Below, one piece after another: positions 1 through 64,000 of a stretch of 64,000 bases of DNA (position 1 is its first letter; each line of letters starts with the position of its first letter). The stretch is from contig NZ_SAUZ01000002.1 of assembly GCF_004022215.1 (NCBI RefSeq), forward strand, positions 186,001 through 250,000, given 5' to 3'. The notes below the pieces were generated by a model. The model saw only the letters and a program-made list of their open reading frames with translations, ran no database searches and had not been told where the DNA came from. The translations under genes were made by a program, and so were the position numbers. Source of the stretch: Paenirhodobacter populi (GTDB taxonomy: Bacteria; Pseudomonadota; Alphaproteobacteria; Rhodobacterales; Rhodobacteraceae).

Positions 1-1
1 C

Positions 2-1126
2 GCGCCTGCCGAACAGGCGCTGACCAACTGGGCGCGGGCGAGCCGCTATGCCGGTTCGGGCGACCGGGCGGCGGTGCGCGATCACGTCTTCGACGCGCTG
101 CGCTGCCGGGGCAGCTTCGCCCTGTTGGGCGGGGGCGAGAGCGGCCGGAACCTGATCCTCGGGCTATTGCGGGTGCAGGGGGCGGACGCCGCGACGCTGT
201 TCACCGGCGAAGGCCATGCGCCCGCGCCCCTGACGGCGGAGGAGGCTGCGCTGCTGGCCGCGCCGCTGCCGGAGGCCGGCGCGCTTGCCCTGCACGACTG
301 GCCAGACTGGCTGCGGCCACAACTCGCGGCGGATCTGGGTGCGGATTTCGCGGCGGTGAGCCTTGCGATGCGGGGCCGCGCGCCGGTCTTCCTGCGGGTC
401 AACACGGCGCGGACCGACCGGGCGGGGGCGCAGGCCGCCCTTGCCGCCGAGGGGATCGACAGCCTGCCGCATCCGCTGGCCGAAACCGCGCTGCGGGTGA
501 TCTCGGGCGCGCGCAAGGTGCAATCCTGCGCGGCCTATCGCGACGGGCTGGTGGAATTGCAGGATGCGGCGTCTCAGGCGGCGGTGGCCACCGCCGCGCC
601 CGAGGGTCGTGCGCGCGTCCTGGACTACTGCGCGGGCGGAGGCGGCAAGGCGCTGGCGCTGGCCGCGCGGGCGCCGGACGCGCGGATCGTGGCGCATGAC
701 ATCGACCCGGGGCGGATGCGCGACATCCCGGCCCGGGCGAAGCGCGCGGGGGCACGGCTCGCGCTGGCACCGCCGGGCGGCGTTTCGGGGATGTTCGATC
801 TGGTCATGGTGGATGCGCCCTGTTCGGGGTCCGGCACATGGCGGCGCACGCCCGATGCGAAATGGCGGCTGACGCCCGAGGCGCTGGCGCGGCTTGCGGG
901 TCTTCAGCAGGAGATCCTTGCCGCCGCCGCGCGGCATGTGGCTCCGGGCGGGGCGCTGCTGTATATGACCTGCTCGTTGCTGGACTGCGAGAACGGCGCG
1001 CAGATCCGCCGTTTTGCCGAACAGGGCATCTTCGGGATCGTGGCGGAGCATCGCTTTCTGCCGCTCGGCCCCGCGGAGGAGGCGGCCGATGGCTTCTACG
1101 CCGCGCAGTTGCATCGCCTGAGATGA
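2..1126 (+). CDS. RsmB/NOP-family RNA (cytosine-5) methyltransferase, 5' end outside window
   Basis: SAM-dependent class I methyltransferase that probably makes m5C in 16S rRNA. The reading frame is open from base 2 with typical family N-terminal sequence (AEQALTNWARASRYAGSGDR), so the true start lies left of the window and the GTG at 74 is internal. The SAM-binding region (DYCAGGGGKALALAA) and both family cysteine motifs, DAPCSGSGTWRR (motif IV) and YMTCSLLDCENG (motif VI), are present. It is followed by a 116-base gap holding a CtrA box and then cckA. The family assignment is firm; which rRNA base is modified cannot be told. Confidence 0.82.
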   Translation, partial: APAEQALTNWARASRYAGSGDRAAVRDHVFDALRCRGSFALLGGGESGRNLILGLLRVQGADAATLFTGEGHAPAPLTAEEAALLAAPLPEAGALALHDWPDWLRPQLAADLGADFAAVSLAMRGRAPVFLRVNTARTDRAGAQAALAAEGIDSLPHPLAETALRVISGARKVQSCAAYRDGLVELQDAASQAAVATAAPEGRARVLDYCAGGGGKALALAARAPDARIVAHDIDPGRMRDIPARAKRAGARLALAPPGGVSGMFDLVMVDAPCSGSGTWRRTPDAKWRLTPEALARLAGLQQEILAAAARHVAPGGALLYMTCSLLDCENGAQIRRFAEQGIFGIVAEHRFLPLGPAEEAADGFYAAQLHRLR

Positions 1127-1129
1127 CTG

Positions 1130-1145
1130 TTAATTCTTCGTTAAC
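1130..1145 (+). promoter_or_regulatory. CtrA-binding site upstream of cckA
   Basis: TTAATTCTTCGTTAAC matches the full CtrA consensus TTAA-N7-TTAAC with exact spacing. It lies just after the methyltransferase stop and about 97 bases before the cckA start, where it could control the cckA promoter. CtrA is the response regulator activated through the CckA-ChpT relay, so this would be feedback. The match is direct; binding is inferred. Confidence 0.7.
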
Positions 1146-1242
1146 CAGGCGGCATTAGACAGGTCCGAAAGAGCGGGCCGTCGCCCTTGTCCTTCGGATA
1201 CAGGCGGCGGGATCCGGACGGGATCTGTGGGGCGGGTGACAG

Positions 1243-3534
1243 GTGAAGGAGGCGAACACGCTTCAGCTCGGGGCGCGGCGGCGGACGGGGAATGGCGGCC
1301 CGCTGCGCGAGGCGTGGCTGCTTGGTTTGGGTATCGCGACGGGGATCGTGGGCGGCGTGCTGCCGCATCCCGTCATCTCGACGCTGCTTCTGACCATCGC
1401 CGGCAGCCTGCTGGTACTGGTGGTGGGCATGGTTCTGGTGCGGCAGGCACGGCGCCTGCGCGGGCTGTGGCTGCGCTACCGGCTGGGTCGTGTTCTGGGG
1501 GCGGATGGCGCGCGCTGCCTTGCGGCGGATGGGGACGGGGCCATCCTGTACCGGAATGCCGCCGCGGCCTCATCGGCGGCCACCGTCTCTGCCGCGCTGC
1601 TCGACCGTTTCGCCCATCCGGATCCGTTGCTCGCACGGCTGCAATCGCGCGCACGGCAACGCGGCGCGGCGCATGAGGATGTGGTGACGGGGCAGGGGCG
1701 GACCCGCGTTTCCGTGCATGTGATCGGCCGGAAGACCTATCTGTGGCGGATCGAGGATGTCGCCGATACCGGCGCGGATGACACCGGCGCGCTGCCGCAG
1801 CTGGTGCTGTCGCGCTCGGGCGTCGTGCTGTCGGTCAATGAGGCGCTGCGCGCCCTGATCGGGGCGGAGCGGAACGATCTGGAACGGATCGTCACCGATC
1901 TGCCGCTGCGCCCCGGGGAGGAGCACGAACTCCAGACGCTCTCCGGCCTGCTGCGCTGTTTCGTGGCGGAGGTCGAGGCCACCAGCGGCGGCAACCGCCG
2001 GATCATCTTCCTGCCGGTCGCGGCGGGCAAGGTGGAAAGCCATGACCCGACCGCCTTCGAGACATTGCCGATCGCCATGCTCCGGCTGACGGCGGGGGGC
2101 TGCGTGATCGCCGCCAATCAGGCGGCCCGCGCCCTGATGGGCGAGGTGGAGATCGGTCGGGGCCTCGGCGATCTGTTCGAGGGGCTGGGCCGTCCCGTGG
2201 CCGACTGGGTGGCCGATGCCCGCGCCGGACGCGCCGAGCGCCGGCCCGAGGTGATGCGCCTGCGCGGCCATCCCTCGGAACTGTTCCTGCAGGTCATGCT
2301 CAGCCGCGTGGTGGTCGAGGGGCGCTCTGGCTTCATCGCCGTGCTGACCGACGCGACGCAGCTGAAAACGCTTGAGGCGCAATTCGTGCAGGCGCAGAAG
2401 ATGCAGGCGATCGGGCAGCTTGCGGGCGGTGTCGCGCATGATTTCAACAATCTGCTGACGGCCATCTCGGGGCATTGCGACCTGCTGATGCTGCGCCATC
2501 ACCGGGCCGATCCGGATTATGCCGATCTGGACCAGATCAGCCAGAACGTGAACCGGGCGGCGGCGCTGGTGCGGCAGTTGCTGGCCTTCTCGCGCAAGCA
2601 GACGATGAACCCCGAGGTGCTCGACCTGCGCGACACGCTTTCGGAACTGACGCATCTGCTGAACCGGCTGGTGGGCGAGCGGGTGGCGCTGACGCTGCTG
2701 CACGATCCGGAACTCCGGCCGATCCGGGCCGACAAGCGGCAGCTTGAACAGGTGATCATGAACCTCGTGGTCAATGCGCGCGACGCGATGCCCGCGGGCG
2801 GCGAGATCCGGATCGAGACCGACAACCTGACGCTGCGCGATGAGCTTGGCCGCGACCATGTGACGATCCCGCATGGCGATTACGTTCAGGTGCGGGTGAT
2901 CGATCAGGGCTCCGGCATCACGCCGGAGGTGATGGGCAAGATCTTCGAGCCCTTCTTCACCACCAAGCGCGCCGGGGACGGGACGGGGCTCGGCCTTTCG
3001 ACGGTCTACGGGATCGTCAAGCAGACCGGCGGCTATATCTTCTGCGACAGCACGCCCGGCGCGGGGACGACCTTCACCATCCTGCTGCCGACCTATGACC
3101 GCATCGAGGAGGCGCCACCGCCGGCCCCCGCGCCCCCGAAGGCGCCTGCGGCGGAACAATCCGACGCCTCGGCGACGATCCTGCTGGTGGAGGATGAAGC
3201 GCCGGTCCGGGCTTTCGCGACGCGGGCGCTGAAGCTGCGGGGCTATGTGGTGTTCGAGGCGGAAAGCGGCGAAGAGGCGCTGAGAATCCTCGAGGACGAG
3301 GCGCTGATGGTCGATGTCTTCGTCTCCGATGTGATCATGCCGGGGATGGACGGGCCGTGCTGGGTCGCCAAGGCGATGGAGAAGCGCCCCGGAACGGCCG
3401 TGGTCTTCATGTCCGGCTATGCCGAGGACGCCTTCCGCGACGGGTTGCCGCGGTTTCCGAACTCGTCCTTCCTGCCCAAGCCGTTCTCGCTCAGCGATCT
3501 GGTGGCGACGGTGCAGGAACGGATTGCGCGGTAA
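1243..3534 (+). CDS. cckA: Hybrid sensor histidine kinase CckA
   Basis: Membrane-bound hybrid kinase/phosphatase at the head of the CckA-ChpT-CtrA relay. Two hydrophobic segments lie near residues 25-65, PAS-like sensor regions follow, then an HisKA H-box (GGVAHDFNNLLTAISGH, phospho-acceptor His about 399), an HATPase_c domain with GTGLGLSTVYGIV, and a C-terminal receiver domain with acidic pair in LLVEDE, phospho-acceptor Asp about 696 (VSDVIMPGMDG) and Lys in LPKPF. The order and 763-residue length fit CckA of alphaproteobacteria. The start is GTG at 1243; no better start is visible. An exact CtrA box lies upstream. In Rhodobacteraceae this pathway controls motility and gene-transfer-agent functions rather than viability. 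Confidence 0.92.
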   Translation: MKEANTLQLGARRRTGNGGPLREAWLLGLGIATGIVGGVLPHPVISTLLLTIAGSLLVLVVGMVLVRQARRLRGLWLRYRLGRVLGADGARCLAADGDGAILYRNAAAASSAATVSAALLDRFAHPDPLLARLQSRARQRGAAHEDVVTGQGRTRVSVHVIGRKTYLWRIEDVADTGADDTGALPQLVLSRSGVVLSVNEALRALIGAERNDLERIVTDLPLRPGEEHELQTLSGLLRCFVAEVEATSGGNRRIIFLPVAAGKVESHDPTAFETLPIAMLRLTAGGCVIAANQAARALMGEVEIGRGLGDLFEGLGRPVADWVADARAGRAERRPEVMRLRGHPSELFLQVMLSRVVVEGRSGFIAVLTDATQLKTLEAQFVQAQKMQAIGQLAGGVAHDFNNLLTAISGHCDLLMLRHHRADPDYADLDQISQNVNRAAALVRQLLAFSRKQTMNPEVLDLRDTLSELTHLLNRLVGERVALTLLHDPELRPIRADKRQLEQVIMNLVVNARDAMPAGGEIRIETDNLTLRDELGRDHVTIPHGDYVQVRVIDQGSGITPEVMGKIFEPFFTTKRAGDGTGLGLSTVYGIVKQTGGYIFCDSTPGAGTTFTILLPTYDRIEEAPPPAPAPPKAPAAEQSDASATILLVEDEAPVRAFATRALKLRGYVVFEAESGEEALRILEDEALMVDVFVSDVIMPGMDGPCWVAKAMEKRPGTAVVFMSGYAEDAFRDGLPRFPNSSFLPKPFSLSDLVATVQERIAR

Positions 3535-3588
3535 CGCCGTAAACTTTTCCTTAACCGTGATCGCGCAGCATCTTCCGGTGGAAATAGA

Positions 3589-3637
3589 TTGAATTGTTCC
3601 TGAAAAGTTCTCATATTGGCGAGAACGAGTGGTGAAC
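3589..3637 (+). promoter_or_regulatory. recA promoter with two opposed LexA boxes
   Basis: A -35 TTGAAT (3589-3594) and a -10 CATATT (3612-3617) are separated by 17 bases. GTTCCTGAAAAGTTC at 3596-3610 matches the alphaproteobacterial LexA box GTTC-N7-GTTC and fills the spacer. A second box in the opposite orientation, GAACGAGTGGTGAAC, lies at 3623-3637, just after the expected start of transcription. The two make a larger inverted repeat (GTTCTC...GAGAAC). LexA repression and SOS induction of recA follow from known alphaproteobacterial biology. Confidence 0.8.
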
Positions 3638-3696
3638 ACCCGCGTTGGGCCCCGCGATTGCCGTGGGCGACGCGCTATGGGATAAGGAAGCGTCAG

Positions 3697-4773
3697 ATGG
3701 CAGTAACGGCAGGCCTTTTCGAGATGAACGACAAACGCAACGCGGACAAGCAGAAGGCGCTGGATTCGGCTCTCGCGCAGATCGAACGGCAGTTCGGCAA
3801 GGGCGCGATCATGAAGCTCGGCGGCGACAATCCGGCGGCCGAGATCGAATCGACCTCGACCGGATCGCTTGGCCTCGACATCGCGCTTGGCATCGGCGGG
3901 CTGCCCAAGGGGCGGATCATCGAGATCTACGGGCCGGAAAGCTCGGGGAAAACCACGCTGACGCTGCATTGCATCGCCGAGGAACAGAAGAAGGGCGGGG
4001 TCTGCGCCTTTGTCGACGCGGAACATGCGCTCGACCCGCTTTACGCTAAGAAGCTCGGGGTGAACCTCGACGATCTGCTGATCTCGCAGCCCGACACCGG
4101 GGAACAGGCGCTGGAAATCGTCGATACGCTGGTGCGGTCCGGCGCGGTCAGCATGGTGGTGGTCGATTCGGTCGCCGCGCTGACGCCGAAGGCGGAAATC
4201 GAGGGCGACATGGGCGATGCCACCGTCGGCGCGCAGGCGCGGCTGATGAGCCAGGCGATGCGCAAGCTGACCGCCTCGATCGGCAAGTCGAACTGCATGG
4301 TGATCTTCATCAACCAGATCCGCATGAAGATCGGCGTGATGTTCGGCAACCCGGAAACCACCTCGGGCGGCAATGCGCTGAAATTCTACGCCTCGGTCCG
4401 GCTCGACATCCGCCGCACCGGCGCGATCAAGGACCGCGACGAGGTGGTGGGCAACTCGACCCGCGTCAAGGTGGTCAAGAACAAGGTGGCGCCGCCGTTC
4501 CGTCAGGTCGAGTTCGACATCATGTATGGCGAGGGGATTTCCAAGGTCGGCGAGCTGATCGACCTTGGCGTCAAGGCCGGCGTAGTGGAGAAATCCGGTG
4601 CCTGGTATTCCTACGGCGACGAGCGCATCGGCCAGGGCCGCGAGAACGCCAAGCAGTTCCTGCGCACCAACCCCGACATCGCCTATGAGATCGAGGACAA
4701 GATCCGCGCGAGCCACGGGCTCGACTTCGGCCTCCAGGGCGGCGAGGGCGACGACGCCGTCACCGAGGAGTGA
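3697..4773 (+). CDS. recA: Recombinase RecA
   Basis: ATP-dependent strand-exchange protein for homologous recombination and co-protease for LexA. Walker A GPESSGKT at residues 79-86; the loop-1/loop-2 DNA-binding regions and [21 protein letters not shown] are intact; 358 residues is a normal length. The ATG at 3697 is chosen because AGGAAG precedes it at good distance and [15 protein letters not shown] matches rhodobacterial RecA N-termini; an in-frame ATG at 3616 would lie inside the operator region. Expression should be SOS-regulated. A strong intrinsic terminator follows directly. recA next to alaS is a common alphaproteobacterial order. Confidence 0.97.
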
Positions 4774-4781
4774 GCAAAACC

Positions 4782-4809
4782 AAGGCCGGGCCTTCGCGCC
4801 CGGCCTTTT
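4782..4809 (+). terminator. Rho-independent terminator of recA
   Basis: A 10-bp stem AAGGCCGGGC / GCCCGGCCTT with a short loop is followed by TTTTG, 9 bases after the recA stop codon. It separates recA from alaS. Confidence 0.9.
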
Positions 4810-4871
4810 GCTTTCTGGACAGGCGCGGGCGTGGGCGCTAAACGGGTTCAAACTTCCGGAAGGCCACAGAC

Positions 4872-7526
4872 ATGCCCAGCCTTAACGATATCCGCTCGAC
4901 GTTCCTGAGCTATTTTGAACGACACGGCCACCGCGTGGTGCCCAGCTCGCCGCTCGTGCCGCGCAACGACCCGACGCTGATGTTCACCAATGCCGGGATG
5001 GTGCAGTTCAAGAACTGCTTCACCGGCGTCGAGAAGCGCGATTACGTCCGCGCCACCACCGCGCAGAAATGCGTCCGCGCGGGTGGCAAGCACAATGACC
5101 TCGATAATGTGGGCTATACGGCGCGCCACCACACCTTCTTTGAAATGCTGGGGAATTTCTCCTTCGGCGATTATTTCAAGGAAGGCGCGATCACCTTTGC
5201 CTGGGAATTGCTGACGAAGGATTTCGACATTCCGAAGGATCGTCTGCTGGTCACCGTCTATCACACGGATGACGAGGCGGCGGCCCTGTGGAAGAAGATC
5301 GCCGGTCTGCCCGATGACCGGATCATCCGCATCCCGACCAAGGACAACTTCTGGCAGATGGGGCCGACCGGCCCCTGTGGCCCCTGCACGGAAATCTTCT
5401 ACGACCACGGCGACAAGATCTGGGGCGGCCCGCCCGGCTCGGCCGAGGAAGACGGCGACCGTTTCATCGAGATCTGGAACAACGTCTTCATGCAGAACGA
5501 GCAGTTCGAGGACGGCTCGATGCGCACGCTCGACATGCAGTCGATCGACACGGGCATGGGGCTCGAACGGATCGGCGCGCTGCTGCAGGGCAAGACGGAC
5601 AACTACGACACCGATCTGATGCGCTATCTGATCGAGGCCTCGGCGAACGCCACCAGCACCGATCCGGACGGCCCGGGCAAGGTGCATCACCGCGTCATCG
5701 CCGACCATCTGCGGTCGACCTCCTTCCTGATCGCCGACGGGGTGATGCCCTCGAACGACGGGCGCGGCTATGTGCTGCGCCGCATCCTGCGCCGCGCCGC
5801 GCGCCATGCGCATATGCTGGGCGCCAAGGATCCGGTGATGTATCGTCTGGTTCCGGCGCTGATCCGGCAGATGGGCGCGGCCTATCCGGAACTCGTCCGC
5901 GCCGAGGCACTGATCGAGGAGACGCTGAAGCTCGAAGAGGCGAAGTTCGGCCAGACGCTGGACCGCGGGCTGAAGCTTCTGGACGACGAACTGGCGAAGC
6001 TGCCCGAAGGGGCGGAACTGCCGGGCGAGGCGGCCTTCAAGCTCTATGACACCTATGGCTTCCCGCTCGATCTCACGCAGGATGCGCTGCGCGAGAAGGG
6101 CCGCACCGTCGACACCAACGGCTTCGACGCCGCGATGGCCGAGCAGAAGGCCAAGGCGCGGGCCAGCTGGGCCGGGTCGGGCGAGACGAAGGATGCGAAA
6201 ATCTGGTTCGAGATCGCGGCTGACAAGGGCGTGACCGAATTCCTCGGCTATGACACCGAGGCGGCGGAGGGCCAGATCCTTGCGCTGGTCGAGGATGGCA
6301 AGCCCGTCAAGACCGCCAAGGGCAAGGTGCAGATCGTTGTCAATCAGACGCCGTTCTATGCGGAATCGGGCGGTCAGGTCGGCGATGCGGGCATCATCCG
6401 CACCGAGACCGGCGAGGCGCATGTGACCGACACGCGCAAGGTCGCGGGCGTGTTCATCCATGTCGCCGAGGTGACGATGGGCGAGATCAGCCAAGGCCAG
6501 GGCGCGCAGCTCGAGGTCGACCACAAGCGGCGTTCGGCGATCCGGGCGAACCACTCGGCCACCCACCTGCTGAACGAGGCTTTGCGTCGCGCCCTTGGCG
6601 ATCACGTAGCACAGAAGGGCTCGCTGAACGCCGAGGACCGGTTGCGCTTCGACTTCAGCCATTCCAAGGCGATGACGCCCGAGGAAGTCACCCGGGTCGA
6701 GCATGAGGTGAACGATTTCATCCGCCAGAACACCCCGGTGACGACCCGCATCATGGCGCCCGACGATGCCCGCGCGCTTGGCGCGCAGGCCCTGTTCGGG
6801 GAGAAATATGGCGATGAGGTGCGCGTCGTCTCGATGGGCGAACTGCCGGGCTCGGGCAAGGGCACCGACGGCAAGACCTATTCGATCGAGCTGTGCGGCG
6901 GCACGCATGTGAACCGCACGGGCGACATCGGGGCCTTCGTGGCGCTTGGTGACAGCGCCTCGTCGGCCGGCGTGCGCCGGTTCGAGGCGCTGACCGGGCA
7001 GGCGGCGCTCGATTACCTCAAGGCGCAGGACGAGAAGCTGCACGAGGTCGCGGCGGTGCTGAAGACCTCGCCGGGCGAGGTGGTGGACCGCGTCCATGTG
7101 CTGGCCGAGGAACGCCGCCATCTGACGAACGAAGTGGCGCAACTGCGCCGCGAGCTGGCCATGGCGGGCGGTGCCTCGGGCACGCCGGAGGCCGAGGAGA
7201 TCAACGGGATCAAATTCCTTGGTCAGGTCGTGTCGGGGGTGACGGGCAAGGATCTGCCGCCGCTCGTCGATGCGCTGAAAGAGCGGATCGGGTCCGGCGC
7301 GGTGGTGGTCGTGGCCGATACCGGCGACAAGGCGGCTGTGGCGGCGGGTGTCACCGGCGATCTGACGGCGCGGGTTTCTGCGGTCGATCTGGTCAAGGCG
7401 GCGGCGGTCGTTCTGGGCGGCAAGGGCGGCGGCGGCCGTCCGGACATGGCGCAGGCGGGCGGCTCGGATCCGTCGAAGGCCGAAGAGGCCGTGGCGGCGG
7501 TGCGCGCCGTGATCGCGGGGGTGTAA
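4872..7526 (+). CDS. alaS: Alanine--tRNA ligase
   Basis: Charges tRNA-Ala in the cytoplasm. At 884 residues it is full length. The class II catalytic domain is N-terminal (motif 2 region with [17 protein letters not shown]), the editing domain carries HSATHLL and the zinc-site [13 protein letters not shown], and the C-Ala domain ends with the Gly-rich [16 protein letters not shown]. It starts at ATG 4872 with GGAAGG 9 bases upstream. The next gene begins one base after its stop codon, so the DUF1330 gene is probably cotranscribed. A binding site for an autogenous loop was not apparent. Confidence 0.97.
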
Positions 7527-7527
7527 G

Positions 7528-7818
7528 ATGCCGGGAGCCTATTGGATCGCGCATATCACCGTCACCGACCCGGAGGCGCATGGCGCCTATGCCAAGGCGG
7601 CGGGGCCGGCCTTCGACAAGTTCGGCGGCAGGATCCTCGCCCGCGGCACGCGCTACGTGACGCTTGAGGGCCGGGAACGCGGGCGCCATGTGGTGATCTG
7701 GTTCCCGAGCGTGGAGCAGGCGGAAGCCTGCTACCACAGCCCGGAATATCAGGCCGCGTTGGCGCTGACCAATGGCACGTCGGAGCGGGATCTGGTGGTC
7801 GTCGAGGCGGCGGACTAG
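7528..7818 (+). CDS. DUF1330 domain protein
   Basis: A 96-residue single-domain protein of the DUF1330 family (ferredoxin-like, dimeric alpha-beta barrel fold). Typical features are the N-terminal YWIAHITVTDPEAHGAYAKA, a central FGGRILARG and VIWFPSVEQAEACYHSPEYQ. No enzymatic role is established for the family. It follows alaS with one base between them, so it is translated from the same message; such pairing need not mean a link in function. Confidence 0.85.
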   Translation: MPGAYWIAHITVTDPEAHGAYAKAAGPAFDKFGGRILARGTRYVTLEGRERGRHVVIWFPSVEQAEACYHSPEYQAALALTNGTSERDLVVVEAAD

Positions 7819-7858
7819 GCGCATCCTCGTATCGGTTTCGCATGCTGCGGGCGGAGCA

Positions 7859-7927
7859 GGGGGCGCTGCCCCCTCTTTGCGCTAGAGCGCAAATTCACCC
7901 CCGGGATATTTGTGGAAGAATGAAGGC
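7859..7927 (+). repeat. Structured intergenic element, copy 1
   Basis: Palindrome GGGGGCGCTGCCCCC at 7859-7873, then a second hairpin TTTGCGC-taga-GCGCAAA, then the conserved box CACCCCCGGGATATTT with a GGAAGAATGAAGG tail. It fills most of the informative part of the 302-base gap between the DUF1330 gene and the amidotransferase gene. Other copies in the window share the first and third parts and keep pairing, though not sequence, in the second. Outside the element the gap shows nothing clear. Confidence 0.85.
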
Positions 7928-8120
7928 AGGGGGTGTTTCGGGCGTGAGGCGCGCGGGACAGGGCCGGCGGGGAATGGTCCTCCCTGATCTTCGGGGAACA
8001 GGGCGCTGATTTTCGGCGATGATCATGCCATGTGCGGCGTCATCGCACGTTTACAAATGGTCCGGTTCGGCTATCTTTTGCCGCGGCGCAGAAAGCCGGA
8101 CGGGCGAACAGAGGCAGGGC

Positions 8121-8915
8121 ATGTGTCGTTGGGCGGCCTATATCGGGCAACCGATCTTTCTTGAAGACATCATCAGCCGGCCCGGCCATTCGCTGATCCG
8201 GCAAAGCCAGTGCGCGACGCAATGCCATACGGCGATCAATGCCGATGGCTTCGGGATCGCGTGGTATGGCGAAAAGCCGGAACCGGGGCTCTATCGCGAC
8301 GCGATGCCCGCCTGGTCGGATCAGAACCTGAAATCGCTGACGGCGACGGTGAAATCGCGGCTGTTCCTTGCGCATGTGCGGGCCTCGACCGGGACGGCGA
8401 GTTCGCGCAACAACTGCCATCCGTTCACCCATGGCCGCTGGTCCTTCATGCACAATGGCCAGATCGGCGGCTATGACGCCTTTCGCCGTGCGGCGGAGAT
8501 GATGATTCCCGACGATCTCTACCCGTTCCGGCGCGGTGCGACGGACAGCGAGGCGCTGTTCCTTGTCGCGATTTCCGAGGGGCTGGAGCAGGATCCGAAA
8601 GGCGCGCTCGAACGGGCGACGGCGCGGTTCGAGGCGCTCGCGCGGGCGCGCGGCCATGCGCCCTATCTGCGGCTGACGGCGGCGCTGGCGGATGGCGAGA
8701 GGCTGTATGCGGTGCGCTATTCCTCGGACGATCAGGCGCCGACGCTGTATCATCGCTGGTCGGACAGCCGTATGGGGCAGGCGGTGGTCTCGGAACCGCT
8801 GGAAGAGGGCGAGCACGACTGGAGCGAGATCCCGCAGGGTGCCTTTTGCACCTTCGAGGGCCGGGACGTGCGGATCGAGCCGTTCCGCCCCGTCGCCTGT
8901 TCCATTGCGGCCTGA
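8121..8915 (+). CDS. Class II glutamine amidotransferase (YafJ/EgtC-like)
   Basis: N-terminal-nucleophile amidohydrolase: after Met removal Cys2 (MCRWAAYIGQPIFLE) is the catalytic residue, which fixes the start at ATG 8121, preceded by GAGGCAGGG. GFGIAWYG, HVRASTGT and NCHPFTHGRWSFMHNGQIGG are the expected glutamine-site motifs. At 264 residues it has only the amidotransferase domain, as in the YafJ group; no partner synthase lies nearby. The substrate is unknown. Genes of this group are often near ergothioneine or gamma-glutamyl metabolism, but nothing here supports that link. Confidence 0.85.
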   Translation: MCRWAAYIGQPIFLEDIISRPGHSLIRQSQCATQCHTAINADGFGIAWYGEKPEPGLYRDAMPAWSDQNLKSLTATVKSRLFLAHVRASTGTASSRNNCHPFTHGRWSFMHNGQIGGYDAFRRAAEMMIPDDLYPFRRGATDSEALFLVAISEGLEQDPKGALERATARFEALARARGHAPYLRLTAALADGERLYAVRYSSDDQAPTLYHRWSDSRMGQAVVSEPLEEGEHDWSEIPQGAFCTFEGRDVRIEPFRPVACSIAA

Positions 8916-8927
8916 CGCTTGAAACGC

Positions 8928-8956
8928 TTGTGCGGCGGAGCCGGGCAGGCTAGAAG
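8928..8956 (+). promoter_or_regulatory. Predicted promoter of the cysS leader
   Basis: TTGTGC (8928-8933), a 17-base spacer and TAGAAG (8951-8956) form a sigma70-like promoter. The A of the leader ATG at 8963 lies 7 bases after the -10 element, so the transcript probably starts at or next to the start codon. Confidence 0.5.
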
Positions 8957-8962
8957 AGCGGC

Positions 8963-9007
8963 ATGAAGATCCGTGCCATCACCACCTGCATCATTATCAT
9001 CCGCTGA
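8963..9007 (+). CDS. Candidate Ile-rich leader peptide upstream of cysS-cimA
   Basis: A 14-codon [17 protein letters not shown], with five Ile (four of them consecutive), two Thr and one Cys codon, ends 75 bases before cysS. The promoter spacing suggests leaderless translation, as is known for trpL-type leaders in alphaproteobacteria. The downstream bases CGCGGGC (9016-9022) can pair with GCCCGCG (9056-9062) just before the cysS ribosome-binding site. No U-tract follows, so control would more likely act on translation or Rho than through an intrinsic terminator. cimA, an isoleucine-pathway gene, lies after cysS, which fits Ile sensing. The function is inferred. Confidence 0.45.
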
Positions 9008-9081
9008 CATCGTCACGCGGGCGCGTTCTTCCATCCCTACAGGTGAACCAGCCAGGCCCGCGCGAAGCCCCGCGAGGACCC

Positions 9082-10470
9082 ATGACCGAGCTACGCCTGC
9101 ATAATTCCAAGACCCGCCGCAAGGAGGTCTTCGCCCCGATCGATCCCGACGATGTGCGGATGTATCTGTGCGGCCCCACCGTCTATGACCGGGCGCATCT
9201 GGGCAATGCCCGGCCGGTCGTGGTCTTCGACGTGCTCTACCGCCTGTTGCGCCATGTCTATGGCGAGGACAGCGTGACCTATGTGCGCAATTTCACCGAT
9301 GTCGATGACAAGATCAACGCGACGGCGAAGGCGCGCAAGGACGCGGGGGCGGAAGGCACGCTGGAACAGCTGATCCACGAACGCACGGTGGAGACGATCG
9401 GCTGGTATCACGCCGATATGGATGCGCTCGGCGCGCTGCGCCCGGATGCGGAGCCGCGCGCGACGGCCTATATCGGCGCGATGATCGCGATGATCGAGCG
9501 TCTGATCCTGTCGGGCCATGCCTATGCCAAGGATGGCCATGTGCTGTTCCGCGTGCGGTCGTATCAGGACTATGGCGCGCTGTCGGGACGCTCGGTCGAT
9601 GACATGATTGCCGGCGCGCGGGTCGAGGTGGCGCCCTTCAAGGAGGATCCGCTGGATTTCGTCCTGTGGAAGCCTTCGGATGAAGAGTTGCCGGGCTGGA
9701 ACAGCCCCTGGGGGCGTGGGCGTCCGGGCTGGCATATCGAATGCTCGGCGATGTCATATGAGCTTCTGGGGGATACGTTCGACATCCATGGCGGCGGCAT
9801 CGACCTGCAATTCCCGCATCATGAGAACGAGATCGCGCAGAGCTGCTGCGCCCATCCCGAGGGGAGCTTTGCCCGCTACTGGTTGCACAATGAAATGCTG
9901 CAGGTCGAGGGCAAGAAGATGTCGAAGTCGCTCGGCAATTTCTTCACCGTGCGCGACCTGCTGGACCGGGGGATTCCGGGCGAGGTGATCCGGTTCGTGT
10001 TCCTGCAGACGCATTACACGAAGCCGATGGACTGGACCGCCGAGAAGGCCGCGCAGGCCGAGGCGGTGTTGCGCAAGTGGCGTGGTCTCGTCGCGGGCAT
10101 CGAGCCCGCTCCGAGCCCGGCGCCCTCGGTCATCGCCGCGCTGAGCGACGACCTCAATACAGCGGGCGCCCTTGCCGAGCTGCATGCGATGACGGGGGAT
10201 CCGGCGCTTCTGAAGACCTCGGCGCGGATGCTGGGGCTGCTTGAGGATCACATGGGCGACTGGGTGGCGCCGAAGGCGGATCTGACGGCCCATGCGGATC
10301 ATTTGGCGGCGCTGCGGGCGACGGCGATGCAGGCGAAGGATTTCGCCCCGGTGGATGCGTTCAAGGCGGCGCTTCTGGATGCCGGGGTCGAGGTGCGGAT
10401 GTCGAAAGCGGGCGTCGAACTGCTGCCCGGCGTGGGCTTCGATCCGGCGCGATTGCCGCCCCTGAACTGA
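9082..10470 (+). CDS. cysS: Cysteine--tRNA ligase
   Basis: Class I synthetase that charges tRNA-Cys. The N-terminal [18 protein letters not shown] holds the zinc-binding Cys and HIGH-like [23 protein letters not shown] and [10 protein letters not shown] (KMSKS loop) are intact. The ATG at 9082 (462 residues) has AGGACC upstream and fits family N-termini; the in-frame GTG at 9043 lies inside the leader-pairing region. cimA follows after 25 bases, so the two are probably one operon behind the leader ORF at 8963. Confidence 0.95.
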
Positions 10471-10495
10471 CGGAACCGGGCTGACGGAGGAGAAG

Positions 10496-12139
10496 ATGAG
10501 CGAGCAGGATCTGCGGGAGCGGCTGTATCTTTACGATACGACGCTGCGCGACGGCCAGCAAACGGCGGGGGTGCAATTCTCGGTCGCCGAGAAGATCGCG
10601 GTGGCGCGGGCGCTGGATACGCTTGGTGTGGATTACATCGAGGGGGGATGGCCCGGGGCGAATCCGACCGACAGCGATTTCTTTGCCGAGAGGCCGCGCA
10701 CGCGGGCGACCTTCACGGCCTTCGGGATGACGAAGCGGGCCGGGCGCTCCGCCGCGAATGACGAGGTTCTGGCGGCGGTGATGAATGCCGGGACCGAGGC
10801 GGTCTGTCTGGTCGGCAAGGCGCATCCCTGGCAGGTGACGGCGGCGCTTGGCCTGTCGCTAGCGGAGAATGTGGAAAACATCCGCGCCTCGGTCGCCCAT
10901 GCGGCGGCGACGCGCGAGGCGTTGTTCGACGCGGAGCATTTCTTTGACGGTTATCGCGCCGATCCGGGCTATGCGCTGGAATGTCTGCGCGCGGCGTTTG
11001 AGGCCGGGGCGCGCTGGATCGTGCTGTGCGATACGAATGGCGGCACGCTGCCCGGCGAGATCGGCCGGATCGTGCGGGCGGTGATCGATGCGGGAATCCC
11101 GGGCGACCGGCTGGGCATCCATGCGCATGACGATACCGGAAACGCCGTCGCCTGTTCGCTGGCGGCGGTCGAGGCCGGGGTGCGGCAGGTGCAGGGCACG
11201 CTGAACGGTCTTGGCGAGCGTTGCGGCAATGCGAATCTGACGACGCTGATCCCGACGCTGGCGCTGAAGGAGCCGTTCCGGTCGCGCTTTGTGACCGGGG
11301 TGCCGGCCGAGGCCCTGCGCGGGCTGACGCGGATCTCGCGCCGGCTCGACGACATTCTCAACCGGGTGCCGCTGCGCTCGGCCCCCTACGTCGGGGCTTC
11401 GGCGTTTACGCACAAGGCGGGGCTGCATGCCTCGGCGATCCTCAAGGATCCGGCGACCTATGAACATGTCGCGCCGGAGCTGGTCGGCAACAGCCGGCTG
11501 ATCCCGATGTCCAATCAGGCGGGGCTGTCGAACCTGCGGGCGCGGCTGGCGGCGATGGGGATCGCGGTCGACCCGAAGGACCCGCGTCTGGCCGGGATTC
11601 TGGAGGAAATCAAGCTGCGCGAGGAGCATGGCTATGCCTATGACGGCGCGCAGGCGAGCTTTGAGCTGTTGGCGCGGCGCGATCTGGGCCTGATGCCGGA
11701 ATTCTTCGAGGTGGAGCGCTACCGCGTCACGGTCGAGCGCAAGCGCGATGCGCGGGGCCGGATGGGGCATCTGTCCGAGGCGCTGGTCGTTGTCCGGATC
11801 GGTGGCGAGCGGAAGATGAGCGCCTCCGAAGGGACGATCGCCGATGGCTCGGATGGCGGGCCGGTGAACGCGCTGGCGACGGCTTTGGCCAAGGATCTGG
11901 GACCCTATCAGCATTTCATCGACGACATGAAGCTTGTCGATTTCAAGGTGCGGATCACCCATGGCGGGACCGAGGCGGTGACCCGCGTCATCATCGACAG
12001 CGAGGACGGACAGGGCCGGCGCTGGTCCACCGTGGGCGTATCGGCGAATATCGTCGATGCCTCGTTCGAGGCGCTGCTGGACGCGATCAACTGGAAACTG
12101 GCGCGCGATGGGGCGGAACCTGTCGCGGCGGCGGCATGA
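10496..12139 (+). CDS. cimA: (R)-citramalate synthase
   Basis: LeuA/HMG-CoA lyase-type enzyme that condenses pyruvate and acetyl-CoA to citramalate, the threonine-independent entry to isoleucine synthesis. The N-terminal DTTLRDGQQTAGV, metal-site HAHDDTGNAVA and GTLNGLGERCGNANL are present, and the C-terminal LeuA-dimer/allosteric domain (about residues 400-540) is complete. At 547 residues it matches the long citramalate synthase type rather than 2-isopropylmalate synthase. AGGAGAAG precedes the start. Its stop overlaps the next start (ATGA). End-product control by isoleucine is typical of the family. Confidence 0.88.
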   Translation: MSEQDLRERLYLYDTTLRDGQQTAGVQFSVAEKIAVARALDTLGVDYIEGGWPGANPTDSDFFAERPRTRATFTAFGMTKRAGRSAANDEVLAAVMNAGTEAVCLVGKAHPWQVTAALGLSLAENVENIRASVAHAAATREALFDAEHFFDGYRADPGYALECLRAAFEAGARWIVLCDTNGGTLPGEIGRIVRAVIDAGIPGDRLGIHAHDDTGNAVACSLAAVEAGVRQVQGTLNGLGERCGNANLTTLIPTLALKEPFRSRFVTGVPAEALRGLTRISRRLDDILNRVPLRSAPYVGASAFTHKAGLHASAILKDPATYEHVAPELVGNSRLIPMSNQAGLSNLRARLAAMGIAVDPKDPRLAGILEEIKLREEHGYAYDGAQASFELLARRDLGLMPEFFEVERYRVTVERKRDARGRMGHLSEALVVVRIGGERKMSASEGTIADGSDGGPVNALATALAKDLGPYQHFIDDMKLVDFKVRITHGGTEAVTRVIIDSEDGQGRRWSTVGVSANIVDASFEALLDAINWKLARDGAEPVAAAA

Positions 12140-12900
12140 CCGATCTGGCCGCCAGCATGGCCGCCGCGGCCGATCTGGTCGCGGCGGGCGATCCCGACCG
12201 TTTTGCCGCGACGATGGCGACCCCGGCGGAGCTGCGGGGGCGGCTGTGGCCGCTTTATGCCGTCAATCTGGAAATCGCGCGGGCACCCTGGGCCTCGGCC
12301 GAGCCGCTGGTGGCCGAGATGCGTCTGCAATGGTGGGTGGATGCGCTGTCGGAGCTGGCGGAAGAGGGGCGCGCGCCCGACCACATCCTTGGGCCCGCGC
12401 TGGCGGCTCAACCGCCGCTGGCGGAGGCCCTGCTGACCGTTGCCGAGGCGCGGCGGCGGGATTGCTGGGCCGAGGGATTCGCGGATACGGCGGAGGTGTG
12501 GGACTATCTGGCCGCGACCTCGGGGCAGGTTTACCGGGCCGCAGCGGTGGCGCTTGGCGCGGCGCCGGCGGAGCTGGATCTGTTGTCGGAATTCGGAACG
12601 GCGGCGGGACTGGCGGCCTGGCTGACGGCCGTGCCTGAGATGGCCCGCCGCGGGCGCCCGGCACTGCACCCGGACGAAGCGACGGACCTGGCGGCGGATG
12701 GGTGGCATCGGCTTGGCCGGGCGCGGACAGGGCTGCGGCGGGCGTCGCATGCGGCGCGGCTGGCGGCCTTGCCGGGATGGCAGGCGCGGGCGATTCTGAT
12801 GCGCGCCCGAAAGACGCCGCACCGGGTTTTCGACGGCACCTTGGGCGGGTCGGAGTTTTCCCGTCGTTTCAGCCTGTTGGTGGCGGCATTCCGGCTCTGA
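12136..12900 (+). CDS. Squalene/phytoene synthase-like protein (NDUFAF6-type)
   Basis: A 254-residue all-alpha protein of the squalene/phytoene synthase superfamily. LYAVNLEIARAPWAS and EMRLQWWVDALSEL match the family. The Asp-rich DxxxD pairs that bind prenyl diphosphate in true synthases are not seen, which places it with the NDUFAF6-like group linked to complex I assembly in mitochondria. It starts within the cimA stop (ATGA), so it is translationally coupled to cimA. A role in isoprenoid synthesis is unlikely on these residues; the real role in bacteria is unclear. Confidence 0.7.
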   Translation: MTDLAASMAAAADLVAAGDPDRFAATMATPAELRGRLWPLYAVNLEIARAPWASAEPLVAEMRLQWWVDALSELAEEGRAPDHILGPALAAQPPLAEALLTVAEARRRDCWAEGFADTAEVWDYLAATSGQVYRAAAVALGAAPAELDLLSEFGTAAGLAAWLTAVPEMARRGRPALHPDEATDLAADGWHRLGRARTGLRRASHAARLAALPGWQARAILMRARKTPHRVFDGTLGGSEFSRRFSLLVAAFRL

Positions 12901-12978
12901 TCCGGCGCGGGAATTTTAAGCGAATCTTCAGGTCCCGCGGTCAACCTGTGCCGGAAGCGCGTTTCGGATGGGGCGCAA

Positions 12979-13036
12979 GGGGGCGCTGCCCCCTCGGCCT
13001 GCGGCCTCACCCCCGGGATATTTATGGAAGAATGAA
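12979..13036 (+). repeat. Structured intergenic element, copy 2
   Basis: GGGGGCGCTGCCCCC at 12979-12993, a short hairpin GGCC-tgc-GGCC, then CACCCCCGGGATATTT and GGAAGAATGAAGG. It ends about 50 bases before the chemoreceptor start, downstream of the phytoene-synthase-like gene. Confidence 0.85.
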
Positions 13037-13086
13037 GGAGCCGGTTCGGGGGCAAGGCGCGCGCGGGAATGTTGTCGGAGACAAGG

Positions 13087-16000
13087 ATGTCGATCGCGCT
13101 GAATCTGCGGCTCGGGACGAAACTGCCGCTCATGCTGGTGTCCGTGTCCTTCGTGGCGCTGGCGATCATGGGGCTGTCGTCCTACCATCTGGCCTCGACC
13201 ATGCTGATCACCCATGGCACGCAGCGGCTGGAACAGGCGCTTGGCAGCCGCCGAGAGGTGTTGCGGCACTGGTCCGAGCAGCAGCTTTCCTCGATCCGCG
13301 CGGCGGGGTTGAGCGCGGGGGCCTTGCGCGCCGCGCGGGATTTCCAGACGGCGTGGGAGCGGATCGGCCCCGACCCGGGGCCGGAACTGCGGCGGATCTT
13401 CGTCGACCATGTTGCGCCCGATGGGGGATATTCCCAGCCGGGCGTGGTGCCGCATCTGAGCGACTATACCCTGCAGCACCGCCGCTATAGCGGGACCTTT
13501 TCGGCGCTGGTCGAACAGAACGGCCTTCTGGACATCTTTCTGGTCGGGCCGGGCGGGGAAGTTTTCTATTCCCATCAGAAGGATGCGAATTTCGCGACCA
13601 ACCTGTTCGACGGAAACCGCGACGATCCCGATCTGGTCCGCGTCGTGCGCGAGGCGCTGGAGGCGCGGACGAGTTCCGGGCCATTCATCTCGCTGTTCAC
13701 CCGCGATTTCACCCATCCCAGAAGTCCGCGCGTGGTCTATCTGTCCGTGCCGCTGCGATCCGAAGGCGGCGAGGTGCTTGGCGCGCTGGTGTTCGAGGTG
13801 CCGCTGGCGCCGCTGAGCGACACGATGGGCGACCCGAACACGCTCGGCTCCACGGGACAGGGCTATCTGGTGGATGGCGGGCGGACATTGCAGACACCGC
13901 TGCGGGATATTCCGCGCCCGGTGGACGGGAAATTCGACATCCCGGAGGACGTGGTGACGCGCGCCCTGCGCGGCGAAGCCGGCCAGCAGGACGGACGCGG
14001 GATCGACGGGACCGAGGTGATTTCCGCCTATGCGCCGGTCGATCTTTTCGGTCGCAGATTCGCCGCGATCGTCGAACAGACCACGAAGGAGATCTATGCT
14101 CCGGCCCGGGCGCTGGCGCGCGAGATGGTGGTGAATGGCGGGCTGGTGCTGGCGCTGCTGGCGGCGGTGTCGGGGTTGCTGGCGCGATCCGTCTCGGGAC
14201 CGCTGACCCAGTTGACGCAGATGATCCGCAAGATCGCCGAGGGCCGATACGATACGGCGATCCGGGGAACCGAACGGGGGGATGAGGTCGGCGACATGGC
14301 CCGCGCGCTTGGAGGTCTGCGCGACGACCTTGCCCGGGCCGAGGCGGCGCAACTGGAGGCAACGATACAGGGGACGGCCTTCCGCACCTCCTCCGCCGCG
14401 ATGATGATGGTGGATTCGGATTTCGTCATCATCTACGTGAACGATGCCCTCGTCAGGCTCCTGAGGTCACGGCAGGAGGAATATCGGCTGTCGCATGCGG
14501 ATTTCCCGACCGAGGATCTGGTGGGCCGGTCGATCGGCGATTTCCATGCCATGCCCGATCACCTGCGCGAGATCCTCGGCGATCCGGCCAATCTGCCCTA
14601 TCACGTCGATATCGTCGTCGGGGACGTGCGCTTCGGGCTGGACGTGAACGAAATCTCGCTGCCCGAAAAGGGGCAGATCGGCTTCGTCATCGAATGGCGC
14701 GACGTGACGGAAATCCGCATGAACCGGGCCTTGCTTTCGGCGATCGGAAACACGCAGCTGATCATGGAGTTGTCGCCCGAGGGCCGGGTGACGCGGGTGA
14801 ACGAAAACCTGTCGACGGCGCTTGGCATCAGCGCAGAAGATCTGCAGGGCCGGTCGTATGAAACTCTGATCTGCTGCGAAACCCTAGGCTTCTGGGAACA
14901 GTTGCAGCAGCTCGAGCCGGTGGTCGGACGTTTCAGCCTGCGCGTCGCGGGCGGTCCGCTGGTCATCGCAGAAGGCAGCATGACCTCGGTCCCCGACCGG
15001 CATGGCTGCCTGCTGAAGATCGTCCTCATCGCGAATGACGTGACCGAATCGCATGTCGCGCTGAAGGCGGAACGCGAACGCGCGGATGCGATGCTGGAAG
15101 ATCAGAAACAGGTGGTGGAGGCGCTGCGGATCGGTCTCAAGGCGCTGTCCACGGGCGATCTCTCGATCAATATCAGGGATGATTTTCCTTTTGAATACGA
15201 ACAGTTGCGGCAGGATTTCAATGTGGCGGCGCAGAACCTGTCCGAAGCCATTCAGGTGGTGATCGACAATGCGGCGAGCATCGACCGCGAGGCCCGCGAC
15301 ATCAGCGATGCGGCGGAGGATCTGAGCCACCGCACAGAACGTCAGGCCTCGACGCTGGAACAGACTGCCGCGGCGCTGGATGAGCTGACGGCATCGGTCA
15401 GTTCGGCGACGGCTGGGGTGATGGATGCCAACCGGGTCGTGAAGCTGGCGCGGGAAAGCGCCGAAAGCTCCGGCCGGATCGTGCAGGAAGCCGTCGATGC
15501 GATGGGGGAGATCGAGGAATCGTCGCGCAAGATCTCGCGCATCATCGGGGTGATCGACGATATCGCGTTCCAGACGAACCTGCTGGCGCTCAATGCCGGG
15601 GTCGAGGCCGCCCGTGCCGGGGAGGCGGGCCGCGGCTTCGCGGTCGTCGCCTCCGAGGTCCGGGCACTCGCGCAACGATCCTCGGATGCGGCGCGGGAAA
15701 TCGACGGGCTGATCACGGCATCAACGAATCATGTCCGGTGCGGTGTCGATCTGGTCGGCGAAACGGGCAATGCGCTGGAAAAGATCCTGGTGTCCGTCAA
15801 CGATATCGCCTCGCGCATGGCGGAAATCGCGGCCTCGTCGCATGAACAGGCCTCGGGCCTTTCGGAAATCAATATCGCGGTCAATCAGCTCGATCAGGTG
15901 ACGCAGCACAACGCGGCGATGTTCGAGGAGACCACCGCCGCGAGCCATGCGCTGACCCGGGGGGCGCAGGCTCTGGCCGCGGCCGCCGCGCAATTCCGCA

Positions 16001-16140
16001 CGTCGAAACCGGCGCGTGTGGCGGAGATGCCGCCCGAACCCCCCGCCGCTATGGCGGCTTCCGGCCGTCCGTCGCCCGGCAATGCCATGCGCCTCGTGCA
16101 TGCGGCTCCCGAAGGCAGGGGAAATATCCACGACCGTTGA
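13087..16140 (+). CDS. Methyl-accepting chemotaxis protein with Cache-like and PAS domains
   Basis: Large transmembrane chemoreceptor (1017 residues). TM1 lies near residues 15-36, a periplasmic sensor of about 290 residues follows (Cache-like; [20 protein letters not shown]), then TM2 near 340-360, a HAMP domain, two PAS-like domains with [11 protein letters not shown] and IANDVTESH linkers, a second HAMP-like segment, and the signalling tip [20 protein letters not shown]. The in-frame ATG at 13069 is less likely because GGAG sits 6 bases before 13087. No methylation or CheW genes are adjacent, so it is an orphan receptor. PAS domains suggest redox or oxygen sensing, but the ligand is unknown. 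Confidence 0.9.
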
Positions 16141-16154
16141 GCGTCGATGCCGGA

Positions 16155-16185
16155 GCAAAGAAAAAAGGACCGGCAAGGCCGGTCC
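16155..16185 (-). terminator. Rho-independent terminator of the hemP unit
   Basis: The stem GGACCGGC-aag-GCCGGTCC at 16167-16185 is followed on the minus strand by TTTTTTCTTT. It lies 48 bases after the hemP stop and faces the end of the chemoreceptor gene. Confidence 0.85.
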
Positions 16186-16232
16186 GAAGTCACGATGATG
16201 GTTCAACGGGTCCGTCCTGCGGTCGGGCGGAC

Positions 16233-16397
16233 TTATTTTGTCAGGATCAGCTTGCCGGCCTTGGTGATGCGCAGCGTGTAGATCTGGCCGTCGAGCGCGA
16301 TCTGCGCCAGCGACCCGCCCTCGGTCAGCGTGCGGGCATCATGGGCGGGCAGGGCGGGGGCATAGCTCTGCGTGGCGAAGTTCATCGGAGCGGTCAT
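16233..16397 (-). CDS. hemP: Hemin uptake protein HemP
   Basis: A 54-residue protein whose C-terminal half (SLAQIALDGQIYTLRITKAG, then KLILTK) matches the HemP family. HemP proteins are small and usually lie near heme receptor or transporter genes and are iron-regulated; in some proteobacteria HemP acts as an activator of heme uptake genes. Here no heme transporter lies nearby. GAGGGA precedes the start, and the start overlaps the stop of the 51-residue ORF upstream (ATGA). A terminator follows. Identification rests on the family motif. Confidence 0.85.
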   Translation of the reverse strand: MTAPMNFATQSYAPALPAHDARTLTEGGSLAQIALDGQIYTLRITKAGKLILTK

Positions 16398-16549
16398 TTG
16401 AGTCCCTCGATTCTGTCAAGCATCATTTCAATTCCCTGCGTGGAGGCGACGCCAGTGCAGATGGCCTCGACCAGATCACGCAAGCTCAATGGCGTTTCGG
16501 AACGATGGGCCCCCGGGGAAGCGGGGGCGGGATGTTGGACGTGTTGCAT
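16394..16549 (-). CDS. Small ORF (51 aa) translationally coupled to hemP
   Basis: MQHVQHPAPASPGAHRSETP, then a predicted helix LSLRDLVEAICTGVASTQGI and EMMLDRIEGLK. Its TGA overlaps the hemP ATG. AGGAAAG lies 9 bases before the start. I do not recognise a named family. A Pro/His-rich head followed by an amphipathic helix suggests a small soluble regulator or partner of HemP, but this is inference. A longer possible translation from other starts was not found. Confidence 0.6.
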   Translation of the reverse strand: MQHVQHPAPASPGAHRSETPLSLRDLVEAICTGVASTQGIEMMLDRIEGLK

Positions 16550-16697
16550 CGCCGCTTTCCTGTTCCAGTCAGTTTCGATGACAATAACCTGAGTGAAAAA
16601 CTACGCTTTGTAAAGCCGATTCTTTTAGTCGGAAATAAGGTGTCCCGGAATATCGGCAAACATCCTCCGGTCCCGCGAAGCGGTTCACGGCTCTCGT
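16550..16697 (-). promoter_or_regulatory. Upstream region of the hemP unit
   Basis: An unusually AT-rich stretch (16565-16645) within GC-rich surroundings lies before the 51-residue ORF and should hold the promoter. On the minus strand TTTACA and TATTGT are visible, but 22 bases apart, so I cannot assign a promoter with confidence. An iron-dependent operator (Irr, RirA or Fur type) is expected from hemP biology; I see no exact consensus. No other gene is evident up to 17003. Confidence 0.35.
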
Positions 16698-16795
16698 CTT
16701 TCCCTGAATATTCCGGGGGATGAGGCGGATCAGAGAACTTTCGGGTGCAGGGACATCCCGTCGAATGCCGGAACGGCTGAGCTGGCAGGGCCCCC
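16698..16795 (-). repeat. Variant of the structured element with inserted hairpin region
   Basis: Reading plus: CCCTGAATATTCCGGGGG (inverted conserved box), then ATGAGGCGGATCAGA, a decayed insert, CCCGTCGAATGCCG, a hairpin GCCG-gaa-CGGC (16767-16777) and a degenerate GGCAGGGCCCCC. The same order, with the same GATGAGGCGGATCAGA and CGAATGCC blocks, is seen at 32741-32840. Confidence 0.65.
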
Positions 16796-16917
16796 GTTGC
16801 GCCGCCCTTTGGGCATGCGCTCACTCCGGAAAGCGGAAATCATGCGCGATGCCGGAGCCTGCTGTTCATCCCGGAGGTCCGACGGGTCGTCGAAATCGCG
16901 TCGCGGCCACGGCCCGG

Positions 16918-16949
16918 AAAAAACCATTGGCCGCCAAGGCGGCCAATGG
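16918..16949 (-). terminator. Rho-independent terminator of cydABX
   Basis: A perfect inverted repeat CCATTGGCCGCC / GGCGGCCAATGG is followed on the minus strand by TTTTTT. A second hairpin CCGGATGCGGG / CCCCGCATCCGG (16967-16993) lies between it and the cydX stop, so the operon ends in tandem hairpins. Confidence 0.88.
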
Positions 16950-17003
16950 TGGTGTTGCATGCGCCGCCGGATGCGGGCCATCCCCGCATCCGGTCGGGGA
17001 CGT

Positions 17004-17123
17004 TCAGCGAAGCGGCTTGCGCTCCGTGGCCTTGCGATCTTCCTGTATCTCGAGCCACATCGCGTTCACCACCGCGACCAGCGCGGCGAGCGGCAGCCCG
17101 AGGATCCATGCGAAATACCACAT
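17004..17123 (-). CDS. cydX: Cytochrome bd oxidase small subunit CydX
   Basis: A 39-residue single-helix membrane protein: MWYFAWILGLPLAALVAVVN, then AMWLE and a charged tail. The WYFxWxLG and NAMWLE motifs are diagnostic for CydX, which stabilises the bd oxidase heme site. It starts 14 bases after the cydB stop and has GAAGGGATC as ribosome-binding site, so it belongs to the cydABX operon. Confidence 0.93.
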   Translation of the reverse strand: MWYFAWILGLPLAALVAVVNAMWLEIQEDRKATERKPLR

Positions 17124-17137
17124 TCCGTGATCCCTTC

Positions 17138-18298
17138 TCAGTAATAGTGGTGTTTTTCAGTGACTTCCGCCACGGTGACCTTGCCCCACAGCACCTTGTA
17201 GACCCAGGCCGTGTAGGCGAGGATGATCGGCACGAAGATGAGCGCGCAGACCAGCATCACGAACAGCGTGAGCTGCGAGGACGAGGCCCCCCAGACCGTC
17301 AGCGAGGCATTCGGCTGGATCGAGGACGGCAGGATGAACGGGAACATCGGCAGGCCGACCGAGGAGATCACCCCGAAAATCCCGAGCTGCGCGAAGATCA
17401 TCGTCGAGCCTTCGCGTCCCGCCCGCAGGCCCAGCACGGCGAGCCCCAGCCCCACGATGCCCAGGATCGGCGCGATCCAGATCCACGGACGGGCGGCATA
17501 GCTGTCCATCCATGAACCGCCGCGCACCACCTCGGTCATCAGCGGGTTCGAGGGGCCGTTCGCCGGCACCACGGAAACGATCTGATAGGCTTCGATCCCG
17601 TAGGCCATCCACACGCCGGCGAGGATATAGGCGACGATCGTGACGATGCCCGACACGGTGCCCACGGCCTGCGCGCGCTTTTGCACCTCACCCTCGGTCT
17701 TGAGCGAGATCCACGCCGCGCCGAGCGTGATCAGCATGGCCAGCGACACCACCCCGCCCATGATCCCGAACGGGTTCAGCAGCGCGAGGAACTTCCACCA
17801 GAACGGGCCGGGATACATCGGCATCAGCATGTCGTTGAGCTGGAACGGCACGCCTTGCAGCACGTTGCCGCAGGCCACGCCGAAGATCAGCGCCGGGACC
17901 GCGCCGCCGATGAACAGCGCCCAGTCCCAGTTGCGGCGCCAGCGCACGCTTTCGCGCTTCGACCGATACTTGAAGCCGACGGGGCGCAGGATCAGCGCCG
18001 CGAGGATGGCGAAGATCGCCAGATAGAATCCCGAGAAGCTGACCGCGTAAAGCGGCGGCCACGCGGCGAAGATCGCGCCGCCGCCGAGGATCAGCCAGAC
18101 CTGATTGCCTTCCCAGACCGGGCCGACGGTGTTGATCACGACGCGGCGTTCCGCGTCGGTCTTGGCGACGAAGGGCAGCAGCGTCGCCGCGCCCAGATCG
18201 AAGCCGTCCATCACCGCGAAGCCGATCAGCAGGACGCCCAGAAGCACCCACCAGATCACCCGCAGCACATCAAGGCTGATAAGATCATGCAAAATCAT
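17138..18298 (-). CDS. cydB: Cytochrome bd ubiquinol oxidase subunit II
   Basis: Integral membrane subunit of the bd quinol oxidase. The N-terminal LRVIWWVLLGVLLIGFAVMD and DGFDLGAATLLPFVAKTDAE, WEGNQVWLILGGGAIFAAWP and a series of hydrophobic helices are typical; 386 residues is normal. It begins 6 bases after cydA and is followed by cydX. High-affinity oxygen reduction without proton pumping is the established role. Confidence 0.96.
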   Translation of the reverse strand: MILHDLISLDVLRVIWWVLLGVLLIGFAVMDGFDLGAATLLPFVAKTDAERRVVINTVGPVWEGNQVWLILGGGAIFAAWPPLYAVSFSGFYLAIFAILAALILRPVGFKYRSKRESVRWRRNWDWALFIGGAVPALIFGVACGNVLQGVPFQLNDMLMPMYPGPFWWKFLALLNPFGIMGGVVSLAMLITLGAAWISLKTEGEVQKRAQAVGTVSGIVTIVAYILAGVWMAYGIEAYQIVSVVPANGPSNPLMTEVVRGGSWMDSYAARPWIWIAPILGIVGLGLAVLGLRAGREGSTMIFAQLGIFGVISSVGLPMFPFILPSSIQPNASLTVWGASSSQLTLFVMLVCALIFVPIILAYTAWVYKVLWGKVTVAEVTEKHHYY

Positions 18299-18304
18299 GT
18301 CCGG

Positions 18305-19906
18305 TTACTCCGCGGGCTGGATGTTGGGGCTCTGGCCGCTCAGACGGGCGTTGTGGCGCGCCATCCATTCTTCGGTTTCCGCAACATCGTCCTGCGGGCC
18401 TTTCCGGATGTATTTCAGCATCAGGCCCATCTCGATGATGAAGAGAACGGTGTAGAGCGCGACGAAGATCACCAGCGTGATCAGCAGATCGGCGACGCTG
18501 AGATGCGACACCGACAGCGCGGTCGGCAGGATGCCGTCCACCGTCCAGGGCTGACGCCCGAATTCGGCGACGAACCAGCCCATCTCGGCCGCGATCCACG
18601 GCGCGGGAATGATGATGACCGCGGTGCGCAGTGCCCAACGCGGGTAGTTCATGCCCTTGAAGTTGGTGACGACGAAGAAATAGCCCAGAACCGCGATGAA
18701 GGCGAAGCCAAGCCCGACCATGATCCGGAACGCCCAGAACAGCGGGAAGACCTGCGGAACGGTATCCCACGAGGCCTGCACGATCTGTTCCTCGGTCGCG
18801 AGGCGCGGATCGTCAAGGTAGCGCTTCAGCAGGAAGGAATAGCCCAGATCGGCGGAATGTTCCTCGAAGGCGGCGGTGACCTCGGGGGCGACGTCGCCGT
18901 GGCTGGCGCGGATCTGCATCAGCGCGTCATAGGCGATCAGGCCCGAGCGGATCCGCCCTTCGCCCTCGGCCACCAGATCGTTGATGCCGGGGATCTGCTG
19001 GTCCAGCGAGCGCGTGCCGATCAGCCCCATCGCATAGGGGATGTGGATCGCGTATTTCGTCTCGCGCGCCTGCTGGTCAGGAATGCCGAAGGCGGTGAAA
19101 GAGGCAGGCGCCGGTTCCGTTTCCCACATCGCCTCGATCGCGGCGAGCTTCATGCGCTGGTTCAGCCCGGCCTCGTAGCCGGATTCGTCGCCCAGAAGCA
19201 CGACCGAAAAGGCCGAGGCCAGACCGAACGATGCCGCGACGGCGATCGACCGGCGGGCAAGCTCGATATGGCGACCCTTCAGCAGGAACCAGGCCGAGAC
19301 CCCCAGAACGAAGATCGCGGCGGTCACATAGCCCGCCGAGACGGTATGGACGAATTTCGATTGCGCGACGGGGTTGAACAGGACGTCGAAGAAGGAGGTC
19401 ATCTCCATCCGCATCGACGCGGGGTCGAAACGGGCGCCGACCGGGTTCTGCATCCAGCCGTTCGCGATAAGGATCCACAGTGCCGAAAAATTGGTGCCTA
19501 TGGCTACGAGCCAGGTGACGATCAGGTGCTTGACCCGGCTCAGCTTGTCCCAGCCGAAGAACATCAGCCCGACGAAGGTGGCTTCGAGGAAGAAGGCCAT
19601 CAGCCCCTCGATCGCCAGCGGTGCGCCGAAGATGTCTCCGACGTAATGGCTGTAGTAGCTCCAGTTCATGCCGAACTGGAACTCCATGGTGAGCCCGGTC
19701 GCCACGCCCAGCACGAAATTGATGCCGAACAGCGAGGCCCAGAATTTTGTCATTTGCCGCCACATCGGCCGGCCGGTCATGACATAGACCGTCTCCATGA
19801 TCGCCACGATGACCGCAAGGCCAAGGGTGAGCGGCACGAAGAGGAAGTGATACATCGCTGTCATGGCAAATTGCAGCCGTGACAGCTCGACGATCCCGAA
19901 ATCCAT
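18305..19906 (-). CDS. cydA: Cytochrome bd ubiquinol oxidase subunit I
   Basis: Heme-bearing catalytic subunit. The N-terminal MDFGIVELSRLQFAMTAMYH with a heme-ligand His, the quinol-site loop starting near IPYAMGLIGTRSLDQQ, and GWFVAEFGRQPW are present. At 533 residues it is close to the E. coli type with the longer Q-loop. The ATG at 19906 is preferred over 19918 because GGAG lies 7 bases before it and MDFG is the usual start. An Fnr-type box lies about 110 bases upstream, which suggests microaerobic induction. Confidence 0.96.
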   Translation of the reverse strand: MDFGIVELSRLQFAMTAMYHFLFVPLTLGLAVIVAIMETVYVMTGRPMWRQMTKFWASLFGINFVLGVATGLTMEFQFGMNWSYYSHYVGDIFGAPLAIEGLMAFFLEATFVGLMFFGWDKLSRVKHLIVTWLVAIGTNFSALWILIANGWMQNPVGARFDPASMRMEMTSFFDVLFNPVAQSKFVHTVSAGYVTAAIFVLGVSAWFLLKGRHIELARRSIAVAASFGLASAFSVVLLGDESGYEAGLNQRMKLAAIEAMWETEPAPASFTAFGIPDQQARETKYAIHIPYAMGLIGTRSLDQQIPGINDLVAEGEGRIRSGLIAYDALMQIRASHGDVAPEVTAAFEEHSADLGYSFLLKRYLDDPRLATEEQIVQASWDTVPQVFPLFWAFRIMVGLGFAFIAVLGYFFVVTNFKGMNYPRWALRTAVIIIPAPWIAAEMGWFVAEFGRQPWTVDGILPTALSVSHLSVADLLITLVIFVALYTVLFIIEMGLMLKYIRKGPQDDVAETEEWMARHNARLSGQSPNIQPAE

Positions 19907-20010
19907 GCTCGTCTCCATTTCCGAAGCAGTGCATCCCCGCGGGGCTGCACAAATGCATTCGTCCTATTCATTAGCACGATGCACCCTAATGCGCCGAATT
20001 CTGCCGGACT

Positions 20011-20024
20011 TTGACCGGGATCAA
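20011..20024 (-). promoter_or_regulatory. FnrL/FNR-type box upstream of cydA
   Basis: TTGACCGGGATCAA (plus strand) fits the FNR consensus TTGAT-N4-ATCAA with one changed base. On the minus strand a -10 like element CATTAG lies at 19991-19986, so the box would be near -40 of a start around 19979, the place for a class II activated promoter of cydABX. Confidence 0.7.
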
Positions 20025-20102
20025 AGAGACCAATGGTCGCAGCGTTTTGTTTTTGCCTGTTTTGTAGGCATTTCGGACAATGTGCCGCAGGCGGGGCCGG
20101 GT

Positions 20103-21779
20103 TCAGACGGTCGTCGCGGGGAAAAGCGGGATGTGATGGGGGGTGGTGCCGAGATCCTCGCGCCGGTGGCTGACGATCAGGATGCCGGCTTCGGGCAGCA
20201 GCCGGCGCAGGCCGGTCAGGACCCGATGCGCGGTGGCGGGGTCCAGCCCCTCGGTCGGTTCGTCGAGGAGCAGCACCTTGGGCGCGCGCAGGATCGCGCG
20301 GGCAAGGCACAGCCGCCGGCTCTGGCCGCCCGACAGGCCCGATCCGCCCGCGCCGAGCCGGGTGTCGAGCCCGCCCCGCGCCCGCAGCACCGCGCCAAGG
20401 GCGAGGGTGTCGAGCACTTCCCACGCGCGGGCCTCGTCCAGCGCCGTGCCTTGGGGCAGGGCGAGCGACAGGTTTTCCCGCACCGTCCCCGCGATCAGCG
20501 CCGAGCGTTGCGGCACCAGCGTCAGGATATCGCGCAGCTCCGCCTCGGGCCAGTCGGCGATGGCATGGCCCATCAGGCGCGCGGCGCCGGCATCGGGTGC
20601 GATCAGCCCGGCCAGAATGGACAGCAGCGTCGATTTCCCTGCGCCCGAAGGGCCGGTCAGCAGCAATGTCTCCCCCCGCTGCAGGGTGAAGCTGACCGGC
20701 GCGAAAATGTCGCGCGCCGCGCCCGCGCGGCGGCAGGTCAGCGCCTCGACCGACAGCAGCGGCGCCCCCGGCACGGGATCGGCCCGCCGCGCCGGTGCCG
20801 GGCGGGCAGGGGTGCTCGCCAGCGCCATGACCCGGACGGCGGCGCTTTCCATCCGGCCCAGTTCCGCCAGACCTCGGCGCAGAAGTGCCATCCCCTCGCC
20901 AAGCGCGAGCGCCGCGAAAAAGCCGATGGCCGCCGTCGCGGGCGTGATCGCACCTTGTTGCGCCTGCATCCCGCCGACGGCCAGCGCCGCCGCCGCCGCG
21001 GCCGCCGTGGTCATCGACAGCGCCGCACCGCCCGCGCGATCCACCCGTTCCAGCCCGTTGCGCTGCCGTGCCGAGGCATCTATGGCGGCCGTCACCCCGG
21101 CCTCGCGGTGCAGCAAGGCGCCGGCCACCGCCAGATCGGCGCGGCTCTGCGCCAGATCGAGCGTGCGGGCGCGCAGGTCCTGCAGCGCGGTTTCATCGGC
21201 CTCGGCCACCGCACGGGCATTGCGCGCCGTCGCGCGCAGCGCCACTCCGCCGCCGAGGAGGAAGACCGCCAGCACCGCCGTCGCGACCGGCAGCGACACC
21301 AGCCACCACAGCAGCGCGAAGGCCCCGCCCAGCACCACCGTGACCGAGATCGCCGGCAGCACCAGCCGCAACAGCAGCCCGTCCAGCGCATCGACATCCG
21401 AGGTCAGCCGGTTCAGCGCCTCGGCCCCCCGCAGGCGGGTCTGCGCCTCATAGGGCAGCCGCGTCACCCCGCCGTAAAGCCGCCCGCGCAGCATCGCCAG
21501 CGCATGGAGCGTGGCGTCATGCGTCAGCATCCGTTCCCCGTAGCGCGCGCCCGCGCGGCCAAGCGCGAGGAACCGCACCCCGGCCGAGGGACGGAAGAAG
21601 TCGAAGCCGATGCCGATCCCGGCGATGCCCGCTGCCGCCGAGGCGGTGACGAACCAGCCCGACAGGCCCAGAAGCGCCGCCCCCATCGCCAGCACGGTGA
21701 CGCCAAGCGCCGCGCCGCGCAGGAAGGCCTTGGGGCTATCGCGGAAGATCCGCCATGCGAGGTGCAGAAGAACGGTCAT
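20103..21779 (-). CDS. cydC: ABC exporter subunit CydC
   Basis: Half of the heterodimeric CydDC transporter that exports reduced thiols (cysteine, glutathione) and is needed to assemble cytochrome bd. A six-helix membrane domain (about residues 1-300) is followed by an ATPase domain with Walker A GPSGAGKSTLL, signature LSGGQSRRL and Walker B LLLDEPTEGLD. At 558 residues it is normal. Its start overlaps the cydD stop by four bases (ATGA). cydA follows after 196 bases with its own Fnr box. Confidence 0.9.
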   Translation of the reverse strand: MTVLLHLAWRIFRDSPKAFLRGAALGVTVLAMGAALLGLSGWFVTASAAAGIAGIGIGFDFFRPSAGVRFLALGRAGARYGERMLTHDATLHALAMLRGRLYGGVTRLPYEAQTRLRGAEALNRLTSDVDALDGLLLRLVLPAISVTVVLGGAFALLWWLVSLPVATAVLAVFLLGGGVALRATARNARAVAEADETALQDLRARTLDLAQSRADLAVAGALLHREAGVTAAIDASARQRNGLERVDRAGGAALSMTTAAAAAAALAVGGMQAQQGAITPATAAIGFFAALALGEGMALLRRGLAELGRMESAAVRVMALASTPARPAPARRADPVPGAPLLSVEALTCRRAGAARDIFAPVSFTLQRGETLLLTGPSGAGKSTLLSILAGLIAPDAGAARLMGHAIADWPEAELRDILTLVPQRSALIAGTVRENLSLALPQGTALDEARAWEVLDTLALGAVLRARGGLDTRLGAGGSGLSGGQSRRLCLARAILRAPKVLLLDEPTEGLDPATAHRVLTGLRRLLPEAGILIVSHRREDLGTTPHHIPLFPATTV

Positions 21780-23494
21780 TGCGCGGCCTCCGCTTCGGTA
21801 TCCGGCGTCTGCGGCGCGATCTCCAGCACCTGCTCCATCGCCGCCAGAACGCGCGGGTCGTGGCTCGCGACGATCAGCGCCGCGCCGATGTCGCGCAGGG
21901 TCATCAGCCCTGCCAGCACCGCATCCGCGGTATCGGGGTCCAGATCGGCCGTCGGCTCATCGGCAAGGATCAGCCGCGCCCCGGCGTGATGGGCGCGCGC
22001 GATCATCAGCCGCCGCGCCTCGCCCCCCGAAACGCCGCCGCCCAGATCGCCGAGCCGCGCCGACAGGCCACCGGGCAGGGCGGCGATGATATCTTCGGCC
22101 CGCGCCGCGCGCAAAGCCGCCGCCAGATCGCCCGGGCGGCCAAGGGTCAGCGCCTCGGACAAAGGCGCGTCGATGAAGCGCGGGGTCTGCGGCAGCCAGC
22201 CGATCCCGGCGCGGATCCGGTCGGCGGTCTCGTCGTCCAGCACGACATCGCCCCAGCGGATCTCGCCGCTTTCGGCGCGGATCAGCCCGCCGAGCGCGGC
22301 CAGCAGCGTGGTCTTGCCCGCGCCCGATGGCCCCTTGATGCCAAGCGCCCCTCCGGGGGCGACCATGGCGTCCGGGAAATGCAGGGGCGGGGCCTCCGGT
22401 CCCGGCCGCACCGTCAGCCCGTGCCAGCCGAAAGGCGCGGGGGGCAGCGGCTCCGCCGCCGCGCCATGCCCGAGGATGGTGCCCGAAGCCGCGATGGCGC
22501 GTTGCGCCTCGCCGGCCTCTTCGGCCACCGCCTGCGCGGAAACGCGGTCATGCCAGGCCGCCGCCAGATCGCGCAGGGGCTGAAAGAATTCCGGCGCGAT
22601 CATCAGCAGGAAGATCCCCGCCTCGACCGACAGCGGCCCGCCCCAGGCGCCAAAGCGGATCTCGCCCAGCAGGGCAAAGCCCACATAGACCGCGACCATC
22701 GCCACCCCGAGCGCCGAGAACAGTTCGAGCACGGTCGAGGACAGGAACGCCACCGCCAGCACCTTCATCGTGCGCTGGTGCAGCCCGTCCGAGGCCGTGG
22801 CCAGATCCGCGCCCGCCCGCGCCTCGGCCCCCAGCAGGCGCAGATCGGCGATGGCGGCGATACGGTCGGCCAGCAGCACGTTGAGCGAGCCGATTTCCGA
22901 CATCTGCCGCTCGGACGCCTCCTTGGCCGCCATGCCGACCAGCGCCATGAAGACCGGGATCAGCGGCCCCGCGACAAAGAGGACGATCGCCGCCGCCCAG
23001 CTGAAATAGGCCGTCAGCGCCAGCAGCACGACGGGCACGATCCGCGCCCGGGTCATCGCCGGCTGATAGCGCGCGGCCCAGGGGGCGAGCATCACCGCCT
23101 TTTCGGCGGCAAGGCTGGCAAGCTCCGCCGGGGCCGGGCGATCCGCGCGCGGGGTCTGCCGCGCGGCGGAGGTGAGCTGCAACCGCACATCGGCGACCAG
23201 CCGGTTCGCCGCCCGCTGCGCAAGCCGCCCCGCCAGCGCGTCGAGCCCCGCCCGCACCGCTGCCAGCGCCAGAAACACCAGCGCCGCCGCGACCGGCGAC
23301 AGCACGGCCTGCCCGCTGACCAGCCCGCCGATCGCCAGCGCCGCGACGGCCGCCTGACCGGCCCAGAGACATTCCGAAACGGCGGACAGCCATCCCGCGC
23401 GCCGCAGGGCGGGCGCGATCGGGGCGGCAAGCCGGCGCAGCGCGGCCTCGGCCGGAGAGACGGGGCGGCGCTTGCGTTGGGTCTGGTCGGTCAT
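21776..23494 (-). CDS. cydD: ABC exporter subunit CydD
   Basis: Partner of CydC. The membrane domain has several hydrophobic helices; the ATPase domain has Walker A GPSGAGKTTLLAALGG, signature VSGGEARRL and Walker B LILADEPTADLD. The start at 23494 (MTDQTQRKRRPVSPAEAALR, 572 residues) is preferred over 23539 since AAGGAG lies 12 bases upstream and the extra residues are not family-like. First gene of the run cydD-cydC-cydA-cydB-cydX, all on the minus strand. Confidence 0.9.
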   Translation of the reverse strand: MTDQTQRKRRPVSPAEAALRRLAAPIAPALRRAGWLSAVSECLWAGQAAVAALAIGGLVSGQAVLSPVAAALVFLALAAVRAGLDALAGRLAQRAANRLVADVRLQLTSAARQTPRADRPAPAELASLAAEKAVMLAPWAARYQPAMTRARIVPVVLLALTAYFSWAAAIVLFVAGPLIPVFMALVGMAAKEASERQMSEIGSLNVLLADRIAAIADLRLLGAEARAGADLATASDGLHQRTMKVLAVAFLSSTVLELFSALGVAMVAVYVGFALLGEIRFGAWGGPLSVEAGIFLLMIAPEFFQPLRDLAAAWHDRVSAQAVAEEAGEAQRAIAASGTILGHGAAAEPLPPAPFGWHGLTVRPGPEAPPLHFPDAMVAPGGALGIKGPSGAGKTTLLAALGGLIRAESGEIRWGDVVLDDETADRIRAGIGWLPQTPRFIDAPLSEALTLGRPGDLAAALRAARAEDIIAALPGGLSARLGDLGGGVSGGEARRLMIARAHHAGARLILADEPTADLDPDTADAVLAGLMTLRDIGAALIVASHDPRVLAAMEQVLEIAPQTPDTEAEAAQ

Positions 23495-23576
23495 CTGGCG
23501 GCTGGCTCCTTCGCGCGCTGTGCTAGCCCATCGCGGCACCCGCGCAAAGGGGGGCGCGGCGATCCGCCCCGCGGGG

Positions 23577-24449
23577 TCAGAACCACTGACCGGGCTCCAT
23601 CAGGCCAAGATCCATGAGCTGCTGGCCGCACCATTCGAACCGCACCGAATTGTACCAGCGGAAATCGGTGACGGCAAAGCTGGAGGCCGGGTTGTATTTC
23701 AGCCCCTTCGCCGCCCGGAAAGAGGCCACCGCCGCCGTCAGGTTGTGATGCCAGGGGCAGGCATAGGTGTTGTATTCCTCGATGTTGAACGTGTGATCGG
23801 GCCGCAGTTCCAGCCCCGGCGCCGCGCGGAACAGGGAAATGCGGTCGATGCGGCGCTGACGCGGCGCGACATGTTCCTCGAACCGCCAGCGCAGCCCGCC
23901 GAAGAAATCGAGCTGCCGTTCCTTCGGATGGCCGTGATTGGCGGGATCGGGGCGGGCAAGCGCGTAATAGCCCGCGCGGTCCAGCATCGCCGCGCGCAGG
24001 TTCACCCCGTTCGGGTCAAGCGCCAGATCGGGGGCGTAGAGGTCGATCACATAGGTCAGCATCGCCGGGCGCCGTTCCTCGGTATGGAAGGCGAGCATCT
24101 CGCGCACGGTGCGCGTTTCGCAAAACGGGTAGAAGAGGTATTCGGCATTGTAGCCGTAATACATCCATGTCCCTTGCGGTACCGCGGCGATGAGCGGATT
24201 GACCGTGGCGGTCAGCGCATCCGGCGCGCGCATGGTGTGATGGATGTGATGCACGGCGTCCGCCAGATCCCCGGGCAGCCCCAGATCGGCCGGCGCCAGC
24301 AGCAGGACCGTGCGGAACCCGGCGTCCAGATGATGGCGGATCGTGCTTTCCACCTCGACGCGATCCTCGACCAGGATCAGCGCCACGGGGCCTTTCGCCC
24401 GCCGCAGCACCCGCTGATCCAGAAATGCCTCGAGCGACGGGTAATTCAT
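23577..24449 (-). CDS. Conserved protein, glycosyltransferase family 2-like
   Basis: A 290-residue soluble protein. The N-terminal third ([20 protein letters not shown], then FRTVLLLAP) looks like a nucleotide-sugar-binding Rossmann half of a GT-A fold; [20 protein letters not shown] and [17 protein letters not shown] are conserved-looking blocks, and the C-terminus is rich in aromatic residues. I recall similar rhodobacterial proteins annotated as family 2 glycosyltransferases, but no clear DxD motif is seen. The start at 24449 is taken because [13 protein letters not shown] begins the structured part. It is divergent from miaB. Confidence 0.5.
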
Positions 24450-24533
24450 GGTATTGATGCCCTGTGTCCGGCTCCGTTGCCGCAAGATTGGCGATCGCGC
24501 CGGCGAATGCAACCGGGGGGTGCGGTGGACCGG

Positions 24534-24563
24534 TTGCGTCGCACCCGTCTTTTGCCGTATCAC
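24534..24563 (+). promoter_or_regulatory. Predicted miaB promoter
   Basis: TTGCGT (24534-24539) and TATCAC (24558-24563) with an 18-base spacer lie 29 bases before the miaB start, in the divergent gap between miaB and the glycosyltransferase-like gene. Confidence 0.4.
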
Positions 24564-24591
24564 GCAGCCTTGCAAACCGTCGGGGGAAGCC

Positions 24592-25914
24592 ATGCCGGAC
24601 GCCGTGAAGAAGCTGCACATCAAGACCTACGGCTGTCAGATGAACGTCTATGACAGCGAGCGCATGGCCGAGGCCATGGGCGCGCAGGGCTATGTGCTGA
24701 CCGATGATCCGGCGCAGGCCGACATGGTTCTGCTGAACACCTGCCACATCCGGGAAAAGGCCGCCGAGAAGGTCTATTCCGACCTCGGCCGCCTGCGCCC
24801 GTTCAAGGAGGCGAAACCGGATCTGCGGATCGGCGTCGCCGGCTGCGTGGCGCAGGCCGAGGGCGCCGAGATCATGCGCCGCATGCCTCTGGTCGATCTG
24901 GTGGTCGGCTCGCAGAACTACCACCGCCTGCCGGACATGGTCGCCGCCGTCGCGCGCGGCGAACGGCCCGTCGACACCGAATTCCCGATCGAGGACAAGT
25001 TCGACAAGCTGCCCGAGCGGCCCGCGACCGGCCGCCCCACCGCCTTCCTGACGGTGCAGGAGGGCTGCGACAAATTCTGCGCCTTCTGCGTCGTGCCCTA
25101 TACCCGCGGCGCCGAGGTCAGCCGCCCGGTCGAGCGGATCCTGACCGAGGCGCGCAAGCTGGTCGACAGGGGCGTGTCCGAGATCACGCTGCTCGGCCAG
25201 AACGTCAACGGCTATCACGGCGCCGGCGCGGACGGAACCTGGGGGCTTGGCCGTCTGGTGCGCGCGCTGGCGGCGATCGAGGGGCTGGAACGCATCCGCT
25301 ACACCACCTCGCATCCGAACGACATGTCGGACGAACTGATCGAGGCCCATGCCGACGAACCCAAGCTGATGCCCTATCTACATCTGCCGGTGCAGTCGGG
25401 GTCTGACCGGATCCTGAAGCTGATGAACCGCCATCACACCGCCGAACACTATCTGCGGCTGATCGAGCGTATCCGCGCCGCGCGGCCGGACATGATGCTG
25501 TCGTCGGATTTCATCGTCGGCTTCCCCGGTGAAACCGATCAGGACCACCGCGACACGCTGGCGCTGATCGAGGCGGTGGGCTACGGCTCGGCCTTCTCCT
25601 TCAAATATTCGCCGCGCCCCGGCACCCCGGCGGCCGAGCGTGCGGGCGTCGATTCCGACGTGGCCGATGCCCGGTTGCAGGAGTTGCAGGCGCTCATCAC
25701 CCGCCAGCAGCGCGCCGCGCAGGAGGCGATGGTGGGCCGCGAGGTCGGCGTCCTTTTCGAAAAGGCCGGGCGGATGCCGGGCCAGTGGGTCGGCAAGTCG
25801 GACTACCTCCATTCGGTCTTCGTCAGCGCCGAGGAACCGATGCAGGGGCGGATCGCGCGCGTCCGAATCACCGCGAGCGCGCCGAACTCCCTTGCCGGCG
25901 AACTGATCCGGTAA
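24592..25914 (+). CDS. miaB: tRNA-2-methylthio-N6-dimethylallyladenosine synthase
   Basis: Radical-SAM methylthiotransferase that makes ms2i6A37 in tRNAs. The N-terminal domain holds [16 protein letters not shown] with the auxiliary-cluster Cys; the radical-SAM motif is [15 protein letters not shown]; a TRAM domain closes the protein. Its 440 residues are normal. The ATG at 24592 follows GGGGGAAG; the in-frame upstream ATG at 24448 overlaps the divergent promoter region. It opens the run miaB, phoH, ybeY, corC-like, lnt, metK. Confidence 0.95.
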
Positions 25915-26013
25915 ATCCCGCATCTCCACCGTCCCCCCGCATCGGAGTCGTATCCGCGCGCCCTGTCGCGCGGAGACCGCTCCTGTCCGCCTCGCTCCGG
26001 CATGTCTGCGGAA

Positions 26014-26084
26014 AATGAAGGCACCTTCATTCTTCCCTAAATATCCCGGGGGTGAGCCCGGAACGGGCGAGGGGGCTGGCCCCC
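26014..26084 (-). repeat. Structured intergenic element, copy 3, with palindromic end
   Basis: In minus orientation: palindrome GGGGGCCAGCCCCC (26084-26071), hairpin GCCCG-ttc-CGGGC, CACCCCCGGGATATTT, and tail GGGAAGAATGAAGG. The tail is mirrored by AATGAAGG so that AATGAAGG-ca-CCTTCATT (26014-26031) makes a perfect hairpin. It lies in the 399-base gap between miaB and phoH; the rest of the gap holds the phoH leader and no gene I can support. Confidence 0.8.
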
Positions 26085-26313
26085 TGCGCGCTCTCCACAT
26101 GCGGATCCCTCTTCATGAGGCCCCGCCTCCGGTCCCCTCATCCCCATCCTGCTTGAAAAACGGGCAGGCCGCCCCAATCTTGGTGCGAATGGCGAAAATC
26201 ATGACCGTTTGGTGAAATCTCAGCCCGGCCGCGATTCATCCGAAACCAGTGCTTGCGTGAACGGAAGGTGCAGGGCACCATATCTTTACCCAAGCCAGCC
26301 AAGGGAGACGTTA

Positions 26314-27330
26314 TTGGGCTTCAGCGCGATCACACCCCCGCCTCGCTCTCAAGAGACATTCGAAGCGCTTCTTGAATTCCCCGACAACCGGCTGTTGATC
26401 GACCTGTGCGGCCAATTCGACCGCAATCTGGCCCAGATCGAGCATAAACTCTCGGTCCATATCCTGCGACGGGGCAACCAGCTTGCCATCGTCGGCGCGC
26501 CCGAGGCGCAGATGCAGGCGCAGGGCGTGTTGCATTCGCTCTATCAGCGGCTGGAACAGGGCAAGCCGATCGACGCCGGTGAAATCGACGCGGCGATCCG
26601 CATGGCGGATCTGGGCAATGCCGGGATGACCGTGGACGAACAGCTCGAAATGTTCGCGGCCGGCAAATACGAAATCCGCACCCGCAAGAAGCAGGTCCAG
26701 CCCCGGACCGAGGCGCAGAAGGCCTATGTGCGTTCGCTGTTCGAGAACGAGCTGTGCTTCGGCATCGGCCCGGCGGGCACCGGCAAGACCTATCTGGCCG
26801 TCGCCGTGGGCGTCACCATGCTGATCGGCGGGCATGTCGACAAGATCATCCTGTCGCGTCCGGCCGTCGAGGCGGGCGAGCGTCTGGGCTTCCTGCCCGG
26901 CGACATGAAGGAGAAGGTCGATCCCTACATGCAGCCGCTCTATGACGCGCTGAACGACTTCCTTCCGGCGAAGCAGATGCAGAAGCTGATGGAGGAAAAG
27001 CGGATCGAGATCGCGCCCTTGGCCTTCATGCGGGGCCGCACGCTGGCCAATGCCTTCGTCGTGCTCGACGAGGCGCAGAACGCCACGACCATGCAGATGA
27101 AGATGTTCCTGACCCGTCTGGGGCAGGGCTCGCGCATGGTCATCACCGGCGACCGCAGCCAGATCGACCTGCCGCGCGGGGTGGCCTCGGGCCTGCATGA
27201 CGCGGAGCGGATCCTTGAGGGCGTGAAGGGCATCGCCTTCAACTACTTCACCGCGGCGGATGTCGTGCGTCACCCCCTTGTGGCGCGCATCATCGACGCT
27301 TATGACCGCGCCGATGGAGCCGCTGGTTGA
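26314..27330 (+). CDS. phoH: PhoH family ATPase
   Basis: PhoH/YbeZ-type P-loop ATPase thought to work with YbeY in rRNA processing. Walker A GPAGTGKTYLAV and Walker B VVLDEAQNATTMQMKMF are intact, followed by MVITGDRSQIDLP. I place the start at TTG 26314 (MGFSAITPPPRSQETF after initiation, 338 residues) because AGGGAG lies 6 bases before it; the frame is open further up to an ATG at 26209, but that stretch is unlike the family. The 3' end overlaps ybeY. Confidence 0.88.
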   Translation: MGFSAITPPPRSQETFEALLEFPDNRLLIDLCGQFDRNLAQIEHKLSVHILRRGNQLAIVGAPEAQMQAQGVLHSLYQRLEQGKPIDAGEIDAAIRMADLGNAGMTVDEQLEMFAAGKYEIRTRKKQVQPRTEAQKAYVRSLFENELCFGIGPAGTGKTYLAVAVGVTMLIGGHVDKIILSRPAVEAGERLGFLPGDMKEKVDPYMQPLYDALNDFLPAKQMQKLMEEKRIEIAPLAFMRGRTLANAFVVLDEAQNATTMQMKMFLTRLGQGSRMVITGDRSQIDLPRGVASGLHDAERILEGVKGIAFNYFTAADVVRHPLVARIIDAYDRADGAAG

Positions 27331-27823
27331 TATCATCATCGAGGACCAGCGCTGGAATGGCATCGACCTTCCGGCGCTGGCCGAACGTGCCGCCTTGGCG
27401 GTGTTCGAGGATCAGGGCCTTGATCCCACGCTGTTCGAGGTCAGCCTGCTCGCCTGCGACGACGCCCGCATCACCGTCCTGAACGGCGAATTCCGCGACA
27501 AGCCGAAGCCCACCAACGTGCTGAGCTGGCCCGCCGAGGACCTTGCCGCCGAGGACGAAGGTGGCCGTCCCGACGCGCCCGAACCCTTCCTGCCCGATGA
27601 ACGCGAATCGATCGGCGACATCGCTATCGCGTGGGAGACGTGCCAGCGCGAGGCGGAAGAAGGCCAAAAGCCGCTTGCCGACCATGTGACCCATCTGATC
27701 GTGCATGGAATTCTGCATCTTCTCGGATATGATCATGTCCGGGAGGGGGATGCCCTGTTGATGGAGGGGACCGAAATCAGGGTCCTTGACCGGATGGGGA
27801 TATCCGACCCATATGATATGTGA
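27302..27823 (+). CDS. ybeY: Endoribonuclease YbeY
   Basis: Zinc-dependent endoribonuclease in 16S rRNA 3' maturation and ribosome quality control. The three-His metal motif HLIVHGILHLLGYDH is intact, and FRDKPKPTNVLSWP is typical. The start is ATG 27302 or 27314 (MEPLVDIIIED); neither has a clear ribosome-binding site, which fits translational coupling to the overlapping phoH gene. 173 residues from 27302, within the family range. Confidence 0.92.
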   Translation: MTAPMEPLVDIIIEDQRWNGIDLPALAERAALAVFEDQGLDPTLFEVSLLACDDARITVLNGEFRDKPKPTNVLSWPAEDLAAEDEGGRPDAPEPFLPDERESIGDIAIAWETCQREAEEGQKPLADHVTHLIVHGILHLLGYDHVREGDALLMEGTEIRVLDRMGISDPYDM

Positions 27824-27859
27824 TGCGGCAATTATCGCCGTGTGATCTGGAAAGGACAA

Positions 27860-28768
27860 ATGGGACAAGTCGCTGACGGAGCAAGCTCCGCCACCGCGCC
27901 CTCGTCGGACCTCGACGCGGGCGACAGTTCATCCGAACCTCACTCGCGTGGGTTCATCGGACGCATTCTTGGCGCCTTGGGCGCCTCTTCCCTTGCGGAT
28001 AATGATTCGGCGGAACCCGACCCATCGGCGCAGAGCGCGCGGGTGACGGGCCATCCCGGCCTTGGCAACCTGCGGCATATGCGCGTGGGCGATGTTGCCG
28101 TGCCGAAGGTCGAGATCGTCGCCGTTCCCGTCACCATCACTCGGGACGAGCTGGTCGAGGTCTTCCGCAACGAGGGGTATTCGCGCCTGCCGGTTTTCAA
28201 GGGTACGCTGGATACGCCGCTGGGTCTGGTTCACCTCAAGGATCTGGCGCTGGAATACGGCTTCGGCAATCCCGGGGGCCGGTTCTCGGTGCGCAAGCTG
28301 CTGCGGCCGCTGCTTTACGTGCCGCCGTCGATGCCGATCGGGGTGCTTTTGCAAAAGATGCAGGTGCAGCGCATCCACATGGCGCTGGTGATCGACGAAT
28401 ACGGCGGGGTCGACGGGCTCGTGACGCTGGAGGACCTGATCGAACAGGTCATCGGCGAGATCGAGGACGAACACGACGAGGCCGAGGGCGGTTACTGGAA
28501 GCTTGAAAAGCCCGGCCAATGGGTGGTGCAGGCGCGCGCCCCGGTCAAGGATTTCGAGGCCGAGATCGGCATGGCGCTGGCCGAACCCGAGGAAGAGCAG
28601 GAAATCGATTCGATGGGCGGGCTCGTCTTCATGCAGATCGGCCGCGTTCCCGCGCGGGGCGAGGTGATCAAGGGCGAGAACGGCGTCGAATACGAAATCA
28701 TCGACGCCGATCCGCGCCGGATCAAGCGCATGCGGGTGCGTCTGCCCGGCGTCGCCCCGGCCGAGTGA
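27860..28768 (+). CDS. CorC/HlyC-type protein with CBS pair
   Basis: Cytoplasmic protein of the CorC/hemolysin C group: an acidic, Ser-rich head, two CBS domains (about residues 70-190; SRLPVFKGTLDTPLGLVHLK, then VIDEYGGVDGLVTLEDLIEQ) and a C-terminal CorC_HlyC domain. The DUF21 membrane domain of full CNNM proteins is absent. Roles in magnesium/cobalt efflux are proposed for the family. ATG 27860 follows AAAGGA closely; a GTG at 27842 is the alternative. The position between ybeY and lnt is the standard order. Confidence 0.85.
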   Translation: MGQVADGASSATAPSSDLDAGDSSSEPHSRGFIGRILGALGASSLADNDSAEPDPSAQSARVTGHPGLGNLRHMRVGDVAVPKVEIVAVPVTITRDELVEVFRNEGYSRLPVFKGTLDTPLGLVHLKDLALEYGFGNPGGRFSVRKLLRPLLYVPPSMPIGVLLQKMQVQRIHMALVIDEYGGVDGLVTLEDLIEQVIGEIEDEHDEAEGGYWKLEKPGQWVVQARAPVKDFEAEIGMALAEPEEEQEIDSMGGLVFMQIGRVPARGEVIKGENGVEYEIIDADPRRIKRMRVRLPGVAPAE

Positions 28769-28780
28769 CCGCGTGAACGC

Positions 28781-30301
28781 ATGAAACTGCGGCTGCCCCC
28801 ATTCCTGCGCATGCGTCCGCGATGGACCGTGCTTTCGGGGGCGGCCGCGCTTGGCGCCGTTGCGGCACTGGGGCAGGCGCCCTTTGGCCTCTGGTTTCTG
28901 GCGCTTCCGGCGCTGAGCGGGCTGATCGCGCTGGCCGCGCGGTCCCGCGCGGGCTGGACGGGCTTTGCGGGCGGCTTCGGCTATGCGCTCGTCGCCATGT
29001 TCTGGATCGTCGAGCCGTTCATGGTGGAACCCGAGATCTACGGCTGGATGGCCCCCTTCGCGCTGGTGCTGATGGCGGCGGGGATGGGGCTGTTCTGGGC
29101 GCTTGGCTGCGGTCTGGGCGCGCGGTTCGTGCGCGGTCCCGCGGGGATCGCGGTGGGACTGGCGGCGATGGATGCGCTGCGGTCCTATGTCTTCACCGGC
29201 TTTCCCTGGGTTCTGTTCGGCCATATCTGGATCGGCACGCCGGTCGCGCAGCTTGCCGCATGGATCGGGCCGATCGGGCTGAGCCTGCTGACGCTGGCGC
29301 TGGCCGCGCTGCCATGGGTTCTGGGGCGCAGGGCGGGGACGGGGCTGGCGGTTCTGGTTCTGGCCGGAGCATGGGGCACAGGTGCGCTGCGGCTGGCGGC
29401 GCCCGAGGCTCCGCGTCCCGATCCCGTGCATCTGCGGCTGGTGCAGCCCGATGCGACGCAGGCGCTGAAATGGGATCCGGACCATCAGCTTGAATTCTTC
29501 TACCGCCATCTCGACCTGACGGCGCAGGATCCGGCCCCCGGCCAGCCGCGCCCCGATCTGGTGATCTGGCCGGAAACGGCGGTGCCCTTCCTTCTCAACC
29601 GCGCCGGACAAGGGATTGAGATGATTGCGAATGCCGCGCAGGGCGCACCTGTCGCCCTTGGCATCCAGCGATCCGAGGACATGCGCTATTTCAACAGCCT
29701 CGCGGTGATCGGGCCGGATGCGCGGATCGAGGATGTCTACGACAAGGTGCATCTGGTGCCCTTCGGCGAATATATCCCCTATGGCGATCTGATGGCCAAG
29801 ATCGGCATCGGCGCCTTTGCCGCGCAGCAGGGCAACGGCTATACGCCGGGCAAGGCGGAAACCCTGCTGGATCTTGGCCGGCTTGGCCGGGTCGCGCCGC
29901 TGATCTGCTATGAATCGATCTTTCCGCAGGATATCCGGCGGGTGCCCGGGCGGCCCGACTGGATCATGCTGGTGACGAACGACGCCTGGTTCGGCAATAT
30001 CTCGGGTCCGTGGCAGCATCTGGCGCAGGCGCGGCTGATCGCCATCGAATTCGGCCTGCCGGTGGCGCGGGCGGCGAATACCGGCGTCAGCGCGATGATC
30101 GACGCCAAGGGGCGCGTGACGGCGGAACTGGGGATGAACCGGCAGGGCGTGATCGACGCCGTGCTGCCACCCTCGCTGCCCGAAACGCTTTACGCGCGGA
30201 CCGGCGACTGGCCCGCCATCGTGCTGATCGCATTCCTCGCCTGCGCAATTCCGTCATTCAGGCGCAACAATCGCGTTGACCGCGTGTCCGGGCGGGTCTA
30301 G
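28781..30301 (+). CDS. lnt: Apolipoprotein N-acyltransferase
   Basis: Inner-membrane enzyme that adds the third acyl chain to lipoproteins. Several transmembrane helices fill residues 1-200 and the nitrilase-like catalytic domain follows, with the Glu-Lys-Cys triad visible in VIWPETAVPF, KVHLVPFGEYIP and APLICYESIFP. 506 residues is normal. The gap to the preceding gene is 12 bases. Its stop codon TAG forms part of the predicted -10 element of metK. Confidence 0.93.
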   Translation: MKLRLPPFLRMRPRWTVLSGAAALGAVAALGQAPFGLWFLALPALSGLIALAARSRAGWTGFAGGFGYALVAMFWIVEPFMVEPEIYGWMAPFALVLMAAGMGLFWALGCGLGARFVRGPAGIAVGLAAMDALRSYVFTGFPWVLFGHIWIGTPVAQLAAWIGPIGLSLLTLALAALPWVLGRRAGTGLAVLVLAGAWGTGALRLAAPEAPRPDPVHLRLVQPDATQALKWDPDHQLEFFYRHLDLTAQDPAPGQPRPDLVIWPETAVPFLLNRAGQGIEMIANAAQGAPVALGIQRSEDMRYFNSLAVIGPDARIEDVYDKVHLVPFGEYIPYGDLMAKIGIGAFAAQQGNGYTPGKAETLLDLGRLGRVAPLICYESIFPQDIRRVPGRPDWIMLVTNDAWFGNISGPWQHLAQARLIAIEFGLPVARAANTGVSAMIDAKGRVTAELGMNRQGVIDAVLPPSLPETLYARTGDWPAIVLIAFLACAIPSFRRNNRVDRVSGRV

Positions 30302-30304
30302 CAA
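30276..30304 (+). promoter_or_regulatory. metK promoter overlapping the lnt stop codon
   Basis: TTGACC (30276-30281), a 17-base spacer and TAGCAA (30299-30304). Transcription should start near 30311, directly in front of the riboswitch, so metK has its own promoter inside the lnt 3' end. Confidence 0.6.
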
Positions 30305-30305
30305 A

Positions 30306-30358
30306 GGTTCAACCGTCCCAACGGCTTCCTGACGGGACGGGGGTAGAACCAATGGAGC
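30306..30358 (+). promoter_or_regulatory. SAM/SAH riboswitch of metK
   Basis: P1 stem CCGTCCC (30313-30319) / GGGACGG (30334-30340) encloses the loop AACGGCTTCCTGAC; the 3' part CAATGGAGCA can form the H-type pseudoknot through GGAGC with GCTTC, hiding the GGAG Shine-Dalgarno sequence. An outer GGTTC/GAACC pairing is also possible. These blocks match the small SAM/SAH riboswitch class described upstream of metK in Rhodobacterales. Bound ligand would block translation of metK. Confidence 0.92.
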
Positions 30359-30365
30359 ACTCCCC

Positions 30366-31532
30366 ATGTCCCGACAGAACTATGTTTTCACCTCCGAATC
30401 CGTTTCGGAAGGGCACCCCGACAAGGTCTGCGACCGGATCTCGGATGCCGTTCTGGACGCGCTGATCGCCGAGGAACCCAATGCCCGCGTTGCCTGCGAA
30501 ACCTTCGCCACGACCAATCAGGTCGTCGTCGGGGGGGAGGTCGGCCTGTCGGACAAGGCAAAGCTTGACGATTTCCTGCACCACGTCGATGGCATCGTGC
30601 GCGATTGCGTGCGCGACATCGGCTATGAACAGGAACATTTCCACTGGAAGACGCTGAAGTTCAGCAACTACCTGCACGCCCAATCCGCCCATATCAGCCA
30701 GGGCGTCGACAAGGACGGGGCGGGCGATCAGGGCATCATGTTCGGCTATGCGACGGACGAGACGCCCGAGCTGATGCCCGCGCCGATCCTTTACGCCCAT
30801 GCGATCCTGCGCCGTCTGGCCGAGGTGCGCAAATCCGGGCAGGAACCCACGCTCGGCCCCGATGCCAAGTCGCAGCTTTCGGTGCGGTATGAGGGCGGCA
30901 AGCCCGTGGGCGTGACCTCGATCGTGCTCTCGACGCAGCACAAGTTCGAAAGCCAGACCTCGGCCGATATCCGTGCGATCGTCGAACCCTATATCCGCGA
31001 AACGCTGCCCGAGGGCTGGATCACCGACAAGACCGAATGGTGGGTGAACCCGACCGGCACCTTCGTCATCGGTGGCCCGGATGGCGATGCGGGGCTGACC
31101 GGGCGCAAGATCATCGTCGACACCTACGGCGGCGCGGCTCCGCATGGCGGTGGTGCCTTCTCCGGCAAGGATCCGACCAAGGTGGACCGCTCGGCGGCCT
31201 ATGCGGCGCGCTATCTGGCGAAGAACGTGGTGGCGGCCGGGCTGGCGAAGCGCTGCCTCATTCAGGTCAGCTATGCGATCGGCGTGGCGAAGCCGCTGTC
31301 GATCTATGTCGACACCTACGGCACCGGCACCGTCCCGGATGAGGAAATCGAGCGGATCGTCGGCCAGTGCATGGACCTGACGCCGCGCGGCATCCGCACC
31401 CATCTGGACCTGAACAAGCCGATCTATGCCCGGACCTCGGCCTATGGCCATTTCGGCCGCGCGCCGGAGGCCGATGGCGGCTTCAGTTGGGAACGGACGG
31501 ACTTGACGGATACGTTGAAGAACGCTCTATAA
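30366..31532 (+). CDS. metK: S-adenosylmethionine synthetase
   Basis: Makes SAM from methionine and ATP. The N-terminal [35 protein letters not shown] and [20 protein letters not shown] are the nucleotide and methionine-site signatures; 388 residues is normal. The start ATG 30366 sits 10 bases after GGAG, which the riboswitch controls. trmB, which often follows metK in alphaproteobacteria, is not here; a hairpin terminator and convergent genes follow. Confidence 0.97.
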
Positions 31533-31537
31533 GGCAT

Positions 31538-31568
31538 TGAAACGGGGCCGAAAGACCCCATTTCATTT
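31538..31568 (+). terminator. Probable terminator between metK and the DUF6869 gene
   Basis: TGAAA-c-GGGG-ccgaaaga-CCCC-a-TTTCA followed by TTT. The stem lies between convergent genes and could serve both strands. Confidence 0.65.
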
Positions 31569-32034
31569 ACGCGGGCGGCAGTGGACCGCCAAGATCCAGC
31601 CCCTGATCCACCGCACCGATCCGGGCGGTGTCGATCCGCTGGCGGATGCCTTCATCCGCGATATCCTGCGTCCAGACCCCGGTCAGCGCATAGCGGATCC
31701 GGGGCGAGCGGCGGGCCTGTTCCTCCAGCCGGTCGATGACCGCGGCGCCGTGCTTCATCAGCAGATCCTCCAGCGGCCCGGCGGCGATCAGCCCGACCTG
31801 CCAGGCGTTTTCCGCCTTGCGCAGGGCGCGCAGGACAAAGGCCAAGAGCACTTCGGGATGGGCATCCAGCTCGAACACGCACAGATCCGACCAGGCCATT
31901 TCCTCGGGGTCGCCGTCATCCGTCCGATGGTCGGCCAGCCAGAGATCCGCCAGCGCCTCGACGGTATGGATGTCCTGCGGCGGCGAGGCGGCCTCGCACA
32001 GCCGGGTGATCAGATCCGGGGGAAGCGGCGTCAT
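31567..32034 (-). CDS. DUF6869-like protein
   Basis: A 155-residue acidic soluble protein: MTPLPPDLITRLCEAASPPQ, WLADHRTDDGD, ELDAHPEVLLAFVLRALRKA, LIAAGPLEDLLMKHG and YALTGVWTQD. The blocks resemble DUF6869 proteins; the match is from memory of the pattern and no function is known. The frame is open much further upstream, but 32034 is the ATG that begins the conserved part and lies 37 bases after the IalB-like gene, so the two may be cotranscribed. Confidence 0.6.
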   Translation of the reverse strand: MTPLPPDLITRLCEAASPPQDIHTVEALADLWLADHRTDDGDPEEMAWSDLCVFELDAHPEVLLAFVLRALRKAENAWQVGLIAAGPLEDLLMKHGAAVIDRLEEQARRSPRIRYALTGVWTQDIADEGIRQRIDTARIGAVDQGLDLGGPLPPA

Positions 32035-32071
32035 GCGCGCGATCCCCGAAGCGCGGCGGCGCGGGCGGCGA

Positions 32072-32602
32072 TCATTTCGCCACCGCCTCGGTCTTTGCCC
32101 TTTCGGTGAGCGTGCCGATGACCGAGGACAGACCGTCGGTCGGGATGTCGATGCTGAACTGCTGCGGATTGTTCTGCGCGAAGAACAGCAGCTCGACCTT
32201 GTCCGCGGTCTGCACCGCGGCGAATTGTTCGGGGGTCGGTTCGGCGACGGCGCGGCATCCGTCGGGCAGGCAGACCTCATAGGCGACATTGACCGTCTGA
32301 TCGCCATAGACCAGCCGGGCGCCGGGCTTGATCGCCGAGCCGAGCGGCAGCACCGCACCCAGAATACCGCCGCCATCCGGTTTCACCCCGACCACCAGGA
32401 CGCCAAGGATCTGCTGCTGCTGCGCGCCCGTGGGGGAGGGTTGCTCCGACGGGCGGGTGACGACACGGGTGGCGAAACAGCCGCCGGGGATGCAGCTGGT
32501 CTGCCAGTCCTGCGCGGTCGTGTTGTCGGTCTGCGCCAGTGCCGGCGTCAGCCAGAGGCCGGACAGCGCGGCGCCGAGCGCGAGAATCTTGGCGGTGGTC
32601 AT
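32072..32602 (-). CDS. Invasion-associated locus B (IalB) family periplasmic protein
   Basis: A 176-residue exported protein. A signal peptide is clear (residues 1-23, ALSGLWLTPALAQ), followed by the IalB domain with two Cys pairs (CIPGGC, CLPDGC). The family is named from Bartonella, but is widespread in free-living alphaproteobacteria and its role there is not established. GAGGAG precedes ATG 32602. It is read away from prfC, with a structured element between them. Confidence 0.8.
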   Translation of the reverse strand: MTTAKILALGAALSGLWLTPALAQTDNTTAQDWQTSCIPGGCFATRVVTRPSEQPSPTGAQQQQILGVLVVGVKPDGGGILGAVLPLGSAIKPGARLVYGDQTVNVAYEVCLPDGCRAVAEPTPEQFAAVQTADKVELLFFAQNNPQQFSIDIPTDGLSSVIGTLTERAKTEAVAK

Positions 32603-32740
32603 GGTCGAACTCCTCGTTCGCAACGGGGCAGGGGCGGAGTGTCCCGGCTTGCCTGCGGCGGATCATGCCCGCCCGTGCCGTCCGGCGCAAGGCCGGGTCA
32701 CACAGGGTTCAGGGGCAGCGCAAGATCACTCCCGTGCCAT

Positions 32741-32840
32741 CATTTTTCAATGAATATCCCGGGATGAGGCGGATCAGACATCCTGCCCGTGGAAGGATGT
32801 CCCGCCGAATGCCCGGCACGGGCGAGGGGGCGGCGCCCCC
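32741..32840 (-). repeat. Structured element, copy 4, with inserted hairpin
   Basis: Plus-strand order: inverted conserved box TGAATATCCCGGGATGA, then an insert whose arms ACATCCT / AGGATGT (32777-32800) pair perfectly inside GGCGG/CCGCC, then hairpin GCCCG-gca-CGGGC (32811-32823) and palindrome GGGGGCGGCGCCCCC (32826-32840). It fills the gap between prfC and the IalB-like gene. Confidence 0.8.
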
Positions 32841-32871
32841 TATCCACCCGCGCATTGTTCAGGGATTGGCC

Positions 32872-34467
32872 CTATTGCAGCATTTCCTTGGTCGCGCTCA
32901 GCTTCACGCCTTCATAATCGCGCAGGACCCGGTCGATGTCCCATTGCAGGCGGGTCAGGAAAACCGTGTCGCCGTCATTGTCGATGGCGATGTGCTGCTT
33001 GTTGGCGTTGACCATCTTTTCGACCAGATCCTTCGGTCCATGCACCCAGCGGGCCGAGGTGAACTGCGAGGGTTCGAACCGCACGGGGATGCCGTATTCG
33101 ATCTCGATCCGGCTGGCGAGAACCTCGAATTGCAGCGCGCCGACGACACCGACGATGAAGCCCGAGCCGATGGCGGGTTTGAACACCTTGGCGGCGCCCT
33201 CCTCGGCGAATTGCATCAGCGCCTTTTCCAGATGCTTGGCCTTCATCGGGTCGGTCGCGCGCACCGATTGCAGCAGTTCCGGCGCGAAAGAGGGGATACC
33301 GGTGAAGCGCAGCACCTCGCCTTCGGTCAACGCGTCGCCGATGCGGAGCTGGCCGTGGTTCGGGATGCCGATGATGTCGCCCGCCCAGGCCTCTTCCGCC
33401 AGTTCGCGGTCGGAGGCGAGGAACAGCACCGGGCTGGTGATCGACATCGGCTTTTTCGAGCGCACATGCAGCAGCTTCATGCCCCGTTCGAAATGGCCCG
33501 AGGCGAGCCGGACGAAGGCCACCCGGTCGCGGTGCTTCGGGTCCATGTTCGCCTGCACCTTGAAGACGAAGCCGGTGACGGCCTTTTCCTGCGGGTAGAC
33601 GACGCGCTCGGCGGCGGGCTGGGGCTGCGGCTCGGGGCCGTATTTGCCGATGCCGTCCATCAGCTCCTTCACGCCGAAGGAATTGATCGCCGAGCCGAAC
33701 CAGATCGGCGTCATCGACCCTTCGAGGAAGCGGTCGCGGTCGAGCGCGGGCAGCAATTCGCGCGCCATCGCCACTTCTTCGCGCAGCTTCGCCAGCAGAT
33801 CGGCCGGGATGTGGGTTTCCAGCAGCGGATCGTCGAGGCCCCTGATTTCCACCGATTCCGCCACGCGGTTGCGGTCGGCGCGGTCCATCAGTTCCAGCCG
33901 GTCGTTCAGCAGGTCGTAACAGCCAAGGAATTCGCGCCCCGAGCCGATCGGCCAGCTTGCGGGCGACACGTCGATGGCGAGGTTTTCCTGAATCTCGTCG
34001 ATGATCTCGAACGTGTCGCGCGCCTCACGGTCCATCTTGTTGCAGAAGGTCACGATCGGCAGGTCGCGCAGGCGGCAGACCTCGAACAGCTTGCGGGTCT
34101 GGCTTTCGACGCCCTTGGCCCCGTCGATCACCATCACCGCGGTGTCGACGGCGGTGAGTGTGCGGTAAGTGTCCTCGGAGAAGTCCGAGTGGCCGGGCGT
34201 GTCGACGAGGTTGAAGCGGTATTCCCGGAAGTCGAACGACATCGCCGAGGCCGAGACCGAGATACCCCGGTCCTGCTCCAGCTTCATGAAGTCCGAGCGC
34301 GTGCGCCGCGCCTCGCCCTTCGCCCGGACCTGACCGGCCATCTGGATCGCGCCGCCGAAAAGCAGGAACTTTTCGGTCAGCGTGGTCTTGCCGGCGTCCG
34401 GGTGCGCGATGATCGCGAAGGTCCGGCGGCGTGCGATTTCGGGCGGAAGGGGGGCAGCGTTTGTCAT
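32872..34467 (-). CDS. prfC: Peptide chain release factor 3
   Basis: GTPase that recycles RF1/RF2 from the ribosome. G1 AHPDAGKTTLTEK, G3 DTPGHSDFSEDTYR and G4 CNKMDREA are intact, with the RF3-specific C-terminal domain. 531 residues is normal. The ATG at 34467 (MTNAAPLPPEIARRRTF) is chosen; residues before it in the open frame are not family-like. It stands between recJ and the IalB gene on the minus strand, bounded by structured elements on both sides. Confidence 0.95.
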   Translation of the reverse strand: MTNAAPLPPEIARRRTFAIIAHPDAGKTTLTEKFLLFGGAIQMAGQVRAKGEARRTRSDFMKLEQDRGISVSASAMSFDFREYRFNLVDTPGHSDFSEDTYRTLTAVDTAVMVIDGAKGVESQTRKLFEVCRLRDLPIVTFCNKMDREARDTFEIIDEIQENLAIDVSPASWPIGSGREFLGCYDLLNDRLELMDRADRNRVAESVEIRGLDDPLLETHIPADLLAKLREEVAMARELLPALDRDRFLEGSMTPIWFGSAINSFGVKELMDGIGKYGPEPQPQPAAERVVYPQEKAVTGFVFKVQANMDPKHRDRVAFVRLASGHFERGMKLLHVRSKKPMSITSPVLFLASDRELAEEAWAGDIIGIPNHGQLRIGDALTEGEVLRFTGIPSFAPELLQSVRATDPMKAKHLEKALMQFAEEGAAKVFKPAIGSGFIVGVVGALQFEVLASRIEIEYGIPVRFEPSQFTSARWVHGPKDLVEKMVNANKQHIAIDNDGDTVFLTRLQWDIDRVLRDYEGVKLSATKEMLQ

Positions 34468-34534
34468 GGCCAGCGCTTTAGCCTGCGGGCGGGCGTTCGG
34501 CAATGGGGTTGGTCCGGTGGTGAGGGCGGGAAGC

Positions 34535-34618
34535 GGGGGGCGCTGCCCCCCGGTCCGGCGGTGGTTCCTGTGGCGCGGCGCCGCCTGCCCCCCGGGATAT
34601 TTATGGAAAAACGACGGA
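34535..34618 (+). repeat. Structured intergenic element, copy 5
   Basis: GGGGGGCGCTGCCCCCC (34535-34551), an enlarged second stem GGCGG (34557-34561) / CCGCC (34581-34585), then GCCCCCCGGGATATTT and ATGGAAAAACGACGG. Orientation is opposite to the flanking genes prfC and recJ. Confidence 0.75.
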
Positions 34619-34654
34619 CAGGGAGCGGGCAGGCGACAGAGGAGCTGGCAGCAG

Positions 34655-34752
34655 GCGCGATCAGATTGGGGGGAGACCGGATCGCGCGCCGTGGGATGAC
34701 GTTCCGGCGCGGTCAGGCTGGCGCGCGCGATCAGATTGGGGCGCGGTCAGGC
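34655..34752 (+). repeat. Local direct repeats at the recJ 3' end
   Basis: GCGCGATCAGATTGGGG occurs at 34655-34671 and 34725-34741, 70 bases apart; GGCGCGGTCAGGC occurs at 34706-34718 and 34740-34752. The last copy contains the recJ stop codon (TCA at 34747-34749 on plus). It looks like a small duplication with rearrangement. Confidence 0.75.
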
Positions 34753-36489
34753 GCGGGCGGCGTCGTCGAGGCGCAGCTGCGCCTTGCGCCGTCCGCCCCA
34801 GGTGTTGATCTCGAGCTTGCCGGCGAGATGGAAGCGGGTGGCGCCGCCTTCGGTCAATGCCGGGCCGAGGGGGCCGTCGAAGGCGCCGAAGGCCACCGCC
34901 TCGATCCGCGCGCCCATGCCGTCGCCGAGGTTGAAGCGCAGGTGGCTTTTGCCGATCCGGCGCGCGCCGGTGATCTCCATCGCCGCGAAGGCGAAACGCG
35001 GCGCAGGAGCGCCTTGGCCGAAGGGGCCGGCGCGTTCCAGATCCTCGATCAGTTCGGGGCGGACGGCGCCGGGCATCAGCAGTCCGTCGAGCCGCAGGTC
35101 GCGCGGGCCGTCGATCCCCGCGCCCTGTTTCGCCAGAAGCTCGGCGAGGCGGGCCATCGCGGGTTCGATCTTGTCGGCCTCGACCGTCAGGCCCGCCGCC
35201 ATCTTGTGGCCGCCGCCTTTGAGGAGCAGCCCCTCGGCCGCGACGCGATGGACGGCGGCGCCGAGGTCCACCCCGGCGACGGAACGCGCGGAGCCCTTGC
35301 CGATGCCGTTTTCCACGCCGATCACCACGGCGGGGCGGTTCGTCGCCTCTTTCATCCGGGCGGCGACGATGCCGACGACACCCGGATGCCAGCCGTTCCC
35401 CGCCGCCCAGACGAGGGGGGCTTCAAATCCGCGGGCCTCGGCCTGCGCAAGGGCTGCGTCGCGGACGCGGTTCTCGATCTCGCGCCGTTCGGAATTGAGC
35501 TGGTCGAGCCGGGCGGCGATGGCCTCGGCCTCGGCCCGGTCGGCGGTGGCAAGCAGCCGCGCGCCCAGATCCGCGGCACCGATCCGGCCGCCCGCGTTCA
35601 CGCGGGGGCCGAGCACGAAGCCCAGATGATAGGCGCTTGGCGCCGCGTCGAGCCGCGAGACATCGGACAGCGCCACCAGCCCCGGCCGTTCGCGCCGCGC
35701 CATGATCTTCAGCCCCTGCCGCACCAGCGCCCGGTTCACCCCGACAAGCGGCGCCACATCGGCCACCGTCGCCAGCGCCACGAGGTCCAGAAGCGCCATC
35801 AGATCGGGGCCGCGCACGCCATCGGCACGCATCTGCCGGTTCGCCTCGACCAGCATCAGGAAGACCACGGAGGCCGCGCAGAGAAAGCCCAGATCGCCGG
35901 TTTCGTCCTGCCGGTTCGGATTCACCACGGCCAGCGCCTCGGGCAGCGTCTCGGCGCCCAGGTGATGGTCGAGGATCACCACATCCGCGGGCTTCGCCGC
36001 CGCCACGGGCTCAAAGCTGAGCGTGCCGCAGTCGACGCAGACGATCAGGTTGTGGTCGCGCGCCAGCGCCTGCATCGCGGGCACGTTCGGGCCGTAGCCC
36101 TCATCGATCCGGTCGGGGATGTAGAGCGTCGCCTGCCGCCCCATGGCGCGCAGCCAGCTGAGCAGCAGCGCCGCCGACGATCCGCCATCCACGTCGTAAT
36201 CGGCGAAGACGGCGATCCTTTCGTTCGACTTCACCGCCTTGACGAAGCGCGCGGCGGCCTTTTCCATATCCTTCAGCCGGTGCGGGTCGGGCAGAAGCTC
36301 GCGCAGCGTGGGTTCGAGGAAACCGGTCGCCTCTTCGGGCGCGACCCCGCGCGCGACCAGCACGCGGGCAAGCGGCAGGGGCAGGCGGGTGTCGCGGGCC
36401 ATCGCCTCGGCCAGCCGGTCGGCCTCGGCCGAGGGGCCGGTCCAGCGCCGGCCGGTCAGCGATTGTTCGACATCGAGGAAAGCATTCAT
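34747..36489 (-). CDS. recJ: Single-stranded-DNA-specific exonuclease RecJ
   Basis: 5'-3' ssDNA exonuclease of recombination and mismatch repair. DHH motifs AVFADYDVDG, VDCG and ILDHHLGA, then the DHHA1 motif GGGHKMAAGLTV and an OB-fold tail. 580 residues is in the family range. GGAGG lies 5-6 bases before ATG 36489. The last residues lie in locally duplicated sequence, which may have changed the extreme C-terminus. Confidence 0.94.
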   Translation of the reverse strand: MNAFLDVEQSLTGRRWTGPSAEADRLAEAMARDTRLPLPLARVLVARGVAPEEATGFLEPTLRELLPDPHRLKDMEKAAARFVKAVKSNERIAVFADYDVDGGSSAALLLSWLRAMGRQATLYIPDRIDEGYGPNVPAMQALARDHNLIVCVDCGTLSFEPVAAAKPADVVILDHHLGAETLPEALAVVNPNRQDETGDLGFLCAASVVFLMLVEANRQMRADGVRGPDLMALLDLVALATVADVAPLVGVNRALVRQGLKIMARRERPGLVALSDVSRLDAAPSAYHLGFVLGPRVNAGGRIGAADLGARLLATADRAEAEAIAARLDQLNSERREIENRVRDAALAQAEARGFEAPLVWAAGNGWHPGVVGIVAARMKEATNRPAVVIGVENGIGKGSARSVAGVDLGAAVHRVAAEGLLLKGGGHKMAAGLTVEADKIEPAMARLAELLAKQGAGIDGPRDLRLDGLLMPGAVRPELIEDLERAGPFGQGAPAPRFAFAAMEITGARRIGKSHLRFNLGDGMGARIEAVAFGAFDGPLGPALTEGGATRFHLAGKLEINTWGGRRKAQLRLDDAARA

Positions 36490-36592
36490 GCCGCCTCCTT
36501 AATCGAACGGAACGCCTGCCGCCACCCATTTGCGCGGCCTCTGGCAAGTCGCGCGTCCTGCCCCTATGCTCCGCCCGAAACCGGAGCCCGCC

Positions 36593-36808
36593 ATGACCCG
36601 ATCGCACCTGTGCCTTGCCCTTCTGTTGCCCCTGTCGGGGGCGGTCCTTGCCGGTTGCGGGGGCGGCGGGGAGTATCCCGCGCTGGTGCCGATGCAGGAT
36701 ATCCTGCAAGACGATGCGCAGGTCGACCCCGATCCCGCGCCCGAGTTGCAGGCACGGGCGGCGGCGCTTGGCGCGCGGGCGGATGCGCTGCGCCGGGCGG
36801 AGCCTTGA
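36593..36808 (+). CDS. Small lipoprotein
   Basis: A 71-residue protein with a lipoprotein signal: MTRSHLCLALLLPLSGAVLA followed by the lipobox Cys (LAGC) and GGGGEY. The rest is short, Asp/Pro/Ala-rich and probably helical (APELQARAAALGARADALRR). GGAG precedes ATG 36593. Function is unknown. It is divergent from recJ and lies just before hom, whose promoter appears to follow its stop codon. Confidence 0.7.
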   Translation: MTRSHLCLALLLPLSGAVLAGCGGGGEYPALVPMQDILQDDAQVDPDPAPELQARAAALGARADALRRAEP

Positions 36809-36835
36809 GCATCGCACTTTCGCGCCGCGCCGCCG

Positions 36836-36864
36836 TTGCAAGCCGCGCGCCTTCGGGCTAACAG
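36836..36864 (+). promoter_or_regulatory. Predicted hom promoter
   Basis: TTGCAA (36836-36841), a 17-base spacer and TAACAG (36859-36864), 35 bases before the hom start codon. Confidence 0.5.
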
Positions 36865-36898
36865 GGCGCGAGTTCTGACCCCTGTCCATGAGGTTTCC

Positions 36899-38200
36899 AT
36901 GTCGTCCGTGCCCGAAGTATCGCCGCTCCGTCTTGGTATCGCGGGGCTCGGCACCGTGGGCATTGGCACCGTCCGCATCGTGCAGGAACATGCGGCGCTG
37001 ATCGCCGCGCGCACCGGGCGTGCGGTGACGATCTCGGCCGTCTGCGCGCGCGATCCGCGCAAGAACCGCGATGCGGATCTGTCGGGTTATGCTTGGGAAA
37101 GCGATGCGGTCGCGCTGGCCCTGCGCGATGATGTCGATGTCTTCGTCGAACTGATGGGCGGGCACGAGGGGGCGGCGAAGGCCGCGACCGAGGCCGCGCT
37201 GAAGGCCGGCAAGGATGTGGTGACGGCGAACAAGGCGCTGCTGGCCCATCACGGGCAGGCGCTGGCCGAGCTGGCGGAAGGCGCTGGCCGCGTGATCCGG
37301 TTCGAGGCTGCCGTCGCCGGCGGCATCCCGGTGATCAAGACCCTGACCGAGGGCCTTGCGGGCAATGCGATCCGCCGGGTGATGGGGGTGATGAACGGCA
37401 CCTGCAACTATATCCTGACGCGGATGGAAAGCGCGGGCCTGCCCTACGAGACGGTCTTTGAGGAAGCGCGGCAGCTGGGCTATCTGGAGGCGGACCCGAC
37501 GCTTGACGTGGGCGGGATCGACGCGGGGCACAAGCTTGCGATCCTTGCCGCGATCGCCTTTGGCACCAAGGTCAGCTTTGCCGGGGTGACGCTGGAGGGG
37601 ATCGAGAAGATCTCGATCGACGATATCCGCCGCGCCGACGACATGGGCTACAAGATCAAGCTCTTGGGTGTTGCGCAGATGACCGGGCGGGGGCTGGAAC
37701 AGCGGATGATGCCCTGCCTCGTGCCCGCGGCCTCGCCGCTGGGGCAGTTGCAGGGCGGCACCAACATGGTCGTGCTCGAAGGCGATGCGGTCGGGCAGAT
37801 CGTGCTGCGCGGCCCGGGGGCGGGGGCGGGGCCGACGGCCTCGGCGGTGATGGCGGATGTGATCGACCTCGCACGCGGCGTGCGGCTGCCAGTCTTCGGC
37901 CAGCCGGCCACGACGCTGGCGGAACCCGAGGTCGCTGTGACCTCGACGCCCGCGCCCTATTATCTGCGGCTCGAACTCTTGGACAAGCCCGGCGCGCTGG
38001 CCAAGGTAGCGACGATTCTGGGCGAGGCGGGGGTGTCGATCTCGCGCCTGCGGCAGTATGGCCATTCCGACCAGACCGCCCCGGTGCTGATCGTCACGCA
38101 CAAGACCACCCGCGATGCGATCGACCATGCGATCGGCAATCTGCCGTCGACCGGCGTGCTGGCGGGGGATATCGTCGCGCTGCGGATCGAAGAGGTCTGA
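36899..38200 (+). CDS. hom: Homoserine dehydrogenase
   Basis: NAD(P)H-dependent step from aspartate semialdehyde to homoserine for threonine and methionine. Rossmann motif GIAGLGTVGIGTV, catalytic region GGIPVIKTLTEGLAGN with MNGTCNYILTRM and YLEADPTLDVGGIDAGHK, and a C-terminal ACT domain (YYLRLELLDKPGALAKVATI) for feedback by threonine. 433 residues; monofunctional type. ATG 36899 begins the family-like sequence. glpX follows 105 bases later with its own predicted promoter. Confidence 0.96.
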   Translation: MSSVPEVSPLRLGIAGLGTVGIGTVRIVQEHAALIAARTGRAVTISAVCARDPRKNRDADLSGYAWESDAVALALRDDVDVFVELMGGHEGAAKAATEAALKAGKDVVTANKALLAHHGQALAELAEGAGRVIRFEAAVAGGIPVIKTLTEGLAGNAIRRVMGVMNGTCNYILTRMESAGLPYETVFEEARQLGYLEADPTLDVGGIDAGHKLAILAAIAFGTKVSFAGVTLEGIEKISIDDIRRADDMGYKIKLLGVAQMTGRGLEQRMMPCLVPAASPLGQLQGGTNMVVLEGDAVGQIVLRGPGAGAGPTASAVMADVIDLARGVRLPVFGQPATTLAEPEVAVTSTPAPYYLRLELLDKPGALAKVATILGEAGVSISRLRQYGHSDQTAPVLIVTHKTTRDAIDHAIGNLPSTGVLAGDIVALRIEEV

Positions 38201-38233
38201 TCCGCGCCTTTCCGCCCGCCTGCCTGCCCGGCC

Positions 38234-38262
38234 TTGCCAGCGCCGGGGCAGCCCGCTAGCTG
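38234..38262 (+). promoter_or_regulatory. Predicted glpX promoter
   Basis: TTGCCA (38234-38239), a 17-base spacer and TAGCTG (38257-38262), 43 bases before the glpX start. Confidence 0.45.
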
Positions 38263-38305
38263 TCCCCGAAATCACCCATTGGTGTGTAGCCCGCAGGAGC
38301 CGAAG

Positions 38306-39247
38306 ATGATCGCCCCGATCGATTTCAATGACCGCATGCTGTCGCTTGGCCTCGCGCGGGTGTCCGAGGCGGCGGCCCATGCCGCGGCCGCGCTGATCGG
38401 GCGCGGCGATGCAGCGGCGGCGAACCGGGCCGCGGTCGAGGCGATGCGCGAACAGCTCAACATGCTCGACATCGACGGGACGGTGGTGATCGGCGAGGGC
38501 GGCCGGGACGAAGCGCCGATGCTCTATCTCGGCGAGAAGGTCGGCAACGGCAAGGGGCCGGCGGTGGATATCGCGCTGGATGCGTTGCAGGGCGCGCGGC
38601 TGACGGCGCGGGACATGCCGAATGCGATGACGGTGATCGCCATGGCGCCGGCGGGGACGCTGCTGCCCGCGCCGGATACCGGGATGGAGAAGCTGGCGAT
38701 CGGCCCGGGCTATGCGCCGGATCTGATCGGGCTGGAGATGAGCCCGGAGGAGCGGGTGCTGACGCTGGCCGAGGCGCGGGGCGTGCGGGTCGGGGATATC
38801 ACCTGCTGCGTGCTCGACCGGCCACAGAATGCCGGGCTGATCGGCGCGTTGCGCGAGACGGGTGCGGCGGTCCGGCTGATGGCGGATGGCGATCTGGCAG
38901 GCGTGATCGACTGTGCCGAGCCCGCGCTGACCGGCATCGATGTCTACATGGGGTCGGGCCGCGCGCCGGAGACGGTTCTGGCGGCGGCGGCGCTGAAATG
39001 CATGGGCGGGCAGGTCTGGGCGCGGTTCGTGCCGGATGCCGGTCTGGCTGAACCGGGCCGGGTCTACCGGCGCGACGATCTGGCAAGCTCGGACGTGATC
39101 TTCGCCGCGACGGGGGTGACGAGCGGCTCGATCCTGCGCGGCGTGCGCCGCGCGCCGCATTTCATCGAGACCGAAACGATCCTGATGCGCTCCAAGACCG
39201 GGTCGCTGCGGCGGATGATCTATCGCAACCCGGTGCGCCCGGCCTAG
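38306..39247 (+). CDS. glpX: Class II fructose-1,6-bisphosphatase
   Basis: GlpX-type metal-dependent phosphatase of gluconeogenesis (and, in autotrophs, the Calvin cycle; the related dual enzyme also cleaves sedoheptulose bisphosphate). GTVVIGEGGRDEAPMLYLGE, AVDIALDALQGARL and ATGVTSGSILRGV are typical. 313 residues, CAGGAG precedes ATG 38306. It meets the TadE-like gene tail to tail: the four bases CTAG at 39244-39247 give a stop codon on both strands. Confidence 0.93.
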   Translation: MIAPIDFNDRMLSLGLARVSEAAAHAAAALIGRGDAAAANRAAVEAMREQLNMLDIDGTVVIGEGGRDEAPMLYLGEKVGNGKGPAVDIALDALQGARLTARDMPNAMTVIAMAPAGTLLPAPDTGMEKLAIGPGYAPDLIGLEMSPEERVLTLAEARGVRVGDITCCVLDRPQNAGLIGALRETGAAVRLMADGDLAGVIDCAEPALTGIDVYMGSGRAPETVLAAAALKCMGGQVWARFVPDAGLAEPGRVYRRDDLASSDVIFAATGVTSGSILRGVRRAPHFIETETILMRSKTGSLRRMIYRNPVRPA

Positions 39248-39855
39248 TGATCGGCGTTCCAGACCGTGCGGGGGCCACGCGGGCGGGTGACGATGAATTC
39301 GTGGAAGGTCAGCCGCGAGGTCAGCCCCGCCGCAATCGGAACCGAGCCGCCAAGCGACAGATCGCGGTCGCCGATGCCGAAGACCGGCAGGTAGGTGTAG
39401 ACGGTTTCCAGCACCACCGCCGAATCCCCGGCCGCCATCATCGGAATGCGGTGCGCACGCGCGTCGAGCGTTTCCTGCGTCAGCGCGACATGTCCGCCCG
39501 TCGCGTGGGACTGGTCGAGGCGCATCGGCTTGCTCACGCCATCGCAGCTCTGCATGTCCTCGGGCGTCGCGGGGCAGGAAATCAGCGTGATCCGCAGCCA
39601 GCTCCGGTCCGTGGCGCGGATGCCGACGAACTGGTCGAACAGACGTTTCGTCCCGTCGATATAGGTCGGGCCGATCGCCGCCTTCTGCCGCGAGACCAGA
39701 TCCGCCATCGTGTAGGAGGCCGAGCTGATCCGCGCCTTGATCCGGAAGGCGTCGTAGAATTCATAGGCGGCCATGAACCAGCCCAGCAGCAGCACGCCGC
39801 CCAGCAGGCCCTCGATCGCGACATTCCCGTCCTCGCGCCGCCAGAAGCCGCTCAT
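39244..39855 (-). CDS. TadE-like pseudopilin/pilus assembly protein
   Basis: A 203-residue protein with one N-terminal membrane helix (EDGNVAIEGLLGGVLLLGWF) after a short charged head; the Glu inside the hydrophobic segment is typical of TadE/TadF pseudopilins cut by a prepilin peptidase. The remainder would be outside the membrane. It is the last of three overlapping genes (four-base overlap with the one upstream). No other tad/cpa gene is in the window. Confidence 0.7.
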   Translation of the reverse strand: MSGFWRREDGNVAIEGLLGGVLLLGWFMAAYEFYDAFRIKARISSASYTMADLVSRQKAAIGPTYIDGTKRLFDQFVGIRATDRSWLRITLISCPATPEDMQSCDGVSKPMRLDQSHATGGHVALTQETLDARAHRIPMMAAGDSAVVLETVYTYLPVFGIGDRDLSLGGSVPIAAGLTSRLTFHEFIVTRPRGPRTVWNADH

Positions 39856-40400
39856 GACGCGGTTCCCGTGTTGCGCGGCTCGTTGACGAAGACGGTGACG
39901 GTGCTCAGCGTGAACCGCCCCGACCCGTCGAGCCGCAGCGCCTTCGCCAGCGGATCGATCCCCGACATCGGTTTCAGCCGCAGGCAGGCGCGCAGCGCCA
40001 TGACGCGATTGCCCGTCGAGGTGTCGAAGACCGGCTCATGTGCCTCATCGGCGATGAAATCGGCGCAGTGCGGCGCATCGGGGTTGTCGAGCGACCAGGT
40101 GGCGGTGTCGACGGGGAATACCTCGACCGAAAGATTGTCGCGGCAGCCGGAGACGAAGGCGATCACGGAGCAGATCCGGTTCCGCAGCGCCTCATGCGTG
40201 GGCACCTCGGCATTGCCAAGCCGCAGGTCGCGCGTCGCCACATCCACCGCCCGGTCGAGCAGCACCTGCCGCATGTTCAGCACCATCAGCTCGACCGAGG
40301 CGAGCAGGATCATGAAGAACACCGGGATCCAGAAAATCGTGGGCAGGGTGACGGCCCCGTCGTCGCGGGACCGGTCTTTGGTGGAGCGGGTCATGAACAT
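39852..40400 (-). CDS. TadF/TadE-like pseudopilin
   Basis: A 182-residue protein with a charged N-terminus, one hydrophobic segment (PTIFWIPVFFMILLASVELM) containing the TadE/F-type Glu, and a periplasmic domain with two or more Cys (ICSVIAFVSGC). It starts one base after the vWA gene stop; ATG 40394 is an alternative start. Together with its neighbours it probably serves a Flp/Tad surface structure. Confidence 0.65.
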   Translation of the reverse strand: MFMTRSTKDRSRDDGAVTLPTIFWIPVFFMILLASVELMVLNMRQVLLDRAVDVATRDLRLGNAEVPTHEALRNRICSVIAFVSGCRDNLSVEVFPVDTATWSLDNPDAPHCADFIADEAHEPVFDTSTGNRVMALRACLRLKPMSGIDPLAKALRLDGSGRFTLSTVTVFVNEPRNTGTAS

Positions 40401-40401
40401 C

Positions 40402-42063
40402 TCAGTTCGTCAGCCGCAGCGCGCTGATCGCGGCGGCGATGGAGGTGAAGGCATCCGTCAGTCCGGAGGCCGTGACGCTGTAGGCATAGCCCTCGTCGGT
40501 GGCGCAGGCGCGCAGGATGTTCACGCCCTCGGGTGGGGCATCCACCGCGACGGTGAAGACATGGATCCCGCGCGCCGGATCCTTGGCCGCCGCGCAGAGG
40601 TTGCGCAGCGCGGCGTCCTTTTGCGCGAATTCCGACTGCACCGCCATCTCGTCATAGATCGCGGTCTTGGACACGCCGGTCGCGGCGTTGCGGGGAGGAT
40701 AGATGAAGGTGTTGATAACATATTGCAGGGTATAGTTCTTGCCCCAGATCGTCTGCCAGGTGATCTGCGACAGCGTGCCGGAGATGGCGTTCTTGCTGTA
40801 CCACTTCTTGTCCGACAGGTTGTAATAGGGGGCGGATCGCCCCTCGACGTAATAATAGAGCGCCTTCAGATCGGTGGTGGAGGCGCTGAAGGCGCTGCTG
40901 CCGCGGGTGGAATAGAAGGGGGACGGGCCGGTGCGATACGCCGGCATGGTGGAATAGGACCGGGTGTTTTCCCCGTCCGTCATCAGTACCATCACCTTCA
41001 TCGCCGCGCGCGATAGATCGCCATCCCCGTCGCCATAGTCGAAGGGCCGCCCCGCCAGCGCAACGCGCGAGGCGTCCCTCGCGATCAGCCGGTCCAGCGC
41101 CGGGCGCATCGCCGGGTCGAGCAGCGCGAAGCCCCACCGCGCGCCCACGTCGATCGCCGTATCGCCGCCGGGGGCAAGGGCGTTGATCTTTGCCTCCAGC
41201 AATGTCCGGTCGCCGGAAAAGGCCAGCACGTTGGCAGGAGCGTTTTCCTGACAGTTCAGGATACCGCCCGAGGTCGGGACCGAGGCCGGATAGCCCCAGT
41301 AATCGAAACTGTCGCCATACATGGTGCGCTGCAATTCGGCATCGGCATCGATGGCGATATCCGTATCGGGCAGGATCTGCACATCGGCGCAGGTGTTTTT
41401 CGCGTGATCCGTCGACAGATGCAGCACCCCGGCCAGTTCCGACCCCAGCACGACCTGCTGGTTGTAGGGCACGACCGAGACCGACAGCCGCCCGTCCGCC
41501 GCGCCCTCGGGCTGCACGGTTTCGAACATCTGCCGCACGAAGCGCAGCGCGGCGGGGCGAAGCTGCTCCATCCGCGTGGGGGAAACGCCGCTGGCGCCGG
41601 AATAGATGTTGAAATTCATCGAGCCGGAAATATCCAGCACCAGCGCGATTTCCACATTGCCGATCGATTCCTCGGCCTGGCTGGCGGCGTTCACGCGCAG
41701 GCTGTCCATGCCGATCAGCGGCCCGAAGATGGTGGTCAGCCCGTCCGTCGCGCTCAGGCTGACGCGGCGCCATTGCCGCAGCGCGCCTTCCTCGACGATG
41801 GGCGTGACGTTCAGATAGCCGAGCCCGGCCTTGTCCAGATAATCGCGCACCACCTCGGCGGGCGGCAGATCCTGCGCGAGCGAGGCCGAGGCCAGCGCCG
41901 CCCGGTCGAGCGTGTTCTGCACGCGCACGCGCAGCTCCTCCTGCCGGACCAGATCGACGGTGATGCCGATGCAGATCATCATCATCAGGAATATCTGCAA
42001 TGCGAGGGGAATCAGCGCGCCGTCCTCTCCGCGCAGGAACCGCCGGATTTTCTGGCCGATCAT
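40402..42063 (-). CDS. TadG-like protein with von Willebrand A domain
   Basis: A 553-residue protein with an N-terminal membrane helix (PLALQIFLMMMICIGITVDL) of the TadG type and a large vWA domain with the MIDAS motif DISGSMN (about residue 140) and MTDGENTRSY. TadG proteins help form or anchor Flp pili. First of the three-gene tad-like unit, divergent from dnaG. The rest of the tad locus is not here. Confidence 0.8.
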   Translation of the reverse strand: MIGQKIRRFLRGEDGALIPLALQIFLMMMICIGITVDLVRQEELRVRVQNTLDRAALASASLAQDLPPAEVVRDYLDKAGLGYLNVTPIVEEGALRQWRRVSLSATDGLTTIFGPLIGMDSLRVNAASQAEESIGNVEIALVLDISGSMNFNIYSGASGVSPTRMEQLRPAALRFVRQMFETVQPEGAADGRLSVSVVPYNQQVVLGSELAGVLHLSTDHAKNTCADVQILPDTDIAIDADAELQRTMYGDSFDYWGYPASVPTSGGILNCQENAPANVLAFSGDRTLLEAKINALAPGGDTAIDVGARWGFALLDPAMRPALDRLIARDASRVALAGRPFDYGDGDGDLSRAAMKVMVLMTDGENTRSYSTMPAYRTGPSPFYSTRGSSAFSASTTDLKALYYYVEGRSAPYYNLSDKKWYSKNAISGTLSQITWQTIWGKNYTLQYVINTFIYPPRNAATGVSKTAIYDEMAVQSEFAQKDAALRNLCAAAKDPARGIHVFTVAVDAPPEGVNILRACATDEGYAYSVTASGLTDAFTSIAAAISALRLTN

Positions 42064-42215
42064 GCTGGTTTTCGCTCCACCCGTTCACGCCGTTTCGCGG
42101 CACTATCGCCGGGGTTGTGGGCGAAATTGCGGCGCTGGCAAGGAAACCCCGGGGAGAGGTTTCCATCTGACTGCGGGGCCTCGACTCTTGCCGCGCGCGG
42201 ACCAATATAAGGGGC

Positions 42216-44183
42216 ATGAGCCTGCCGCCCGGTTTCCTTGATGAATTGCGCAATCGCGTCTCGATCTCGCAAGTGGTCGGGCGCAAGGTCGTATGGGACA
42301 TGCGCAAATCGAACCAGGCGAAGGGCGACATGTGGGCGCCATGCCCGTTCCATCAGGAAAAATCCGCCTCGTTCCATGTCGATGACCGCAAGGGCTATTA
42401 CTATTGCTTCGGCTGTCACGCGAAGGGGGACGCCCTGTCCTTCCTGCGCGAGACGGAGAATGTCGGCTTCATGGAGGCGGTCGAGATTCTGGCGCGCGAG
42501 GCCGGAATGACCATGCCCGCGCGCGACCCGAAGGCGGCCGAGCGCGCCGACCGGCGGACCGAGCTGACGCGGGTGATGGACGAGGCGGTCAAGTATTACC
42601 GCATGCAGCTGTCGACGCAGGCGGGGGCCGAGGCGCGCGCCTATATCCAGCGCCGCGGCCTGACGCCGGAAACGGTATCCCGGTTCGAGCTGGGCTTTGC
42701 CCCCGACCAGCGGCAGGGACTGTTCAACGCGCTGGTGCAAAAGGGCATCGCGGCGGAGCTGATCGTCGAAGCCGGGCTCTGCGCGAAACCGGATGACGGC
42801 GGCGCGCCCTATGACCGCTTCCGGGGCCGGATCATCTATCCGATCCGCGATGCGCGGGGGCGGGCGATTTCCCTTGGCGGCCGGGCGATGGACCCGAACG
42901 CGCGGGCGAAATACCTGAACGGGCCGGAGACGCCTTTGTTCGACAAGGGGCGGTCGCTCTACAACCACGGCCCGGCGCGGGAGGCCTGTGGCAAGGGCCA
43001 GCCGCTGATCGTCTGCGAAGGCTACATGGATGTGATCGCGCTGGCGCAGGCGGGCTTCGGCGGTGCGGTCGCGCCGCTTGGCACCGCGGTGACCGAGGAA
43101 CAGCTGCATCTGATGTGGCGCATCCATGACGAGCCGGTGATCGCGCTCGACGGCGATACGGCGGGGATCCGGGCGGCGATGCGGGTGGTCGATCTGGCGC
43201 TGCCGCTGCTGGAGGCGGGCAAGGCGCTGCGTTTTGCCATCCTGCCGGGCGGACAGGACCCGGACGAGCTGATCAAGGCGGGCGGCCCCGGCGCCATGCA
43301 AAGGGTGCTGGACGGGGCGCGGCCGATGGTCGACCTGCTCTGGCAGCGCGAGACCGAGGGCAAGGTCTTCGACAGCCCCGAACGGCGCGCCGCGCTGGAC
43401 AAATCCCTGCGCACGGCGATCAGCCGGATCCGCGACGCCTCGATCCGGCGTCACTACGGGGCCGAGGTGGACCGGCTGCGGCGCGATCTCTTCGGCTTCT
43501 CGGCGACGAGCGGGCAGGGGACGACGGGGCAGGGCTTCACCGCCTACCGCGAGGACCGGCCGTTCCGCCGCCGTCCCTTCGGGGCGAAACCGCCCGCGCT
43601 GCCGCTGCCCGCGACGCGCTCGACGCTTCTGGTCGCGGCGGAGGGGGAGGCGGTGCCCGACCATCTGCGCGAGGCGGTGATTCTGGCGATTCTCGCCACC
43701 CATCCCGCGCTGATTCCCGAATTCGAAAGCCAGCTCGAAACCATGCGCTTTTCCGATCCGGCGCATGAACGGCTGGCCGAGGCGATGCTTCAGGCCATCG
43801 GCGCCGGAGAGATCCTGCCCCGGATCATGCAGGCAGCGGGCGCCGACCTTGACAGATTGCTCCGCCAGCCCCATGTGCGAACCGCACCCCCGGTTCTGCG
43901 CCATGACGACACCGCCTTCGCGCGCATGTGTCTGGCAGAGGAGCTGGCCAAGGCCGAAGCCGCCCGCGCCGTTCGCGCCGAAGTGGCTGAAGCTGCGGAA
44001 GAACTTGAAGGTCTGGCCGACGAAGGCGTCACCTGGCGCCTGTCCGAGGCCAACCGTGCGCGCGAGCGTGCGGAGAGGTCGAAACTGGACGACACCAGCG
44101 ACATGGGCGAAGACCGCGCGGCATTGTCCGCACAGTTGCAGGCCCTGATCGACGGTGAAGTCTGGCGCAAAAGGAAAGGCTGA
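42216..44183 (+). CDS. dnaG: DNA primase
   Basis: Makes RNA primers at the replication fork. The N-terminal CHC2 zinc finger (CPFHQEKSASFHV, YYCFGCHAKGD), the TOPRIM domain (LIVCEGYMDVIALAQ, IALDGDTAG) and a C-terminal helicase-binding region are all present; 655 residues. The start ATG 42216 is preceded by AAGGGG at short distance. An inverted repeat GGAAACC/GGTTTCC lies at 42142-42164 in the divergent gap with tadG. rpoD follows after 156 bases, the classic dnaG-rpoD pairing without rpsU. Confidence 0.96.
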   Translation: MSLPPGFLDELRNRVSISQVVGRKVVWDMRKSNQAKGDMWAPCPFHQEKSASFHVDDRKGYYYCFGCHAKGDALSFLRETENVGFMEAVEILAREAGMTMPARDPKAAERADRRTELTRVMDEAVKYYRMQLSTQAGAEARAYIQRRGLTPETVSRFELGFAPDQRQGLFNALVQKGIAAELIVEAGLCAKPDDGGAPYDRFRGRIIYPIRDARGRAISLGGRAMDPNARAKYLNGPETPLFDKGRSLYNHGPAREACGKGQPLIVCEGYMDVIALAQAGFGGAVAPLGTAVTEEQLHLMWRIHDEPVIALDGDTAGIRAAMRVVDLALPLLEAGKALRFAILPGGQDPDELIKAGGPGAMQRVLDGARPMVDLLWQRETEGKVFDSPERRAALDKSLRTAISRIRDASIRRHYGAEVDRLRRDLFGFSATSGQGTTGQGFTAYREDRPFRRRPFGAKPPALPLPATRSTLLVAAEGEAVPDHLREAVILAILATHPALIPEFESQLETMRFSDPAHERLAEAMLQAIGAGEILPRIMQAAGADLDRLLRQPHVRTAPPVLRHDDTAFARMCLAEELAKAEAARAVRAEVAEAAEELEGLADEGVTWRLSEANRARERAERSKLDDTSDMGEDRAALSAQLQALIDGEVWRKRKG

Positions 44184-44206
44184 TGCCCATATTCCCGGCA
44201 AGACGC

Positions 44207-44286
44207 GAATCGCCCCCGAATCCCCATGATTCGGACCTGTGATTCGCCATGTTGATTCGATAGAACCGACCCGACCGATTCGATTC
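44207..44286 (+). promoter_or_regulatory. Cluster of seven GANTC sites before rpoD
   Basis: GAATC at 44207 and 44218; GATTC at 44228, 44241, 44254, 44277 and 44282. All seven are part of CGAATC/GATTCG hexamers, and the first five are 10-13 bases apart. GANTC is the target of the cell-cycle methyltransferase CcrM in alphaproteobacteria. A possible -10 TAGAAC lies at 44261-44266 among them. The region is the non-coding gap between dnaG and rpoD. Confidence 0.75.
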
Positions 44287-44339
44287 GCCGCCCCGCCCGC
44301 CGGAGCGGCACAAGCCTCAAAGCCCCAGCAGGAGCGCCC

Positions 44340-46349
<2,010 letters not shown>

Positions 46350-46354
46350 TCACA

Positions 46355-46377
46355 GCGCCCCCGCAAGGGGGCGTTTT
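46355..46377 (+). terminator. Rho-independent terminator of rpoD
   Basis: CGCCCCC-gcaa-GGGGGCG followed by TTTT, 6 bases after the rpoD stop codon. Confidence 0.9.
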
Positions 46378-46389
46378 CACGGAATACCC

Positions 46390-46872
46390 ATGATACTGCC
46401 CGATTTCCTCGGCCCCGGCCTGCGCGCCGTCTTTTGCGGCACGGCGGCGGGGCGCGTGTCGGCCGAACGCGGGCGCTATTACGCGGGGCCGGGCAACCGA
46501 TTCTGGCCGATCCTGCATCCGGCGGGCATCGTGCCCGAACCCCTTGCCGTCGGCGACGAGGCGCGGCTTCTGGCGCAAGGGATCGGGCTGACGGATATGG
46601 CGAAACTGGCCTTCGGACCGGACGCGGCGATCCCGCGCACCGCCTATGATCCGGCGCGCCTGCGGGATTTCCTGCTGCGCCATCGTCCCCGCAGCCTCGC
46701 CTTCAACGGCAAGAATGCCGCGCAGCGGTTCTTCGGCACGCAGGTGGCCTATGGGCCGCAGCCGGGGACCGAGATCCCCGTCTGGGTCCTGCCCTCGACC
46801 TCCGGCATGGCGCGGCGCTACTGGGATGCGCAGCCCTGGCACGATTTCGGCGCCTTCCTGAAAAACCTCTGA
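46390..46872 (+). CDS. mug: Mug/TDG-type mismatch-specific uracil-DNA glycosylase
   Basis: A 160-residue base-excision enzyme of the Mug/TDG branch of the UDG superfamily. The N-terminal motif GTAAGRVSAERGRYYAGPGN followed by RFWPIL is the active-site block, and LPSTSGMARRY is the motif 2 loop. It removes U or ethenocytosine opposite G. It starts 13 bases after the rpoD terminator, so it may get read-through or its own promoter. Confidence 0.85.
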   Translation: MILPDFLGPGLRAVFCGTAAGRVSAERGRYYAGPGNRFWPILHPAGIVPEPLAVGDEARLLAQGIGLTDMAKLAFGPDAAIPRTAYDPARLRDFLLRHRPRSLAFNGKNAAQRFFGTQVAYGPQPGTEIPVWVLPSTSGMARRYWDAQPWHDFGAFLKNL

Positions 46873-46892
46873 TCTTCCCGGGCTGAACTTCC

Positions 46893-46952
46893 CCGTCGTT
46901 TTTCCATAAATATCCCGGGGGTGAGGCTGAAAGCCGAGGGGGCAGCGCCCCC
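46893..46952 (-). repeat. Structured intergenic element, copy 6
   Basis: In minus orientation: GGGGGCGCTGCCCCC (46952-46938), hairpin GGCT-ttc-AGCC, CACCCCCGGGATATTT and ATGGAAAAACGACGG. The last 25 or so bases are the same as in copy 5. It lies between the convergent genes mug and the NmrA-like gene, where it could end transcription from either side. Confidence 0.85.
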
Positions 46953-47011
46953 TTCTCCCCATCCGCATATCCGCCGGAGTCCGATTCTGAAATCCCGGGG
47001 GCGCCACCCCT

Positions 47012-47875
47012 TCAGGGCAGCGCGCGCCGGATGGTTTCCTCGATCGGCTCGGTCGGATGGCCGATCAGCGTCGACAGATCCTTGCTTTCGGAATAGAGCG
47101 CACCCTTCGCCGCCCAGGCATCGCTGTCGGCGAGGATACCGGCGAAGGCCTCGGGCACGCCCACCTCGACCAGCGCCTCCTTGTAGTCGGCCTCGGACAT
47201 GTCGACATAGATCACGTTCTTGCCCGAGATGGCGAAAATGTTCTTCGCCAGATCGGTGAGGGTGAAGGCCGTATCCCCGGCCAGTTCATAGGTCGCGCCC
47301 TCATGGCCTTGGGCCGACAGCACGATCGCCGCCGCCTCGGCATAGTCGCGGCGCGGCGCGGTCGAGAACTTGCCTTCCCCGGCAGCCCCCAGATGCTTGC
47401 CCAGCTTCAGGTCGTTTTCCAGCGAGGCGAGCAGGTTTTCCGAATACCAGCCGTTGCGCAGGAAGGCATACGGGATCCCCGCATCGCGGATCATCTCCTC
47501 GGTCAGCCGGTGTTCGGCGGCCAGCGCCATGCCCGAATGTGCCGCGTCGAGGATCGAGGTATAGGCGATGAACCCGACCCCACTCGCCTTCGCCGCATCG
47601 ACCACATTGCGGTGCTGCCGCGCCCGCTGACCGACCGCCGAGCCCGAGATCAGCAAAAGCCGGCCGACCCCCTCGAAGGCGGCTTCGAGGCTTTCCGCAT
47701 CCTCGTAATCGCCGATCCGCGCGCCCAGGCCCTCGGCGCGCAATTCCTCGGCATCGGCTTCGCGCCGGACGAGGCCCAGGATCCGGTCCTCGGGCACCAG
47801 CGTGCGCAGATGCGCCAGCACCAGCCGTCCGAGCTGCCCGCTCGCCCCGGTCACCATGTAGAGAGTGTCAGCCAT
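47012..47875 (-). CDS. NmrA-type NAD(P)-binding protein (QOR2/YtfG-like)
   Basis: A 287-residue atypical short-chain dehydrogenase-like protein. Nucleotide motif MVTGASGQLGRLVLAHL at the N-terminus; the middle YTSILDAAHSGMALAAEHRL resembles quinone oxidoreductase 2, and the catalytic Tyr-x3-Lys of classical SDRs is absent, as usual for the group. Likely reduces quinones with NADPH. A TACATC-N10-GATGTA palindrome lies 20 bases upstream, suited to a dimeric regulator; no regulator gene is adjacent. Confidence 0.8.
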   Translation of the reverse strand: MADTLYMVTGASGQLGRLVLAHLRTLVPEDRILGLVRREADAEELRAEGLGARIGDYEDAESLEAAFEGVGRLLLISGSAVGQRARQHRNVVDAAKASGVGFIAYTSILDAAHSGMALAAEHRLTEEMIRDAGIPYAFLRNGWYSENLLASLENDLKLGKHLGAAGEGKFSTAPRRDYAEAAAIVLSAQGHEGATYELAGDTAFTLTDLAKNIFAISGKNVIYVDMSEADYKEALVEVGVPEAFAGILADSDAWAAKGALYSESKDLSTLIGHPTEPIEETIRRALP

Positions 47876-47894
47876 CGCAGGTCCCTTTCAACGA

Positions 47895-47916
47895 TACATC
47901 CTGTTGTCCTGATGTA
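47895..47916 (-). promoter_or_regulatory. Palindromic operator upstream of the NmrA-like gene
   Basis: TACATCCTGTTGTCCTGATG plus TA: perfect 6-base arms TACATC / GATGTA with a 10-base spacer, 20 bases before the start codon. HxlR- or MarR-type regulators often control such genes, but the regulator is not in the window. Confidence 0.45.
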
Positions 47917-47956
47917 GTCGCTTTTCACCCGCAGGGAAGGCGGGAGGTCCCGATAT

Positions 47957-47984
47957 GCAAACGGCGTGCCCTTCGGCACGCCGT
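47957..47984 (-). terminator. Terminator after the DUF6280-like gene
   Basis: A perfect 10-bp stem ACGGCGTGCC-cttc-GGCACGCCGT; on the minus strand it is followed by TTTGCAT. It lies 45 bases after the stop codon of the gene at 48030. Confidence 0.75.
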
Positions 47985-48029
47985 GTGAGCTTCGGCCCCG
48001 GGAAGGCGGGCCTGATGACAACGGCCCGA

Positions 48030-48350
48030 TCAGGCCGCTTCGGCTTCTTCCGCCGCCATGCGGCGTTCGCTTTCCTCGCGCGACAGCGCGACAGAGGTCC
48101 GCACCCCCTTGGAAACGAATTCCATCAGGCCGCGCACGACCCGTTCGTTCGGATCGATCCCGGCGCAGGAGAGCACCTCGCGTCCGTCGCGCGACCGCGC
48201 CCAGCGGGCGATCTGCTCCGGACCATTGCCGTACTTCTTGTCATCGGCAATCGCATCATCGAGCGCGGCAAGAACCACAGCTGCGAACAGCTTGCGGGCC
48301 CGTTGGCCTTGCTCGTAGTTGAATGCGGAGCCGTCAACGAAATCGCGCAT
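48030..48350 (-). CDS. Conserved small protein (DUF6280-like)
   Basis: A 106-residue soluble, mostly helical protein: MRDFVDGSAFNYEQGQRARK, AAVVLAALDDAIADDKKYGN, GPEQIARWARSRDGREVLSC and a charged Glu/Ala tail. I recall near-identical proteins as a Rhodobacterales family (DUF6280) of unknown function; the assignment is from memory. AAAGGACG lies 6 bases before the ATG. The promoter seems to be some 180 bases upstream, leaving a long leader with a stable hairpin. Confidence 0.7.
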   Translation of the reverse strand: MRDFVDGSAFNYEQGQRARKLFAAVVLAALDDAIADDKKYGNGPEQIARWARSRDGREVLSCAGIDPNERVVRGLMEFVSKGVRTSVALSREESERRMAAEEAEAA

Positions 48351-48533
48351 TATTACGTCCTTTTGTTATTGCTCTTGCGTCTGTTGTTGGCGTGGGGCCA
48401 TCTAGGGTGTCTGAGACGCGATTCGATATGGCCCCAGGCGAATTGCCGTCATGCGTCATGTGCATGGCACTGACACGACAAACGGTTCCATACGAACGGG
48501 ATCAGATCGTGGTCTGCTCAGGCAGGCCGGCCA

Positions 48534-48561
48534 TATATAGTCGCTGACGATTCTCGATCAA
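48534..48561 (-). promoter_or_regulatory. Predicted promoter of the DUF6280-like gene
   Basis: On the minus strand TTGATC (48561-48556), a 16-base spacer and TATATA (48539-48534). Transcription would start near 48527 and give an untranslated leader of about 177 bases, with the stem GGGGCCAT (48394-48401) / ATGGCCCC (48428-48435). Confidence 0.5.
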
Positions 48562-48614
48562 GAAAATTTAGGTGCCCTGCGCTGAGATAACGCGGTTTGT
48601 GAATAAAATCTTAC

Positions 48615-49358
48615 TCACAGGGGCGCCGAGGGGTCGCGCCGGATCCCTGCATCCAGTGCAAGCATCTCTCCCTCGGCCCGGTCGAGCCGCAGATGCGCCA
48701 GCGCCCGGCCGCCGGATCGGGTGAACAGCGTGCCAAGCGCCTTGCCGTCGGCCGACAGGATCGGCGTGCCGGGCGGTGCCGCGCCCTCGATCAGCACGCG
48801 GGTCAGGCCCTTGCGCAGCTCGGTCTTGTGCTTCATCCGCGCGGTGACCTCCTGCCCGACATAGCAGCCCTTGCGGAAGTCGACGCCATGCAGCCGCTCG
48901 AACCCGGCTTCGAGGATATAGGTCTCGGGCGTCAGTTCGATGCCGGTTTCGGGGATGATCCGGTCGACGCGGATGGCGTCCCAGTCGGTGCCGTCATCGC
49001 CCTCGGCCTCGCCATAGAGCCGCCAGCCCATCGCCGGGTCGCGCGGATCCGTCACCGCGCCTTCGGGCGCGGGACCGGTGCCGCGATACACCTTCAGATC
49101 CGAGGGCGCGATCTGCACATCGGCGCGCAGCCGATACATCGACAGCCGCTTCACCGCCGCCTCGGCGATCCCGGCGTCGATGTCCAGAAGGATCGCCTCG
49201 CCCCGCGGCACCAGCAGGAAATCCGCCAGATATTTCCCCTGCGGCGTCAGCAGCGCGGCATAGACCGGCCCCGAGGCCAGCCCCTTCACGTCGTTGCTGA
49301 CCAGCCCTTGCAGGAAATGTTCCCGGTCGGGCCCGGTGATCTGATAGATCCTGCGCAT
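48615..49358 (-). CDS. ygfZ: Folate-binding YgfZ/T-protein-like Fe-S maintenance protein
   Basis: A 247-residue tetrahydrofolate-dependent protein that supports iron-sulfur enzymes. The diagnostic motif KGCYVGQEVTAR with its conserved Cys is present, as is the N-terminal ITGPDREHFLQGLVSNDV. The ATG at 49358 begins the family-like sequence; an upstream in-frame ATG at 49394 overlaps the ABC gene. It lies 11 bases after the ABC exporter stop and is probably cotranscribed with it. Confidence 0.9.
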   Translation of the reverse strand: MRRIYQITGPDREHFLQGLVSNDVKGLASGPVYAALLTPQGKYLADFLLVPRGEAILLDIDAGIAEAAVKRLSMYRLRADVQIAPSDLKVYRGTGPAPEGAVTDPRDPAMGWRLYGEAEGDDGTDWDAIRVDRIIPETGIELTPETYILEAGFERLHGVDFRKGCYVGQEVTARMKHKTELRKGLTRVLIEGAAPPGTPILSADGKALGTLFTRSGGRALAHLRLDRAEGEMLALDAGIRRDPSAPL

Positions 49359-49369
49359 CGCGTGTCCTT

Positions 49370-51118
49370 TCATTCGACAAGCTGCATCCGGCACAATGCC
49401 GCATAAGTGCCGCCTCTGGCAAACAGCGCCTCGTGCGTGCCCTCCTCGATCACCCGGCCTTCGGACACCACCACGATCTTGTCGGCGTTGCGCACGGTCG
49501 ACAGCCGGTGCGCGATGACCAGCGTGGTGCGCCCCGCCGACAGATGGTCGAGCGCCTGCGCCACCTGCGCCTCGGACCGGGTATCCAGCGCCGAAGTCGC
49601 CTCGTCCAGCAGCAGGATCGGCGCATCGCGCAGCACGGCGCGGGCGATCGCCACCCGCTGCCGCTGCCCGCCCGACAGGGCCGAGCCGCGGGGCCCCGCG
49701 GGCGTGTCCAGTCCCTCGGGCATCGCGTCGGTGAATTCCGTCACATGCGCGACGGACAGGGCCTGCGCCAGCGCCTCGGGCGTGGCGTCGCGGCGGCCCA
49801 GCAGCACGTTTTCGCGGATCGTCTCGTCGAACAGCGAGGCATCCTGCGACACGGTGGAAAACAGCTCGCGCAGATCCGCGAGCCGCATCGCCTGCACCGG
49901 CACCCCGCCGATCGACACCGTGCCGCTGTCCGGATCCACCATCCGCGTCAGCAGGTTGAAGACGGTCGATTTCCCCGCCCCCGAGGGACCGACAAGCGCC
50001 GTGGTCTTGCCCGCCTCGGCGGTGAAGCTCATCCCCCGCAGCACCGGTTTTTCGCCATAGCTCAGGAACACGTTCTCAAGCCGCACCGTCATCCTTTCGG
50101 GCGGCGGCAGGGGGCGCGCCGGGTCATGCACCCGGGGCGTGATGTCAAGGACGTGATAGATCCGCTCAAGGCTCGCCGCCGCGCTCTGCCATGTGCCCGC
50201 AAGCCCGCCCAGCCGTCTGAGCGGCTGGAACGCCAGCGACATGGCGGCGAAGAAGGACATGAATTCCCCCACCGTGCGGTCGCCGGCGATGATCTCCCTG
50301 CCGCCCAGCACCAGCACGACGAAAAAGCCGAGCCCCGTCACCACGTCGATCAGCGCCGGGATCATCGACTGGATCGCCGCCATCTTGACCATCGAATGGC
50401 GCAGCCAGCCCACCAGACCGCTGAACCGCGCCATCTGGTAATCCTCGATCCGGTTCAGCTTCACCGCCGCGATGCCGTGGAACACCTCGTCAAGCTGCGT
50501 CGCCCGCGCGCCCGACTGGTCGCGCATCTGCCGCGACTTGCGCCGGATATAGCGCTGCACCACCACCGTGGGCAGGATCAGCAGCGGCGCCCCCACCAGC
50601 GCCGCCAGCGTCCAGCGCCAGTCGATCGAGATCGCCACCCCGAACAGCGAGACGAGCGAGATCGCATCCCGCCCGGCGCCGGTGATGAACACCGTCCACA
50701 CGCCCTGCACGGCCGAGGTATCGCCCTGCACCCGCTCGATCAGCGCGCCGGGGGGATTGGCCTGAAAGAACGACTGGTCGAGCGTCAGGATATGGCGCAC
50801 CAGATCCACCTGCATCGCCGTCGAGGATCCCTGCGAGATATTCGACAGAAGCGTGCGCGATCCGACCGAGGTCACCGCCCGGATCACGAACAGCGCGAAG
50901 ATCGCCCCGCCCACCAGCCAGAGCATCGACTGCTGCCCCTCGACGAAAACCTTGTCGAACAGCGGCTTCAGCATCCAGCTGAGCGCGCCAAGGGTCGCGC
51001 CCTCGATCACCATCAGCAGGGCGGCCAGCGCCATCTTGGGCCAGTGCCGGGCAAGGTAGCTTTTCCACATCCGACCAAAGAGGACGCGCGAACTGTAGGG
51101 GAATTGGGGGGTGCTCAC
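49370..51118 (-). CDS. ABC transporter, fused membrane and ATPase domains (MsbA-like)
   Basis: A 582-residue half-transporter of the lipid A/multidrug exporter type. Six predicted helices in residues 20-310, then Walker A GPSGAGKSTVFNLL, Q-loop, signature LSGGQRQRVAIARAV and Walker B ILLLDEATSALD. It starts with GTG at 51118 after GAGGA at 6 bases; upstream in-frame residues are not family-like. The substrate (lipid A core, other lipid or drug) cannot be told. It is divergent from the aminotransferase gene and precedes ygfZ. Confidence 0.88.
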   Translation of the reverse strand: MSTPQFPYSSRVLFGRMWKSYLARHWPKMALAALLMVIEGATLGALSWMLKPLFDKVFVEGQQSMLWLVGGAIFALFVIRAVTSVGSRTLLSNISQGSSTAMQVDLVRHILTLDQSFFQANPPGALIERVQGDTSAVQGVWTVFITGAGRDAISLVSLFGVAISIDWRWTLAALVGAPLLILPTVVVQRYIRRKSRQMRDQSGARATQLDEVFHGIAAVKLNRIEDYQMARFSGLVGWLRHSMVKMAAIQSMIPALIDVVTGLGFFVVLVLGGREIIAGDRTVGEFMSFFAAMSLAFQPLRRLGGLAGTWQSAAASLERIYHVLDITPRVHDPARPLPPPERMTVRLENVFLSYGEKPVLRGMSFTAEAGKTTALVGPSGAGKSTVFNLLTRMVDPDSGTVSIGGVPVQAMRLADLRELFSTVSQDASLFDETIRENVLLGRRDATPEALAQALSVAHVTEFTDAMPEGLDTPAGPRGSALSGGQRQRVAIARAVLRDAPILLLDEATSALDTRSEAQVAQALDHLSAGRTTLVIAHRLSTVRNADKIVVVSEGRVIEEGTHEALFARGGTYAALCRMQLVE

Positions 51119-51284
51119 ATCGTTCCTCGGGCAGGCGCGGGGCGCGCGGATTGCCCATGGGTCTAACGCGAATGGCCGAAGGCGACAAGCGTGCGCCGGA
51201 ACCTGTGCCCGATACAAGCCGGCGATTGACCCGGCCCGGCCGCTTCTTTACGCCGGGGGCAAACCGATCATTCAGGAGCATGCG

Positions 51285-52484
51285 ATGAACCTTTCGCAGG
51301 GGCGTCCCTATCTTGCCATTCCCGGGCCTTCGGCGATGCCGGACCGGGTCCTTGCCGCCATGCACCGGCCGGCGCCGAACATCTACGAAGGCGATCTGGT
51401 CACGCTGACCGAACGGGTCGCGGCGGATCTGAAGCGCGTCGCGCTGAGCACGCAACATGTGGCGATCTATATCGCCAACGGTCACGGGTTGTGGGAAGCG
51501 GCGATCGCCAACCTCTTCTCGCGCGGGGACCGGGCGCTGTCGCTGGCGACGGGGCGGTTCGGGGTGAACTGGGCGCTGCATGCGGGCGACATGGGGGTCG
51601 AGGCCGAAATGATCGACTTCGGCCTGAAATCCCCGGTCGATCCGGCGCGGGTCGAGGCGGCTCTGCGCGCCGATACCGAACGGCGGATCAAGGTTGTGCT
51701 GCTCACCCATGTCGATACCGCGACGGGGGTGAAGAACGACGTGCCCGCGGTGCGCGCGGCGATCGACGCGGCGGGGCATCCGGCGCTGCTGGCGGTCGAC
51801 TGCATCGCCTCGCTCGGCTGCGATGAATTCCGCTTCGACGACTGGGGTGTCGACATCATGGTCGCGGCCAGCCAGAAGGGGCTGATGGTGCCGCCGGGCG
51901 TGGGCTTCGTCTGGTTTTCCGAAAAGGCCCGTCGCGCCACCCCCGCGCCGGATCTGCGCACGCCCTACTGGGACTGGACCCCGCGCGCCTTCCCCGAGGC
52001 GTTCTATCAGTATTTCGGCGGCACGGCGCCCACGCATCACCTGTTCGGGCTGGCGGAATCGCTGAAGATGATCCTCGACGAGGAAGGTCTGGATCACGTC
52101 TGGGCGCGGCACGAAACGCTGGCCCGCGCGGTCTGGGCGGCCTTCGACGCCTGGGGCGCGGGCGGGGACATCACGCTGAACATCGCCGACCCGGCGGCGC
52201 GCGGCCATTCCGTCACCGCCGCCCGGATCGGCGCGGGCGGCGCCGGACGCTTGCGCAAATGGTGCGAGACGGAGGCGGGCGTGACGCTTGGCATCGGTCT
52301 TGGCATGGCCGAGCCCGGCACCCCCGAAGAGGGCGATTTCCTGCGCGTCGCGCATATGGGCCATGTGAACGCGCATATGACGCTTGGCGCGCTGGCGGTG
52401 ATGGAAACGGGGATGCGCGCGCTGGCCATTCCGCATGGGGACGGGGCGCTGAATGCCGCCACGGCGGTCTGCGCCGGGCGCTGA
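51285..52484 (+). CDS. Class V aminotransferase (serine-glyoxylate / alanine-glyoxylate type)
   Basis: A 399-residue PLP enzyme of fold type I. The N-terminal LAIPGPSAMPDRVLAAMHRP is typical of AGXT/Sga/PucG proteins; DCIASLGCDEFRFDDWGVD holds the PLP Asp and ASQKGLMVPPGVGFV the catalytic Lys (about 207). It probably transfers the amino group of serine or alanine to glyoxylate; purine-catabolic PucG is another option. AGGAG lies 6 bases before ATG 51285. No serine-cycle or purine genes are nearby. Confidence 0.82.
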   Translation: MNLSQGRPYLAIPGPSAMPDRVLAAMHRPAPNIYEGDLVTLTERVAADLKRVALSTQHVAIYIANGHGLWEAAIANLFSRGDRALSLATGRFGVNWALHAGDMGVEAEMIDFGLKSPVDPARVEAALRADTERRIKVVLLTHVDTATGVKNDVPAVRAAIDAAGHPALLAVDCIASLGCDEFRFDDWGVDIMVAASQKGLMVPPGVGFVWFSEKARRATPAPDLRTPYWDWTPRAFPEAFYQYFGGTAPTHHLFGLAESLKMILDEEGLDHVWARHETLARAVWAAFDAWGAGGDITLNIADPAARGHSVTAARIGAGGAGRLRKWCETEAGVTLGIGLGMAEPGTPEEGDFLRVAHMGHVNAHMTLGALAVMETGMRALAIPHGDGALNAATAVCAGR

Positions 52485-52549
52485 GCAGGTCGCAGGCAGC
52501 GGCCCGTCAAACGCAAGATCACCCGAACGGAGCCTGCCCCTTCTCCCTG

Positions 52550-52613
52550 TCGTGTTTCCATAAATATCCCGGGGGTGAATTTGCGCGCATGCGCAAAGAG
52601 GGGGCTGGCCCCC
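52550..52613 (-). repeat. Structured intergenic element, copy 7
   Basis: In minus orientation: GGGGGCCAGCCCCC (52613-52600), hairpin TTTGCGC-atgc-GCGCAAA, then CACCCCCGGGATATTT and ATGGAAACACGA. The second hairpin has the same arms as copy 1. It lies 65 bases after the aminotransferase stop. Confidence 0.85.
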
Positions 52614-52676
52614 TCGCCACCCCATCCGGTCGCGCCCGCGCTCCTGTCTTGAAACCGATGATGCCCCGGAAGGGAA

Positions 52677-52868
52677 CGCCCGGCCTTCGGCGGGGGTCCT
52701 TCCACGGGAAGGATGGACCCGCCTCATCATGCTCAGGCAAAGATGAAGGGTCCACAGACAGCCCCGGCCCGCGAACCGCCTTCAAGGCGGGCGGCAAGGG
52801 GAGGGATACCCCCGCCGCCCGCGATCACCCCCGGGAAGGTTCAAAACCCGGGAGTATTCCGTGAGGGC
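52677..52868 (-). repeat. Element variant plus further inverted repeats
   Basis: 52677-52749 in minus orientation carries GATGAGGCGGGTCC, CATCCTTCCCGTGGAAGG and CCCGCCGAAGGCC, matching the insert at 32741-32840; GGCGGGTCC and GGACCCCCGCC can pair. At 52787-52822 a large hairpin GCGGGCGGC/GCCGCCCGC follows, and at 52847-52866 a degenerate CCCGGGAGTATTCC resembles the conserved box. With copy 7 this fills the 384-base gap before the DUF305 gene; no gene is seen. Confidence 0.6.
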
Positions 52869-53279
52869 TCATTTGGTCGGCGCGTGCTCGGCGAGCCAGG
52901 CGTTCATCCAGTCGATCTCGGCCTGCTGCGCGGTGATGACCTGTTCTGCCAACTTGCGAACCTGCGGATCGGTTCCATATTCCAGCGCCACTTTTGCCAT
53001 CGCGATCGCCCCTTCGTGATGGGGGATCATGCTGCGGATGAAATCGACATTCGCGTCGCCGGTATAGGGGATCTCCATCGTCCGGTGCATCTGCGTCGCG
53101 GCCTGCATGAAGGCAAGGGTCGAGGGCGCCGCATCCGCCGTCGCATTGGCCCCGCCGGTCATGTTCGCCATGTCATGGGCGGGCATGGTTCCGCTCTCCT
53201 GCGCATGGGCGCAAAGGGCCGGGACCATCAGGGCCGGAACGACCATGGAAAGGATGCTGCTGCGGCTGATTCTGTTCAT
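52869..53279 (-). CDS. DUF305 periplasmic protein
   Basis: A 136-residue exported protein with signal peptide ([20 protein letters not shown]) and a DUF305 four-helix (ferritin-like) domain carrying [20 protein letters not shown]. The paired His suggest metal binding, and DUF305 proteins often lie with copper genes, though none is here; Met and His residues (MPAHDMANM) after the signal also fit copper. GGGAG lies 5 bases before ATG 53279. The next minus-strand gene upstream is hisC, 113 bases away. Confidence 0.85.
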
Positions 53280-53392
53280 CTCTGTCTCCCGAGGTTGGCA
53301 CGACCCTGCACCCGGACGCGCACGGCCGCAAATCACCACTCGGCGATGGGTCTGTAACGTTGGCCGCACGGCGGCGCGACCGGCTGGCCGGA

Positions 53393-54505
53393 TCAGGCGC
53401 GCGCGCGGGCGCGGTCGAGCGCGCCGGGCAGGGCGGCGGCAAAGCGGTCCAGATCGGCCTCCGGCCCGCAGGAGACGCGGATGCAGCGGTCGAGCGGCGC
53501 GACGCCCGGCATGCGCACGAAGATGCCGTCTCCGGTCAGCTCCTCCAGCACGGCGCGGGCAAAGGTGCCGTCGCGGCCGCAGTCGATGGCGACGAAATTG
53601 GTGGCCGAGGGCAGGGCCGTCAGCCCGTTTTCCGCCGCGATCCCGCCGATCCGGTCGCGCGCGGCGGCGATCAGGCGGTGCATGTAGGCCTGCCAGGTCG
53701 CATCCCGCAACGCCGCCAGCGCGCCTGCCTGGGAAATCCGGCTCATGCCGAAATGGTTGCGGATCTTGTCGAAGGCCTGGATCAGCGGCTTCGCCCCGAT
53801 CGCATAGCCGACGCGCGCGCCCGCCATCCCATGCGCCTTGGAAAAGGTGCGGAAGCGGATCACGCGCGGATCCTCGGGCGGGATCGCGGGGGCCGTGCCC
53901 TCGGGCGCAAGCTCGACATAGGCTTCGTCGAGGACCAGAAGCGTGCCCTCCGGCACCTCCTCGACCATGCGCAGGATGACCTCGCCCGGATGGGCGGAGC
54001 CCATCGGATTGTCGGGATTGGCGATGTAGATCAGCTTCGGCCGGACCTCGCGCGCCAGCGCGATCAGCGCCTCGGGATCCTCATGATCGCCGCGATAGGG
54101 CACGCGGTGCAGCGTGCCGCCATAGCCCGCGACGTGGAAATTGAACGTCGGATAGGCGCCTAGCGAGGTCACCACCGCATCGCCTTCCGCCACCGTCAGC
54201 CGCACGAGGTAACCCAGCAGCGCGTCGATCCCCTCGCCGACGACGATGTTTTCCGGCGCGCAGCCGTGATGCGCGGCCAGCGCCTGTTTCAGGTCGTAAT
54301 TCTCGGGATCGCCATACATCCAGACATCGCCCGCCGCAGCCGCCATGGCGGCGATGGCGCGCGGGCTGGGGCCGAAGCCGTTCTCGTTCGCGCCAAGCCG
54401 CGCCCGGAACGGATGCCCCATGCGGCGTTCCTGCGTTTCCGGCCCGACGAAGGGCACGGTCGAGGGCAGGGTTTCGATCAGCGGCGTGTAACGCGGTCCG
54501 GTCAT
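53393..54505 (-). CDS. hisC: Histidinol-phosphate aminotransferase-like PLP enzyme
   Basis: A 370-residue fold type I aminotransferase. [45 protein letters not shown] and the PLP-Lys motif [19 protein letters not shown] match HisC-type enzymes; the C-terminal [17 protein letters not shown] gives the substrate-binding Arg. Possible substrates are histidinol phosphate or aromatic amino acids, as rhodobacterial genomes carry several paralogues and no his genes are near. It follows valS after 45 bases on the same strand. Confidence 0.78.
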
Positions 54506-54550
54506 GGCGGTCCCTTTCTGCGAGGGGGGCGTCTCCGCCCCCCGGATGGT

Positions 54551-57500
54551 TCAGCCGAGTTCGGCCAGCCGCGCGACGGCGGCGGCGATCTTCTGCGCCT
54601 CGTCCTCGCGCGCCGCAAGGTTTTCCCGCGCCTCGAGGATCACCTCTTCGGCCGCGTTCTCGATGAATTTCGGGTTCGAGAGCCGGCCGCGCAGCGCCGC
54701 CGCCTCTTTCCCGATCTTCGCCAGCGCCTTTTCCAGCCGCGCCTTTTCCGCCGCGACGTCGATCACCCCTTCCAGAGGCAGGCCGAACAGCGCCCCCGCC
54801 ACCGGGATCGAGATCGCCCCCTTGGGGATCGCCCCCTCGGTGATCGCATCGACACGGGCGAGCTTGAAGATCAGCGCCTCGTTGCGGGCGAAGGCGGTGC
54901 GGGCGGCATCATCCGCCTCGGCCAGAACCATCGGCAGCTTCAGCCCGACCGGCACCCCCATCTGCGCGCGCGAGGACCGGATCGTCTCGATCAGGTCGAT
55001 CACCCAGTTCATCTCGCGGTCGGCCTCAGGGTCGATCAGCTCGGCCCCATAGGTCGGCCAGTCGGCATGGATCAGCATCTTGGCCCGGTCGCCGGTCAGG
55101 CCCCAAAGCTCTTCGGTGATGAAGGGCATGATCGGATGCAGCAGGATGTCACACTGGTCGAGCACCCAACGCATCGTCTCGCGGGTTTCATCCGCATCCT
55201 CGGTGTCGAACAGCGGTTTGGCGAATTCGACATACCAGTCGCAGACCTTGCCCCAGACGAACCCATACAGCGCCTGTGCCGCGTCGTTGAACCGATAGGA
55301 GGCGAAGGCCGTATCCACCGCCTCGCGCACGCGCGCGGTTTCGCCGATGATCCAGCGGTTCACCGTATGGGTCGGTTGCGGCACGGCGACAGGCACCGGC
55401 CCCTCGAACACGCCGTTCATCTCGGCGAAGCGGGTGGCATTCCACAGCTTGGTGCCGAAGTTGCGGTATCCCGCGATCCGGTCGCGGCTGAGCTTCAGCA
55501 CGCCCCCAAGCGCCGCCATCGAGGCATTGGTGAAGCGCAGCGCATCCGCGCCATATTCGTCGATGATCAGCAGCGGGTCGATCACGTTGCCCGCCGTCTT
55601 CGACATCTTCTTGCCCTTCTCGTCCCGGACGAGCTGATGCAGATAGACCGTGTGGAACGGCACCTTATCCACCACCGCAAGCTGCATCATCATCATCCGC
55701 GCCACCCAGAAGAACAGGATGTCGAAGCCCGTGACCAGCACGTCGGTCGGGAAATATTTCCGCAGCTCCGGCGTATCCTCGGGCCAGCCGAGCGTGCCGA
55801 TCGGCCACAGCCCCGAGGAAAACCATGTGTCCAGCACGTCCGGGTCGCGCCAGACGGGATAGACGAGCTTCGTCGGATCCTCGGAAATCTCATAATCGGC
55901 GAGGCTCGCGGCCAGCGTCTCGATGGCAGCCTGCTTGTCCGCGACTTCGACCACGCGCATGTTGCCAAGCGGCACCGGCAGGTCGGCGATCTCGCCCAGG
56001 AAGGCATCGGCGACCGCCTCGAAGGACGCGGCGCAGTGATGCACCGGATCGCGATGCACCATCTCGTCGGTGACGAGCAGGCGGCCCATCTCGACCAGAT
56101 CGAGCGATCCGTCGCCCTCGTCGTCGCGGAACCCCTTGGCACCCAGATCGAGCCCATACCACACCGGGATCTGGTGCCCCCACCAGAGCTGGCGCGAGAT
56201 GCACCACGGCTCGATATTCTCCAGCCAGTGGAAATAGGTCTTTTCGCCCGACTCGGGCAGGATCACCGTTTCGCCGCTGCGCACCGCATCCAGCGCCTTG
56301 CCGACGATCCTGTCGGCATCGACGAACCACTGGTCGGTCAGCATCGGCTCGATCACCACCTTCGACCGATCGCCGAAAGGCTGCATGATCGGTTTGTTCT
56401 CGACCAGCGGCAGCATGGCGGCTTCGCCATCCTCGCCCCATTTCGGGTTCGGGATCATCACGGCCAGCCCTTCGGCCGTCACCGCGTCGATCACCTTCTG
56501 GCGGGCCTCGTAACGGTCGAGCCCGCGCAGATCCTCGGGCACGAGGTTGAGGCTGTCGACCTCGGCCTCGGTGAAGCTTGCGCCATTGGCGATTTCCGCC
56601 GCGCGCCTGGCCGAGGCTTCGTAGTCCAGCCCATCGACCCGCATCTGCGCGCGTGTGTCCATCAGCCGATAGAGCGGCAGGTCGTTGCGCTTCGCCACCT
56701 GATAGTCGTTGAAATCATGCGCGCCGGTGATCTTCACCGCGCCGGAGCCAAAGGCCGGATCGGGGTAGGGATCGGCGATGATCGGGATCTGGCGGCGGAA
56801 TTCCTTCGGCCCCACCGGGATTTCGCACAGCTTGCCAATGATCGACGCATAGCGTTCGTCGGACGGGTTCACCGCCACCGCGCCGTCGCCCAGCATCGTC
56901 TCGGGCCGGGTCGTGGCGATGGAGATATAGTCGCGCTCCTCCTCAAGGATCACGTTCCCCTCGGCATCCTTCTCGCGGTAGGTATAGGTGGCCCCGCCCG
57001 CCAGCGGATATTTGAAGTGCCACATATGGCCGGCGACCTCGATATTCTCGACCTCGAGGTCGGAAATCGCGGTTTCGAAATGCGGGTCCCAGTTCACCAG
57101 CCGCTTGCCGCGATAGATCAGGCCCTTGTCATACATCTCGACAAAGGCGCGGATCACCGCGTCGTGGAAATTGCCTTCCTCGCCCGCCGGCGCGCCGGGC
57201 GCCCCCGACATGGTGAAGGCGTTGCGCGACCAGTCGCAGGACGATCCCAGCCGCTTGAGCTGCCCGATGATGGTCGAGCCGTATTTGCCCTTCCATTCCC
57301 AGACCTTTTTCAGGAATTCCTCGCGGCCCAGTTCCGTGCGCGACGGCTGCTGCGTCTTCGCCAGTTCCTTTTCCACCATCATCTGCGTGGCGATGCCCGC
57401 ATGGTCCTGTCCGGGCTGCCAGAGCGTGTCGAAGCCGCGCATCCGGTGCCAGCGGATCAGGATGTCCTGAATGGTGTTGTTGAACGCATGGCCGACATGC

Positions 57501-57652
57501 AGCGCGCCGGTGACATTCGGCGGCGGGATCATGATGCAGAACGTCTCCGGCCGCGAGGCGTTCGCTCCGGCCCGGAATGCCCCGGCCTCTTCCCATTTCG
57601 CATAGATCCGGGGTTCGGCCCCGGCCGCATCGAACGTCTTTTCCATGGTCAT
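54551..57652 (-). CDS. valS: Valine--tRNA ligase
   Basis: Class I synthetase with editing domain. [17 protein letters not shown] holds the HIGH-like HVGH, and [15 protein letters not shown] the KMSKS loop (with Thr in the last position); the CP1 editing domain is at about residues 170-410 and a C-terminal coiled coil ([20 protein letters not shown]) closes the 1033-residue protein. ATG 57652 follows AAGGGAC; ATG 57646 is an alternative. Open frame upstream is not family-like. Confidence 0.96.
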
Positions 57653-57722
57653 CGCTGCAGTCCCTTCGTCAGGCCCGACGTTCCTACCCAATCGGGACGG
57701 GCAGGCCAAGGGGGAACGACGT

Positions 57723-59237
57723 TCAGGCCGGCAGCGACAGCGCGATGCGGTGACCGGCCGCCTCGGCGACATGGGGGGCGCGGACCCGCTCGCTCCCGTC
57801 CAGATCGGCGAGGGTGCGGGCGATGCGCAGCACCCGGGTGTAGCCCCGCGCGCTCAGCCCGACACGTTCAGCCATCTGGGCGAGCATCTCGCGCCCCTCG
57901 GCATCCGGCGCGGCGATATCGTTCAGCAGGCTGCCCTGCGCCTCGGCATTGGTGCGGATCTGCGGCAGGTCGCGGTAGCGCGCTGCCTGCCGGGCGCGGG
58001 CGGCTGCGACCCGCGCGGCCACGGTGGCGGAGCTTTCGCCCTCGGGCTGCGCGGCGAAATCGCGCCAGTCGATGCGCGGCATCTCCAGCCGCAGATCGAA
58101 ACGGTCGAGGAGCGGCCCCGACAGCCTTCCCAGATAATCCTCGGCGCAGCGGGGTGCCTTGGAACAGGCCCGCGCCGCATCGCCCGGATGGCCGCAGCGG
58201 CAGGGATTGGCGGCGGCGATCAGCAGAAAGCGGCAGGGCCAGGTGACATGGGCATTCGCCCGCGCCACAGCGACCTCGCCGCTTTCCAGTGGCTGGCGCA
58301 GGGTTTCCAGAACCTGCGGCGCGAATTCCGGCAATTCGTCCAGAAACAGCACGCCGTTATGCGCAAGGCTCATCTCGCCGGGCCGCGCATGGCGCCCGCC
58401 GCCGGTCATCGCCGCCTTTGATGCCGTGTGATGCGGCGCGCGAAACGGCCGCGCGCGCGAGATCGCGCCATTCAGCAGATCCCCCGCCACCGACCGGATC
58501 ATCGAGGTTTCCAGCGCCTCGGCCGGTGTCAGGTCGGGCAGGATCGAGGGCAGGCACCCCGCCAGCATCGACTTGCCATTGCCGGGCGGGCCGATCAGCA
58601 GCAGGTGATGGCGCCCGGCGGCGGCGATCTCCAGCGCGCGTTTCGCCCGCGCATGGCCCTTCACCTCGCGCAGGTCCATGCCGGGGGCGGGGGGCGCGGC
58701 GGCCCCGGGCAGCGCCTGCGGCAGGGGCGATTCACCCGTCAGGTGGCGCAAAGCCTCGTGCAGCGTCGCGGGGGCAAAGACGGGCGCGGCGGCGACCCAG
58801 GCGGCCTCGGCGCCGCTTGCACGCGGGCAGATCAGCGCGTGCCCTTCCTCCGCCGCCAGAAGGGCCGCGGGCAGGGCGCCCGGCACCGCCATGATCCGCG
58901 CGTCGAGCGACAGCTCGCCCAGAGAAACGATCCCCGCCACCTCCTCCGCCGGCAGAACGCCGATCGCGGCCAGCAGCGCAAGCGCGATCGGCAGGTCGAA
59001 ATGCGGTCCCTCCTTGGGCAGATCGGCCGGGGCGAGGTTGATGGTGATCCGTTTCATCGGCAGTGCGATCGACAGCGCCGCCAGCGCCGCGCGCACCCGT
59101 TCGCGCGCCTCGCTGACCGCCTTGTCGGGCAGGCCGACGATGGTAAAGGCCGGAAGCCCGGCGGCCAGCGCGCATTGCACCTCGATCAGGCGGGCCTCGG
59201 CCCCCTCGAACGCCACCGTATAGGTTGTCGTGACCAC
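57723..59237 (-). CDS. comM: YifB/ComM-type AAA+ ATPase (Mg-chelatase-like)
   Basis: A 504-residue hexameric helicase of the ComM family that extends branch migration when incoming DNA is recombined in natural transformation. The N-terminal Lon-like ChlI domain ([20 protein letters not shown]), Walker [31 protein letters not shown] and [20 protein letters not shown] are intact, with a C-terminal zinc-like CRCGHPGD. An exact CtrA box lies 47 bases before the ATG. In Rhodobacter capsulatus, competence homologues needed to receive gene-transfer-agent DNA are CtrA-dependent, so this control is plausible. Confidence 0.92.
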
Positions 59238-59283
59238 CGCATCCCCGCCATTCCATCCGATCTTCAGCCTGCGGCGGGATCGG

Positions 59284-59299
59284 TTAATGACGGGTTAAC
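59284..59299 (-). promoter_or_regulatory. CtrA-binding site upstream of comM
   Basis: TTAATGACGGGTTAAC matches TTAA-N7-TTAAC exactly (read on the plus strand), 47-62 bases upstream of the comM start codon. Confidence 0.72.
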
Positions 59300-59398
59300 G
59301 CTTGGCCGAAAGACACGACATTATCCGCAAGAGTTGGATGACCTTCGGGGACAAATGCCCCGCTGTTACCGGACGGAAGCGCGGATGGATGGGGCGCA

Positions 59399-59460
59399 GG
59401 GGGCGCTGCCCCCTCGGCGCAAGCGCCTCACCCCCGGGATATTTGAGGAAAGATGAAAGG
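59399..59460 (+). repeat. Structured intergenic element, copy 8
   Basis: GGGGGCGCTGCCCCC (59399-59413), hairpin GGCGC-aa-GCGCC (59416-59427), CACCCCCGGGATATTT and tail GAGGAAAGATGAAAGG. It lies in the 369-base gap between yjbF and comM. Confidence 0.85.
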
Positions 59461-59539
59461 AAGCCGGGCCGTATCGTGACGATTCACAAGGGCGTGGACG
59501 TATTCGTGCGCGTGCGAGACAGTCTGAACTTCGTCCCGT

Positions 59540-59573
59540 GGGTGAGCCCGGCACGGGCGAGGGGCAGCGCCCC
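59540..59573 (-). repeat. Structured intergenic element, copy 9 (truncated)
   Basis: Plus-strand GGTGA, hairpin GCCCG-gca-CGGGC (59546-59558) and palindrome GGGGCAGCGCCCC (59561-59573). The AT-rich conserved box is missing. It faces copy 8 in inverted orientation; the bases between and around them in this gap show no gene. Confidence 0.7.
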
Positions 59574-59606
59574 TTGCGGCCTCCCCGCCAGCGCCGGGTT
59601 TCCGGC

Positions 59607-60308
59607 CTAACCCCGGATCGTCTGGATCGTCACATAGCCGAGCTGCGGCGAGATCCATTGCCGCGAGGCGATGATCGCGCCATCGGCCCCGACGATATAG
59701 CTGTTGTCGATCACCGCGCCCGAGCCCTCGCAATGCTCGATCACCTGTGTCCCGGTCCAGCTTTGCCCGGCGAAGGGATAGGTGCTTTCCACCCCGGTGC
59801 GCACCGCGCAGGTCAGCGGCAGCGGCCGTTCGAGCCCGAGCCCGTCGAGGAATCGCAGCACCTTTGCCGCCCCCCCCGTGGTGCGGCCCCGGATCAGCGC
59901 GCCCACCGCCGCCACATCGGCGGAGATCATGTCATGCCCGAAGCCCCGCGTCCCCGCGAGGATCCCACCCCGCAGGATCATCGCCTGAGACGATGGCGTC
60001 GCATAGGTCCGCATCGCGCCATTCTCGCCGATCATGCCAAGGACGGTGGTGATCCCCTGCGCCTCGAAGGAGGCAAGGATCAGCGGCCCGCGGTTCGTCT
60101 CCATCGCCGACAGGGCCATCGCCTCGGCATTCGGCGCGGCGGCGGGCGCGCCGCCTTTCTTCAGGAAGGGGATCGGCAACAGACCGACGATGCCTTTCGC
60201 GGTCTCGGCCGCAAGCTCGGTGCCTTCCTTCTCGCTCTGGTCCGAACCGCAGGCCGCGAGCGCTGCGACAAGCAGCCCGGCCACGGCACGGCGCAGCACG
60301 GGGGTCAT
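59607..60308 (-). CDS. YjbF/GfcB-family lipoprotein
   Basis: A 233-residue lipoprotein: signal LRRAVAGLLVAALAA then lipobox Cys (AACGSD). The body (GPLILASFEAQGITTVLGMI, RTYATPSSQAMILRGGILAG, TRGFGHDM, WISPQLGYVTIQTIRG) matches the YjbF/GfcB family of exopolysaccharide or group 4 capsule operons. Its start overlaps the YjbH gene stop by four bases, so the two are made together. Acts in the periplasm, probably bound to a membrane. Confidence 0.8.
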   Translation of the reverse strand: MTPVLRRAVAGLLVAALAACGSDQSEKEGTELAAETAKGIVGLLPIPFLKKGGAPAAAPNAEAMALSAMETNRGPLILASFEAQGITTVLGMIGENGAMRTYATPSSQAMILRGGILAGTRGFGHDMISADVAAVGALIRGRTTGGAAKVLRFLDGLGLERPLPLTCAVRTGVESTYPFAGQSWTGTQVIEHCEGSGAVIDNSYIVGADGAIIASRQWISPQLGYVTIQTIRG

Positions 60309-62509
60309 CTCCAGAACCTCCCCCAGCCGTCATAGAGATCGCCGGTATGGGCGTTGCGGATCGTTTCATAGAGCCGCCCGTCGACATCGAGCTTGGCCCC
60401 GCCGTCGCGCGTCAGCGGGCGGATCACGCTGTCGATCTTGCCGAGCGTCGGCCGGCCCGTGGCCCAGGCGATCGGGATGGTGATCTGGATGCCCTTGTCA
60501 AAGGACCCCTCGCCGAAATCGTCGCTCGACATATCGGTGAAGCTGGCGAAGGCGCCGACCTTCCAGCCGTTCTCGAATTCGCGGTCGAGGGTGATGGTCG
60601 TGCCCCAGTCCCTGGCCAGATAGCGGCCATAGTCGATCTGCGCCGTATAGCCCTTGCCGATGTCGTAATAGGCCGAGACATGGCCGGTGACGGTGGTGTA
60701 GTCGCGGAAGCTGAACCGCTGGTCATAGGCGCGCTGTTGCACCCAGTTCGCCTCGATCCCCAGGGCGAAGCGGCTGTCCACCGGCTTCCACAGAAGCTCG
60801 CTCGACACGCCGCCATACATCTGTTCCAGAAGGCCCACCGTGACGCGGGCGTAGATGTCATCGACCGGCTGGCTGTAGAAGGCGGCCTGCAGATGCGGGA
60901 TCGTCAGATCGCCATGCTTGTCGTATTCGACCTGATCCGAGCGGACATGTGCGACGACCGAATCCGAAACCCGGTCGCTCTTGTCGCGGTTGCCGACGAT
61001 CTTCTGGCGCAGCGCGCCGGAAAAGATCAGGCCGGGGAGGACCTCGTAGCGGCCCGAAAGCTCGGCCCCCAGATCGATGCGGAAGGGTTCGTCGGCATCG
61101 AAGAAGGTCGCGTCCACATAGGGCGTCAGCGCCCATTGAAAGCGCGGATAGACCTCGGGCGTGCGGACCTGCCCCCTGTCGTCCGTGGCCCCGGTGATCG
61201 CCACGCGCTGCGCGATCTCGGCCGAATTGGTGTTTTCCAGCCGCTCGATATCCGTGCGCCGGAAGGTCAGCGAGGACAGCGGCACGCCGTTCTTCATCGG
61301 CGTCACCACGATCGTCTCGACCGAGGGCGGCAGCGCGCGTGTCGCCATCCGCACCACATGGCCGACGGCCTGCGCCTCGGAGCCATAGGTTTCGTTGCGC
61401 ACGCGCAATTCGGCGCGGGTCGCGGTAAGAGACATGGATTCAAGGATTTGCCCGTCTTTCTTCAGGCTTTGCGCGAGGGCATCCTGAATGGCGGGCCGGG
61501 CGGTCGGGTCATCGGCCCAGGCGCCCGACCAGCCCTCGGGATCGGCCGAGGGCGCCGGGCGCGGGCGCACCGGCAGGGGCATCTTCTCGATCCCCGAGGG
61601 GAACGGCGGGTCCTTGGGGTCGATGCTCAGCGCGAATTGCAGGCCGACCTTGTCGCCGTGCAGGTAATAGACCTGCGCGCTTACGAGGTCGTTGAACCGA
61701 TAGGCGGCCGCCACGTTCACCCGCGAGCGGCGGGAGAAATCGCTCCGCTCTTCCTCCTGCGCATAACTGTCCGAGGAATATTCCGCCTTCAGCGTCCAAT
61801 CCTCGTTCAGCGCGTAGGACAGCCCGAAGAAGGGTGCAATGTCGCCGCGGAACAGATTGCGGCCATTGAACTTTCCGCCCGTGTCGGTGAAGTCGGACGG
61901 ACGCCGGTGGCCGATGTTCCCGATGCTGCCCGACGATCCGAGCCGCCCCCAGCCAAGCCCCGCCGTGGCGCGCAGGCCGGGCAGGATGTCCTTCGTCGCC
62001 ACGACATATTCCGACGAATAGGTGCCGGTGCCGATGAAGTCGCGCGCCCCGATCGCCATCGCCGGCATCCACGGCGCCCATTGCCCCTGATCCAGAAACT
62101 GGAAATGCAGGTCAAAGGACCGGTCGTAGAGCGATCCATATCCGCCCGGCTCGTCCGGATCGGGCTTCAGTCCCGGCACGCGCGAATAGCGGAAGGCCCC
62201 GGTGACGCGCGGTGCGATCTGGAAGGTGATGTTGTTGCGCTGCGTCCCGCCCTGATACCAGCTCAGCGCAAGGCCCAGCTCGCCGTCCGGCCGGACCTCG
62301 GCACTGGGCATGTCGATCAGGCCGGGCATGCCGAAAGTGTTGCGGCTGCCGCCGGTCAGGGGCTCCGCATGGCCGGCGGGAACGGCAGCGATGACGACGG
62401 AAAAGACCCCGAGCGCGCCGGCCATCCCGGCCTTGCGTCCCTTCCTCCTGCGTCGTTTCAAGCTCTGCCCGTTCGCGCCGCGTCCCGCGTGCGTGATCGA
62501 TCTGGTCAC
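60305..62509 (-). CDS. YjbH/GfcD-family outer-membrane protein
   Basis: A protein of about 734 residues from the exopolysaccharide yjb/gfc family. A basic head and hydrophobic segment (AGALGVFSVVIAAVPAGHAE) form the signal; the opening NTFGMPGLIDMPSAEVRPDG is typical for YjbH. The many alternating aromatic strands suggest two beta-barrel-like domains. I place the start at GTG 62509, preceded by GGAGGG; ATG 62428 is possible. A -10 like TTATAA lies at 62538-62543. yjbE and yjbG are not seen. Confidence 0.8.
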   Translation of the reverse strand: MTRSITHAGRGANGQSLKRRRRKGRKAGMAGALGVFSVVIAAVPAGHAEPLTGGSRNTFGMPGLIDMPSAEVRPDGELGLALSWYQGGTQRNNITFQIAPRVTGAFRYSRVPGLKPDPDEPGGYGSLYDRSFDLHFQFLDQGQWAPWMPAMAIGARDFIGTGTYSSEYVVATKDILPGLRATAGLGWGRLGSSGSIGNIGHRRPSDFTDTGGKFNGRNLFRGDIAPFFGLSYALNEDWTLKAEYSSDSYAQEEERSDFSRRSRVNVAAAYRFNDLVSAQVYYLHGDKVGLQFALSIDPKDPPFPSGIEKMPLPVRPRPAPSADPEGWSGAWADDPTARPAIQDALAQSLKKDGQILESMSLTATRAELRVRNETYGSEAQAVGHVVRMATRALPPSVETIVVTPMKNGVPLSSLTFRRTDIERLENTNSAEIAQRVAITGATDDRGQVRTPEVYPRFQWALTPYVDATFFDADEPFRIDLGAELSGRYEVLPGLIFSGALRQKIVGNRDKSDRVSDSVVAHVRSDQVEYDKHGDLTIPHLQAAFYSQPVDDIYARVTVGLLEQMYGGVSSELLWKPVDSRFALGIEANWVQQRAYDQRFSFRDYTTVTGHVSAYYDIGKGYTAQIDYGRYLARDWGTTITLDREFENGWKVGAFASFTDMSSDDFGEGSFDKGIQITIPIAWATGRPTLGKIDSVIRPLTRDGGAKLDVDGRLYETIRNAHTGDLYDGWGRFWR

Positions 62510-62603
62510 CGTGCCCTCCAGCGTCTTTTTTTCCAGTTTATAACGGCTTTGCGGAGATGCGCGAGAGGGAAAGCCGCCGGAGCGGCAAATCCCGGCAGGG
62601 GGC

Positions 62604-63650
62604 TCAGTCCTCGATGACCAGCAGATCGGCGGAGCGCAGGCCCAGAACCACCTTTTCCCCAAGCGTCGGCGGCGCCGTGCCGGGGGTGTTGAAGGTGTCG
62701 AAGGCGATCGTCTGCCCGCCCAGATCGGCCCGCAGCCGGATCACCGAGCCGAGGAAATCCACCTCGGTGATCGTGCCGGTCACCGCCGTGTCATGGCCGT
62801 TCTGGCCAAGCGAGACCGCCTCGGGCCGCAGCCCCAGCGTCACCGTGCCGTCGGGCACCGGCCGGTTGAGGATGGTTTCCACCCCGGCCAGCCGCAACCG
62901 GCCGATGGCGCTGTCCAGAACCTCGGCCTCGATCGTGTTGAGCGTGCCGACGAACCCGGCGACGAAACGGGTGGCGGGGCGGGAATAGATGTCCGAGGGC
63001 GTGCCCACCTGTTCGGCGATGCCCGCGTGCATGACGACGATGCGGTCGGACATCGACAGCGCCTCTTCCTGGTCATGCGTGACGAAGATCGTGGTGATGC
63101 CCAGTTCCTTCTGGATCGACCGGATTTCGTTGCGCAGCGAGACCCGCACCTTGGCGTCGAGCGCCGAAAGCGGTTCGTCCAGCAACAGCATATGCGGTTT
63201 CGGCGCCAGCGCCCGGGCCAGCGCCACCCGCTGCTGCTGCCCGCCCGAAAGCTGGAACGGATAGCGCCCGCCCAGATCCGGCAGGCCGATCAGCTCGAGC
63301 ATCTCGCCCACGCGGGTGCGGATCTCGGCGCTGCCGGCGCCCTTGACCTTCAGCCCGAAGCCGACGTTCTGCGCCACCGTCAGGTTGGGGAACAGCGCGT
63401 AGGACTGGAACACCATGCCGATGTTGCGCTGGTTCGGGCGCAGCTTCACCACGTCCTTGCCGCTGATCAGGATCGCGCCGGAAGAGGGCTCCTCGAACCC
63501 CGCGACCATGCGCAGCACCGTGGTCTTGCCGCATCCCGAAGGCCCGAGGAGCGAGATGAACTCACCCTTCTCGACGCTCAGGTTGAAGTCCTTCACCACC
63601 CGCGTCGGGCCGAAGGATTTTTCCAGATGCGAGATGTTCAGAAAGCTCAT
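62604..63650 (-). CDS. ABC transporter ATP-binding protein (PotA-like)
   Basis: A 348-residue importer ATPase. Walker A LGPSGCGKTTVLRM, signature LSGGQQQRVALARAL, Walker B LLLDEPLSALD and H-loop VTHDQEEALSMSD are intact, followed by a TOBE domain (GLRPEAVSLG). The family covers polyamine, iron(III), phosphonate and sugar importers; substrate unknown. Its start overlaps the permease stop by four bases. Confidence 0.88.
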   Translation of the reverse strand: MSFLNISHLEKSFGPTRVVKDFNLSVEKGEFISLLGPSGCGKTTVLRMVAGFEEPSSGAILISGKDVVKLRPNQRNIGMVFQSYALFPNLTVAQNVGFGLKVKGAGSAEIRTRVGEMLELIGLPDLGGRYPFQLSGGQQQRVALARALAPKPHMLLLDEPLSALDAKVRVSLRNEIRSIQKELGITTIFVTHDQEEALSMSDRIVVMHAGIAEQVGTPSDIYSRPATRFVAGFVGTLNTIEAEVLDSAIGRLRLAGVETILNRPVPDGTVTLGLRPEAVSLGQNGHDTAVTGTITEVDFLGSVIRLRADLGGQTIAFDTFNTPGTAPPTLGEKVVLGLRSADLLVIED

Positions 63651-64000
63651 CGCGGTGCCTTGTCGAATTTCGAGAAACGGGTCACGAGGTTGAGAAGCCC
63701 CATGCACGCCCAGGTGATGACGAATGCGATCGTCGAAAGGGCGAAGGGCTCATAGGCCCGGTTCGCGCCCATGAGCTGCAGATACGGGCCGAAGGCCGGA
63801 CGGTTGAGCAGCGCGGCCAGCGTGAATTCCCCCATGACGATGGCGAAGGTCACGAAGGCGCCCGACAGCACCGCCACCAGCACGTTGGGCAGGATCACCT
63901 TCGCAAGGATCGTCACCCAGCCCGCGCCAAGCGACTGCGCCGCCTCGGTCAGGGTCGCCACGTCGATGGTGCGCAGCCCGGTGTCGATCGCGCGATACAT
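63647..64000 (-). CDS. ABC transporter permease, 5' end outside window
   Basis: The last 117 or more codons of an inner-membrane permease. The EAA loop (TEAAQSLGAGWVTILAKVIL) that contacts the ATPase and the next hydrophobic helices are present; FALSTIAFVITWACMGLLNL is the last helix. The frame stays open to the window edge, so the ATG near 64000 is probably internal. Operon partner of the ATPase gene; further subunits and a binding protein should lie to the right. Confidence 0.82.
   Translation of the reverse strand: MYRAIDTGLRTIDVATLTEAAQSLGAGWVTILAKVILPNVLVAVLSGAFVTFAIVMGEFTLAALLNRPAFGPYLQLMGANRAYEPFALSTIAFVITWACMGLLNLVTRFSKFDKAPR

Follow-up and report, generated by a model that had tools for sequence, protein, structure and literature searches.

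A dispersed, structured repeat of the Rhodobacteraceae with coupled G and C runs, and its possible role at the 3' ends of genes

In Haemophilus and Neisseria, pairs of uptake signal sequences double as terminators. The repeats nearest in kind to the one described here are the REP/BIME elements, defined in the available part of PMC2817692 as short extragenic palindromes that occur in many copies and as inverted doublets, show compensatory changes and are specific in sequence to their genome. Bidirectional intrinsic terminators are found between convergent genes of Zymomonas mobilis, and clusters of hairpins can act as terminators with little reliance on a poly-U tail, according to the available parts of PMC7566282 and PMC8355165, respectively. 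The repeat of Paenirhodobacter populi examined in the current study is like REP/BIME elements (which are associated with RAYT transposases, themselves related to IS200/IS605) in being short, extragenic and palindromic, and in having many copies, inverted doublets, compensatory changes and a genome-specific sequence.

The window (the whole 64,000-nt stretch of P. populi DNA analysed) contains ten copies, namely the nine named in an initial annotation and a degenerate tenth. A copy was present at each of the nine places, with scores of 30–82 bits against covariance model R1, the training set of which (73 sequences) included six of the ten window copies. The covariance-model search that the annotation had proposed recovered these nine together with the newly found copy 3 (nt 16693–16797, - strand; 24.8 bits, E = 2e-4). 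Copy 1 (nt 7857–7924, + strand; 68.5 bits) is of the usual class A (see below) and, by the gene calls, lies in sense orientation about 40 nt past the end of a small predicted gene at nt 7818. As read from the + strand, it consists of hairpin 1 (GGGGG-CGCTG-CCCCC, nt 7859–7873), hairpin 2 with the covarying stem TTTGCGCT..AGCGCAAA (nt 7876–7893), the box CACCCCCGGGATATTT (nt 7896–7911), in which the C run is as long as the G run, and a tail that begins GTGGAAGAATGAAGG (nt 7912–7928), the counterpart of which in relatives pairs with the tail of a facing copy. Also of class A are copy 2 (nt 12977–13036, +; 78.5 bits), sense in a tandem gap; copy 4 (nt 26026–26087, -; 82.3 bits), antisense in a tandem gap and with a partial reverse complement of the tail just beyond it; copies 7 (nt 46895–46954, -; 76 bits) and 8 (nt 52549–52616, -; 68.4 bits), each in a convergent gap; and copy 9 (nt 59397–59457, +; 73.3 bits), which is the left member of a facing pair in a tandem gap. 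The right member of that pair is copy 10 (nt 59530–59576, -; 30.2 bits), in which the sequence has runs of 4 and a degraded box. Class B, with an extra hairpin, is represented by copy 3 and by copy 5 (nt 32739–32842, -; 41.6 bits), where GGCGG-(hairpin 3)-CCGCC stands ahead of the box. Copy 6 (nt 34534–34615, +; 46.3 bits) is antisense in a tandem gap and has runs of 6/6/6 and a long middle segment.

The annotation had ascribed one design to all nine copies. The nine do share it, but the copy at nt 32741–32840 has CATCCCGGGATATTC instead of CACCCCC and carries the inserted extra hairpin, and that at nt 34535–34618 is without the TC...TCA flanks. The copy at nt 59540–59573, which had been called truncated, is indeed shortened, but it is degraded as well: a GGGG/CCCC hairpin and GCCCG/CGGGC are kept, and its box now reads CACCCACGGGACG.

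Class A copies have the layout A-G5-loop-C5-TC-(stem 2)-TCA or TTCA-C5-GGGATATTT-nnGGAAnnnnGAAGG. In a profile of the P. populi copies, conservation is high from the A ahead of the G run onward and fades about 22 bases past the box, and about 12 bases ahead of the A are G-rich. Hairpin 1 was present at 90 of 99 box-like places in this genome, with the loop CCAG in 53, CGCTG in 32 and CGCCG in 5. Class B, with its extra GGCGG-(hairpin 3)-CCGCC, is represented by 7 P. populi copies, of which 6 have only three C in the box, and hairpin 3 varies in sequence with its pairing kept. Class C is without TC..TCA (for example C6-GTCTTCAT..ATGAAGAC-T-C6), and in class D, found in relatives, the two C runs are only three bases apart. 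The tails of 91 P. populi copies fall into four main types (29, 22, 19 and 16 copies), with 5 others. An outer stem formed from the G-rich flank was discarded as a general feature, being absent in Leisingera copies and in many of R. capsulatus. The exact box, CCCCCGGGATATTT, occurs 315 times in the P. populi genome, against 0 for a control with the letters reversed. Model R1 was built from 73 of the 81 short copies, without the seven that belong to class C and one that was out of range, and it matched 104 places at E up to 0.1 in 859 kb of this genome. None of the 91 strictly parsed copies came from the four stretches examined in contigs C3 and C6 (two in each).

A known RNA family was ruled out, with no match of the repeat at gathering score in Rfam 15; a search of the surroundings of copy 1 that admitted E values up to 5 gave as its top match (21.5 bits) an insect-virus family with a gathering score of 41. 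The sole Rfam match in the window, SAM-SAH, lies away from the copies. This SAM/SAH riboswitch (RF01727, 54.6 bits) occupies nt 30310–30359 (+ strand), just ahead of an ORF at nt 30366. A phage origin was also rejected, as one copy used as query gave 0 matches in 50,697 phage records. No description of the repeat was recognised in the literature searched, and an older one in subscription papers is still possible.

The annotation had held that the second hairpin changes in sequence but keeps its pairing, as a sign of selection on structure. Among the 83 of 90 P. populi copies that have a middle under 45 nt, a hairpin 2 stem of at least 4 bp was found in 82, with 28 distinct arm pairs, including that of the sole failure, a 2-bp stem (859 kb). 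Second hairpins that fail to pair in most copies, the outcome that would have spoken against the claim, were looked for, and this was not the case. After shuffling of the middles, such a stem formed in 5 of 83, and in chimeras of two different copies it formed in 38.5%, a level reached because many copies share a stem. When 23 distinct 18-base segments (from 45 copies of P. populi and other genomes) were aligned, 95.7% of cells paired, 28 cells were changed on both sides (shuffles 9.0 ± 2.1, slid partners at most 12), and the covariation score was 0.693 against 0.178 ± 0.044 after shuffling. Two of the five measures were no better than shuffles, namely pairs changed on both sides (4 vs 3.9) and further types (7 vs 6.5). 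Selection on structure is borne out by hairpin 2, and is extended by the central stem of facing pairs (55 units, see below).

The repeat is widespread in the family. All 18 genomes of the genus have the box, with 15 to 315 exact copies, as do 27 of 61 relatives overall, with 0 of 24 in other families of the class. A sample of 121 genomes of the order, every one a member of the same family, contained it in 83. Counts of the exact box are undercounts, as other species use variants such as GGAGTATTT or GAGGTATTT. Among the matches listed, the carriers were Ruegeria, Leisingera, Phaeobacter, Thioclava, Paracoccus, Salipiger, Gemmobacter, Rhodobacter and Paenirhodobacter. These names and the 83 sampled genomes confirm the mention, in the initial annotation, of similar sequences in other Rhodobacteraceae. 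The general interest of the repeat lies in its being a structured, covarying element, found in most sampled genomes of a large family and in up to hundreds of copies, that has no match in Rfam.

As to position relative to genes, 46 of 90 P. populi copies lie in convergent gaps, where 10.0 were expected from the intergenic bases outside copies (p = 7e-21), only 4 lie in divergent gaps (28.2 expected, p = 4e-10) and 40 in tandem gaps (51.8 expected), of which 22 are sense and 18 antisense. Genes were called with a simple purpose-written caller, which for other genomes used a model trained on that of P. populi. In two relatives (G010 and G014), each represented by one unselected 400-kb stretch, the upstream gene reads into hairpin 1 in all 25 copies (16/16 and 9/9). 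Convergent gaps hold 13 of the 16 copies in G010 and 7 of the 9 in G014, the other 3 and 2 are sense-tandem, and there were 0 antisense or divergent copies in these stretches. R. capsulatus stretches that had been chosen at pairs contained 12 convergent, 7 tandem and 1 divergent pair (24, 14 and 2 copies). At named 8-kb loci, 9 pairs were convergent, 8 tandem and 2 divergent, and of the single copies 25 lay in convergent and 6 in divergent gaps, 26 were sense and 22 antisense, and a further 14 were at an edge. For R. capsulatus copies into which the upstream gene reads, the median distance from stop codon to hairpin 1 is 7 nt (at most 15 nt in 29 of 34 cases); the medians in P. populi are 37 nt for convergent and 41.5 nt for tandem sense copies. 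The argument that copies in both orientations speak against a simple terminator is only partly upheld: it fits the tandem gaps of P. populi and the single copies at the named loci, but not the unselected stretches of the two relatives, in which all 25 copies are sense after a gene end. The antisense copies may be halves of a two-way pair.

Copies were also followed at orthologous sites. On Leisingera plasmids all 6 records examined retain the element in one convergent gap, where its tail is of at least two types. Within this gap (L261, L266–L270), the type of tail and spacer differs between close records and hairpin 2 is nearly constant. The corresponding site in the Cereibacter sphaeroides 2.4.1 record has no element, and two annotated genes overlap there. 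A first protein query for orthology hit a large paralogous family and was unusable. At two further convergent sites, gaps L314 and L316, tallies were read from the sequences by eye. Gap L314 has a facing unit in eight genomes, a single copy in two (including P. populi) and none in six, with two unresolved. Between R. capsulatus and its close relatives the two arms of this unit switch jointly, from CAAGGTGAAA/TTTCACCTTG to CAAGATGAA/TTCATCTTG, and so do the boxes, from GGGATATTT/AAATATCCC to GAGGTATTT/AAATACCTC; records L329–L331 have GAGGTATTT on one side and AAATACCTC opposite. Gap L316 has a unit in eleven genomes, only a palindrome like hairpin 1 in three and none in one, with two unresolved. 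One record here (L357) has hairpin 1, hairpin 2 and C6 followed by GCTTCTTTTTT, a U tract in place of the box. At these two sites the relatives that are devoid of a unit have gaps of about 10–24 nt, and one of 78.

The copies thus have covarying structures, are placed after stop codons, prefer convergent gaps and are conserved at orthologous sites. We put at about even the chance that the repeat is a 3'-end module (a terminator and/or stabiliser), two-way when copies pair; termination, 3' protection and action on RNA rather than DNA are what we infer from these sequences. The gene served by each copy would be the one with its stop codon ahead of that copy. Together, hairpin 1 (G_n/C_n), hairpin 2 and the box (C_n-GGGAUAUUU) would make up a compact, GC-rich fold with a short A/U-rich stretch behind it, and this fold would halt transcription and/or leave a 3' end protected from exonucleases. 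In keeping with termination, a simple terminator rule fires within 18 of 91 copies in the sense direction and 0 of 91 antisense, and L357 has a U tract at the place of the box. Facing copies, most often between convergent genes, would form a two-way unit, in which boxes and tails would join, at the level of read-through RNA or of extruded DNA, in a long central stem, and this stem would stop read-through or be cut by a double-strand RNase. In P. populi the family has spread chiefly as single copies, with tails that no longer match.

Several observations count against such a module. The box is weak as a U tract, and is not a proper one: it reads C5GGGAUAUUU, and the terminator rule, which demands a U tract right after the hairpin, misses 73 of 91 copies. 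Antisense copies, facing pairs outside convergent gaps and the unmatched tails of the facing units of P. populi are also unfavourable, as are the small margin between true and swapped partners within R. capsulatus, single P. populi copies with no downstream partner for the tail, and the relatives devoid of a unit at the two orthologous convergent sites. There is no sign that copies replace ordinary terminators, as the rule is equally or more frequent near sense copies (13/43 vs 17/97 in convergent gaps, 6/19 vs 21/217 in tandem gaps), counts that include its firing on the element itself. If the repeat does end or protect messages, it would bear on how these GC-rich bacteria, with their few U tracts, set 3' ends and separate neighbouring transcripts, and it would be a system in which a 3' module can be watched as it spreads, pairs up and loses its partner.

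An alternative, which we consider unlikely, is that of a selfish or domesticated repeat of the REP/BIME type, moved by a putative enzyme that recognises single-stranded hairpins, with gene ends merely tolerating the insertions. Extragenic position, high copy number, inverted doublets, covarying hairpins and genome-specific sequence would all fit, as would the spread of exact boxes from 15 to 315 within one genus, the CCAG loop of 53 of 90 hairpins 1, by which the P. populi copies resemble a burst, and the near balance of antisense and sense (22 and 26) among single copies in tandem gaps at the named loci. Mere tolerance does not, however, lead one to expect 25 of 25 unselected copies to be sense in two relatives. 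The persistence of copies at orthologous gaps also counts against this reading. The Y1 transposase (PF01797) was found in 0 of the 18 genus genomes by a search that was positive in 5 of 14 controls, and the repeat has no GTAG/GTRG head, hairpin 1 being preceded by A in 84 of at most 91 profiled copies. A RAYT-type REP is ruled out by these two absences, and since the defining RAYT and the head are both missing, the repeat has not been filed under REP/BIME. As to features of the MITEs of DDE transposons, no terminal inverted repeats were seen in the profile of single copies, and the empty and filled orthologous gaps are too diverged for a target-site duplication to be read.

The two-way form of the proposed 3'-end module rests on the facing copies, with tails inward, which are frequent in relatives. 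Among the first 100 copies listed for R. capsulatus SP108 there are 24 neighbouring pairs less than 200 bases apart, all of them + then - and none in another orientation, with a box-to-box spacing of 33–72 bases, mostly 44–46. The central stem consists of a 9-bp box stem, three mostly unpaired positions (an internal loop) and then 10–11 bp. In an alignment of 55 of 72 facing units, all from other genomes (the five of P. populi were excluded, and others fell outside the limits set for length or box), pairing holds in 95.9% of 1100 cells. Changes on both sides were seen in 12 of 20 pairs (10 of 11 for the tail helix alone) and in 120 cells, against 31.5 ± 4.8 in shuffles and at most 26 with slid partners. 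Because the units had been picked on their boxes, some selection for helix 1 is built in, and helix 2 is free of it. Across 67 units from other genomes, the tails of true partners paired at 10.97 of 14 positions, compared with 8.34 ± 0.18 after partners had been swapped; for R. capsulatus by itself the difference was small, with 11.62 and 10.65 ± 0.41, and some swaps reached 11.84. The five facing units of P. populi had 9.8 of 14 tail positions paired, versus 10.3 for swapped partners. A self-made hairpin downstream of single copies was also considered and rejected: in P. populi the tail found a downstream partner in 2 of 79 single copies, which is at chance (1.5 expected), and in other genomes in 7 of 82 (3.8 expected), some of these being facing copies that the filter had missed.

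R. capsulatus tails are of two types, and in 20 of 21 parsed pairs type is matched with type (chance 0.61, p = 5e-4). The parse left out some visible pairs, such as L307 and L312, the latter with visibly mixed tail types. By a rough rule, the members of pairs L306–L325 usually differ in class (A with C in 9 of 21, A with A once; 5 pairs have an unclassed member), as though long perfect palindromes were avoided. In two places (L324, about nt 1925–2030, and L088, about nt 1500–1560), a facing pair encloses an A-rich/GC-hairpin/T-rich stretch that resembles an ordinary bidirectional terminator.

The central stem would also serve an RNA-processing or insulating element, a reading that we regard as improbable. 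The stem formed on read-through would here be the site of a double-strand RNase, the 3' ends so made would be shielded by hairpins 1 and 2, and termination would occur elsewhere. The length of the stem and its covariation in 55 units are in keeping with this, and at least one R. capsulatus pair (L324) has a separate terminator-like A-tract/hairpin/T-tract between its tails, but most P. populi copies are single and thus without a central stem. Also improbable is a DNA site, in which facing tails and boxes would be dyad half-sites of a nucleoid or topology protein and would change together with it: symmetric arms, genome-specific sequence and the preferred spacing of 44–46 are as expected, but the overall spacing is broad (33–72), hairpins 1 and 2 are left without explanation, and a protein able to bind both tail types would permit mixtures, contrary to the matching in 20 of 21 pairs.

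Within the single copy, the G run, the first C run and the C run of the box are coupled in length. They are equal in 80 of 81 P. populi copies (71 of 5/5/5, 6 of 4/4/4 and 3 of 6/6/6), where shuffling gave a mean of 63.7 and at most 70, and in 15 of 17 from the unselected G010 and G014 stretches together (shuffled mean 7.0, most 13). These samples are the copies with an intact hairpin 1 and a short middle, i.e. 81 of 89 and 17 of 21, respectively. A wider set from other genomes had equal runs in 107 of 120 (shuffled mean 81.3), many of which had been fetched by a pattern that fixes both C runs. For R. capsulatus the figures were 30 of 35 pair members (shuffled mean 16.3, most 27) and 37 of all 51 parsed copies. 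Only 6 of 21 R. capsulatus pairs had the same run length in both partners, from which it follows that the coupling acts inside a copy. Species differ at the orthologous gap L316, some having runs of 4/4/4 and others of 5/5/5 or 6/6/6. In two gaps of this kind taken together, 29 of 36 parsed copies had equal runs, some of the seven unequal ones being misparsed, and one unit of 19 went unparsed.

To go from 5/5/5 to 4/4/4 one step at a time, a copy must take on runs of unequal length, and such copies are rare; either selection disfavours them, or all three runs are altered in one event. The cause of the coupling may be strand exchange, a triple helix or a mutational process. It had been suggested in the initial annotation that the G run could pair with either C run, in two folds that exclude each other. 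Equality of the G run with both C runs supports this indirectly, but predicted energies favour hairpin 1 over the alternative helix of the G run with the second C run by 2.4 to 7 kcal/mol in five examples. A putative switch can be conceived, though we think it doubtful, in which the G run would have to pair with both C runs, alternately or together (as a C+.G-C triple helix), the state of polymerase or ribosome would pick the C run, and termination or 3' protection would be regulated at hundreds of gene ends. Whatever its cause, the coupling of the runs is an unusual constraint, and one that is directly testable.

Unlike REP/BIME elements, the repeat has two hairpins, a box and a tail in each unit, three equal runs, and sense placement after genes in two relatives. 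It resembles the bidirectional terminators of Z. mobilis, as far as the available part of PMC7566282 describes them, in its enrichment in convergent gaps, its position soon after stop codons and its GC hairpins; those terminators have one hairpin with A/U flanks, whereas the pairs of the repeat are two multi-hairpin units with a shared central stem, and their boxes have only a weak A/U-rich stretch, with GGG between it and the C run. Adjacent hairpins and little U tract are shared with the hairpin clusters of PMC8355165, which in the available part of that paper are hairpins generally, whereas the repeat is a single family, conserved and dispersed, in which the box is fixed and its C run coupled. 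Uptake sequences are likewise dispersed repeats with inverted pairs at gene ends, but are short and are not known to be multi-hairpin.

A pair of hairpins on Comamonadaceae plasmids (L265, L275) has the same core, GGGG-loop-CCCC-TC-GGCC..GGCC-TCA-CCCC, with runs of 4, but neither L265 (nt 1500–1533) nor L275 (around nt 1501–1551) has the GGGATATTT box; the likeness may reflect relation or convergence. A 51-base query from one of the two matched at 478 places, spread over 472 plasmid records; 399 of these records match at 80–90% identity, and many are from Salmonella and Escherichia. Beyond the initial annotation, the present analysis adds the equality of the runs, the covarying stems of the facing pairs, the bias for convergent gaps and the spread of the box through most sampled genomes of the family.
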